DNA of 43,052 nt, taken from contig CANPYZ010000022.1 in assembly GCA_947589035.1 (NCBI GenBank), forward strand, positions 1 through 43,052, given 5' to 3'. Position numbers and translations under genes: made by a program. Of the stretch, positions 1 to 43,052 are shown in pieces (position 1 is the first letter of the stretch; the number at the start of each line of letters is the position of its first letter). Under the pieces are notes generated by a model. That model worked only from the letters and a program-made list of their open reading frames with translations. It ran no database searches and was not told where the DNA came from. The stretch is from an uncultured Clostridia bacterium (GTDB lineage Bacteria; Bacillota; Clostridia; Oscillospirales; Ruminococcaceae).

Positions 1-434
1 CTGACAAGATTAAACTTCTGCCTGCTCTTCTTTCGGCTTGTTGTCAGCTTTTCTAATTTTACATGGGTAGAAGTAAAACTGATTTTGCACGGGTCAGCGT
101 AAAAGCTCGGTTTTGACTTTCTTCTGCTTTTGAATTTCGGAAGTTCCGCAATACCATTAAAAAATCTCTGATAGGCTGTTACTGCATCTTTGATTGCCTG
201 TTTCGGAATATTATTGCTGTAATCCTTCAGCCACGCATATTCTGGTTGTGTTTTCAACTTTGTAAAAATTCTGCGTAGTTCATGATGAGAAAGAAATAAC
301 TTCCCTGCTGCGTAATTTTTCTGTTCATAGTCCAATGCCCAGTTATACGCAAATCTTGTCAATCCTGCACATGCAAACAATTTTGTTTTCTGCTTGTTGT
401 TCGGTAGAAGCATGACTTTGATTGTCTTAATCAT
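1..434 (-). CDS. tnpB: TnpB-family RNA-guided endonuclease (OrfB), N-terminal part, runs off left edge
   Basis: An uninterrupted reading frame of 144 codons starts at the ATG at 434 and leaves the window with no stop. The N-terminus begins MIKTIKVMLLPNNKQKTKL and continues with ...FAYNWALDYEQKNYAAGK... and ...YQRFFNGIAELPKFKSRRK..., which is the typical start of IS200/IS605- and IS607-type TnpB proteins. TnpB is known to be an omega-RNA-guided nuclease carried by these elements; its RuvC catalytic residues lie downstream and cannot be checked here. An AAAGGAG ribosome binding site sits about nine bases before the ATG. It lies right after rbfA on the same strand, so the element is inserted at the 3' end of the nusA/infB operon. 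No tnpA is visible. Family call is firm; intactness is unknown. Confidence 0.85.
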   Translation of the reverse strand, partial: MIKTIKVMLLPNNKQKTKLFACAGLTRFAYNWALDYEQKNYAAGKLFLSHHELRRIFTKLKTQPEYAWLKDYSNNIPKQAIKDAVTAYQRFFNGIAELPKFKSRRKSKPSFYADPCKISFTSTHVKLEKLTTSRKKSRQKFNLV

Positions 435-528
435 TTTTAGTAAGCTCCTTTATCATTTTTTGACTTTTTCCTTTAAAATTATAAGAGTCAATACTTTATG
501 ACAACATTTTATAAAAATGTTTTAACTG
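435..528 (-). mobile_element. Probable left end of the tnpB element, with AT-rich hairpin
   Basis: The 94 bases between the tnpB start and the rbfA stop hold a perfect 8-bp stem with a 3-base loop (AACATTTT at 503-510, AAAATGTT at 514-521). IS200/IS605-family ends carry subterminal palindromes of this sort, so this is read as the left-end hairpin. It could also act as a weak end for the rbfA transcript, although no T tract follows. A TATAAT-like box lies between it and tnpB on the minus strand, with only a poor -35. The exact end of the element was not determined. Confidence 0.45.
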
Positions 529-885
529 TTAAATTCCCCCCTTTGTCTGTTCGATTTCATTCAGTTTTCTGGTAATTTCTGCACCCCTTGCAATGGAATC
601 ATCTGCAATAAATGTCAGTTCCGGACTTTTTCGCATTTTCAGACGGGAAAATAATTCCCTCCGGATAAATCCCGCCGCACTGCGTAAGCCTTTCACGGAT
701 TGTTTCGTATCGTCCATTCCTAACAAACTTGATACATATATTTTACAATGAGAACCGTCTCCGGCAAGTTCTACCCTCACAATGGAAAGCATTTTGCTGA
801 CCCGTGGGTCTTTCACCTGCCGGAATATATCCGTTAATTCCCGATGAATATCTTCTGACATTCGGCTTGTTTTAAAACTCGGCAT
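529..885 (-). CDS. rbfA: Ribosome-binding factor A
   Basis: 118 residues, the normal size for RbfA. The single KH-like domain spans nearly the whole protein, with recognisable MPSFKTSRMSEDIHREL at the start, DPRVSKMLSIVRVELAGD, and RKSPELTFIADDS near the end. RbfA binds the immature 30S subunit and helps process and fold the 5' end of 16S rRNA, especially in the cold. It is the last gene of the rimP-nusA-ylxR-ylxQ-infB operon; its ATG shares its A with the TAA of the upstream 109-codon gene (TAATG), so the two are probably translationally coupled. The next thing downstream is a tnpB element rather than the nrnA/truB/ribF genes often found here. Confidence 0.96.
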   Translation of the reverse strand: MPSFKTSRMSEDIHRELTDIFRQVKDPRVSKMLSIVRVELAGDGSHCKIYVSSLLGMDDTKQSVKGLRSAAGFIRRELFSRLKMRKSPELTFIADDSIARGAEITRKLNEIEQTKGGI

Positions 886-1214
886 TAAGTCTCCTCCTTG
901 CTTTCTGTTCCGGAATCAGTAATAATATATTCTGCATCATCTCCGGCAAAAAATGTTTTCCCCTCTATCGCTTCTTCTAATTCTTCATTGCTTTGTTCAT
1001 AATGCAGCATTTCCTCCGCCGGAACAGGAACAGTAACTTTCGCTAATTCGTCTGGTTCTTCCGGTTCAGCACATTCCACAGCAGAACACTGCCCTAATAA
1101 AATTCGTTTCACCGATTCGAAAAAGAATATATCTACGGGTCCAAATTCTTCCCATGCAAGTGCTTCATCACAATATTGAAGCATATCTTTCGTACTCATT
1201 CTTGTGTATTCCAT
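885..1214 (-). CDS. Acidic protein of unknown function between infB and rbfA
   Basis: 109 residues from the ATG at 1214, chosen because a GAAAGGGGAA ribosome binding site lies just upstream; the open frame extends further back into infB but with no supporting site. The protein begins MEYTRMSTKDMLQYCDEALA, has a hydrophobic/aromatic patch (PVDIFFFESVKRILLGQC) near residue 30 and is then rich in Glu and Asp to the end. It has no signal peptide or membrane segment and I recognise no family. In many Firmicutes this slot holds ylxP (DUF503), but this sequence does not resemble that family. Its stop overlaps the rbfA start by one base, and it follows infB by 22 bases, so it belongs to the translation-factor operon. 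A role in ribosome assembly or initiation is only a guess from position. Confidence 0.75.
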   Translation of the reverse strand: MEYTRMSTKDMLQYCDEALAWEEFGPVDIFFFESVKRILLGQCSAVECAEPEEPDELAKVTVPVPAEEMLHYEQSNEELEEAIEGKTFFAGDDAEYIITDSGTESKEET

Positions 1215-1236
1215 GCAAAATTCCCCTTTCACGGGA

Positions 1237-3744
1237 TTATTCCGGCTGGTATTCCTCCATGATATACGCCTCGAAAATATCTCCGGATTTAATATCATTG
1301 AACTTTTCCAGACTAATTCCGCATTCATAACCGCTGTTGACTTCTTTCACAGCATCTTTGAATCTTTGCAGCCCTGCAATGTGGTCATCGGCAATAATAA
1401 TTCCATCTCGAACAATGCGAATCTGGCATTGTCGGGTTAATTTCCCTTCCAGAACATAACTTCCTGCAACTGTGCCTACACTTGGAATTTTAAATACTTC
1501 ACGCACTTCCGCTTTTCCTAAAATCACTTCACGGTATTTCGGCGCAAGCATTCCTTTCATTGCGGTGGAAATTTCTTCAATTGCATCATAAATAATTCGA
1601 TATAACCGAATATCTACACCATCTCTTGCGGCACTTTCCTCTGCGCCGTTGTCCGGTCTAACGTTAAACCCAACAATAATTGCATTAGAGGCATTCGCTA
1701 ACATCACGTCACTTTCTTTGATTGCACCGACTGCACTGTGAATCACTCTGACGTGTACTTCATCATTGGACAGCTTTTCTAAAGAACTCTTCACCGCTTC
1801 AGCACTACCCTGCACATCCGCTTTCACGATAATTGGTAATTCTTTCGTTTCGCCTTCAGCAATCTGACTGAATAAATTATCTAACGTCAATTTATGCGTG
1901 CTATGCTGGAATTGCGCTTCTTTCGCTTCATGTTTTCTCTGGTCAACTAATTCCCTTGCTAAACGTTCATCTTCTACAGCGTCGAAAATATCTCCGGCAC
2001 TCGGTACTTCATCTAAGCCTGTAATTTCTACCGGCACGGAAGGAGCTGCGGATTTCACTATTGCGCCCGTGTAATTAGTCATTACACGCACTTTTCCGAC
2101 AGAAGTTCCCGCAATAATAATATCTCCCGTGTGTAAAGTCCCTTTCTGCACTAAAAGCGTTGCAATTGGTCCTCTGCCTTTATCCAAACGTGCTTCAATG
2201 ACTGTGCCTTTGGCAAGTCTGTCCGGATTCGCTGTTAATTCTTTCACTTCTGCAACCAATAAAATATTTTCTAAAAGTTCTTCAATGCCTTCTCCGGTTT
2301 TCGCTGAAACAGGAATGCAAATTGTATCGCCGCCCCATTCTTCACAAACAAGCCCGTATTCCGTTAATTGCTGCATGACCCGTTCAGGATTAGCGGCTTC
2401 TTTATCCATTTTATTGATTGCCACAATGACGGAAACGCCTGCCGCTTTAGCGTGGTTAATGGATTCTACCGTCTGCGGCATAATTCCGTCATCTGCGGCA
2501 ACAACTAATACTGCAATATCAGTAATGTTCGCCCCTCTTGCCCTCATGGAAGTAAATGCTTCATGTCCGGGCGTGTCTAAGAACGTAATCACTTGCCCAT
2601 TGTGCTTTACCTGATAAGCACCAATATGCTGCGTAATTCCTCCGGCTTCTGAAGCAGTAACATTCGCATGACGGATTCTGTCTAAAATTGACGTTTTCCC
2701 ATGGTCTACATGACCCATTACCACAACAACCGGCGGACGGGGCTGTTGATTTTCTTCATCAACTTCTTCCGATTCAATTAAACGCTCTTCAATAGTCATA
2801 ATGACTTCTTTTTCCACTTTTGCGCCGAGTTCTTCCGCTACTAAACTTGCCGTGTCGAAATCAATCTCTTCATTGATGCTTGCCATTACGCCTAAGCCCA
2901 TTAATTTTCCAATTACTTTGGAAACGTTCACTTTCAGACGGCTTGCTAATTCCCCAACTTGAATCATGTCCGGAATTTTCACTTTCAATTGCTGTTTCCT
3001 TGCCCGTTCTAATTCTAAGCGATTTAACCGCTGTGCTTCTGTTTCCTGTTTCCGGCTGTTGGATTTTTTGCCTTTCTGGGCGGATTTCTGATTAATTTTC
3101 TGTTTTTTCGTGGAATAATTTTCTTTTCTTCTGTCCGCTGGGGCAATTTGTTCATAGCGTTCATTGTATTTATCTAATTCAACATAACTGCCACGAGTGT
3201 CTACAGTACGCCGTTTTTCATTGTTTTCCACCCGTTCTGAACTTACTACACTGCGTTCCCCGCTCATGACACCGCCTAAACGGGTTTTCTCTCCATGCGG
3301 AGTTTTACTGCGTTTCTTTTCTTCATGCGGTTTCTGTTTCGGCTTCTGTTCCTGAACGGGTTTTTCTGGTTCAGCAGGTTTCACTTGTTTTTCCTTTTCC
3401 TTTATAGTGGGCTTTTCCTGTTGTTTTGCCTTCTGGGCTTTTTCATTCTTCTTTTCTGACTTACTCATCTTATCAGAACGGTTCTTTTTTGGGTTGTGCG
3501 GTTTCTTTTCGCCTCTGTTTTCTGGTCTCGGCTGGCTTTTCATGGCGAAATATTCATCAAAACTGCTGACATTGCTTTTCTGCGTATAATATTCTAACGC
3601 TAAATTCATTTCCTGTTCAGAAATGGACGAACCGGAAGATTTTTTTTCTCCGGTGTGATCTTCAATAAAGGCAGCAAGTTCCTTTGTGGGAATTTGTAAA
3701 TCTTTTGCCGCATCACTCAATTTAATTTTGTTCTTGTTTGCCAT
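1237..3744 (-). CDS. infB: Translation initiation factor IF-2
   Basis: 835 residues from the ATG at 3744, which has AGGAGG eight bases upstream; a longer open frame exists but lacks a ribosome binding site. Order of parts: an IF2_N helix at the start ([17 protein letters not shown]), a long Lys/Glu/Pro-rich linker to about residue 240, a second IF2_N module, then the GTPase domain with G1 GHVDHGKTS (about 343), G3 DTPGH (about 388) and G4 NKMD (about 443), followed by domains II, III and the C-terminal fMet-tRNA-binding barrel. IF-2 is a GTPase that brings initiator tRNA to the 30S subunit and promotes 50S joining. Its start lies inside the 3' end of ylxQ (23-base overlap), a sign of translational coupling. 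Confidence 0.98.
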
Positions 3745-4084
3745 AGGCAATATCCTCCTTATCTGTTGTTGTGTTCTGTTCAAGCATACACAACTGGCGG
3801 ATTCTGTTTGAAAATCCTGAATCCGTGACGGCAGCAACAGCAGTTTTCCTGCCGACAAGCCTTTCCATGTCGTCTTTGGTCAAGGGCATTGCACTGACCG
3901 GAACAGAATATTTCTCACAGAAATAACATACTTCTTTGTTAGTTTTTGGCGAAATGTCCGCTGCTGTTAAAACACAGCAGACTTTCTTTTTTTCTAAAGC
4001 CTCTTTTGTCGGGTCAAATCCCAGAATTAGTTTTCCGGCTTTCCGGCATATGCTGAGGATTCCCGTCAATTTCGGATAGCGCAT
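3722..4084 (-). CDS. ylxQ: YlxQ-type L7Ae/L30e-family RNA-binding protein
   Basis: 120 residues. The segment [20 protein letters not shown] near the N-terminus and the following [25 protein letters not shown] are the signature of the YlxQ branch of the L7Ae/L30e/S12e/Gadd45 fold. Members bind kink-turn-type RNA; the bacterial nusA-operon member is thought to interact with RNA but its exact role is unsettled. The start was kept at MRYPKL because the family core begins about seven residues in, even though this places the gene start 71 bases inside ylxR. The 3' end overlaps infB by 23 bases, and the C-terminal tail (about 25 residues) is polar and probably disordered. Confidence 0.9.
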
Positions 4085-4328
4085 TCTTCATCACCTCGTA
4101 AACTTCCGGACTGACTTTACAGGAAAAACTTTTTTCTATTCGGTGTTGTTTTCTGGCTAATTCCAAACACTGAATATCTGGACAAAGATAAGCACCTCTT
4201 CCGGCTTTTTTTCCGGTAAAATCTAATGAAATTTCTCCTTCCGGAGAACGGACAATCCGAATTAACTCTTTTTTAGGCTTATTTTCATGGCAGCCAATGC
4301 ACATTCGCATGGGAATTTTTTTCTGCAT
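4014..4328 (-). CDS. ylxR: YlxR / RnpM family RNase P modulator (DUF448)
   Basis: 104 residues. The start MQKKIPMRMCIGCHENKPKK is diagnostic, as are LIRIVRSPEG, GKKAGRGAYLCPD and CLELARK; these make up the DUF448 fold with its basic RNA-binding face and the Cys-x2-Cys motif. In Bacillus subtilis the family member (RnpM) binds and tunes RNase P; that role is carried over by homology. The protein is longer at its C-terminus than most family members, and its last 24 codons overlap ylxQ in another frame. Three bases separate it from nusA upstream. It is transcribed with nusA and infB. Confidence 0.93.
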   Translation of the reverse strand: MQKKIPMRMCIGCHENKPKKELIRIVRSPEGEISLDFTGKKAGRGAYLCPDIQCLELARKQHRIEKSFSCKVSPEVYEVMKNALSEIDGNPQHMPESRKTNSGI

Positions 4329-4331
4329 GGC

Positions 4332-5426
4332 TTATTCCTCAGCAGTTTCCGGTTGTTCTACATCTGAAATTTCCGGTTCAGGAACAGGGGCTGTTTCAGC
4401 TTTGATGTCAATTTTGAAATTGGTTAATTTTGCGGCAAGTTTTGCATTTTGTCCTTTATTGCCGATGGCAAGTGAAAGCTGGTCAGCGGGAACATATGCC
4501 ACACAGGCGTGTTCTTCCTCATTCAGCACTTCCACTCGAAGAACTTTCGCCGGAGAAAGTGCATTGGAAATAAATTCTTCCGGTTTTTCGCTGTAGGGAA
4601 TAATGTCAATTTTTTCCCCGTTCAGTTCTTTCACTATCGCTGAAATACGGGAATGTTTCGCACCAATGCAAGCCCCTATTGCATCAACATTCGGGTCATG
4701 TGATAAAACAGCAATTTTCGAACGGGAACCCGCTTCACGGGAAATGGCTTTCACTTCCACAATGCCTTCAAAAATTTCCGGTACTTCCAATTCGAATAAA
4801 CGCTTTACTAAATCTCTGTGTACACGGGAAAGCTTAATAATCGGCTTTTTATTCCGGTTAATAATTCCTGTCACGTACACTTTAATTTGCATTCCCTCAG
4901 TTAATTCTTCACCGGGAATTTGTTCTTGCCGTAAAAGATACAATTCCGTTTTGTCATACATCAGCGTTGCTGCACCTCTGCCAGGTTCTACTTGCATTAC
5001 GGTTGCTGTGATAATATCATTTTCTTTACATAAAAATTTGTCTAAAATTCTGTCACGGTTAATGTCCCGTAAATCACCTTTAATTGACTGTTTCGCCGAT
5101 TGTGCGGAAGCCCTGCTGAATTTGGAAATATCCAGCTTGTGTTCTAAAGTCGCTCCTGCGTATGTTCCTGGGTCAATCGTTCTCGCCTCATCAATGTTAA
5201 TTTCCGTGTGGTTAATTGGTTCATCTTCTACCACTGTCTGAAGCAGAAACACATCAAAAATCTGCTTTTCAGGGTCAATGTCTACCCGTATCAATTCCTT
5301 ACATTCCGGATACATTCTCTGTACAGACTTCTGCATTGCAGATTTTACGGTTTCAATCATTTTTTCCGTGTCAAGGCTGTTTTCTGTTCCGACTTCAGCC
5401 AAAGTTTCAAAAAATTTACTGTCCAT
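4332..5426 (-). CDS. nusA: Transcription termination/antitermination factor NusA
   Basis: 364 residues, a standard Firmicute length. The N-terminal RNA-polymerase-binding domain covers about 1-125, an S1 domain follows (about 135-200, EGDIITATV-like start at ENDIITATVMQVEPGRG), and two KH domains fill the rest (SRSKIAVLSHDPNVDAIGAC in KH1; DQLSLAIGNKGQNAKLAAKL with its GxxG loop in KH2). A short Pro/Glu-rich tail ends the protein; the acidic repeats of proteobacterial NusA are absent. NusA binds elongating RNA polymerase and nascent RNA, affecting pausing and intrinsic termination. The gene follows rimP by 25 bases and precedes ylxR by 3. Confidence 0.97.
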   Translation of the reverse strand: MDSKFFETLAEVGTENSLDTEKMIETVKSAMQKSVQRMYPECKELIRVDIDPEKQIFDVFLLQTVVEDEPINHTEINIDEARTIDPGTYAGATLEHKLDISKFSRASAQSAKQSIKGDLRDINRDRILDKFLCKENDIITATVMQVEPGRGAATLMYDKTELYLLRQEQIPGEELTEGMQIKVYVTGIINRNKKPIIKLSRVHRDLVKRLFELEVPEIFEGIVEVKAISREAGSRSKIAVLSHDPNVDAIGACIGAKHSRISAIVKELNGEKIDIIPYSEKPEEFISNALSPAKVLRVEVLNEEEHACVAYVPADQLSLAIGNKGQNAKLAAKLTNFKIDIKAETAPVPEPEISDVEQPETAEE

Positions 5427-5451
5427 TTTTTCTGATTCCTCCAGTAACTAA

Positions 5452-5931
5452 TTACTCAAATGAAAAATAAAGTTTTACAAATGCTAACGCTGAAAACGGA
5501 AGCTGCATTGTTTTTTCCGGTGTGCGTAATGTCAGCATGTCTTTGTTCCAGTCTTCCAGAACGCCGACAATTTCCCGATTTCCGTCGTCAAAATTTCGAA
5601 AACCTTTCACTCTTACCGTACACCCGACACAAGCATCAAAATGACTTTCCCGTATCAATTCCGCTTCCAGCCCCGGGGAACTGATTTCCAGAATGTAACT
5701 TTGCGGAATGGGGTCTTTTTCGTCCAGTAAATCACTTACCGGTGCAGTAACTTTTTCACAGTCCTGAATGGTAATGGTTTCCTGTTCGCTGTCAATGAAA
5801 ATTCGTAAATACCAGTTTGCACCCTCTTTTTCATAACGAACGTCCCAGATTAAATAGCCCATTTCCGTAACTACCGGCGCAATCAGGTCGTAAATTTTCT
5901 GTTCTGTGCTGCCGAATTTTTTCAGTTTCAT
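5452..5931 (-). CDS. rimP: Ribosome maturation factor RimP
   Basis: 159 residues, normal for RimP. The N-terminal alpha/beta domain contains GYLIWDVRYEKEGANWYLRI and the dipeptide-rich stretch SPGLEAELIRESHF that marks the family; the C-terminal part is an SH3-like barrel. RimP is needed for maturation of the 30S subunit. It is the first gene of the nusA/infB operon: a consensus promoter and a strong leader hairpin lie upstream. The ATG at 5931 is preceded by a modest AGGCAGG site about 13 bases away; another ATG nine bases upstream is in the wrong frame. Confidence 0.95.
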   Translation of the reverse strand: MKLKKFGSTEQKIYDLIAPVVTEMGYLIWDVRYEKEGANWYLRIFIDSEQETITIQDCEKVTAPVSDLLDEKDPIPQSYILEISSPGLEAELIRESHFDACVGCTVRVKGFRNFDDGNREIVGVLEDWNKDMLTLRTPEKTMQLPFSALAFVKLYFSFE

Positions 5932-5973
5932 CTTCAGTCATTACCTGCCTTTCTGAATTTCTGCTGCAAAACG

Positions 5974-6000
5974 AAAGACCGGATTCGGGTTCCGGTCTTT
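5974..6000 (-). promoter_or_regulatory. Leader hairpin upstream of rimP
   Basis: A perfect 10-bp stem (AAAGACCGGA / TCCGGTCTTT) with a 7-base loop lies in the 5' leader, about 43 bases before the rimP start. Read in the operon direction it is followed by TTTCGTTTTG, an interrupted T tract, so it could be a leaky terminator (attenuator) or a stabilising 5' structure. On the plus strand it is followed by an uninterrupted run of Ts, but no plus-strand gene enters from that side. Confidence 0.55.
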
Positions 6001-6030
6001 TTCACATCTCCAGCTTGTAAGCATATTAAC

Positions 6031-6059
6031 ATTATAACATATTTCTTTTAAAAAATCAA
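6031..6059 (-). promoter_or_regulatory. Sigma-A-type promoter of the rimP-nusA-infB-rbfA operon
   Basis: On the minus strand TTGATT (6059-6054) and a perfect TATAAT (6036-6031) are 17 bases apart. Transcription should start near 6025, giving a leader of about 95 bases that contains the hairpin at 5974-6000. Confidence 0.8.
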
Positions 6060-6463
6060 GTATCTTTTGCAAATTTTTCAAAAAAATTTTCATTGTCCAT
6101 ATTTACCATATCCAGCTATTTATTGTGGAAAAATATGGTTTAGAAAATATGAAAATAATGAAACGATAGCTTGACATTTTACTAAAAATGTGATAAAATA
6201 AAATAGTAAAGCGAAATCACGATAAATTATTTATTATTTTAATAAAATATCATATATTTTTTAATATTTTTCTTAACATTGTAGTTTTCCCTGAATTTCA
6301 AAAAATACCCAAAAGAAAGTTATTTGTTATCAAATTGTAATGATTTATTCATTTCTTTATGACAAAGAATATGATATAATAGAAGTTAGACAGAAAGATA
6401 GAGAGATTTAGCTCATGACCGTAGAACAAAGTTTATTGAGATAGAAGAAAGGAATGAGGCGTT
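6060..6463. other. Divergent intergenic region between rimP and the L,D-transpeptidase gene
   Basis: AT-rich, about 400 bases. It holds the plus-strand promoter at 6171-6199 and, closer to the gene, a second TATAAT at 6375-6380 for which I see no convincing -35. I find no conserved RNA, repeat or coding stretch in the rest. Confidence 0.5.
6171..6199 (+). promoter_or_regulatory. Promoter candidate for the L,D-transpeptidase gene
   Basis: TTGACA (6171-6176) and TAAAAT (6194-6199) with a 17-base spacer, a near-consensus housekeeping promoter. It lies 265 bases before the start codon, leaving a long AU-rich leader; the second -10-like box at 6375-6380 could be a nearer alternative. Confidence 0.65.
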
Positions 6464-8455
6464 TTGCAAAATCAGAATGACCCTAAGCAGAAAAAATCTG
6501 CTGAAAATTTAGATGCTTCCAAAATGTCCGGTGCTGCACTTCTGGAAGCGATTGGCATATCGGAATCCTTACCAAATTCTCTTGTCCGTGAAAATAATCA
6601 GAAATCCACAGCTGCACCCGAACAAACCGACCTTCCGCAGCCAGAATCTGACATGCAAAAACGTATTGCCGAAATTCAAAGACAAAAAATGCAGAAAATC
6701 CGTGAAGCCCTCGCTGCACAACATGAACAGGAAATGGATTCTTCTGATCATGTTTCAGAACCTGCCGAAACGGTAGCCGTTTCTGAACCGAATGCCTCTT
6801 CCGGCGGCACTGCTGTTGCACTCGCTGAAAGACCTGAACCAGATTCAGCTGATGATGTTTCTGAACCGGATTCCCCAGTTGAAGAAGTTGAACCAGCTGA
6901 AGAAGATGAAGAAGATGAAGAAGATAATGAAGACACTCAAGAAATAGAATCTGTTTCTTCTGAACCCGAACCAGAACCAGAAAAGCCCGTGAAGAAAGTT
7001 TCTTCCCATAAGCCCAAAAAAAAGAAAAAAAAGAAGAAAAAGAGAAAATTAAATCAAAGAAACAGTTTATTTATTGGTACAGGCTGCGCAAGTGTTTTGA
7101 TTATTGCATATTTCATTGGCGCACTCAGCTATCAGGGGAAATTCTTGCCCAGAACGTATATCAATTCCCTTTCCGTTGCCGGTATGACTACAGAAGAAGC
7201 CCATGATGCATTGATTCAGGCGAAAGAAATTAAAGATTTAACCCTCGTTACCCCGAAAGGCGAAGAAGCCGTTTTCGCTGCAAGCGATTTTAAAGCCGCT
7301 TATGAAATTCCTTCCGGTGCTTTGAATGAAGCCGCCAGTGAAAGCAATTTCATCTGGTTTTCTAAATTATTCAGAAGTTCGGAATATGCAGTCAAGTATG
7401 ATTATACTTATTCCGAAGAAGACCTCAGAAATTTAATTCAAAATTATGACTGGGGTAATGAAGTTTCCCAAAATGCGAAAATTATTCGCTCTAATAGTGG
7501 AGATTTCACGATTCAGCCGGAAACACTCGGCGATAAATTCGATATAGATACGTTGCTGAACTATATCATGGAACAACTCTCTTCCGGTAAAAATATTATC
7601 AATATGGAAGATTCCGGCTGTTATGAAAATTACCGTGCTAAAGTAAAAGCAACTGACCTTGAAGACGATGTGGAAGTTTACAACCGCTATGCGAAATGTT
7701 CCATTACGTTCGATTTCGAAGACAGAAAAAAAGTCGTTGACAATGATATGGTCATTAGTTGGCTGATGACAAAAGAAGACGGCTCTTTCGTCACAACTTC
7801 CGGTCATGTCATTCCGCTGAATCAAGATGCGATTGCTGAATTTGTCGCACAAATGGCAGAAGAAACTGACACTTACGGAAAAGACAGAGAATTTTATTCC
7901 ACGCTTGATGGCTGGATTACTGTTCCATGGACTTCCAGCAGCATGTACGGATGGAAAATTGACCAGAATGCAACAGTAAATCAGATTATGGAACTCATTG
8001 ACAAAGGCGAATCTGTTACTGTTGAACCCATTTACGCTGAAAAGGGAATGACCCGACAAACAGACGATATTGGCACAACGTATATTGACGTGGATATTTC
8101 CGCACAACATTTCTGGTATTACAAAAATAATGAATTGTTAATGGATTATGACATCGTTTCCGGTCTGGAAGTAGACCCCAGCAGAAGAACGCCCCGTGGA
8201 ATTTTCAAAATTCTCCGCCACGCTAACGGCGCAACTCTCGGTTCTTATGCCGTGGAAGGCTATGAACAATGGGTTGATTACTGGATGCCGTTCACATGGG
8301 ACGGCTGCGGTTTTCATGACTTGTCCCGTGGTTCTTACGGCGGTTCTGTGTATATGTATAACGGTTCACACGGCTGTCTGAATATGCGCTGGTCAGAAGC
8401 TAAAAATTTATATGAAAATATTGAAGATAATATTCCTGTTATCGTTCATGACTGA
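6464..8455 (+). CDS. Membrane-anchored L,D-transpeptidase (YkuD) with long charged cytoplasmic domain
   Basis: 663 residues from a TTG start preceded by GGAATGAGGCG. A cytoplasmic region of about 200 residues is polar and Pro/Glu-rich, with a run of acidic residues near 141-160 and then a run of nine or more lysines near 185-193. One membrane segment follows (about 201-222), so the rest is outside the cell. The outer part has a PG_binding_4-like region and a C-terminal YkuD domain (about 535-663) with the catalytic motif SHGCLNMRW; Cys638 is the expected nucleophile. YkuD enzymes make 3-3 peptide cross-links in peptidoglycan or attach molecules to it. The gene stands alone between its own promoter and a strong terminator. 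The acid-then-lysine cytoplasmic domain is unusual and its job is unknown. Catalytic assignment is sure. Confidence 0.93.
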   Translation: MQNQNDPKQKKSAENLDASKMSGAALLEAIGISESLPNSLVRENNQKSTAAPEQTDLPQPESDMQKRIAEIQRQKMQKIREALAAQHEQEMDSSDHVSEPAETVAVSEPNASSGGTAVALAERPEPDSADDVSEPDSPVEEVEPAEEDEEDEEDNEDTQEIESVSSEPEPEPEKPVKKVSSHKPKKKKKKKKKRKLNQRNSLFIGTGCASVLIIAYFIGALSYQGKFLPRTYINSLSVAGMTTEEAHDALIQAKEIKDLTLVTPKGEEAVFAASDFKAAYEIPSGALNEAASESNFIWFSKLFRSSEYAVKYDYTYSEEDLRNLIQNYDWGNEVSQNAKIIRSNSGDFTIQPETLGDKFDIDTLLNYIMEQLSSGKNIINMEDSGCYENYRAKVKATDLEDDVEVYNRYAKCSITFDFEDRKKVVDNDMVISWLMTKEDGSFVTTSGHVIPLNQDAIAEFVAQMAEETDTYGKDREFYSTLDGWITVPWTSSSMYGWKIDQNATVNQIMELIDKGESVTVEPIYAEKGMTRQTDDIGTTYIDVDISAQHFWYYKNNELLMDYDIVSGLEVDPSRRTPRGIFKILRHANGATLGSYAVEGYEQWVDYWMPFTWDGCGFHDLSRGSYGGSVYMYNGSHGCLNMRWSEAKNLYENIEDNIPVIVHD

Positions 8456-8467
8456 TTTTTTAACGCT

Positions 8468-8497
8468 AAAGCAGAGTAGAAAATACTCTGCTTTTGT
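8468..8497 (+). terminator. Rho-independent terminator after the L,D-transpeptidase gene
   Basis: An 11-bp perfect stem (AAAGCAGAGTA / TACTCTGCTTT) with a GAAAA loop, followed by TTGTCATTTTT, begins 13 bases after the stop codon. Confidence 0.9.
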
Positions 8498-8602
8498 CAT
8501 TTTTACACAAAAATAATACAAAAATTTTGTATAGTATTTTCCGTAATTTTTCCCCCTTTCCTGCGTACTAACTAACAAATCTACCAAAAAGGAGGAATTA
8601 TC

Positions 8603-11203
8603 ATGAATAATCATTTCCCTGACGATTATTCCCGTCTTTATGAACAGCATTCGCCCTCTTCCCAGAAAAATTCTGTTCCCCAACCTGAAAAGCCTGCCCA
8701 ACCATTCAGCCCTGTTCCGTTGTTGCTGATTGCCGGAATTATTTTCCTGTTTCTTGGAGGAATTATTTTCTTAACTAATACTTGGAAAATTCTTCCTGAT
8801 TTCGTTCGGGCTTTGGCTTTACTTTCCGCAAGTGTTATCGCTTTCGGCACGCATTCCCTCGCTGAACGAATTTTTCACCTGAAAAAAACTGCCTTGACGT
8901 TTTTCATTCTCGGCTGTATTTTTCTTCCGCTGGCGTTCTGCGGTATCGGAATATTTCACCTGTTCGGAACGTGGCTTTCTTTCACGGGTAACGGGAAGGC
9001 TTTACTCTGGCTGTTGATTTTCTTCAGCTTGTCCGCTTCCACGTTTTTCGGATACCGAAAATATCACTATTCCGGATTCAGTTTCATTTCACTTTTCGGA
9101 ATGTTCGGTGTCTGGGTCGCATTCTGTTCATTCATCACTGACCAGTTTCGTTTTTCCACGGAAACGAAAGAAAATATTTCTTCCGTTATTCGAATGCTTT
9201 ACGCTGTCGGAATTTGCATTCTCAGCGAATTTTTCCGGAAAAAATTTCCTGAATCTTTACAGAAAACAATTTCCATTTATTTGTACAGTGTCAATTTACT
9301 TTCAGCGGGTTTTGCTTTTTTCCATGTTAATTCAACATTTATTGCTGCTGTCTGCTTTTTCATATTAGCGATATTATTTGGCAATAATTATTTTATTCAC
9401 CAGAATTTTCATATTGGAATATTCGGTTCAGCGTTCTGCTTGTCTCAATGCCTGTTTCAATGCGTTTCGCTTTTCGATTCCGCAAATCGTTTCACTACGG
9501 GAAATTATTTCACGTTTGCGGTGTTAATATCGTCCGTGTTATTCATGAATTTACAAAAAATTTCTTACTTTCGGGAAGAACTCAGAAAAACATATTCCCA
9601 TGCCGGAATGTTATTTAGTTTTCTGTTAATCATTCCTGAATCATTCCAGATAATAGAAAATCACCATTCATTTTTCCTGTTAGGCGTTTTATTCTTCATT
9701 GGCGGAATATTCTTCTTTAAAAATCATTCTGAAATAATTTCTTCCGAAACGAAAATTTTTCTTCTGCATGTAAGCATGTTTTTCCTTTTCGCCCTTGATG
9801 AAAATGCGTTAATCCGTGCCGGATTATTAATTTCTTCTTTAATTTTAATTCCGCAATTTTTCTCGCAAGAAATACTCTGGAAACTCGTGCTTCCCTTGCT
9901 GACTTGCGGTGCGGTGCTGATTGCGAATTTTTCATATTTGCGAATACTCTGGATAACCACTTCCGCCTTACTTATGATAACAATTTACGCTAACCGGAAA
10001 TGGCGGTTTCATTTAGAACGCTGTGCCGCATGGGCTTTCCTCGCTTGCCTGTCAATTACTGTTTACGAAACTGCCCATTGCAAAACAGAACATTTCACTG
10101 CATTTTTCATTTCCCTTTGTGTAATCATTATCTGCTATCTTCTTGAATTATTCGTTTTCTGGAAAGACTTGCGCCCGAATTTTACAAAACCTTACATTGA
10201 AATGGAAATTCTTTTCCTGTCGTTAATCGCTTGTTTCTGGTTTAATGTTTCTTCTGATTATTCTGAAATTTCAGCATTTCTGTTTTATTTAATGCTAATC
10301 ATTTTCTCCGGCGTATTCCTCCGGAAAAATCATAATTTTGCCGCTATTCCTGAATTAGTCATGTCTTTCAATGTGGTAAATTCTTTGATTGATTATTCTG
10401 AATCTGTTGTGATGAATGTTTTCATTTATCTGTTTCTGTTATTCGTGTATGTCATCATGGGAAGAATTTGCCTTCCGGAATTTTTTCACCGTGAAGAAAA
10501 CATTTTTCAAATTGACTGGGCATTGCTTGCCGGTGTTCTTCCTGTTTTCGGGGCTGTGTCAACCATTCATTGGTATCACTCTATTTTATTATGTCTGTTT
10601 CTCGCCGTTTATTCATGGTTTTACACCGGAAGAATGAAAAATTCTTTCATTCCGTTAATCATGTGTTCTGCATTCAGCTGTTTAACGCTTCTGTTTCACA
10701 ACATTCATGACCCGTTTCACATTTTCGAATTTTTGTACAATTCCGAAATGAAAACGCCTGTTGTGTTACTTTCCCTTTTGCCGATACATTTATTTATTCT
10801 GTCGTTGCTGTGGATTCTTCCGGAACGGTTCCGTTCTGCCATTCATAAAGCAAGATTCATAATGTATTGTTTTACAATGCTTTGCCTGCTGTGCGTCAGC
10901 TTTAATTTCAAAATTGTTTCTGATGCGCTTTTGCTGATGCTGTTCAGTTTCGGAATCCTTCTCGGCAGTTTCAACGTGAAAAAATTACGCTGGTTTGCCT
11001 TAGGGTTTTCTGTATTATTCCTGACCACCGTGCGCTTAACAAGAAAATTCTGGACTTCCCTGCATTGGGGCATTTACTTACTCTTAGCCGGAATAATTTT
11101 AATTGGCGTGGCTTCGTTCACCGAATATAAAAACCGTTATGCCGCTGAACACCCTGACGAACCTAAGAAAAAATTTAATCCTTTCCAAACTTGGACGTGG
11201 TAA
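8603..11203 (+). CDS. Large polytopic membrane protein, DUF2157-like
   Basis: 866 residues after an AGGAGG site. About 35 polar, Pro-rich residues precede what looks like more than twenty hydrophobic segments filling the rest, ending in a short charged tail with a Pro/Lys-rich stretch. The first segments (IAGIIFLFLGGIIFLTNTW followed by RALALLSASVIAFG) resemble the repeating helix pairs of DUF2157-type proteins; this is a weak, memory-based match. No catalytic motif, transporter signature or signal peptide was seen. The next gene, a CPBP-family membrane protease, begins at or overlapping its stop codon, so the two are probably made together. Function unknown; a role in envelope homeostasis is only suggested by the company it keeps. 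Confidence 0.85.
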   Translation: MNNHFPDDYSRLYEQHSPSSQKNSVPQPEKPAQPFSPVPLLLIAGIIFLFLGGIIFLTNTWKILPDFVRALALLSASVIAFGTHSLAERIFHLKKTALTFFILGCIFLPLAFCGIGIFHLFGTWLSFTGNGKALLWLLIFFSLSASTFFGYRKYHYSGFSFISLFGMFGVWVAFCSFITDQFRFSTETKENISSVIRMLYAVGICILSEFFRKKFPESLQKTISIYLYSVNLLSAGFAFFHVNSTFIAAVCFFILAILFGNNYFIHQNFHIGIFGSAFCLSQCLFQCVSLFDSANRFTTGNYFTFAVLISSVLFMNLQKISYFREELRKTYSHAGMLFSFLLIIPESFQIIENHHSFFLLGVLFFIGGIFFFKNHSEIISSETKIFLLHVSMFFLFALDENALIRAGLLISSLILIPQFFSQEILWKLVLPLLTCGAVLIANFSYLRILWITTSALLMITIYANRKWRFHLERCAAWAFLACLSITVYETAHCKTEHFTAFFISLCVIIICYLLELFVFWKDLRPNFTKPYIEMEILFLSLIACFWFNVSSDYSEISAFLFYLMLIIFSGVFLRKNHNFAAIPELVMSFNVVNSLIDYSESVVMNVFIYLFLLFVYVIMGRICLPEFFHREENIFQIDWALLAGVLPVFGAVSTIHWYHSILLCLFLAVYSWFYTGRMKNSFIPLIMCSAFSCLTLLFHNIHDPFHIFEFLYNSEMKTPVVLLSLLPIHLFILSLLWILPERFRSAIHKARFIMYCFTMLCLLCVSFNFKIVSDALLLMLFSFGILLGSFNVKKLRWFALGFSVLFLTTVRLTRKFWTSLHWGIYLLLAGIILIGVASFTEYKNRYAAEHPDEPKKKFNPFQTWTW

Positions 11204-11898
11204 TTTTGAAAAAATATGTTCCTTTCCTGACGGCTATCTTTTCCGCATTGTGTTTTCTTTCGGTCATGTATTTCACGGAACAAATTCTGAAACCGGATTA
11301 CTTTTTGAAAAGCTTGATTAAATTCTTCACGATTGCTGTTATTTTAATTTTTTCGTTCCTGTTCCTGAAAAAAACTTCTCAACATTCCGAAAAATTAACC
11401 GATTTCCTTTATTTCCGGAAAATGAAACCTGCTAAGCATTTATTTCTGTGCATGATAGTTGTTTTCATTGGTTGTTTAATTATTTTCTTCTGTGTCCGGA
11501 ATCAATTGGATTTTTCCGCTATCCGGAAAAATTTAATGACGAAAGAACAACTCACACGAAAAAATTGTTTATTTGTTTTCACTTATATTGCTATTATTAA
11601 TTCTTTTTTAGAAGAAATTTTCTTCCGTGGTTTTCTGTGTCATCTTTTCGACGAAAATCACCGGAAAATGGGCATTTTATTCAGTGCGTTCAGTTTTTCG
11701 CTGTATCATCTCGGAATAATGAATACATGGCTTAACCCGATATTATTATTTTTCTGTATAATTGGTTTAGTGTTAGTGGGCGTTTTCCTGCAAATGATTT
11801 GCGATTACTATCAAAGCATTAAAGCAAGCTGGCTCGTGCATGGCTGTGCTAATCTTGCCATTAACACAATTGGAATCATTTTAATTTATTTTTATTAA
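11191..11898 (+). CDS. CPBP-family intramembrane metalloprotease (CAAX-protease-like)
   Basis: Up to 235 residues with about seven or eight membrane segments. The three conserved CPBP motifs are present in order: EEIFFRG (the EExxxR glutamates) in the middle, a histidine in SLYHLG, and the C-terminal LVHGCANLA. Family members are membrane-embedded proteases of the Rce1/CAAX type; in bacteria many are linked to bacteriocin immunity or envelope stress, but the substrate here cannot be told. The start is uncertain: TTG at 11191, GTG at 11197 or TTG at 11206 are all possible, and the first two overlap the stop of the upstream membrane protein gene, which suggests coupled translation. A strong hairpin terminator follows immediately. 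Confidence 0.88.
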   Translation: MDVVILKKYVPFLTAIFSALCFLSVMYFTEQILKPDYFLKSLIKFFTIAVILIFSFLFLKKTSQHSEKLTDFLYFRKMKPAKHLFLCMIVVFIGCLIIFFCVRNQLDFSAIRKNLMTKEQLTRKNCLFVFTYIAIINSFLEEIFFRGFLCHLFDENHRKMGILFSAFSFSLYHLGIMNTWLNPILLFFCIIGLVLVGVFLQMICDYYQSIKASWLVHGCANLAINTIGIILIYFY

Positions 11899-11900
11899 AA

Positions 11901-11936
11901 AAATCTCTTGTATCCTGAATCAGATACAAGAGATTT
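11901..11936. terminator. Bidirectional terminator between converging genes
   Basis: A perfect 14-bp stem (AAATCTCTTGTATC / GATACAAGAGATTT) with an 8-base loop. A run of A on its left gives a T tract for the minus strand, and TTTCTATT follows on the plus strand. It separates the CPBP protease gene from the converging GH5 gene. Confidence 0.88.
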
Positions 11937-11952
11937 CTATTCAGCATGTAAT

Positions 11953-13848
11953 TTATTTAGAAGACAGAACAATCCGTTTCAGTGCCACTAAATCATAAAT
12001 ATTAATAATATCATCATCAACAACATCTGCTTCATCATTATCAAAAGTTTCTACATTAATTCCTAACAGATAGCGTTGCAGGGCAATCACGTCTAATAAA
12101 TCAATGACTTTGTCCCTATTGACATCGCCGTCTAAATCGTCTTCCGGTTTGCCAGAAGGTGCTTGTGTGGTGTCTTCACTTGTTGGTTCACTTGTGGGTT
12201 CGTCAATTCCTGATTTCGGAACGGCATACACCCCGTAAACTGTTAAGTCTTCCTGTGTCGCACTCATATAAAGACTGTCGACTTCTTCTAAAGTAACTCC
12301 GGATTGTGAATTTTCCAACGTCGTCAAGAAATCTTCATAAGTGAAATACGCTACAAATGGCGTTTCCGTGTCGGATGGGTTAATATAATCCCATGATTCT
12401 TTTTCAGAATCCTGAAGAACAAGCGCAGGTTCGCCGATAGTGTCGTAAACCATAACGAAATCATAATTTTCATTAGCGTATGTTTTCCACTGTCCTAATT
12501 TGGCAGGGTCCCACGCATCCAGTTCCAGACCGTCAGCAGATTTGAAAATTTCAATCCATGAATCCGTTTTCGGCACTTTGTCCCATGAAAATTCCGGCGA
12601 AACATATTCTACATATTCCGGAAGATTCGCCTGCACGCCGTAAACGTCCATCATTGACTGAATCACCGGTGCAGCGGAAGGATACCATGTATTCGTTAAA
12701 CGGTAAAGATAACCATGCGCTTCTCCGCCGCCGTCATATTCCGCATTGTTATCCCATAATACGCAAGGAATGCCGGCATCTTTCGCTTTGCTTAAATAGG
12801 ATTTCGCCCAATTGCAGCGGGCTTCCGTATTATTAAAATCAGAAGCACTAAATTCCCCAATAACTATTGGAGTATTCTTTTCCTGCATAATTTGCTTGAA
12901 TCCGTCAAACATGTTTGTTAATGCCGTTTCATAATCTTCCCCGTAACCGCTTTTTCCAGGAAATTCATGGCTTGCATATTCGCTTGTATCCATCGTGAAG
13001 AAATACGGTGCGTAAGCATGAACAGATAAAGCTACATTTCCGGCATTTTCCGGAATTTGAATATTTCTGATTGAAGTAAAATCAGAAGAAGCACAATACC
13101 CCGGAAGCATTAACATTCTTTCCTTATTCTCAGCAGAACCCTGATTCCGAATTGTGTTCACAAATACCGCATTCAAATCATTGATGTATTTAGAAGTATA
13201 ACCGCCGTCTTCCGTGCCGTTGCCCCATTCGTTGACTTCCGGATTTCCTGTTTGCCGTGGTTCGTTCATTCCTTCAAAAATTAAATGCTGGTCATAATCT
13301 TCAAATGTATCTGCAACTTGTGTCCAGATGTCGCCTAATTTTTTCGCTGCTACCGCATAAGTTTCATCTGTGAACACTTTCTCATTGATGAAATCTTCAT
13401 GGTGAATGTTCAAAATTACAAACATTCCCTGGTCATAGGCGTAATCTACAACATCTTCCACGTAGTCCATCCAATCTTCATTGACGACATACATTTGACT
13501 GGCTTCATCATATTCAATATGTTCATACCATGTTGTCGGGATTCTGACTGTGTTGAATCCGGCATTTTTCACCGTGTCAAATAATTCTTTCGTGGGTTCA
13601 GGATTTCCCCATTTCGTAACGAATTTTGACGGTGCGGAAGTGCTTTTCAGACCGGTGTTGTTACAGTCTAACGTATTCCCTAAATTCCAGCCAATTACCA
13701 TTTGGCTTGTAATTTGTTCAGCCGTCTGACCGGTTAATGTTTCCACGGCTTGTGCCTGCACTGGTGCGAACATTCCCGTTGTTGCGGCGGATAACGCCAA
13801 AACGGCAGAAACTGCGGTAATTTTCCGGATTACCTGATAATTTTTCAT
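11953..13848 (-). CDS. Secreted GH5 endoglucanase with dockerin (cellulosomal)
   Basis: 631 residues from the ATG at 13848; an ATG two codons upstream abuts the AGGAGA site too closely. A signal peptide covers about 1-34. The GH5 domain (about 40-400) shows GWNLGNTLD, the IRIP-type strand TVRIPTTW, ILNIHHED, acid/base Glu196 in FEGMNEPR and nucleophile Glu332 in IGEFSASD. The pattern fits subfamily GH5_4, a group of endoglucanases and xyloglucanases. A beta-rich module of unknown type (about 415-550) may bind carbohydrate. A Ser/Thr/Pro linker leads to a C-terminal dockerin of two calcium-loop repeats (DVNRDKVIDLLD and ADVVDDDIINIYD), which would dock on a scaffoldin cohesin. The second loop has Val where Asn is usual. 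A consensus promoter lies just upstream, overlapping the preceding gene's end. Confidence 0.95.
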   Translation of the reverse strand: MKNYQVIRKITAVSAVLALSAATTGMFAPVQAQAVETLTGQTAEQITSQMVIGWNLGNTLDCNNTGLKSTSAPSKFVTKWGNPEPTKELFDTVKNAGFNTVRIPTTWYEHIEYDEASQMYVVNEDWMDYVEDVVDYAYDQGMFVILNIHHEDFINEKVFTDETYAVAAKKLGDIWTQVADTFEDYDQHLIFEGMNEPRQTGNPEVNEWGNGTEDGGYTSKYINDLNAVFVNTIRNQGSAENKERMLMLPGYCASSDFTSIRNIQIPENAGNVALSVHAYAPYFFTMDTSEYASHEFPGKSGYGEDYETALTNMFDGFKQIMQEKNTPIVIGEFSASDFNNTEARCNWAKSYLSKAKDAGIPCVLWDNNAEYDGGGEAHGYLYRLTNTWYPSAAPVIQSMMDVYGVQANLPEYVEYVSPEFSWDKVPKTDSWIEIFKSADGLELDAWDPAKLGQWKTYANENYDFVMVYDTIGEPALVLQDSEKESWDYINPSDTETPFVAYFTYEDFLTTLENSQSGVTLEEVDSLYMSATQEDLTVYGVYAVPKSGIDEPTSEPTSEDTTQAPSGKPEDDLDGDVNRDKVIDLLDVIALQRYLLGINVETFDNDEADVVDDDIINIYDLVALKRIVLSSK

Positions 13849-13899
13849 GTGCATTCTCCTTTATGATTAGTTTTGGATTTTCGATAAACTACTACTCTT

Positions 13900-13928
13900 A
13901 TTATACACTAAATTTTATCAGATGTCAA
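13900..13928 (-). promoter_or_regulatory. Promoter of the GH5-dockerin gene
   Basis: On the minus strand TTGACA (13928-13923) and TATAAT (13905-13900), both perfect, are 17 bases apart. It overlaps the last codons of the Nudix-HAD gene. The leader is about 45 bases. Confidence 0.88.
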
Positions 13929-15110
13929 GAAATTTTTAAAAAAAATCATCGCTTCTGTCAATGAAGAAAATTTTTTCCAACTCATCGCAATTGTTTCCTG
14001 ATTTTCGGGTTGAATGTCCGGAATATGAATTGGATAAGTTCCCGCACGGTAAGCACTGCGGATTCCGTTCAGCGAATCTTCAAAAACAATGCAATTTTCC
14101 GGTTTAATTCCTAACGCTGCACAGGCTTTCGTGAAAATTTCCGGATGTGGTTTACTGTTTTCTACCATGTCGCCAGTAATGATTTCATCGAAATAAGATA
14201 ATAAATTCGTCCGGTCAAGTTGTTTTCTCACGGTTTCTTCACGGGTTGAACTTGCCAATGCTAAACGAATTTTTCTCTCTTTCAGAAATTGTAAAATTTC
14301 TTCTGCGCCGTTTTTCACGGGAAGATTTTCTTCTACTGCCTGTTTTGTTAATTCACGGGAAATTTCAAGAAATTTCCGGTAATCGAAAGTTTCTCCGTAA
14401 GTCCGTTCAAAAAATTCTGCTGTATTTTTCCGATTCAGCCCCATGCAAGCATTTTTTGCCCGTTCAACATCTGAAAAATGCATTTCTTCTGCGGCTTTAT
14501 CCCATGCTTCCGAACAAATGCGCTCCGTGTCCAATAATAAACCGTCCATATCGAATATTGCACCTTGAATTTTTTCCGGATTCCCGAACGGAAATACTCT
14601 CGCCCCGTAAATATGCTTTTCCGCAAGTTCAAACAACACCCATTGAAACATATACGGAATGACCTGATGCGAAAATAATAATTCTTCCCATTCCTGTTTA
14701 GTTACCCAACGAATTTCGGCAACTTCTTCTTTCTGAAGTTTCAGGGTAATCTGTTCAGAATTAACTTGCATAATCCAGTAATCATCAAAAGTGTTTTCAC
14801 TCCGGAAAGAAAAAATTGGCTCTGTATTAGTAAAATCAAGATGAAGTCCTAATTCTTCTTCCACTTCACGAGTTACTGCCGTTCTGCTGTCGTCTCCCGC
14901 CTGCGCAAGCCCGCCAAGCGAAATATCCCACATATCACCCCAACTTGCTTTATGTTTCACCCGTTTCTGCACTAAAAGCCTTCCCCGTTCGTCGAACAAA
15001 ATTAAATGCACCGCAAGAATAAATTCTCCCGTTCCCCTCGGGAAACCCCTTTCTAATTTCTTTCCGGTCAAATTTCTATGTATATCATAAATATCCTGAA
15101 ATTCCGGCAT
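13908..15110 (-). CDS. Nudix hydrolase - HAD phosphatase fusion
   Basis: 400 residues from the ATG at 15110, which has AAAGGTGA upstream (an in-frame GTG nine bases earlier lies inside that site). Residues 1 to about 175 form a Nudix domain of the IPP-isomerase/YfcD type; the Nudix box reads GLAQAGDDSRTAVTREVEEE, with Asp where the first Glu of the classical box stands but the REVEEELG core intact. Residues from about 185 form a HAD hydrolase of the beta-phosphoglucomutase/YcjU type: DMDGLLLDTE (motif I), ASSTRE (II), KPHPEIF (III) and FEDSLNGIRSA (IV). Both halves look active. Such domains often clean up damaged nucleotides or sugar phosphates; a two-step use of one substrate (pyrophosphate cleavage, then dephosphorylation) is an inference. 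It follows the rplQ terminator with no obvious promoter of its own. Confidence 0.9.
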   Translation of the reverse strand: MPEFQDIYDIHRNLTGKKLERGFPRGTGEFILAVHLILFDERGRLLVQKRVKHKASWGDMWDISLGGLAQAGDDSRTAVTREVEEELGLHLDFTNTEPIFSFRSENTFDDYWIMQVNSEQITLKLQKEEVAEIRWVTKQEWEELLFSHQVIPYMFQWVLFELAEKHIYGARVFPFGNPEKIQGAIFDMDGLLLDTERICSEAWDKAAEEMHFSDVERAKNACMGLNRKNTAEFFERTYGETFDYRKFLEISRELTKQAVEENLPVKNGAEEILQFLKERKIRLALASSTREETVRKQLDRTNLLSYFDEIITGDMVENSKPHPEIFTKACAALGIKPENCIVFEDSLNGIRSAYRAGTYPIHIPDIQPENQETIAMSWKKFSSLTEAMIFFKNFLTSDKI

Positions 15111-15148
15111 TTTGATCACCTTTCTATTTCTATTTTTAATAAATAATT

Positions 15149-15176
15149 AGCCGATATGCATTTCTGCATACCGGCT
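15149..15176 (-). terminator. Terminator at the end of the S10-spc-alpha supercluster
   Basis: A 12-bp stem (AGCCGGTATGCA / TGCATATCGGCT, one G-U pair) with a GAAA loop lies seven bases after the rplQ stop. On the minus strand it is followed by an AT-rich TAATTATTTATT rather than a clean T run, so termination may be incomplete and allow some read-through into the Nudix-HAD gene. Confidence 0.75.
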
Positions 15177-15183
15177 TTTTGAA

Positions 15184-15528
15184 TTAGTCAACTAATTTAA
15201 TAATTGCCATTTCCGCTGCGTCGCCACGGCGTGGTCCAATCTTAATAATTTGTGTGTATCCGCCTTTGCGATCTGCATATTTCGGTGAAAGATCATCAAA
15301 TACTTTCTTCGCTACGGCTTCTTTCGTCACGTAAGCATACACCTGTCTTTTGCTGTGCAGGTCTGTATTCTTTCCCAGTGTAATCATTTTTTCCGCTACA
15401 CTGCTGACTTCCTTTGCTCTTGTTACTGTCGTTTCTATCTGACCGTTTTCCAGCAGAAACGTTACCATTGCTCTAAGCATGGCATTTCTATGTGCAGTGG
15501 GTCTGCCCAGTTTTCTCGTACCTGGCAT
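15184..15528 (-). CDS. rplQ: 50S ribosomal protein bL17
   Basis: 114 residues, usual for bL17. The family start [20 protein letters not shown] is followed by [20 protein letters not shown]; these helices bind 23S rRNA near the tunnel exit. It is the last gene of the alpha operon, 44 bases after rpoA, and is followed by a terminator hairpin. The start has a plain upstream GGAGTG-type site. Confidence 0.97.
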
Positions 15529-15572
15529 TAGTATTCACTCCTTTGCGAAATTTATTCGTCTTGCTTCTTGGC

Positions 15573-16529
15573 TTAGTCTTCTTCAGAAGACAAATCAAAC
15601 CCTAAAGATTGAAGTTTTTCCTTGACTTCATCAAATGACTTCTTGCCAAGATTCCGCACTTTCATCATTTCTTCCTCGGACTTGTTAATTAAATCATCTA
15701 CCGTATTAATGCCGGCACGTTTCAAACAATTGAATGACCGTACCGACAAGTCAAGTTCCTCAATGGTCATCTCAAGGATTTTCTCCTTGCCCTTGTCGTC
15801 TTTCTCTACAAGAACTTCGGGAATGCACGCTTCGTCTGACAAATCGACGAACAGTTTCAGATGCTCGTTGAGGAGATTGGCTGCTTGTGACAATGCTTCT
15901 TTCGCTGAGATTGTCCCGTCCGTCCATACCTCCATTGTGAGCTTGTCATAATCGGTAACTTGTCCGAGTCGTGTATTCTCCACGGTATAGTTCACCTTTA
16001 AAACAGGAGTATAAATGCTGTCTACCGCAATGACATCCAGAGGCATATCCTGAATCTGCTGCTTGTTCCGCTCCGCAGACACATACCCTCTGCCTTTATC
16101 AATCGTGATTTCCATGTGAAGTTTTGCGTCTTTCCCTAAAGTGGCAATGTGCATTTCCGGATGCAGAATCTGTACTTCGGAATCTGCTTCAATGTCACCT
16201 GCTGTGACTTCGCATTCGCCTTCTGCATCAATCAAAAGCGTTTTCGGTCCATCGCCATACAGCTTTGCGGTCAGCCCTTTCAGACTTAAAATAATTTCTG
16301 TCACATCTTCTTTCACACCCGGAATTGTGGAAAGCTCGTGATGCACTCCGTCAATTTTGACGAAATTTACCGCAACCCCCGGTATTGAAGAAAGGAGGAC
16401 ACGTCTGAGACTGTTGCCAAGTGTTGTCCCGTATCCCCTCTCTAACGGAGAAAGAACAAACTTGCCGTATTTACCGTCCGGTCTAAGGTCTTCGGGAACA
16501 ATTTCCGGCTTTTCTATCTTTTCAAGCAT
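15573..16529 (-). CDS. rpoA: DNA-directed RNA polymerase alpha subunit
   Basis: 318 residues. The N-terminal dimerisation and assembly domain (about 1-230) includes [20 protein letters not shown], the region that contacts beta and beta prime. The C-terminal domain (about 250-315), [20 protein letters not shown], is the helix-hairpin-helix module that contacts UP elements and activators. It sits in the classical alpha-operon position between rpsD and rplQ. In this organism alpha is therefore made from the same transcript as the ribosomal proteins S13, S11, S4 and L17. Confidence 0.99.
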
Positions 16530-16595
16530 ATAAACCCTCCTATTTTGTAATTACTTGTTTCTGTGAATCGTGAAGTTCCGCAAGTAATTACAATA

Positions 16596-17210
16596 TTACT
16601 TGGAGTACAACTCGACAATCAGGTGTGTTTCTGCTTCGTAATCAATGTCGGACGGATTCGGCAGTCTGGTGACTTTTGCGGAAAATTTATCCTCGCTGAC
16701 TTCCAGCCATAACGGAGTTGTTCTGCTTTTGGTCTTTTCCAGAATGCCCGCTGTCTGGTCATTGCCTTTGAATAACGTGCTTGTTCTGCTCTTTTCTCCT
16801 AATGCCACAACATCACCAATCGCTACACGATAAGAAGGAATGTCCACTTTCTGACCGTTTACGGTGAAATGTCCGTGTGTGACAAGTTCTCTTGCTTCTC
16901 TTCTGGTTGAAGCTAAGCCCATACGATAAGCCACGTTATCCAATCTGGATTCTAACAAAGTAATTAAATTATCGCCGGCTTTGCCTTCCATTTTTTCCGC
17001 TAATTCAAAATAATGCCGGAAGGGCTTTTCCATCATGCCATAAATGAATTTCAGCTTCTGTTTTTCCTTCAGCTGTGTGCCGTATTCTGAAACTTTCCGG
17101 CGGTTGTTAGCATTCGGATTGCGGTTAGATTTTTTATCAATACCCATTACTGTAGGGCTAATCCCTAAGTATCTGCATCTTTTCAGAATCGGGTCTTTAT
17201 TTACTGCCAT
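16596..17210 (-). CDS. rpsD: 30S ribosomal protein uS4
   Basis: 204 residues. The N-terminus is the zinc-free form (no Cys cluster; LKRCRYLGISPTVMGIDKKS), followed by the S4 RNA-binding domain RLDNVAYRMGLASTRREARE. uS4 starts assembly of the 16S 5' domain and, in Escherichia coli, represses the alpha operon; here it lies inside the alpha operon between rpsK and rpoA. Some Firmicutes keep rpsD elsewhere on the chromosome, but Clostridia often have this arrangement. Confidence 0.98.
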   Translation of the reverse strand: MAVNKDPILKRCRYLGISPTVMGIDKKSNRNPNANNRRKVSEYGTQLKEKQKLKFIYGMMEKPFRHYFELAEKMEGKAGDNLITLLESRLDNVAYRMGLASTRREARELVTHGHFTVNGQKVDIPSYRVAIGDVVALGEKSRTSTLFKGNDQTAGILEKTKSRTTPLWLEVSEDKFSAKVTRLPNPSDIDYEAETHLIVELYSK

Positions 17211-17225
17211 GTGTGTAACCTCCTA

Positions 17226-17630
17226 TCAGACACGTCTTCTCTTGGGCGGACGGCAGCCGTTGTGTGGTATCGGCGTTACATCTTTAATCATGCGTACTTC
17301 TAAACCTACTGTTTGTAATGCACGGATTGCCGCTTCACGTCCGCTTCCAGGTCCTTTGACGAACACTTCAACTGTTTTCAGTCCGTGTTCCATTGCTGCT
17401 TTCGCAGCGGTTTCTGCTGCTGTCTGTGCAGCGAATGGTGTGGATTTTCTTGACCCACGGAAACCCAGTCCGCCTGCACTCGCCCATGAAATTGCATTCC
17501 CTTGTGCGTCAGTAATGGTCACAATGGTATTATTAAATGTTGACTGAATATGCACTGCACCGCTTTCGATATTCTTCCGTTCTCTGCGGCGGCGGATTGT
17601 TGTAACTTTTTTCCCCTTCTGTTGTGCCAA
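17226..17630 (-). CDS. rpsK: 30S ribosomal protein uS11
   Basis: 134 residues. [20 protein letters not shown] and the near-C-terminal [16 protein letters not shown] are unmistakable for uS11. The protein lies on the platform of the 30S subunit by the E-site mRNA path. Fifteen bases separate it from rpsM on one side and rpsD on the other, with a Shine-Dalgarno site in each gap. The C-terminal basic tail is of normal length. Confidence 0.98.
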
Positions 17631-17645
17631 AAGAATTCGCCCTCC

Positions 17646-18014
17646 TTACTTCTTCTTGTTTGCAATGGTCTTTGCTGGACCTTTACGGGTTCTGGCGTTA
17701 GTTTTTGTCCGCTGTCCTCTTACCGGCAGCCCTTTTCTGTGACGAACGCCTCTGTAGCAGCCGATTTCAATCAATCTCTTGATATTTAAGGCTACTTCCC
17801 GACGAAGGTCGCCTTCTACGGTGACATTAGCATCAATATAATCACGCAGTTTTGCTACGTCTTTTTCTGTCAAATCTTTTACACGGGTGTCCGGATTGAT
17901 TCCCGTTGCTGCCAGAATTTTATCAGCGGTCGGTCTGCCGATACCGTAAATATACGTCAGCCCAATCTGCACTCTTTTTTCTTTAGGCAGGTCTACACCT
18001 GATATTCTTGCCAT
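17646..18014 (-). CDS. rpsM: 30S ribosomal protein uS13
   Basis: 122 residues. [37 protein letters not shown] (helix-two-turn-helix) and the C-terminal [19 protein letters not shown] tail identify uS13, which sits in the 30S head and contacts uL5 and the P-site tRNA. First full-size gene after rpmJ in the alpha-operon segment. Nothing unusual in length or residues. Confidence 0.98.
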
Positions 18015-18045
18015 TTTCTCAATACACCTCCTGTGTGCGTATCAT

Positions 18046-18413
<368 letters not shown>

Positions 18414-18421
<8 letters not shown>

Positions 18422-18665
18422 ATTCTTTCCCCTCCTTTATTTGATGCAGTTTCTGACGTAATGCCTTATTTGTCATGCCTTCCAAATTCCAAATGGTTTT
18501 GGTTAAACGAATATGTTTCGGATTTTTTCGTTTCGGCTTTTCGATTGGTCTTTGCTTGCCGTCCGCAAGGTAAATATATTGTTCATCTTTTCGAATAATG
18601 CAATACAATTTCCCTTGTTCTTTTCCGGCAATTGCATAAACAACCATTCCTGTTTTCAATTGCAT
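18414..18665 (-). CDS. KOW-domain RNA-binding protein of the map-infA interval
   Basis: 83 residues from the ATG at 18665 (the open frame continues upstream inside map without support). The N-terminal half, [20 protein letters not shown], is a KOW motif of the L14e/L24 kind; the C-terminal half is strongly basic ([14 protein letters not shown]). Small KOW proteins at exactly this place, between map and infA, are common in Clostridia and are presumed to bind rRNA or a translation complex; no precise role is known to me. The start overlaps map by 10 bases and the end overlaps infA by 8 bases, so three genes are tightly coupled. Confidence 0.85.
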
Positions 18666-19423
18666 GGCAAATCCGGTTGTGTCAAAATGATTGGTCCGTC
18701 TTTCGTAATGGCGATAGCGTGTTCGAAATGCGCCGATAAACTGCCGCTTTTCGTGCGGACTGTCCAGCCATTTCCGCAAAGCCGAATGGCATCGCCTTTC
18801 ATGTTAATCATCGGTTCAATGCAAATGCACATTCCCTCTTCTAAACGGATGTCTCTGTTTCTGCTTTCTATAAAATTGGGAACTTCTGGTGGTTCATGCA
18901 AATCTCTGCCTATGCCATGCCCGCAATATTCTCTGACTATGCCATATCCTCTTGATGCACAGTATTGTTCTACTGCTCCGGACACTTCGCTAAGCCGTGC
19001 GCCGACAACTGCTTTTTTAATTGCTTCATATAAAGAGGCGTTCGTCACGTCTAATAATTCCTGTGCTTCCTGTGAAATTCTTCCCACTGGGAAAGTATAA
19101 CAGGTGTCTCCATGAAAACCGTGAATTTTTGCCCCAACATCAATGCTCACAATGTCGCCCGTTTTCAATTTGCGTGAACCTGGTATGCCGTGAATGACTT
19201 CTTCATTTACTGAAATACATGCACTGTTCGGAAATCCGCCGTACCCTAAAAAAGAAGGTACTGCTCCCTGTTCAGTAATATATTCATAAATGATTTCATC
19301 AATTTCTTCCGTTGTCATTCCAGGCTTTAATGCTCTTCCTGCTAAATGGCAGGCATTACCGGCAATCCTGCCGGCAATCCGCATTTTTTCCAAATCTGTC
19401 TTAGATTTAATTGTAATACTCAT
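18656..19423 (-). CDS. map: Methionine aminopeptidase, type I
   Basis: 255 residues. The pita-bread fold motifs are present: [34 protein letters not shown] with metal-binding Asp residues, [17 protein letters not shown] with the catalytic His, and [10 protein letters not shown] and HFEHAIAIT holding metal-binding Glu. It removes the initiator methionine from new proteins in the cytosol. The start overlaps adk by four bases (ATGA), and the downstream KOW gene starts within its last codons. No extra N-terminal SEC-C zinc motif, so it is the short form. Confidence 0.97.
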
Positions 19424-20061
19424 TCCATTTCAGCCCCCACTGCCTTGAGTGTCAGCTTTTTGGTTTCTTCAACTTCTTCCTGCCCGATAACAGTTTCTAA
19501 TTTCCCTTGTTTCTGGTAATATTCTTTAATTGGTTCTGTCTGTTCATGATAAGTCTTTAACCGAGAAATTACCGTTTCGGGCTGGTCGTCTTTGCGGACA
19601 ACGGTTTTTCCGCCGCATTTGTCGCAAATGCCTTCCACTTTTGAAGGCTTATACTGAACATGATAAGATGCTCCGCAACCTTCACAAACTCTTCTGCCGG
19701 AAACTCTTGTTTTAATTGTTTCGTCCGGAACGAAAATTTCCACGACTTTGTCAATTTGTACGCCCATTTTGTCTAAGGCTTCCGCCTGTGGAACGGTTCT
19801 CGGAAATCCGTCAAGAATAAATCCGTTTTTTGCATCATCTTGTGCAATACGGTCTTTCAGAATGCCAATCACAATATCATCTGAAACTAAACCGCCGGCT
19901 TCCATGACAGCTTTCGCCTTTAATCCGTATTCTGTGCCATTTTTCACGGCTTCACGCAACATATTTCCTGTGGAAATCTGCGGAATGGTTAATGCCTCTG
20001 CAATGGCTTCTGCCTGAGTGCCTTTTCCTGCACCTGGCGCACCGAGTAAAATTAAATTCAT
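19420..20061 (-). CDS. adk: Adenylate kinase (zinc-LID form)
   Basis: 213 residues. The P-loop [10 protein letters not shown] is near the start, followed by [28 protein letters not shown] and the LID domain. The LID carries four cysteines in two Cys-x2-Cys pairs (CEGC ... CDKC), so it should bind structural zinc as in other Gram-positive enzymes. It catalyses AMP + ATP to 2 ADP. It lies between secY and map in the spc operon, 13 bases after secY. Confidence 0.98.
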
Positions 20062-20074
20062 GTATAAACCTCCT

Positions 20075-21406
20075 TTATCCTAAGAATCCCTTATGATGTT
20101 TCATCATCAGCTGAGATTCAAGCGTTCTTGCTGTTTCCAAAGCAACACTGACGACAATCAAAATTGACGTACCGCCCATAGACAGGGAACTTAAACTGCT
20201 GTCAAACCAACCGAGCGCAATCGGGAAGATAGCGATAAATCCAAGGAATACTGCGCCGACTAAAGTAATTTTTGACAATACTCTCTGAATGTAATCTGAT
20301 GTCGGCTTGCCGGGTCTGATTCCTGGAATACCTCCGTTGCTCTGCCGTAAATTATTAGCAATCGTTACCGGGTCATACTGCATTGCCACATAAAAATAAT
20401 TAAATGCAATGATTAACACTAAATATAATACTGCATAACCCCAGCTTGTTGTTTTGAAAAATTCAATAAAATGATAGTAAAATTTCTGTCCCATTGTCGT
20501 TGTTTCGTCAATGACTTCCACTGGCTTCACGAATAAACTAATTGTACTCGGCAATGACATGAACGACATCGCAAAAATAATCGGCATTACCCCACTCATG
20601 CAGACTTTAATTGGAATATGGGTATTCTGTCCGCCGTATTGTTTTCTTCCGACAACTCTTTTTGCGTACTGAATCGGAATTTTCCGTTCAGCTTCATTCA
20701 TAAATACAATAAATACAATCATCAGGACAAAAATGACAATAATGGCAATATCTACAAAGAAATATTTTGCCTTGTCCATTGTGAACAAATCTACTAACAC
20801 GCCAACATCCGTCGGGAATCTTGCCACGATACCAGCAAACAACAGAATAGAAACCCCGTTGCCAATGCCTTTATCATTGATTCTGTTGCCCATCCAGACA
20901 ACGAAACTTGCTCCTGCAGTAAGACAAGCAATAATCACTATTGCTGCAAACCACCCATACGCACCAGAAGTATATTTTACTGCGTTCGCACTGTTGCGCA
21001 ACATTAAATAATAGCCTATTGACATGAATATTGCTAAGAATAACGCCACATACGCAGTAATTTTATTCAGCACTTTCCTGCCTTCCTCGCCTTCTTCCTG
21101 CAATCGCTCCAAAGGCGGTAATGCATAAGTCAATAGCTGAATAATAATTGATGAGTTAATATACGGCGTAATCGATAACGAAAATACCGTTGCTTTCGAT
21201 AATTGTCCACCAGTCAGAATATTTAAATATTCCAGAAAATTCCCGTCCGTTGCACTCGCATCCATCCATTCCTGCACTGCTGCCAGTGACAAAAACGGAA
21301 CAGTAATTGCACCGCCTATGCGGAAAATAATAATCATCATCAAAGTATATAAAAACTTTTTCCGAATTGCCGCATCAGCCCATGCTTTTTTCAGTGTCTG
21401 AAACAA
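20075..21406 (-). CDS. secY: Preprotein translocase subunit SecY
   Basis: 443 residues with ten membrane segments expected. Landmarks include [12 protein letters not shown] in helix 1, [20 protein letters not shown] (plug region), and [20 protein letters not shown] in the cytosolic loop that contacts SecA and the ribosome. SecY forms the protein-conducting channel with SecE and SecG. Placed in the spc operon directly after rplO (1-base gap). The loop before helix 7 is normal; nothing suggests an accessory SecY2. Confidence 0.98.
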
Positions 21407-21407
21407 T

Positions 21408-21851
21408 TCAGATCACCTCGGCTTTCCCGCCTGCCTTTTCAATTTTCTCAGACGCAGATTTTGTGAATTTTGCTGCTTTTACTGTCAGCTTCACATTCAG
21501 TTCTCCATCGCCCAGAATTTTCACATTGTCGCTTTCTTTTTTGAGCAGACCTTTTTCCACCAGTTGCTGATTATCCACAACTGCGCCATCTGTGAATTTT
21601 TCGTTTAAGTCGCCGACATTCACAATTGCATAGACTTTCCGGAAAAGATTATTAAACCCTCTTTTCGGGATTCTTCTTGCAAGCGGCATCTGTCCGCCTT
21701 CAAATCCGATTCTTACTCCGCCACCGGAACGGGCTTTCTGCCCTTTGTGTCCTTTTCCGGCTGTTTTGCCGTTTCCTGAACCGTGTCCTCTTCCGACACG
21801 TTTCACTGGCTTGTTAGAATCCGGAGCTGGTACAAGTTCATGAATCTGCAT
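21408..21851 (-). CDS. rplO: 50S ribosomal protein uL15
   Basis: 147 residues. The Gly-rich [20 protein letters not shown] start and [20 protein letters not shown] identify uL15, whose long N-terminal extension threads into 23S rRNA. It lies between rpmD and secY in the spc operon. The C-terminal domain (residues about 75-147) is of normal length. Confidence 0.98.
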
Positions 21852-21869
21852 AATACTGCCCCTTCCTAC

Positions 21870-22043
21870 TTACGCTTCTTCTACTTTAATCAAATGAATG
21901 ATTTTATGAATTTTTCCGGCTGTGCATGGATTGTCCGGTTGTGTGGTCACATCACCGATTTTCTTCAGCCCTAATGCTTTCGCCGTTGCAATCTGGTCTT
22001 TCTTGCAGCCAATCAGGCTCTTTACGAGTGTTATTTTCTTCAT
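21870..22043 (-). CDS. rpmD: 50S ribosomal protein uL30
   Basis: 57 residues, read directly: [20 protein letters not shown] followed by [20 protein letters not shown] and a short helix [13 protein letters not shown]. This matches the bacterial short uL30. It lies 13 bases after rpsE and 18 before rplO with GGAGG-type sites in both gaps. Too short to stand out in a simple frame scan but clearly a gene. Confidence 0.96.
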
Positions 22044-22056
22044 AAAAATGCCCTCC

Positions 22057-22557
22057 TTAGCGTAAGATTTCTTTCACTGTCTTGCCACGTTTTGCAGCAA
22101 CTTCTTCTGCTGTTGTGCAGCTTGTCAATCCTGCAATCGTCGCACGAACAACGTTACAAGGATTATTTGAACGTAAAGATTTCGTACGAATATCTTTAAT
22201 TCCTGCTACTTCAATTACCGCACGAACAGGACCGCCGGCAATTACTCCGGTACCAGGGGCAGCCGGACGCATTAACACTTCGCCTGCTCCGAATTTTCCT
22301 ACAATTTCATGAGGAATTGTTGTCCCTTTCAGCGGTACTTTTACCATGTTCTTCTTGGCATCTTCTATGCCTTTACGAATGGCATCCGGTACTTCACTGG
22401 ATTTCCCCATGCCGAAACCTACTGTGCCATTTCCGTCTCCCACGACAACAAGAGCAGAGAACTTCATAATACGTCCGCCCTTGACGGTTTTGGATACTCT
22501 GTTGATATACACAACTCTTTCCAGAAATTCTGTATCCTTTGCCTCAATATTAGCCAA
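22057..22557 (-). CDS. rpsE: 30S ribosomal protein uS5
   Basis: 166 residues. The double-stranded-RNA-binding-like N domain holds [19 protein letters not shown] and [20 protein letters not shown]; the C domain has [20 protein letters not shown]. uS5 helps set decoding accuracy with uS4 and unwinds mRNA at the entry channel. Length and conserved glycine loop ([10 protein letters not shown]) are standard. It follows rplR by 18 bases. Confidence 0.98.
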
Positions 22558-22575
22558 TCGTGTTCCCTCCTCTGA

Positions 22576-22935
22576 TTAGAAATTCAAGCCGTTTTCACGG
22601 GCTGCTTCTGCCAGTGCCTGCACTCTGCCATGATACAGATAGCCGCCTCTGTCGAATACAACGTCTTTAATGCCTTTGTCTGCGGCTGCTTTCGCTACTA
22701 ATTCGCCGACTTTCTTTGCACCTTCGATATTGCCGCCGTTTTCACCGAAATCTTTCATTAAGCTTGATGCACTCGCTAACGTTACGCCGTTGACATCATC
22801 AATGACCTGTGCATAAATATGCTTTGCACTGCGGAATACACAAAGACGTGGAACTTCAGGAGTTCCGGAAATCTTATTACGCACACGTGCATGTCTTTTC
22901 TGACGAGCTTTGTTGCTGTCAAATTTTTTAATCAT
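22576..22935 (-). CDS. rplR: 50S ribosomal protein uL18
   Basis: 119 residues. [20 protein letters not shown] and the C-terminal [20 protein letters not shown] are the hallmarks of uL18, which with uL5 brings 5S rRNA to the central protuberance. The basic N-terminal arm is present. Gap of 21 bases to rplF. Confidence 0.98.
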
Positions 22936-22956
22936 AACCGTTTAACTCCTTTCTCA

Positions 22957-23502
22957 TTACTTCTTGCCCTTACCGGCTTTACCTTCCTTGCGGATAATAT
23001 GTTCACCTAAATAGTGAATCCCTTTTCCCTTGTATGGTTCAGGCAGTCTCTTTTCCCGTACTTCTGCGGCAAACTGTCCTACTTTCTGCTTGTCAATCCC
23101 TTTAATAATAATCTGGTTCGGCTGCGGTACTTCAATGGAAATATCTTCCGTTTCCGGTACAATGACCTGATGGGAAAACCCTAAATTCATCACTAAATTC
23201 TTCCCCTGCTTAGCCGCACGGTAACCTACACCGTCAATTTCTAAAGTCTTGCTGTAGCCGTTGACAACGCCTTCTACCATATTATGAATCAGTGTTCTTG
23301 TTAAACCGTGCAGACTTCTGTGTTTCTTGTCATCTGACGGTCTTGTCACACTAATTACATTTTCATTGCATTCAATACCTAATTCTTTGCTGAATTGTTG
23401 GCTTAATTCGCCTTTAGGACCTTTTACTGTTACCAGATTATCCACAATGTTCACTTCTACACCGGCAGGAACAGTAATCGGCATTCTGCCAATTCTTGAC
23501 AT
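22957..23502 (-). CDS. rplF: 50S ribosomal protein uL6
   Basis: 181 residues with the two repeated uL6 folds. [19 protein letters not shown] begins the first, and [20 protein letters not shown] near the end is the classic C-terminal rRNA-binding signature. The protein lies at the base of the L7/L12 stalk near the sarcin-ricin loop. It follows rpsH by 12 bases. A short Lys-rich tail ends the protein. Confidence 0.98.
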
Positions 23503-23514
23503 ATTTACTCCTCC

Positions 23515-23913
23515 TTACCAAATGTATGCGAGCACTTCGCCGCCAACATTCAAGGCTCTTGCCTTCTTGTCCGTCATAATGCCCTTTGATGTGGATACGA
23601 TTGCTATGCCAAGACCTTTGCGGACTTTCGGCATATCTTCACAGCTTGAATAAATACGCAAGCCCGGTTTGGATACCCTGCGCAAACCCGAAATGACGGA
23701 TGTCCTGTCTTCTGTATACTTCAGTGTCACACGGATTATGCCCTGCTTGCCGTCATCTACCAGTTGAAAGCCCTTAATATATCCTTCATCTGCTAAAATC
23801 TGGACAATTGCTCTCTTCACGTTAGATGCAGGAATGTCAACCGTGGCATGTTTTGCAGTGCTTGCATTACGGATTCGTGTCAGCAAATCTGCAATTGTAT
23901 CTGAAATTTGCAT
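23515..23913 (-). CDS. rpsH: 30S ribosomal protein uS8
   Basis: 132 residues. [18 protein letters not shown] at the N-terminus and the C-terminal [18 protein letters not shown] identify uS8. It binds helix 21 of 16S rRNA and, in Escherichia coli, represses the spc operon; no equivalent operator was looked for successfully here. 25 bases separate it from rpsN. Confidence 0.98.
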
Positions 23914-23938
23914 TCCTATGAGACCTCCTTTTTAAATA

Positions 23939-24124
23939 TTACCAGCTTGCTTTCTTTACACCGGGAATCTGACCATCATTTGCCAGTTCTCTGAAACAAA
24001 TACGGCAAATTCCGTATTTTCTCAGATATGCGTGCGGTCTTCCGCAAATTTTGCATCTGGTGTATGCTCTGGTAGAGTACTTCGGTGTTCTCTGCTGCTT
24101 GTTAATCATCGCTTTTTTAGCCAT
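23939..24124 (-). CDS. rpsN: 30S ribosomal protein uS14, zinc type (type Z)
   Basis: 61 residues. [20 protein letters not shown] gives the two Cys-x2-Cys pairs of the zinc ribbon, and the end [11 protein letters not shown] is family-typical. This is the short type Z form usual in Gram-positives, as opposed to the roughly 100-residue zinc-free form. Lies between rplE and rpsH as in most bacteria. Confidence 0.98.
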
Positions 24125-24137
24125 TTGATTTCCCTCC

Positions 24138-24677
24138 TCAGTCAGCGAACGGTGCGCCTAACAGCTTGAGCAGCTCTTTGGCTTCTTCATCAGTCTGTGC
24201 AGTAGTGATAAAATTGATGTCCATTCCACGGACTTTGTCAATTTTGTCATATTCAATTTCGGGGAAAATCAACTGTTCTTTAATTCCGGTGGAATAATTG
24301 CCTCTGCCGTCAAAGGAATTTCCGTTAATGCCCCGGAAGTCACGCACACGAGGGAAAGCAACGTTGAATAATTTATCTACAAAATCATACATCCGTTCCC
24401 CACGTAAAGTGACTTTCACGCCGATTGGCATTCCTTCACGCAATTTGAAATTCGCTACGGATTTTTTCGCCCGACAAACTACCGGTCTCTGTCCCGTAAT
24501 GGCTGCTAAATCGCTCATAATCGAGTCAATTACTTTGGAATTTTCTTTCGCTTCACCTGCGCCGACATTGATAATTACCTTGTCCAGCTTCGGAATTTGC
24601 ATGGTGCTTTTGTAGCCGAATTTCTGCATCAATGCAGGTGCAACAGTACTATTATACTGTTCTTTTAATCTTGCCAT
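24138..24677 (-). CDS. rplE: 50S ribosomal protein uL5
   Basis: 179 residues from the ATG at 24677 ([20 protein letters not shown]); an upstream in-frame extension lies in the spacer and has no ribosome binding site, while GGGAGGGGAAG precedes this [22 protein letters not shown] and [20 protein letters not shown] are diagnostic. uL5 binds 5S rRNA and contacts P-site tRNA. Gap of 14 bases to rplX. Confidence 0.98.
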
Positions 24678-24691
24678 GTTCTTCCCCTCCC

Positions 24692-25048
24692 TTACTGGAA
24701 TGTCTTGCCGCACTTCTTGCATTTACGGAGTTTCTTGCCGTCTTCCACAACGTGACCTACTCTTGTAGGTTCTCCACATTTCGGACAAACAAGCTGCACT
24801 TTACATGCATAGATTGGTGCTTCTGCTCTGACAATATTTCCGGACTGACCCATTGCTGTGGGTTTTAAATGCTTCGTCACTACGTTGATATTTTCCACAA
24901 TGACTTTGCCTTCTTTCGGGCTGACTGCTACAACTTTAGAAGTTAATCTGCCCTCTTCTTTTTTGTCCGGATTCTTGTATTTATATTCATCTCTACCTGT
25001 GCGCAGAATGACAGTATCGCCTTTTTTGACATGCAGTTTTGTACTCAT
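24692..25048 (-). CDS. rplX: 50S ribosomal protein uL24
   Basis: 118 residues from the ATG at 25048, with GGAGGGC upstream. The KOW motif is [20 protein letters not shown]-like at the N-terminus, and [20 protein letters not shown] follows. The C-terminus carries two Cys pairs (CPKC ... CKKC) that look able to bind zinc. uL24 starts 50S assembly at the tunnel exit. The zinc pair at the C-terminus is seen in many Firmicute homologues. Confidence 0.97.
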
Positions 25049-25061
25049 CTTTCTGCCCTCC

Positions 25062-25430
25062 TCACAGTACTTCCGGCGCAAGAGATAAAATCTTCATGTA
25101 ATCTTTTTCACGAAGTTCTCTTGCTACTGGTCCAAAAATACGAGTTCCTCTCGGATTTTTATCTTCACGAATAATGACCGCAGCATTTTCATCAAAACGA
25201 ATATAAGTGCCGTCATCTCTTCTTAAACCCTTTGCGGAACGGACAATCACGGCTTTTACTACGTCGCCTTTCTTTACCACGCCGCCGGGTGTTGCTTTCT
25301 TTACGGATGCTACGACAACATCACCAATATTGGCATATCTTCTGCGTGTGCCGCCTAATACACGAATGCACATCAGTTCTTTTGCGCCGGTGTTGTCTGC
25401 AACCTTCAGATAAGTCTGCATCTGAATCAT
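25062..25430 (-). CDS. rplN: 50S ribosomal protein uL14
   Basis: 122 residues, the universal uL14 length. [20 protein letters not shown], and [20 protein letters not shown] near the end, are almost invariant. uL14 sits at the subunit interface and is the docking point of the silencing factor RsfS. Follows rpsQ by 29 bases. Confidence 0.98.
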
Positions 25431-25459
25431 AAGATGCTCCTCCTCTCAGTATAAAACGC

Positions 25460-25717
25460 TTACTTCGCCTTTTCAATAATGTTGACCACACGCCATCTTT
25501 TTTCTTTGGAAAGCGGGCGGGTTTCCATCACGGATACACGATCGCCGACTCTGCATTCGTTGTGTTCATCATGTGCTTTCAGTCTGACCGTTCTCTTGAT
25601 GATTTTCTTGTACAACGGGTGCTTGACGTTATCAATAATCGCAACAACAACGGTTTTATCCATTTTGTCACTGACTACCAGACCTGTTCTGGTTTTTCTC
25701 AGATTTCTTTCTGCCAC
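25460..25717 (-). CDS. rpsQ: 30S ribosomal protein uS17
   Basis: 85 residues forming an OB fold. [20 protein letters not shown], then [20 protein letters not shown] and the end [12 protein letters not shown] are family signatures. uS17 binds the 5' domain of 16S rRNA. Gap of 17 bases after rpmC. Confidence 0.97.
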
Positions 25718-25734
25718 TGCGCTATCCTCCTATC

Positions 25735-25938
25735 TTACTTTGCGCTCTGTGCAAGTTCTGCTTCACGCAGACAGGTTTTCACACGTGCAATATCTTTTCT
25801 GACTGCTTTGAGTTTTGCTGTATTTTCCAGTTGATTTACGGCAAGCTGGAAGCGGAGCGCAAAAAGCTCTTCTTTCAGGCTGTCAAGCTTCTGGTTCATT
25901 TCTTCGACAGTCATTTCTTTAATTTCTGTTGCTTTCAT
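25735..25938 (-). CDS. rpmC: 50S ribosomal protein uL29
   Basis: 67 residues, two long antiparallel helices. [20 protein letters not shown] and [20 protein letters not shown] match uL29, which forms part of the nascent-chain docking platform with uL23 at the tunnel exit. Lies 15 bases after rplP. Confidence 0.97.
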
Positions 25939-25953
25939 GCGTAACTCCCCTCC

Positions 25954-26379
25954 TTATTCTGCTGCTGCCTGGGTTTCTTTTGCTACAAATTTGCATTTAA
26001 TCGGCAGTTTGTGCATAGCGAGACGCATAGCCTCTCTTGCCGTTTCTTCCGGCACGCCCTTAATTTCAAATAATACTCTGCCGGGCTTAACAACGGCTAC
26101 CCAATATTCTGGTGAACCTTTACCGGAACCCATTCGAGTTTCAGCAGGTTTTTCCGTAATCGGCTTGTCAGGGAAAATTTTAATCCATACCTGACCGCCT
26201 CTCTTAATATAACGTGTCATGGCAATACGGGCGGATTCAATCTGATTGGAAGTAATCCATGCCGGTTCCAATGCCTGTAAACCATAATCGCCATATGTCA
26301 CAGTATTCCCACGATATGCCTTTCCGGTCATACGTCCTCTGTGTACTCTTCTATATTTTACTCTCTTTGGAAGCAGCAT
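25954..26379 (-). CDS. rplP: 50S ribosomal protein uL16
   Basis: 141 residues. [20 protein letters not shown] is the standard start, and [20 protein letters not shown] the basic loop that reaches towards the peptidyl transferase centre. The ATG shares its A with the rpsC stop (TAATG), so uS3 and uL16 translation are coupled. The second TAATG junction in the window is at rbfA. Confidence 0.98.
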
Positions 26380-27173
26380 TATTTGTTACCCCCTTCTCTT
26401 CTGGCGTTGCGATTTCCTCCACGTCTGTCCCCACGGGAATTATTCCGGCGGTCATCACGCTGTTTTCTTTCTCCGTTGCGGAAATCACGGCGAGGCTTTC
26501 TTTCGTTCTTTTCTCTGGCTGCCATTGCTTTCGCTGCATCGCCTTTCAGCACTTCGCCTTTGTAAATCCATACTTTTACGCCGAGTTTACCATAAGTTGT
26601 ATCCGCTTCTGCGAAACCGTAATCAATGTCTGCACGAATTGTCTGTAACGGAATTGTGCCTTCATGATAGCTTTCTGAACGGGCAATTTCTGCACCTGCC
26701 AATCTTCCGGAAACCATGACTTTAATGCCTTTTGCATTCAAACGCATTGCCCGACTGATTGACTGTTTCATTGCTCTACGGAAAGAAACACGGTTTTCTA
26801 AATCAACAGCAATTTTTTCTGCAACGAGTTGTGCATCCATATCCGGCTGTTTGATTTCTAAAATATTGATTGCGACCTGTTTTTTCATCATTTTTTCCAG
26901 CTGCAATCTGAGTTTTTCAATTTCTGTGCCGCCCTTACCAATGACTAAACCAGGCTTTGCACAGTGAATATGAATCCTGACTTTATCTTCTGCAAAACGC
27001 TCAATTTCCACACGAGGTACGCCCATTGGCTTCAGCGTTTTCAGAATGAAGTTTCTGATGTTGTAGTCCTCAACCAGCATATCGCCGAAGTCTGCCTTTT
27101 TGGCATACCAACGGGAATCCCAGTCTTTAATTACACCGACACGGAGACCGTGCGGATTAACCTTCTGCCCCAT
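26379..27173 (-). CDS. rpsC: 30S ribosomal protein uS3
   Basis: 264 residues from the ATG at 27173 ([20 protein letters not shown]), preceded by AAGGAGG; the open frame extends back into rplV without support. The KH domain holds [20 protein letters not shown] with its GxxG loop. The C-terminal domain includes [21 protein letters not shown] basic, Arg/Asn/Gly-rich tail of about 40 residues makes the protein longer than the usual 210-235 residues; such tails occur in other Clostridia. uS3 lines the mRNA entry channel. Confidence 0.98.
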
Positions 27174-27193
27174 TAACTTAACCTCCTTGGGAA

Positions 27194-27532
27194 TTAGTCT
27201 TCTTTTTCTGCAACCACAATAGTGATATGCGATGTTCTTTTCAGAATCCGGTATGCTCTGCCCTGCGCTCTTGGCATAATCCGTTTCATGGTTGGTCCTG
27301 GCGTAACATAGCATTCTGAAACATAGAGACGGTCTTTATCCATACTGTGGTTATTGTCTGCATTGGCAACAGCGGACTTCAAAAGCTTTTCCAGAATCGG
27401 ACTTGCTGCTTTCGGAGTAAGCCGGAGTGTTGCGAAAGCTTTTTCTGTCGACTGATTTCTGATTAAATCCAGTACAACCTGTACTTTTCTCGGAGAGATA
27501 CGGACATTGTTCAGTGTTGCTTTTGCTTCCAT
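27194..27532 (-). CDS. rplV: 50S ribosomal protein uL22
   Basis: 112 residues. [20 protein letters not shown] begins the fold, and [20 protein letters not shown] is the beta hairpin that lines the exit tunnel, where macrolide-resistance changes can occur; the sequence there looks wild type. Short gaps of about 20 bases on both sides. Confidence 0.98.
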
Positions 27533-27553
27533 TCTTGATTCCTCCTTCCAGAA

Positions 27554-27838
27554 TTACTTCTTGCCGTTGTTAGATGTCTTTGAACCTGCATGACCTTTGA
27601 ATGTTCTGGTAGGTGCAAATTCACCGAGTTTGTGTCCAACCATATCTTCTGTGACATACACCGGAACATGTTTTCTTCCGTCATGTACGGCGAAAGTATG
27701 TCCGACAAAATCCGGAAAAATCGTAGAAGCTCGGCTCCATGTCTTCAACACTTTCTTTTCGCCTGATTCGTTCATGGCAATCACTCTCTTGAGGAGAACT
27801 TCCTGCACATAAGGACCTTTTTTGATACTTCTGCTCAT
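27554..27838 (-). CDS. rpsS: 30S ribosomal protein uS19
   Basis: 94 residues. [19 protein letters not shown], then [20 protein letters not shown] and [16 protein letters not shown] are near-invariant. uS19 lies in the 30S head and contacts uS13. Standard S10-operon place between rplB and rplV. Confidence 0.98.
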
Positions 27839-27859
27839 GACTTAGTTCCTCCTTTCCGA

Positions 27860-28693
27860 TTACTTGCCATTGCGGCGTTTCACAATATATTTATCTGTGC
27901 GGTTGTGTTTCTTTCTGGTTTTATACCCTAATGCCGGCTTGCCCCAAGGGGTAACAGGTCCGGGACGACCAACAGGGGATTTGCCTTCACCGCCGCCGTG
28001 CGGGTGGTCGCATGGGTTCATGACAGAACCTCTGACTGTAGGTCTCCAGCCCATATGGCGTTTTCTTCCGGCTTTCCCGTAATTTACATTTTCATGGTCA
28101 ATATTAGATACCTGACCAATAGAAGCCTTGCAGTTAATCGGAACTTTCCGCATTTCTCCGCTGGGCAGACGAATTAAAGCATAACCGCCTTCTTTGCCCA
28201 TAAGCTGCGCCATATTTCCGGCACTTCTGACAAGCTGTGCGCCTTTCCCTGGGTATAATTCAATGGCATGAATAAATGTACCTACCGGAATATCTGCCAT
28301 TTTTAAAGAATTACCAGGCTTAATGTCTGCATCTTCTCCGGAACGTACTGTGTCGCCGACTTTCAGCCCATACGGTGCGAGAATGTAACGCTTTTCGCCG
28401 TCTTCATACTGCACTAAAGCAATAAATGCACTTCTGTTCGGGTCATATTCCAATGTCATGACCTTGGCATCCATAGCTTCTTTATCTCTTTTGAAATCAA
28501 TGATACGATATTTTCTTCTGTTTCCGCCGCCTCTGTGACGAACGGTAATCCGACCATAGCTGTTTCTGCCGCTATTTTTCTTCAGCGGTTCAAGCAAGCT
28601 TTTCTCCGGTGCTGTCTTGCTCAGTACAGTGTAATCTGTAACTGTCATCTGACGGCGTGAGGGAGATGTCGGCTTATAGCTCTTGATTGCCAT
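27860..28693 (-). CDS. rplB: 50S ribosomal protein uL2
   Basis: 277 residues from the ATG at 28693, which has AAGGAGAGG upstream; an in-frame ATG seven codons earlier has none. [34 protein letters not shown], and [20 protein letters not shown] with the critical His of the last motif are present. uL2 is needed for subunit joining and peptidyl transferase activity. A 66-base gap separates it from rplW. Confidence 0.98.
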
Positions 28694-28759
28694 TAGTTTC
28701 CTCTCCTTAATCAATATTTTTTCGGGAGTATTACAAACTCATCCTAATTCCAGACGAAA

Positions 28760-29092
28760 TTAATACATGCCGTCGAAAAATTCGATAGTTCCCTTTTTCT
28801 TTTCGGCTTTCTTTGTGCCTTTTTCGTTTACAGGATTCGGATTGATGGTCACAATGGCTTTTTTATAAGAAGCCGTCGTGCCAACGTATCTGCCCACTCT
28901 TTTTTCTCTGCCACGGCAATTCAGCGTGTTGACTTTCGTCACTTCCACATTGAATAATTCTTCCACAGCATTTTTAATTTCAATTTTGTTCGCATCTTTT
29001 GCGACTTTGAACGTGTATTTATGTTCCGGCAGACCGTCCATGCTCTGCTCGGTAATTATCGGCTTAATGATAATATCCTGCGGTGCTTTCAT
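28760..29092 (-). CDS. rplW: 50S ribosomal protein uL23
   Basis: 110 residues. [20 protein letters not shown] and [20 protein letters not shown] are uL23 signatures; the protein is the docking site for trigger factor and SRP at the tunnel exit. Unlike its neighbours it has no clear Shine-Dalgarno: the bases before the ATG read CAGTAACGGTATTGCGTA. This is also where the inserted tnpB-remnant ends, so the loss of the site may be a result of the insertion. Coupling to rplD is unlikely across 209 bases. Protein sequence itself looks intact. Confidence 0.97.
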
Positions 29093-29101
29093 TACGCAAT
29101 A

Positions 29102-29242
29102 CCGTTACTGAATATTAATTTTTTCCTTGTTCAACGTGTCCATTTTCAAGAAAATTTCTCTATTCATGCTGGCTTGACACTCCGAAGGCGTAAATTCCCC
29201 GATTTCCTACGGGTACACATGATATTTAAACTAAATATCATG
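29102..29242 (-). mobile_element. TnpB-element remnant (3' end / omega-RNA-like) inside the S10 operon
   Basis: The 209-base gap between rplD and rplW, in an operon whose other gaps are mostly under 30 bases, contains a block matching the tnpB-type element at the right edge of the window. A 23-base stretch at 29177-29199 is identical to 43005-43027, and the similarity runs from about 29123 to 29220. In the operon direction one frame reads EFTPSECQASMNREIFL and ends TLNKEKINIQ stop, in line with the other copy (EFTPSECYTKRE, TLNKE): apparently the C-terminus of a TnpB, but cut off by a stop upstream. A 4-bp stem with 8-base loop at 29198-29213 is kept in the other copy (43026-43041) with two compensated base pairs. 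A perfect 11-bp stem (CATGATATTTA / TAAATATCATG, 29218-29242) lies at the rplD-proximal end and resembles a left-end palindrome. It looks like an internally deleted, non-autonomous derivative. Confidence 0.65.
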
Positions 29243-29301
29243 CCAGTAACATTTCCTTTCTTACTGATTTGCCAGATTTATTCGCTATTATTCGCTAACG
29301 T

Positions 29302-29928
29302 TCAATCTTTCCAGTAATCTTCAATTTTCGCAATGGCATTCTTCGCTACAATGAATTTTCCGCCGTTGAGAATGTCATATACGTTAAGTGTGCCAACATG
29401 CGTTGCCTTTACTCCAGGAATGTTTGCTGCACTCTTATACACTTTCTGGTCTGCATCTGCTGTAACAATTAATGCTTTCTTTTCTACGCCGAGAGCCTTC
29501 AGCATTGCAATAATTGTTTTCGTTTTATATTCGTCCATTGTCAACGTATCCAGAACAATTAAATTTCCTTCCAATACTTTCTGGGAAAGTGCGGATTTCA
29601 TTGCTAATTTACGAACTTTTCTATTTAATGTGTATCTGTAACTTCTCGGTTTCGGTCCGATAGCTACACCACCATGTCTCCACTGCGGCGCACGAATGGA
29701 ACCTTGTCTTGCGTTGCCAGTTCCTTTCTGTCTCCACGGCTTCTTTCCGCCGCCTCTAACTTCTGTACGGGTTAATGTGGACTGTGTGCCTTGACGCTGA
29801 TTTGCCAGATAATTGACAACGACTGCGTGCATCACGGAAACATTCGGCTCAATTCCAAATACTTCATCAGCAAGTTCTGTCTGTGAAATTTCAGTACCTG
29901 CCATATCATATACTTTAACAGTTGCCAT
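29302..29928 (-). CDS. rplD: 50S ribosomal protein uL4
   Basis: 208 residues. RQGTQSTLTRTEVRGGGKKP and WRQKGTGNARQGSIRAPQWR form the long loop that lines the exit tunnel. uL4 is known in Escherichia coli to repress its own S10 operon by acting on the leader; whether it does so here is unknown. The gene is followed by a 209-base spacer with a mobile-element remnant. Right after the stop, the short unit GCGAATAATAGCGAATAA is repeated. Confidence 0.98.
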   Translation of the reverse strand: MATVKVYDMAGTEISQTELADEVFGIEPNVSVMHAVVVNYLANQRQGTQSTLTRTEVRGGGKKPWRQKGTGNARQGSIRAPQWRHGGVAIGPKPRSYRYTLNRKVRKLAMKSALSQKVLEGNLIVLDTLTMDEYKTKTIIAMLKALGVEKKALIVTADADQKVYKSAANIPGVKATHVGTLNVYDILNGGKFIVAKNAIAKIEDYWKD

Positions 29929-29945
29929 TCTCGTTTCCTCCTTCC

Positions 29946-30575
29946 TTATGCCTTCACGCTGTCAACAATTGTAACAATTCCGCCCTTAGGTCCGGGAATT
30001 GCGCCCTTGATGGCAATCAGATTATTTTCTGCATCGACTTTGACAATTTCCAAATTCTGGACAGTGACTCTTTCTGCACCCATATGTCCTGCCATGCCTT
30101 TTCCTTTGTAAATTCTGGACGGTGAAGAACATGCACCCATTGAACCAGCCTGACGGTGAACAGGTCCTGTACCGTGCGTTTCTTTCAGTCTGTGCTGATT
30201 GTGACGCTTGATTGCCCCCTGAAATCCTTTACCTTTGCTTGTTCCGCAAACATCAACAATATCACCAGCGGCGAAAATGTCTGCTTTCACTAATGCTCCA
30301 GCTTCTAAATTGCAATCTTCCAGTTTAAATTCTTTCAGTGTTTTCTTATAGCCTGCATTCGCCTTGTCAAAATGCCCTTTTTCAGGCTTGTTGACTCTGT
30401 TCGCCTTCTTATCACCGAAACCGAGCTGAACGGCTGCATAACCATCATTTTCAGGAGTTTTGACCTGAACAACCTGACACGGACCAGCTTCTACAACTGT
30501 TACCGGAATCATTGTGCCGTTCTCATCAAAAACCTGTGTCATACCGACTTTTCTGCCGATAATGCCTTTCTGCAT
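29946..30575 (-). CDS. rplC: 50S ribosomal protein uL3
   Basis: 209 residues. [20 protein letters not shown] at the start, and [20 protein letters not shown] with [20 protein letters not shown] later, are diagnostic; the Gln methylated in Escherichia coli L3 lies in the HRQAGS motif. TAAGGAGG precedes the ATG. Two strong hairpins lie in the 76-base spacer between rpsJ and this gene. Confidence 0.98.
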
Positions 30576-30599
30576 GAAAATTCCTCCTTAGGGTTATTG

Positions 30600-30640
30600 G
30601 TCGGAATATTCCGACATGACCTGACTGAACTAATTCAGTC
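30600..30640 (-). promoter_or_regulatory. Two adjacent hairpins between rpsJ and rplC
   Basis: A 16-base perfect palindrome (GTCGGAATATTCCGAC, 30600-30615) and a 7-bp stem with 4-base loop (GACTGAA / TTCAGTC, 30623-30640) stand side by side in the rpsJ-rplC spacer. Neither is followed by a T run, so they are not terminators. They may mark an RNA-processing or stability site between the two cistrons. Confidence 0.5.
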
Positions 30641-30651
30641 GGGAGCGTGCT

Positions 30652-30966
30652 TTATTTTACTTCCATCATAATATCCACGCCTGCGGGAAGTTCAAGTTTT
30701 TTGAGCGCATCCGTTGTCTTTGCTGTAGGACGGATGACATCAATCAATCTCTTGTGGGTACGCTGTTCGAACTGTTCACGGCTATCCTTGTCTTTGTGTA
30801 CTGCACGCAGAATAGTCACAATTTCCTTTTCTGTGGGCAGCGGGATAGGACCGGAAACGCTTGCACCGCTTCTTTTTGCTGCTTCCACAATTTTTGCAGC
30901 TGCTGCATCAACGGTAGCATGTTCATAACCCTTGATTTTGATTCTGATTTTTTCGCTTACTGCCAT
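30652..30966 (-). CDS. rpsJ: 30S ribosomal protein uS10 (NusE)
   Basis: 104 residues. [40 protein letters not shown] and [20 protein letters not shown] are family signatures. uS10 is in the 30S head and also joins NusB in antitermination complexes. First gene of the S10-spc-alpha supercluster, with AAGGAGG before the ATG. The rpsL-rpsG-fusA-tuf genes that often precede it in Firmicutes are not in this window. Confidence 0.98.
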
Positions 30967-31056
30967 TTGAGTTTCGCCTCCTTAACGTTAAAAATATCTG
31001 GGGGCGCAGTTTCAGAAATGAATACCCGTCGCCGTGTGTATCATAAATATTCAACA

Positions 31057-31085
31057 CAAAAACCGAAATCTGATTCAGATTCCGG
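31057..31085 (-). terminator. Terminator-like hairpin (possible attenuator) in the S10 leader
   Basis: In the operon direction a 10-bp stem (CCGGAATCTG / CAGATTTCGG, one G-U) with a 3-base loop is followed at once by TTTTTGTG. It lies between the S10 promoter and rpsJ, about 95 bases before the start codon, so it would control read-through into the ribosomal genes. An upstream imperfect stem (AGGAAGTTTT / AAAACTTTCCT, 31109-31134) could compete or cooperate. The effector is unknown. Confidence 0.6.
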
Positions 31086-31268
31086 CAACAGGCACACAAA
31101 AACGCATCAGGAAAGTTTTCTGAAAAAACTTCCTACCGCACCTACTGTGTCATCATTTCTTGCCGACCGGTTCCTGACCGGACATACTCCACGGAAATTC
31201 CCCGACATACCGCCGGCAACCTTCCGCTTCTGCGCATATTCGTAAATCCAATGAATTGGACTTTTTAC

Positions 31269-31297
31269 ATTTTAGCACAATTTCTTCCAAATGTCAA
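31269..31297 (-). promoter_or_regulatory. Main promoter of the S10-spc-alpha supercluster
   Basis: On the minus strand TTGACA (31297-31292) and TAAAAT (31274-31269) are 17 bases apart with TG just before the -10 region (TGTGCTAAAAT). Start of transcription near 31262 gives a leader of about 295 bases to rpsJ. Confidence 0.88.
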
Positions 31298-31344
31298 GAG
31301 GTTTTCTTCATTTTTTGAAAATATTTTGTAAACTTTTTGTGAAC

Positions 31345-31688
31345 AAAAAATTCTGCCTGAGAATTACCGCACCAGTTTAATTGACTTTATGCCTCAGAGA
31401 GGAATAACTATGCGAAAAAATAAGAGGATACGTTTAACAAAATAAAATAATAGGCATAGTTCAGGACAACATAAAGCCTTCATTAACGCTTTCAACGAAG
31501 TAACTGTATACACTGCATCAGGCAGAATGCAAATCCGAGAATCGCCGTATCAGTTTCATGCCGTGTCTGATTAACACTACTGTTTTGCAACAGGCAAGAG
31601 TAAAACTTGCACCTGCATGTTGGGAAGTAACTGCACACGCTGCATCGGATAGAATGCTTTTAAAAAGTTTAGATTTTCTGCACTAAAT
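31345..31688 (-). ncRNA. Candidate structured noncoding RNA, unclassified
   Basis: About 340 bases with no protein gene, driven by a near-consensus minus-strand promoter at 31695-31723. A 34-base unit occurs twice in the same direction (31624-31657 and 31497-31530) with about six differences; each contains GATGCAG and CAGTTACTTC on the minus strand. Between them are a 5-bp stem closed by a GCAA loop in the transcribed sense (31580-31593), a 5-bp GCAAG/CTTGC stem, and after the second unit a CTTCGTT/AATGAAG stem. An AT-rich hairpin followed by TTTTTTG (about 31345-31368) could end it. I see no tmRNA, RNase P or SRP signature. Short frames exist (22 codons from the ATG at 31645) but have no ribosome binding site. 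Class and ends are uncertain. Confidence 0.4.
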
Positions 31689-31694
31689 ATAATT

Positions 31695-31723
31695 ATTTTA
31701 GCATATTCTTTCGGAAAAGTCAA
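31695..31723 (-). promoter_or_regulatory. Strong promoter reading into the gene-free region
   Basis: On the minus strand TTGACT (31723-31718) and TAAAAT (31700-31695), 17-base spacer. The -10 overlaps the stop codon of the upstream membrane protein gene, so the promoter serves whatever lies to its left: the RNA candidate at 31345-31688. Confidence 0.75.
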
Positions 31724-32477
31724 GCCTTTTCCGGAAAAATTTTTCATTTTGTTTTCTTTCCTGAAGATATTCTCTGATTCGAATTTGAAAAAATACTGTT
31801 GTCATACCAATAATTCCCGTTGGCGTTCCGCCCATGAGGAATATTAAAAATAATTTCCGGTAATGCCCTGCCAACATTTTTTCCGATAACCGCACAGCTT
31901 TCCATGCGCCAATTTTCGCATCGTTCAGGAAAATTACCGGTAACGCATTCAGCCCAATGCAGAACCGGATATATCCAATTCCCGCCCAGAATGTCAGCAC
32001 TGCACTTTGAATCAACCAGAATATCCATATTCCCGCTTCTTCAGCTAATGCCGCCCGTGAAAAAATTTTCCCCGTGAGAAAAATTCCTGCCATTACCGGA
32101 AGCAACGCTAAAAAACGAATGATTTCTACTTTTCCGAAAAACCAAAGAATTTTGTATAATTTTTCTTTCCTCTTCCGCCGGAAACCGTTCTTTTCCGAAA
32201 ACCAACCCACAATTCCGCACGCCATAGGAATTAACATGCAAAAAGTGAATACTTCCCATATTCCCCGAAATAACCAGAAATTTTCATTCCGGCTGAAGAA
32301 AATTTCCGCCGGAGTGAGTTTCTTCTGCCAGATTAACGCCCCTGCGAAATAATCCGGTACGGCTTTCATCATGAGCCAAGCTGCCGGATAGCTTAACGCC
32401 ATGCCTGCCGCTGTTTTCCGGTCATTCCGGAGTGACTGCTTAGAAAAATGTTTCAATTCCCGCAATTCCAAAATCAT
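31698..32477 (-). CDS. Integral membrane protein, possibly DUF975-like
   Basis: 259 residues with about five hydrophobic segments separated by basic loops (for example FSEKNGFRRKRKEKLYK). The stretch AVRLSEKMLAGHYRKLFLIF, an amphipathic helix leading into a membrane segment, recalls DUF975-type Firmicute membrane proteins, but the match is weak. No catalytic or transport motif was seen. AGGGGG stands right before the ATG, and the histidine-phosphatase gene ends 28 bases upstream on the same strand, so the two probably form an operon. The promoter of the RNA candidate lies in its last codons. Function unknown. Confidence 0.8.
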   Translation of the reverse strand: MILELRELKHFSKQSLRNDRKTAAGMALSYPAAWLMMKAVPDYFAGALIWQKKLTPAEIFFSRNENFWLFRGIWEVFTFCMLIPMACGIVGWFSEKNGFRRKRKEKLYKILWFFGKVEIIRFLALLPVMAGIFLTGKIFSRAALAEEAGIWIFWLIQSAVLTFWAGIGYIRFCIGLNALPVIFLNDAKIGAWKAVRLSEKMLAGHYRKLFLIFLMGGTPTGIIGMTTVFFQIRIREYLQERKQNEKFFRKRLDFSERIC

Positions 32478-32505
32478 TCCCCCTATATAAATTATGTATT
32501 ATTTA

Positions 32506-33129
32506 TTAACTTTTGGAATAAGGGGTTACGCCTAATATTTCAAATACTTGTGACCTTTGCCACATGTCCGCCGTGAATAAAAGTTCAAACCCTTCCCCGG
32601 GTTCGCAATGTAATTCTTTCGGGGAAAGTTTCGGCATTCCGAAACATGTCAGCATATTGCTGATAACTCCTGCATGAGTAATTGCCGCACAATGGCTGAA
32701 ATCATTTTCCATCATGTCCATTAACATTCGATATAATACCTGATAACTGCGAATGCATAATTCTTCCACGCTTTCCCCGTTTGGCGGTTTAATGTCCGGT
32801 GAACCGCCTTTCAGCCATTTCCGGTAATCTTCCCTGCCGACTAAATCTACTGCATGTTTCCCTTCAAAATCTCCGAAATTCAATTCCCGTAATTCTTCAA
32901 TAATATACATCGGCACTTCCGGAAACAAAATTTCTGCCGTTTCCGTACATCTTGACAGCGGACTGCTGTAAACTCTTTGTATTCTCGGATATTCGTATAA
33001 ATCCGTTTTCCCTGCCAATTCTACCGCACCTTTGTCCGAAAGCGGAAAATCTGTCGTTCCAATATAAATGCCTTCTTCATTCGCTTTCGTTTGTCCGTGC
33101 CGATATAAACTTAAATGATACCCTTTCAT
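32506..33129 (-). CDS. Histidine phosphatase family protein (phosphoglycerate-mutase-like)
   Basis: 207 residues from the ATG at 33129 (MKGYHLSLYRHGQTKANEEG). An in-frame ATG at 33141 is too close to the AGGAGA site, which is about 13 bases from the chosen start. The catalytic RHG motif is at residues 10-12, with the second catalytic His in AITHAG and the conserved Glu in REL NFGDFEGKH region. YSSPLSRCTETAEI is also typical. The overall look is that of the CobC/PhoE-like branch with a phosphohistidine intermediate; substrate not predictable (sugar phosphate, alpha-ribazole phosphate or broad). No cobalamin genes are nearby to support CobC. Divergent from the XRE regulator gene. Confidence 0.88.
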   Translation of the reverse strand: MKGYHLSLYRHGQTKANEEGIYIGTTDFPLSDKGAVELAGKTDLYEYPRIQRVYSSPLSRCTETAEILFPEVPMYIIEELRELNFGDFEGKHAVDLVGREDYRKWLKGGSPDIKPPNGESVEELCIRSYQVLYRMLMDMMENDFSHCAAITHAGVISNMLTCFGMPKLSPKELHCEPGEGFELLFTADMWQRSQVFEILGVTPYSKS

Positions 33130-33260
33130 TTTACTGTTCATTCTCCTTTTCTGGCAATTCCGGCAAAAATTCCTCCATATTCTTGAAATTTTTTGTTTCT
33201 GTTGTGATTTCTGCACAAGATTTTTCTGAAAATTCGCAGGATTTTCCACACGGTAAAGAC

Positions 33261-33289
33261 TTTACAAATAGTATAATTTGTAATATAAT
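33261..33289 (+). promoter_or_regulatory. Promoter of the XRE regulator gene with embedded palindromic operator
   Basis: TTTACA (33261-33266) and TATAAT (33284-33289) are 17 bases apart. The spacer and the -35 edge hold a perfect 8-bp inverted repeat, TTACAAAT-AGTATA-ATTTGTAA (33262-33283). A dimeric repressor bound there would block RNA polymerase; the adjacent XRE protein is the obvious candidate, for self-repression and perhaps control of the divergent phosphatase gene. Confidence 0.65.
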
Positions 33290-33328
33290 ATTAGTATACG
33301 ATTTTATTCAGAAAGGAGTCAAAAGCAT

Positions 33329-34021
33329 ATGAATTCTGATTTTCCCAGAATTATTGCTTTACAGCGTAAAGAAAGACACATCAGTCAGAAAAAAGCCGCC
33401 GCCGATTTAGGCATTTCGCAGGCGTTGCTTTCCCATTATGAAAAGGGAATCCGTGAATGCAGTTTGGATTTTCTCGTCAGAATTGCTAATTATTATAACG
33501 TTTCCTGTGACTATCTTCTCGGCAGAACTCCGGAACCAGAAGGGAAAATTATTTCTATTGAAGACATTCCCGACGACGACGGAAACAATAGTATGCCCAG
33601 TCCGGAAGTCGTTGCCTTCAACCGGAAAATTATCAATAATTCCATCAGCTTATTATTCGCACTCGCCCAGAAAGCGAACAGCATTACGTTAATTAAAGAA
33701 ATGGCTTCTTATTTAATGCTGAACGTGTACAAGCTTTTCCGGATTATTTACAACGCCAACCCCCATAATGACCAGAAATTATTTTCCGTTCCGAAAGTTG
33801 TCGCCAATGATGACGCAAGCGCAATCGTCAGCATGAATGAAGCTAACGTAAAAGCCGCTTCCTGCGGAATTAAAATCGGCGAAAATGATTATGTGGAAGA
33901 TTCCGAAGTGTTATATTTAACTACTTCTATTCTTTCCGAAACGTATCCAGAATATTCTGCTTCTTTGCTGAATTTAATTAAAATCAGTGAAGACAGTATG
34001 CACAAAAAACGCAATGCATGA
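33329..34021 (+). CDS. XRE/Cro-CI family transcriptional regulator
   Basis: 230 residues. The N-terminal helix-turn-helix (about 8-65) reads LQRKERHISQKKAAADLGIS, then QALLSHYEKGIRECSLDFLV, ending in VSCDYLLGRT as in SinR/Xre-type regulators. The rest (about 90-230) is a helical region without a familiar ligand domain; it is rich in Asn and Ile. A GAAAGGAG site precedes the ATG. It is preceded by a promoter containing a palindrome and followed by a strong terminator, so it is a single-gene unit. Targets unknown. The absence of phage genes nearby argues against a prophage repressor. Confidence 0.92.
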   Translation: MNSDFPRIIALQRKERHISQKKAAADLGISQALLSHYEKGIRECSLDFLVRIANYYNVSCDYLLGRTPEPEGKIISIEDIPDDDGNNSMPSPEVVAFNRKIINNSISLLFALAQKANSITLIKEMASYLMLNVYKLFRIIYNANPHNDQKLFSVPKVVANDDASAIVSMNEANVKAASCGIKIGENDYVEDSEVLYLTTSILSETYPEYSASLLNLIKISEDSMHKKRNA

Positions 34022-34050
34022 TTATTATACCACACTCTTTTCAAAAATGC

Positions 34051-34089
34051 AAGCCGTCCGACAGAATTTCCTGCCGGACGGGCTTTTTT
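34051..34089. terminator. Terminator shared by converging genes
   Basis: A GC-rich stem (AAGCCGTCCG / CGGACGGGCTT with one bulge) followed by TTTTTTA closes the XRE gene on the plus strand. It overlaps the stop codon of the converging dockerin gene; on the minus strand the T tract is weaker (TGCATTTTTG). Confidence 0.85.
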
Positions 34090-35806
34090 ATGCAAGAATG
34101 AGTTTTTTCAGTAATGTTAAATCAAAAATATTGATTATTCCGTCATTGTTCATGTCGGCTAATGCTAATTCCGGAGCGTTTTCTTTCCCTAATAAGTAAT
34201 TTTGCAGGAAAATGGCATCTTCCACACTCCAGAGATAATCTCCGTTGAAATCGCCTTTCAATATATCTGGTTCAGTTGGTGGAATAAATTCTTCTGTTGT
34301 GGGTTCTTCTGGTTCAGTTGGTGGAATAAATTCTTCCGTTGTGGGTTCTTCTGGTTCAATTGGCGGAATCATTTCTTCCGTTGTGGGTTCTTCTTCTGGT
34401 TCAGTTGGTGAAACAGTTTCTTCTGTCGTAGCATTTTCTTCAGTTTCGGTTTCAGTTGGGGTGTTTTCTTCTTCAAGTGAATAGTAATATTCTTTCGGTT
34501 CGCCTTCCGGTTCAGTTGAAATGTAATAACAAAGCTGGTGATTCTTTTCCGTCATGCCGTAAATATAGCCTTCCTGTTTCTGTTCTTCATCTAAATCAAA
34601 AAGCCATTGCACTTGCTGATTTTCTAAACAGAAAACAGAAGTCGGTGTTGTGTAGTAAATTTTATCGCCATACACTACCGGAGAAATGAACGTTCCGCCA
34701 TAACACCAGTCTTCATCTCCAAACACATGCCACCTTGCCCATTTCGCATCTAAAGAAAGTAAATGCTCCGTTTCCGATTCCCCTGTTTCCGCATCAAATG
34801 TGCATACATCAAACCATGCTGTTGTATCGTCTTCATCTGGGTCACAGTGAATGACAAGCCATTTCCCCTGATACGGCTGAATGCTTGAATTGCAATCATT
34901 CCAGAAACCGTTCTGGTAAAAATCCGATACCGGCAATTCTTCCACCGGTGTTTCCGTACTTAATACCCAGTCTTCCGAATCATGCGAATTTTCATAGAAA
35001 TAGTCACTGTCTTTAAAGAAAAATGCATGTTCCCCTAATCCTGGGTGACCGTTCAGATAATCATCCCATGTTACGTCAACATGATACCATTTTCCCTCAA
35101 GATAAACTAAATTCCAGCCGTGGCGAATATTCGTACTTTCCACAAGCATAGAATCTATGCCCACTTTATGCAGTAATATGCCATAAAGCCATGCATACCC
35201 TTCACAAACAGCTTTCCCATTTTTTAACATTCCGTAGGCAGTATGCTGTAATTCTTCTTCTGTTGACCCGTAGCTGTATTCTGCATAATCATAATCATAA
35301 TGTTTAATTATATAATCATGCAAATATAACGCCTTTTCCACGGGTGACCAGTCTTTTTCCATTCCGGAAATAATTTCATCTATTTCCTGCATTAATCCCT
35401 GATACACTTCTTCATAATTTTCCGTTTCTAAATAAACCGGAGTAAGTTTCATTTTTCCTCTTTTCGGCACTTGATAAGTAATCATAAATCTTGATGTTAA
35501 AATGCCTACGTCCCATGCACTAATTACGCCCCTGTAAATTGCCATGACAGATTCCATTTCGTCCAGTGTCGCTGAAATGTAAACATCTTTCCCGTTCCCA
35601 ACGGAAATATAACTTTCATGTTTAGCAATCCCGTCATAAATCTGTTCAGCAATTTGTTGTGTTTCTTCTGCTGTAAATTCTCCGACTGCGCCTAAATAGG
35701 AGAAATCTATTCCGCTTTCCGCTTTTGCCTGAAACATTCCTCCATATACACTTAACATACTTAATGCTAAAATCCCTGCTGTGAATTTTTTCAGTTTGTT
35801 CAGCAC
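34088..35806 (-). CDS. Secreted transglutaminase-like protein with dockerin
   Basis: 572 residues if started at the GTG at 35806, which has AAAGGAAG about ten bases upstream and gives a clean signal peptide (MLNKLKKFTAGILALSMLSV to about residue 29). A TTG at 35812 and an ATG at 35827 are alternatives. The transglutaminase-core domain (about 130-260) holds the triad: Cys201 in GKAVCEGYAW, His229 in IRHGWNLVYL and Asp244 in WYHVDVTWDD. A beta-rich part follows to about 445. A Thr/Glu/Pro linker has three near-identical 14-residue units. The C-terminal dockerin has two complete calcium loops (GDFNGDYLWSVED and ADMNNDGIINIFD). Such proteins in ruminococci may act as proteases or cross-linkers on the cellulosome; the reaction here is not proven. 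Confidence 0.92.
   Translation of the reverse strand: MLNKLKKFTAGILALSMLSVYGGMFQAKAESGIDFSYLGAVGEFTAEETQQIAEQIYDGIAKHESYISVGNGKDVYISATLDEMESVMAIYRGVISAWDVGILTSRFMITYQVPKRGKMKLTPVYLETENYEEVYQGLMQEIDEIISGMEKDWSPVEKALYLHDYIIKHYDYDYAEYSYGSTEEELQHTAYGMLKNGKAVCEGYAWLYGILLHKVGIDSMLVESTNIRHGWNLVYLEGKWYHVDVTWDDYLNGHPGLGEHAFFFKDSDYFYENSHDSEDWVLSTETPVEELPVSDFYQNGFWNDCNSSIQPYQGKWLVIHCDPDEDDTTAWFDVCTFDAETGESETEHLLSLDAKWARWHVFGDEDWCYGGTFISPVVYGDKIYYTTPTSVFCLENQQVQWLFDLDEEQKQEGYIYGMTEKNHQLCYYISTEPEGEPKEYYYSLEEENTPTETETEENATTEETVSPTEPEEEPTTEEMIPPIEPEEPTTEEFIPPTEPEEPTTEEFIPPTEPDILKGDFNGDYLWSVEDAIFLQNYLLGKENAPELALADMNNDGIINIFDLTLLKKLILA
34269..34397 (-). repeat. Tandem 42-base repeats coding the Thr/Glu/Pro linker
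   Basis: Three head-to-tail copies (34269-34310, 34311-34352 and a 45-base variant 34353-34397) code for units like EEPTTEEFIPPTEP between the transglutaminase part and the dockerin. The first two copies differ at very few bases, which suggests recent duplication and likely length variation between strains. Confidence 0.85.
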
Positions 35807-35865
35807 GGTCAACACTTCCTTTCTCATTTGTCCTGATTATCGCATACAAAACTTAAATTTCCCTT

Positions 35866-35900
35866 AAAAATTAACTGCCCGTTGATTCACAGGCAGTCAA
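35866..35900 (-). terminator. Terminator after mscL
   Basis: On the minus strand a 9-bp stem (TTGACTGCC / GGCAGTTAA, one G-U) with a 12-base loop is followed by TTTTTAAG, beginning 11 bases after the mscL stop. Confidence 0.8.
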
Positions 35901-35911
35901 TGCATATTCCC

Positions 35912-36400
35912 TTACTGCCGGATTTCTATTTTCTGTTCTTCTCCAGCTTTCTGGCGGTTCTGTTCAATCAGTAAATCTCTGATTTCCGTCAACAGTAATT
36001 CTTCCTTACTCGGTTCAGGCGGTGCGGCTTTTTCTTCTTCTTCTTTCTTTTTCCCAAATTCCATAATTGTTCTTACGCCCTTCATCATTAAGAACAACAC
36101 AAACGCCATAATGAGAAAATTAATTACCGCTGTCAAAAATGCCCCGTAATTAATATATTGATCCCCTAATAAATGAATTTTCCCCTGTACTTCTGTTCCG
36201 CCAATGCAACCAATAATCGGATTGATGAAATTTTCCGTCAGGGCTGTGACAATCCCCTGAAACGCTCCACCAATAATTACACCGATTGCCATGTCCATGA
36301 CATTCCCTTTCAAAGCAAATTCTTTAAATTCTTTTAAGAATCCGCCTGCTTTTTCTGCTCCGATAGCAGCTAAATTTTTTTCTTTGTCTTTTTCTGCCAT
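35912..36400 (-). CDS. mscL: Large-conductance mechanosensitive channel MscL
   Basis: 162 residues. After an extra polar N-terminus of about 22 residues, the canonical FLKEFKEFALKGNVMDMAIG leads into helix TM1 (VIIGGAFQGIVTALTENFI), a short periplasmic-side loop, and TM2 (AVINFLIMAFVLFLMMKGV). The C-terminal helical bundle is extended and charged (Lys/Glu-rich). MscL opens under membrane tension to release solutes during osmotic downshock. It is 27 bases after the zinc-ribbon gene, probably on one transcript, and is followed by its own terminator. The N-terminal extension is longer than in most homologues. Confidence 0.96.
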   Translation of the reverse strand: MAEKDKEKNLAAIGAEKAGGFLKEFKEFALKGNVMDMAIGVIIGGAFQGIVTALTENFINPIIGCIGGTEVQGKIHLLGDQYINYGAFLTAVINFLIMAFVLFLMMKGVRTIMEFGKKKEEEEKAAPPEPSKEELLLTEIRDLLIEQNRQKAGEEQKIEIRQ

Positions 36401-36427
36401 AATATGTATCTCTCTTTTCTATTAAAT

Positions 36428-37792
36428 TTATTTAGGATTTTTCGGGAAAATTCCCTGATTCAACTGCTCTAATGCTTTCGCAATTTCTGCGGATTCTACG
36501 GAATCATATGCCTGCTGAACCACTTCATCTGTTAAAGCTCTTCTCGCAATATCTCCTGATTCAGAATCATTCAGCATAGATTCCACTGTTACTTCCGCAT
36601 CTTTCATGGAACGCACTGACCTGTGCCTTCTGCTGTCCCCGAAAAATTCATCAGCATCAACAATGACTGTTTTATTTTTCGGCTTTTCTTTCTGTTTCTT
36701 CCCGAAGAAAAATTTTAATCCTTCAGATTTCTGTTCTTTCTCTTTCGGTTCAGAAAGCTTTTCTGGTTTAGGTTTTTCCGGTTTAAGCTGTTCCTGTTTT
36801 TTGGGTTCAGGTTTTCGGGAAACTGGCGGAACTTGTTTCTGTTCCGGCTGGTATAAACTTCTTTCTGAAACGCTTGCGACTTCATCGGGGGAAACATTCA
36901 CCGCAAAAGTTAAATTTCCGTTTCCCTTGTGCATCTGGTATTCTTTAGGCTGGCTTTCAAAAATATGGTTTAATACTTTTCCGGCATCTTCCTGTTGCTG
37001 CGGAACGAATGCTGTTTGCGCTTCCTGATGTAATAATTCCTGTGCGCTTAATGGGCGTTCGTAGCCGTTCATTTGCCGTTGCTGCTGTGCTTTTGCGAAA
37101 AATGAACCCGTTCCTGATGAATTTACGTCCGGTTGGTTAGCGGCGTACATTGAAGAAGCTATTGCACTCGCCCGCACTGCTGGTCTGTCCGGTACAGAAG
37201 TTTGCTGTACTTGTTCCCCTTGACGAGGCAGAACCGGAACGGGCGGCGGCTGGGCGTTCGTCTGGGGCATGAATTGCGGATTTTCATTCAAAGTCATTTG
37301 CCTTTGCGGTGAAACAGGTGCTTGTCGGGAATATGCCTGCTGCGAATAGGCTTGCTGTGAATGGGCAGTCTGCTGTTGTGAATGCGCTGTCATTTGCTGT
37401 TGCGGTTGGGCTTGCGGTTGAGGCTGCGGCGGCATGGGTGGAAGTGGTGCTACTGGTACCATTGTACACATGGGATTACCTGCCGCATCTTTTCCCACTA
37501 CTTTCGGCATCATTTGCATATAAAACGGTTTTCCTGTCTGGTCATACATTAACTGAACGTAAATCGGATTTCCGTTTGCGTCATACGTCATTTGAACGGG
37601 GTTTGGGTTTGCATTTTGTTGTTGTTGCATATATCTTTGCCGTGCGGCGTACATATCCGCCTGCGAATATCCTCCAGCCCGTGAAAAATATCCATTCTGC
37701 TGCTGTTGTCTTGCCTGCAAAGGATAACGGCACCGCACACAATAGGCTAAATTTTCCTGTGGCTGAACTGTCTGGCAATTCGGACAAATCAT
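36428..37792 (-). CDS. Zinc-ribbon protein with long Gln/Pro-rich low-complexity region
   Basis: 454 residues. The start MICPNCQTVQPQENLAYCVRC has two Cys-x2-Cys pairs of a zinc ribbon. From about residue 27 to 240 the protein is rich in Gln, Pro, Ser, Tyr and Met (with units like AYSQQAYSRQ), then Lys/Pro/Glu-rich to about 380, and ends in a short possibly folded helical part (TVESMLNDSESGDIARRALT onward). No membrane segment or signal peptide. No known function; zinc-ribbon plus disordered proteins of this kind are common in Clostridia. A clear promoter lies upstream and mscL follows 27 bases downstream. GGTGA stands before the ATG. Confidence 0.85.
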   Translation of the reverse strand: MICPNCQTVQPQENLAYCVRCRYPLQARQQQQNGYFSRAGGYSQADMYAARQRYMQQQQNANPNPVQMTYDANGNPIYVQLMYDQTGKPFYMQMMPKVVGKDAAGNPMCTMVPVAPLPPMPPQPQPQAQPQQQMTAHSQQQTAHSQQAYSQQAYSRQAPVSPQRQMTLNENPQFMPQTNAQPPPVPVLPRQGEQVQQTSVPDRPAVRASAIASSMYAANQPDVNSSGTGSFFAKAQQQRQMNGYERPLSAQELLHQEAQTAFVPQQQEDAGKVLNHIFESQPKEYQMHKGNGNLTFAVNVSPDEVASVSERSLYQPEQKQVPPVSRKPEPKKQEQLKPEKPKPEKLSEPKEKEQKSEGLKFFFGKKQKEKPKNKTVIVDADEFFGDSRRHRSVRSMKDAEVTVESMLNDSESGDIARRALTDEVVQQAYDSVESAEIAKALEQLNQGIFPKNPK

Positions 37793-37834
37793 AGAAATTC
37801 ACCAACTTTCTCACTGTCATTGCATACTACTTTA

Positions 37835-37863
37835 ATTATAGCACACTCCCGAAAAAATAGCAA
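37835..37863 (-). promoter_or_regulatory. Promoter of the zinc-ribbon / mscL unit
   Basis: On the minus strand TTGCTA (37863-37858) and TATAAT (37840-37835) with a 17-base spacer, about 43 bases before the start codon. Confidence 0.75.
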
Positions 37864-37920
37864 GTCATTTATTAAATTTAGTGACTTTCATCAAATCAAA
37901 AACCGCTTTTTTAGTTAATC

Positions 37921-38985
37921 TTACGAATTTGTTTCTGTTTCCGTGTCAGTTGATTCAATTTCTTTCGTTTCTTCAGTTTCTTCTGTTTCTGTCGGCAACT
38001 CTGTTTCCGCTGTTTTCACTGTCACAATAAAGCCGTCCTGATTATTTCCTGAAATTGTGTATTCTTTATCTTTCGGAACGGGAATTTTTGTGGCTTCACT
38101 CGTGGTGTCTTCCGGATAGTAATATATTTCATAAGTCTGGTTCTGTTTGTCCGTAAATTGCAAATGTTCTCCGTCATAGGGGTAACCATAAAGCAAAGTC
38201 ATATATTCTTCTAAACAAATTCCATTCTGTGTAATATATTCCGCATGAGGCACGCCGACATAACGATAATGCCACGGTTCATAGGAAATTCGGGTAACAT
38301 CTACTTTATTTTCAGGATAACGTAACATAATGCCGTATTCCGTGCAGTGTTCGTTAATCCAGCTGTAAATGCCCGTGCCGTCATAATCCGCCTGATACAG
38401 GCTTAAATCTACACACAAGCCCGTCTGATGTTCGCTGTAGCCGGCTTTCGCTACCGTGTCGGAATAGTCTAACCCCGTTTTCGCTAAATCTTCATCATAT
38501 AATTCCTGCTGTCGTTCCGATGAACGGTAACCACTTTGTACAATTACGTTATTATCATACGTTTCCTGATAGAATGCATCAAACATTTCCAGAAGTTTTT
38601 CCGCATATTCTTTCTGTACTTTTACGTCGCCGTCTTTCGTTCCGAAACTATGACAGGAATTTTCCAGCATAACTTGGTAAATACTCACCAAATTTTCTTC
38701 ACTGCCCTGAAACGGAAATTCATAATTGACTAACACTAAATTGCCGTCATAAATTTCCTGGTTCGCTACTTCCACATAGTCGTAAATTTCTGCCGGTTCT
38801 GTTGTTTCTTCTTCCGTTGTTGCCTCTGTTAGGGGCTGAATGTTTTCCGCCCTCTGTTCAACGGTTTTTCCGTGGCTTACTAAATAATACCCACCGTAGC
38901 CGATACCGCCCAGTAATGCCAATGATAACAGCACGTCCATTACAACAGACATGCCATTGCCTTTTTTCTCTTTCTTTTCTTCCAT
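37921..38985 (-). CDS. Membrane-anchored D-Ala-D-Ala carboxypeptidase (VanY / peptidase M15B family)
   Basis: 354 residues from the ATG at 38985 (seven bases from GTGAGAG; an ATG two codons earlier is less well placed). A basic N-terminus and one membrane segment (about 13-36) anchor the protein, with the rest outside. The M15B domain shows VIVQSGYRSSERQQELY, the zinc site SEHQTGLCVDL (His186 and Asp193) and EPWHYRYVG (His239). VanY enzymes trim the last D-Ala of peptidoglycan stem peptides. A beta-strand-rich part and a Thr/Glu-rich tail follow. No vancomycin-resistance genes are nearby, so it is a housekeeping wall enzyme, possibly feeding the L,D-transpeptidase found at 6464-8455. Confidence 0.93.
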   Translation of the reverse strand: MEEKKEKKGNGMSVVMDVLLSLALLGGIGYGGYYLVSHGKTVEQRAENIQPLTEATTEEETTEPAEIYDYVEVANQEIYDGNLVLVNYEFPFQGSEENLVSIYQVMLENSCHSFGTKDGDVKVQKEYAEKLLEMFDAFYQETYDNNVIVQSGYRSSERQQELYDEDLAKTGLDYSDTVAKAGYSEHQTGLCVDLSLYQADYDGTGIYSWINEHCTEYGIMLRYPENKVDVTRISYEPWHYRYVGVPHAEYITQNGICLEEYMTLLYGYPYDGEHLQFTDKQNQTYEIYYYPEDTTSEATKIPVPKDKEYTISGNNQDGFIVTVKTAETELPTETEETEETKEIESTDTETETNS

Positions 38986-39036
38986 TGTCATCTCTCACTT
39001 TCTGCTTGAATCAGCGTTTTTTGTTTACACATCACT

Positions 39037-39064
39037 ATTATAACACAATCTAAAGAAAAAAAAA
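39037..39064 (-). promoter_or_regulatory. Probable promoter of the VanY-like gene
   Basis: A perfect TATAAT (39042-39037) lies about 55 bases before the gene on the minus strand. The -35 region is a T-rich run with no good TTGACA match, so the call rests on the -10. Confidence 0.5.
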
Positions 39065-39160
39065 AGTCCTTTTTTACATTTTCTGCAAATTTTTTTCAAC
39101 TATTCCATGTATGCGTAATTTCTTTCCTGCATAAACTGTTTCTGAATGGAGAGATGCGCA

Positions 39161-40426
39161 GTGAAAAAATTATGTATTTTAAGTATAATTTGTATTTTTC
39201 TTTGTGGTTGCGGTCAAATTCAACCTCCGGCACAGAAAACACTTCCTCCGCCTCAGGAAATTGTACAGCTTCACCCTGAAGATTCCCTTTCCGATTCTGA
39301 AAATCAGTCCGAAAATCAGCCCATGAAGGCAATTTGGATTCCCATGTTAATTTATTCGGAATGGCTGAATAATCAACCGGAAAATACTTTCCGGAATACT
39401 GTTCGCAATGCATTTCAGCAATGCGCTGACCTCGGAATCAATACGCTTTTTCTTCATGTCCGGTCATATGCAGATGCATATTATTTTTCTGAATTGTTTC
39501 CCCGTGGGAATTTTTTCACGGAAGATTATGACCCGTTCGCCATTATGATTGAAGAAGCACACGCCCTGAATTTAAATGTTCATGCATGGATTAACCCTTT
39601 GCGTGCGCAGACGGAAGAAGAATTTTCCGCTATGGATTCCCGTTATCTTCTCCGAAAATGGTTCGACGACCCCGACAAAAACGGAACATATCTTGTCAAC
39701 GTTGACGGAAGATATTACCTTAATCCGGCTTATGCAGAAGTGCAGCAGTTCATTGCTGACGGAATCACCGAAATTTTAACTAATTACTCTGTTGAAGGCA
39801 TTCATCTTGATGATTATTTTTACCCGACAACTGACCCGAATTTTGATGAACAGGCATTTTCTGAAAGTTCTGCCGACAATCTCGCCCAATGGAGAAGAAA
39901 TAATATTTCTTCTTTAATGCAGTTACTTTATCAGACAACGAAAAATTACAAGCAAGATATTTCATTCAGTATCAGCCCGCAGGGAAATATTGACATTGAT
40001 GAAAATGAACTTTATGCTGATGTTCAGTTGTGGGCTTCTTCAGAAGGATATTGTGACTTTCTCATTCCGCAAATTTATTACGGATTCGAAAATGATTCCT
40101 TGCCATTTAAGCAAACAGTTGAATTATGGGCGGAAATGGTCACCGTTCCGGAATTAGTCATCGGTTTAGGCACATATAAAACCGGTTTCCCTGACCAATG
40201 GGCTGGTTCAGGAAAAAATGAATTTCTTCAGGATAGTTCCGTTATTCCAAGAGAATTGCAATTCGCTTTAACAACGGAAAATGTTTCCGGTGTTGCCCTC
40301 TACAGCTATTCTTCCCTGTTCACCCCGGAAAAACAAGTCGCTGAACTCGTCACGGAAGAAAGAAAGCAAATTGCTGAATTACTGCAAAAAAATTCCACTC
40401 CGGAATGTTCCGGAGCAGAATCTTAA
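39161..40426 (+). CDS. Lipoprotein with GHL10/YngK-type glycoside-hydrolase-like domain
   Basis: 421 residues from the GTG at 39161, eight bases after GGAGAG; an in-frame ATG at 39146 would put extra residues before the signal. The N-terminus MKKLCILSIICIFLCGCGQ is a lipoprotein signal with lipobox LCGC, so the protein is tethered to the outer face of the membrane. After a Pro/Ser/Glu-rich spacer, the GHL10 (DUF187) TIM barrel begins at MKAIWIPMLIYSEWL and includes LGINTLFLHVRSYADAYYFS, NVHAWINPLRA, VEGIHLDDYFYPT with a likely catalytic Asp, and FLIPQIYYGFEN. Members are thought to act on peptidoglycan-derived or other glycans, but few are characterised. It converges on the metK unit with only one base between stops. 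Confidence 0.92.
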   Translation: MKKLCILSIICIFLCGCGQIQPPAQKTLPPPQEIVQLHPEDSLSDSENQSENQPMKAIWIPMLIYSEWLNNQPENTFRNTVRNAFQQCADLGINTLFLHVRSYADAYYFSELFPRGNFFTEDYDPFAIMIEEAHALNLNVHAWINPLRAQTEEEFSAMDSRYLLRKWFDDPDKNGTYLVNVDGRYYLNPAYAEVQQFIADGITEILTNYSVEGIHLDDYFYPTTDPNFDEQAFSESSADNLAQWRRNNISSLMQLLYQTTKNYKQDISFSISPQGNIDIDENELYADVQLWASSEGYCDFLIPQIYYGFENDSLPFKQTVELWAEMVTVPELVIGLGTYKTGFPDQWAGSGKNEFLQDSSVIPRELQFALTTENVSGVALYSYSSLFTPEKQVAELVTEERKQIAELLQKNSTPECSGAES

Positions 40427-40427
40427 A

Positions 40428-40607
40428 TTAAGTTGAATGTAACGCTCTTCTTGCAATGTGCGTTTCTAAATCAGCTAATCTTGTCGGCAACGGAATGTGG
40501 CTTTCTTTCGTGACAAGCCCCTGAATAATTTCCGTTGCCGTGTTCAGGGAAATTCCCGTGCCGACAGAAACAAATAGCTGAATTTTTAACAGTTCTTCCG
40601 GATTCAT
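40428..40607 (-). CDS. Small unknown protein coupled to metK
   Basis: 59 residues: MNPEELLKIQLFVSVGTGIS at the start, then a middle with NTATEIIQGLVTKESHI and the end LADLETHIARRALHST. The ATG lies one base after the metK stop; an AGGA about 14 bases upstream inside metK could serve as binding site, or ribosomes may reinitiate. The protein looks like two or three amphipathic helices without a membrane segment. I recognise no family. Being behind metK and its riboswitch it should be made when SAM is scarce. No terminator is visible between it and the converging lipoprotein gene. It could be a chance frame, but length, position and composition favour a gene. Confidence 0.6.
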   Translation of the reverse strand: MNPEELLKIQLFVSVGTGISLNTATEIIQGLVTKESHIPLPTRLADLETHIARRALHST

Positions 40608-40608
40608 T

Positions 40609-41766
40609 TTAATTTAAGGCTTCCTGCAATGCCTGAATTTTATCCGTCCGTTCCCATGCAACATTTAAATTTTCCCGTCCGAAATGACCGTATGCTGCTA
40701 ATTTCCGGTATTGCGGTTTCCGTAAATCTAACATGTTAATAATTCCGTCCGGCGTTAAGGAAAAGACTTTTTTCACGGCATTGACTAATTTTTCTTCTTC
40801 AACTGTTCCCGTGCCGAATGTGTCCACTCTTACGGAAACAGGATTCGCTACACCAATTGCATACGCAAGCTGAATTTCGCATTTTTCCGCAAGTCCTGCC
40901 GCTACAATATTTTTCGCAATGTATCTCGCCGCATAGGCTGCACTTCTGTCTACTTTCGTCGGGTCTTTTCCGGAAAATGCGCCGCCGCCGTGACGGGCAT
41001 AGCCGCCGTAAGTGTCCACAATAATTTTTCTTCCAGTTAATCCGCTGTCACCTTGAGGACCGCCTACCACGAAACGCCCTGTTGGATTGATGAAAATTTT
41101 CGTTTCCTCATCCATGAGTTCTTCCGGAATGACAGCATCAATGACTAATTCTTTAATGTCTTCCCGAATTTGCTGGATTGTGACATCTGGCGCATGTTGC
41201 GCTGAAACAACTACTGCATCAATCCGGACGGGCTTATTCTCGTCATCATATTCCACAGTGACTTGTGTTTTTCCGTCCGGTCTTAAATAACGTAATGTGC
41301 CGTTTTTCCGGACTTCCGTCAAACGAATTGCCAATTGATTAGCTAAAGAAATTGGCATCGGCATCAGTTCCGGCGTTTCCTTGCACGCATAGCCGAACAT
41401 CATTCCCTGATCGCCTGCACCAGTTTCCTGTGTGTCATAGGATTCATTCACACCCCGGGCAATGTCCGGTGACTGTTCGTCCATAGCAATCAACACATTG
41501 CACGTGTGTCCGTCAAACCCGAATTTCGCCCTGTCATAACCAATGTCTACAACGACTTGCCTTGCTATGGCGGAAATGTCTAAATCTGCCTTTGTGGAAA
41601 TTTCCCCCATGCACATAATCATTCCGGTTGTAGTAACAGTTTCGCAAGCTACCCTTCCGAACGGGTCTTGTTCCAGAATCGCATCTAATATAGCGTCTGA
41701 AATCTGGTCACAAATTTTGTCCGGATGTCCTTCTGTTACGGATTCTGATGTAAATACTCTTTTCAT
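40609..41766 (-). CDS. metK: S-adenosylmethionine synthetase
   Basis: 385 residues from the ATG at 41766, seven bases after [26 protein letters not shown] holds the ATP/methionine-binding His; [12 protein letters not shown] and [19 protein letters not shown] (the phosphate-binding loop) are present. The enzyme makes SAM from ATP and methionine. Control is by a SAM-I riboswitch with its terminator upstream, a classical arrangement in Firmicutes: high SAM stops transcription. A 59-codon ORF follows directly and appears to be cotranscribed. Confidence 0.99.
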
Positions 41767-41804
41767 GCAATTTCCCTCCATTTATTCCTGAAACGTTTCT
41801 GAAC

Positions 41805-41838
41805 GACAAAAACAGCATTCGGTGACTGCCGAATGCTG
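41805..41838 (-). terminator. Riboswitch-controlled terminator before metK
   Basis: On the minus strand a perfect 10-bp stem (CAGCATTCGG / CCGAATGCTG) with a 6-base loop is followed by TTTTTGTCG. It is the expression platform of the SAM-I riboswitch: it forms when the aptamer is bound to SAM. Confidence 0.93.
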
Positions 41839-41858
41839 CAAATTCCGTTTGCTTGATT

Positions 41859-41958
41859 CCTCATCTTCCGGTGATACCGCAGGATTTAGCACCATCAACA
41901 ATATTTGTCAGGTTGCCGGGCTTCATCGAACCTGTTTTCTCAGCCACTCTTGATAAGG
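41859..41958 (-). ncRNA. SAM-I (S-box) riboswitch aptamer
   Basis: Minus-strand landmarks appear in the right order: CCTTATCAAGAGTGGCTGAG at the 5' side, GATGAAGCCCGGCAACC, GGTGCTAAATCCTGC, and the 3' P1 strand GATGAGG, which pairs with CCTTATC (7 bp, one G-U). These are the conserved cores of the S-box kink-turn, J1/2, P3 and P4 regions. The promoter is 33 bases upstream and the terminator about 20 bases downstream. Confidence 0.97.
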
Positions 41959-41990
41959 ACGGCAAAACTTCTGTTTATGCCGTTAAGTTA

Positions 41991-42019
41991 ATTATAGCAT
42001 GTTTTTTTGTATTTGTCAA
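41991..42019 (-). promoter_or_regulatory. Promoter of the SAM riboswitch-metK unit
   Basis: On the minus strand TTGACA (42019-42014) and TATAAT (41996-41991), both perfect, with a 17-base spacer. Confidence 0.92.
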
Positions 42020-42051
42020 GGGAATTTTGAAAAAAAGCAATAAATTTCGGG

Positions 42052-42906
42052 TTATTTGGCGAGGAGGGCTTTTTTCATCAGAATCAAGTCAAACACGTTG
42101 ATTACTCCGTCGGGGTAGAAATCACAGCTTTCCCAATTAGGAAACTTTTCTCCGCTGAGAATAGCTCTTTGAATTGATATTACATCTGTAACGGCTAATG
42201 TTCCGTCGCCGTCAGCATCGCCTTGAACGGGGTCAGGCTTTGTTGGTTCAGAAAAATTATCAATCAGGTCAAATTGGTAACCATACTTTTCTGCATAGGC
42301 TTGTGCGGTAGAACCTGCATAACCGTATATTGTGCCGTTGTAATATTCAACATCATTATTTTCTCCATTAGCAATTGTTTCTGAACTGTCACAAATTTCA
42401 CAATCTGGATTTTTGATTGTGATAGAAGTTAAATTATCACAGTCACCAAAAGCATACTCTTCAATAGTTGTCACACTTTCCGGAATAATAACAGAAGTCA
42501 ACTGACGACAAGCAAAAAAAGCAAACTCTCCAATACTTGTCAAACCATCTGAAATGGTGACAGAAGTTAAATGTGAACAACAATCAAAAGCATATTCTCC
42601 AATATTTGTTACACTATCTGGAATCAAAAGATCTCCCTTGCAGGTTTGCCAATTCGAAGCAATAATGATAGAATTGACAATGACAAATGGATTTTCTTCT
42701 AATTGCGCATCAAGCTAAGGTGTTGACCCAAAAGCATGACTTCCAATGTTGATTACGCTTTCCGGAATTGTCACAGAAGTCAGATTGCTGCATCCGTCAA
42801 AAGCATATGCGCCAATATTGGTTACACCTTCTGAAATTGTCACAGAAATCAAACTCGCACAGTCAGCAAAAGCGGAATATCCAATTTCAGTTATGCCGTT
42901 ACTGAA
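42052..42906 (-). pseudogene. BspA-type leucine-rich-repeat protein with dockerin, broken by nonsense codon and element insertion
   Basis: One frame runs from 42906 to 42052 with LRR_5 repeats of the form VTIPESVTNIGEYAF..C, then a spacer (NGTIYGYAGSTAQAYAEKYG) and a C-terminal dockerin (GDADGDGTLAVTDVISIQR and FYPDGVINVFDLILMKKALL). An in-frame TAG at 42715-42717 interrupts it; the context GSTP-stop-LDAQLEENPF suggests an original TGG (Trp), a single G-to-A change. The 5' side ends at 42906 where a tnpB-type element begins, so no start or signal peptide is present here. A short product from the ATG at 42627 could be made but would lack a signal peptide. In ruminococci such LRR-dockerin proteins are thought to bind or sense carbohydrate or host surfaces. 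Confidence 0.85.
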
Positions 42907-43052
42907 AACTTATAAAAAGTTGTAAAACAAACTTTTATGTTCCATTCCTTGTTCAATGTGTCCGCTTTTGAAATCGCAAGCAATTTCTACTCACGTTTGG
43001 TATAACACTCCGAAGGCGTAAATTCCCGACTAACGTATCGGTACACATCTGC
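42907..43052 (-). mobile_element. 3' end of a tnpB-type element, with right-end hairpin, running off right edge
   Basis: The stretch matches the remnant in the S10 operon (identical 23-base block, 43005-43027). A near-perfect stem (ATAAAAAGTT 42912-42921 with AACTTTTAT 42930-42938) near the LRR junction looks like a right-end palindrome. The preserved CCGA/TCGG stem at 43026-43041 and the closeness to a tnpB 3' end fit an omega-RNA scaffold, whose guide would be the LRR-gene sequence beyond the element's end. The element's main body lies outside the window. Confidence 0.6.
42987..43052 (-). CDS. tnpB: TnpB C-terminal tail, partial
   Basis: The last 21 codons of a frame entering from the right edge, ADVYRYVSREFTPSECYTKRE, then TAG. 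A DV-rich tail followed by EFTPSE-like residues fits the poorly conserved ends of TnpB proteins, and the same residues (EFTPSEC) recur in frame in the S10-operon copy. With so little sequence the call rests mainly on the repeat context and on the tnpB seen at the other edge. Confidence 0.45.
   Translation of the reverse strand, partial: ADVYRYVSREFTPSECYTKRE

Follow-up and report, generated by a model that had tools for sequence, protein, structure and literature searches.

The window, by which we mean the whole 43,052-nt stretch of DNA analysed here, carries rplD and rplW in an operon headed by an S10-Clostridia ribosomal protein leader (31160-31240, minus strand). Between the rplD stop (29302) and the rplW ATG (29092), both on the minus strand, lies a gap of 209 bases (29093-29301). 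The features in and around this gap, and those at the two edges of the window, are all on the minus strand and are given below with the basis of each assignment.

29302-29928, minus: rplD (L4); protein match and comparison with relatives.
29274-29319, minus: left remnant of the insert, with no recognisable IS607 left end; comparison with 29 relatives and left-end pattern.
29251-29273, minus: conserved 5' block GGCAAATCAGTAAGAAAGGAAAT, with the Shine-Dalgarno (SD)-like GAAAGGA at 29254-29260; AAGG in the 16 nt before the helix at 39/39 loci, and alignment.
29244-29250, minus: 5' arm of the closing helix, GUUACUG; alignment and pairing.
29216-29243, minus: hairpin P2 behind the 5' arm; 8/8 pairs vary, 7 of them changed on both sides.
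29201-29210, minus: interior of the 5'-flank stem-loop, GTAGGAAATC, where other copies hold CGUUA for PK2; loop comparison.
29123-29188, minus: RAGATH-18 core; Rfam RF03064, 56.5 bits.
29104-29110, minus: 3' arm of the closing helix, CAGUAAC, which is the right end of the element; alignment and pairing.
29093-29103, minus: 11-nt spacer to the rplW start, where the guide would start in a working reRNA; guide position from sections of PMC11061315.
28760-29092, minus: rplW (L23); protein match.
42898-43052, minus: right-edge RAGATH-18 copy (core 42945-43016, right end 42898-42904), running off the window; Rfam match.
3-434, minus: TnpB N-terminus, cut by the window edge, its left end preceded by GGGGGG; HTH_OrfB_IS605, PF12323.

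The initial annotation had described the gap as holding sequence shared with the right edge of the window, and this is borne out by 23 consecutive identical bases and by longer similarity (51 nt at 78% identity plus 24 nt at 88%). A covariance-model search against known RNA families, which it had proposed as a check, assigned both copies to RAGATH-18, the gap copy (29123-29188, minus strand, hence in operon direction) with 56.5 bits and an E-value of 1.2e-8, and the right-edge copy (42945-43016, minus strand) with 72.6 bits and 8.2e-13, both above the gathering score of 44.9. In IS607 TnpB systems, RAGATH-18 serves as the guide-RNA (reRNA) scaffold, as described in sections of PMC11061315. The initial annotation was thus right in seeing, between rplD and rplW, an element that lacks tnpB and carries such a scaffold, and right about its direction and origin, and the TnpB that it had placed at 1-434 does carry an N-terminal HTH_OrfB_IS605 domain. 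The small stem that it had found compensated between the two copies (CCCG/CGGG against CCGA/TCGG) exists, with double changes at its fourth pair in 6 of 44 related sequences. The extent first given to the element (29102-29242) was too short, the conserved part spanning 29273 to 29090, at the rplW start, and the inserted block, by comparison with relatives, reaching up to about 29319.

In the window, rplD ends in a new, insert-derived C-terminus (..EDYWKD) in place of the ..EEV(F/Y)A of its relatives; the native rplW SD is lost, and 11 nt separate the right-end CAGTAAC from the rplW ATG. With a length of about 216 nt, the insert is too short to hold a tnpA serine recombinase. The IS607-like left-end pattern was not found within 330 nt upstream of the helix, and no TnpB match was found in the 1450 nt upstream of the copy. 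Its 5'-flank loop lacks the CGUUA/GTTA that would pair with the 3' UAACG as PK2, the position of PK2 on these letters being our own mapping. At 42052-43052, the right-edge copy adjoins a leucine-rich-repeat/dockerin gene that it seemingly interrupts. Elsewhere in the window, a SAM riboswitch (41858-41959, minus strand) lies upstream of an ORF (40609-41781) that is metK by eye, and the ORF at 34088-35827 holds four 42-nt direct repeats (34266-34436).

The origin of the gap was sought in related genomes, 41 of which were searched and 35 of which gave a match; junctions were fetched at 30 loci including that of the genome itself, i.e. from 29 relatives. The insert is absent from the rplD-rplW junction in 29/29 relatives, in all of which the aligned rplD and rplW ends lie between -1 and 8 nt apart. 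A general rplD-rplW spacer is therefore rejected, and we likewise see none of the conservation in genera without tnpB that the initial annotation had set as the outcome speaking against it. In every one of the 29 relatives, a GAGGAGG inside the rplD end is the SD of rplW, and this motif contains AGGAG, the TAM of IS607 TnpB; in sections of PMC11061315, the TAM is given as 5'-AGGAG in 18 of 22 strains and 5'-GAGGG in 4. The empty site is accordingly what an IS607-type insertion behind an AGGAG-like TAM calls for, and in the relatives it continues, after AGGAG, with a near match to the would-be guide of the window copy.

The host genome, that of a Ruminococcus-like bacterium (2.41 Mb, 72 contigs), holds 33 RAGATH-18 matches, 32 of them above the cut-off, most of which sit behind tnpB or an IS607-like left end. 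There are 17 matches to the TnpB C-terminal domain, 15 of which lie 55-83 nt upstream of a RAGATH-18 match; the two without a nearby RAGATH-18 are at C3:84226-84441 and C44:16630-16845. The left-end pattern matched 23 times in the fetched stretches of the host genome, with about 19 true left ends by eye, and GAGG, AGGAG, GGGG or AAGG occurs within the preceding 16 nt in 20 of the 23. Young non-autonomous copies, with both left and right ends present, are located between an SD-like motif and an AUG.

Three copies of the host genome, before rplW, rplK and hpf, and many in its relatives share a 5' block of the form GGCAAATC..AAGAAAGGA..GTTACTG, and a fourth host-genome member, with an eroded core, stands before glgB. 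The window copy is thus a guide-RNA scaffold, as annotated, and is more than the trimmed element proposed, being a member of a class with the layout SD-GUUACUG-[RAGATH-18]-CAGUAAC-N(3-15)-start codon. A pattern making no demand for SD or start codon found 37 loci in 84,980 genomes, and with loci from other sources the class comprises 40 unique loci, one of which is cut by a contig end, leaving 39 testable; most were found by a pattern that fixed GTTACTG. In all 39, the 16 nt 5' of GTTACTG contain AAGG and CAGTAAC is followed at 3-15 nt by a start codon (38 ATG and 1 TTG), and none of them has a TnpB match upstream within the available 727-1500 nt; since the copies share descent, these 39/39 counts are not independent. 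A covariance model built from 18 members and run on 38 genus genomes separated 19 class loci (at least 156 bits) from other copies (at most 145.5), with a few diverged members scoring lower. The 5'-block-only pattern gave 30 matches in 38 genomes (20 known leaders by our count and 10 others) against 19 for the reversed control.

Beyond the genus, the model search was positive in 8 of 396 genomes across the family and in 5 of 394 across the order, with L356-L358, among the new loci of the latter (L355-L360), being without the SD-helix layout. The records matched by the pattern were named Ruminococcus, Oscillospiraceae, Clostridia, Synergistaceae/Synergistales/Fretibacterium and Selenomonadales. 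The occurrence of the class in metagenome records bearing the Synergistaceae, Synergistales, Fretibacterium and Selenomonadales names (L183, L193, L194, L196, L200 and L214) suggests transfer between phyla, binning errors being possible. A phage home of the class was considered and rejected, as the specific pattern matched 0 viral contigs and the looser viral pattern was too unspecific.

The genes behind the class include rplW, rplK, rplS, rplJ, rplT, rpsH, rpsA, efp, ffh and glgB, among others. Of the 39 downstream proteins, 31 were scanned against NCBIfam, with glgB taken once; 25 matched at an E-value of 1e-5 and 6 had no match. Seven ribosomal proteins (L23, L11, L19, L10, L20, S8 and S1) were matched, as well as HPF, EF-P, SRP54, dTMP kinase, FabF, chorismate synthase, GlgB, GlgC, glycogen phosphorylase, UppP, SpoVG and a DivIVA-domain protein; some of these matches (dTMP kinase, UppP, S1 and others) did not reach the curated cut-off, in part owing to the truncation of proteins at 350 aa. 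By eye, we further recognised L15 (L170, L145), another L20 (L226) and another chorismate synthase (L227). The same layout recurs in a second reRNA clade of 6 loci (L100, L108, L111, L120, L126 and L136) with the helix GCUACU/AGUAGC, which includes a G-U in L100 and is degenerate in L136, and here the downstream genes include L35 (rpmI), recA, accA, an EF-G-like gene and glgB.

Proximity to start codons is a wider property. Among the other RAGATH-18 copies, which are defined by exclusion from the SD-helix class, an ATG opening an ORF of 60 aa or more lies 4-17 nt past the right end in 41/64 (4 of the 68 copies, without a recognised right end, being left out) against 249/3200 random positions, which argues for an insertion preference not special to the SD-helix class. 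Six of the 41 are the second-clade class, leaving 35/58, and 23 of these 35 were scanned for gene function, purA, ispG, grpE, nusB, leuD and ribBA being among the genes found. In the host genome itself, RAGATH-18 precedes the starts of purA (L007), ispG (L013), grpE (L017) and nusB (L020) without the SD and the closing helix. Of the 68 other copies, some of which have little upstream sequence, 34 are preceded by a TnpB match within 1500 nt.

What sets the class apart is the position of the SD. Just before the start codon (-20 to -1), the anti-SD energy of the 39 element genes has a median of -3.0 kcal/mol, close to the -2.1 of random 20-mers, and is weaker than -4 in 35/39; the corresponding median in 16 element-free glgB orthologues (4 of 20 such loci being unscored) is -11.25 kcal/mol. 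In the 16 nt before the helix, the anti-SD energy is -5.9, at or below -4 in 39/39, against a median of -1.0 for random 16-mers, the SD of the 5' block being only moderate, given that 5% of random 16-mers reach -6.1. The weak site before the start and the SD in the 5' block together indicate that the SD has shifted to the opposite side of the RNA.

The two sides can be joined by the closing helix GUUACUG/CAGUAAC, all 7 pairs of which are possible in 43/43 sequences (one further sequence being cut). Compensatory changes occur in L226 (GUUACCG/CGGUAAC) and in L227 (GUUACCA/UGGUAAC), the latter having lost most of its RAGATH-18 core, so that the covariation of the helix comes from two sequences. 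For the structure as a whole, changes on both sides were counted in 127 cells, compared with 37.9 in shuffles, in an alignment fitted to the model and therefore biased towards it. Of the other RAGATH-18 copies, 58 have 120 nt or more of upstream sequence, and in none of these does it contain the complement of the right end. With the helix formed, the SD-AUG distance would be about 12-19 nt. RNAfold gave the closing helix a probability above 0.5 in 22/39 class loci and of about 0 in the window copy, for which a hairpin CAGUAA/UUACUG with the SD in its loop was favoured; the same hairpin wins in 14/39.

The closing helix outlasts other parts of the element, being present also in copies in which the TnpB pseudoknot, the left end or the core of RAGATH-18 has decayed. 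The GTTA of the PK2 loop is kept in 33/34 other copies against 25/39 class copies (Fisher p 0.0004; 3 loops unparsed), and it is lost at rplW; PK2 pairing mutants are described in sections of PMC11061315 as impaired in complex formation ("data not shown"). A leader precedes glgB at 10 of the 30 genus loci viewed, and 8 of these 10 form a single clade of 8 species (support 100/98), in which identity is 100% in the helix arms and 92% in the SD block, and elsewhere 63% in the upstream flank, 63% in P2, 72% in the core, 33% in the 3' flank and 87% in the coding sequence. Selection seems to bear on SD, helix and spacing more strongly than on the core of the guide RNA, which is itself not exempt from it.

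On this evidence from sequence, we propose that the rplD-rplW spacer is probably an IS607-type element, old, without tnpB and apparently no longer mobile, and that its RAGATH-18 guide RNA now forms a split ribosome-binding site. The empty sites and left-end flanks show that IS607-type elements tend to insert behind an AGGAG-like motif and, as such a motif is both TAM and SD, insertion parts a gene from its SD. One class brings its own SD (GAAAGGA) directly 5' of GUUACUG, and the pairing of GUUACUG with CAGUAAC, to which the layout, the pairing potential and the compensatory changes point, would loop out 150-200 nt and place this SD near the AUG. It would then be this helix-juxtaposed SD that 30S subunits use, and rplW in the window may be translated via the split site. 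That the fold of the relic can place its SD near the rplW start is seemingly the reason for its retention. The moderate strength of this SD, the remaining distance of about 12-19 nt, the competing hairpin favoured by folding in the window copy and the core genes that stand behind other RAGATH-18 copies lacking SD and helix weigh against this reading.

A neutral leftover, in which rplW is translated weakly or by coupling to rplD and the spacer has no role, appears unlikely. The core genes behind RAGATH-18 copies without SD and helix show that cells may cope with such insertions; against this, the SD in 39/39 loci and the helix in 43/43 sequences are retained also where the remainder erodes. As regards a split ribosome-binding site, an added function as a switch would be a rather speculative and improbable extension, in which translation is on when GUUACUG pairs with the 3' CAGUAAC, the alternatives being the 5' CAGUAA hairpin or PK2, and in which the binding of TnpB or another protein sets translation. 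The pairing options for it are present, namely the 5' CAGUAA with the SD in the hairpin loop in some copies, and the 3' UAACG with the CGUUA loop where the latter is kept. If true, a transposon guide RNA would have turned into a riboregulator of the host translation machinery, covering ribosomal and glycogen genes.

It is quite improbable that the spacer is instead a guide supplier or retention device, i.e. that the S10 mRNA spacer is processed to an reRNA with the rplW start as guide, directing a TnpB from elsewhere to cut element-free alleles. The RAGATH-18 core is kept, the AGGAG at the empty site of the relatives precedes a sequence close to the would-be guide, and TnpB genes are many in this genome; set against these are the PK2 loop missing at rplW and in 14/39 of the class, the lack of a TnpB within 1450 nt upstream, and a core that in the glgB clade is less conserved than SD and helix. 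The abundant omega-RNA supply put forward in the initial annotation is accordingly less supported, as the loop GTAGGAAATC has no PK2 partner CGUUA, and its other suggestion, a spacer kept for regulation, has become the better lead, given that the class keeps SD, closing helix and start-codon spacing. From the lost PK2 loop, the TnpB guide function has probably been lost in the window copy, for which a role in rplW translation is more likely than one as an abundant guide RNA.

Reinitiation at the gene start after a short upstream ORF (AAGGAATG near the RNA 3' end) is very doubtful: AGGAATG occurs in 25/39 elements, and in some glgB copies the frame ends at or overlaps the gene start by eye, yet AGGAATG is missing in 14/39, the window copy included. 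A leader peptide starting at the SD-helix joint was rejected, as a start codon lies there in only 19/39. An IStron-like intron, spliced from the mRNA so as to restore the native SD, is hardly credible, since removal would restore the site for young copies between an SD-like motif and an AUG, but would restore none for the rplW copy, whose native SD is lost, and the covariance models matched only RAGATH-18 in 10 loci at E up to 0.1; this result and the Rfam search of the window led us to reject any other Rfam family or a group I intron.

In the open-access literature searched, we found no paper linking RAGATH-18 or the IS607 TAM to Shine-Dalgarno sites, and the words "Shine", "ribosom" and "start codon" are absent from the main text of PMC11061315. 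If a split ribosome-binding site is indeed what the class forms, an IS family whose TAM is the Shine-Dalgarno sequence would have a branch that brings a replacement SD and a gene-sparing fold, and with these an element could settle before essential genes. At the same time, a TnpB guide RNA would have been domesticated for translation initiation with the nuclease gone. The class layout would provide a search model for further cases.

Among known systems, non-autonomous TnpB-family elements (MITE- or PATE-like) have left and right ends without transposase or tnpB, and the young copies described here resemble them in this; unlike them, the class carries a replacement SD, which old copies keep after the loss of the left end. 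TldR proteins are reportedly RNA-guided repressors derived from TnpB, protein and guide RNA acting in trans, and they share with our case the host use of a TnpB-derived system, whereas here only the RNA is kept, in cis. With the IS607 TnpB reRNA, as described in sections of PMC11061315, the window copy has in common the RAGATH-18 core, the 5'-flank stem, the right end and the TAM-like motif at the empty site. That reRNA adjoins the 3' side of tnpB, whereas the window copy has no tnpB upstream, has lost the PK2 loop, and adds a 5' SD block and a closing helix, lying between SD and start codon. The nearest parallel in layout is given by T4 genes 38 and 25, proven split sites in which, according to sections of PMC3014915, a structure between SD and AUG gives a working distance. 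The likeness lies in a structured RNA that separates SD from AUG and would shorten the distance between them; the T4 structures are short and local (22 to 5 nt, 27 to 11 nt), whereas here a transposon-derived RNA of 150-200 nt stands before many genes. From the equal layout, we infer that the rplD-rplW leader may work by the same mechanism as the sites of T4 genes 38 and 25.
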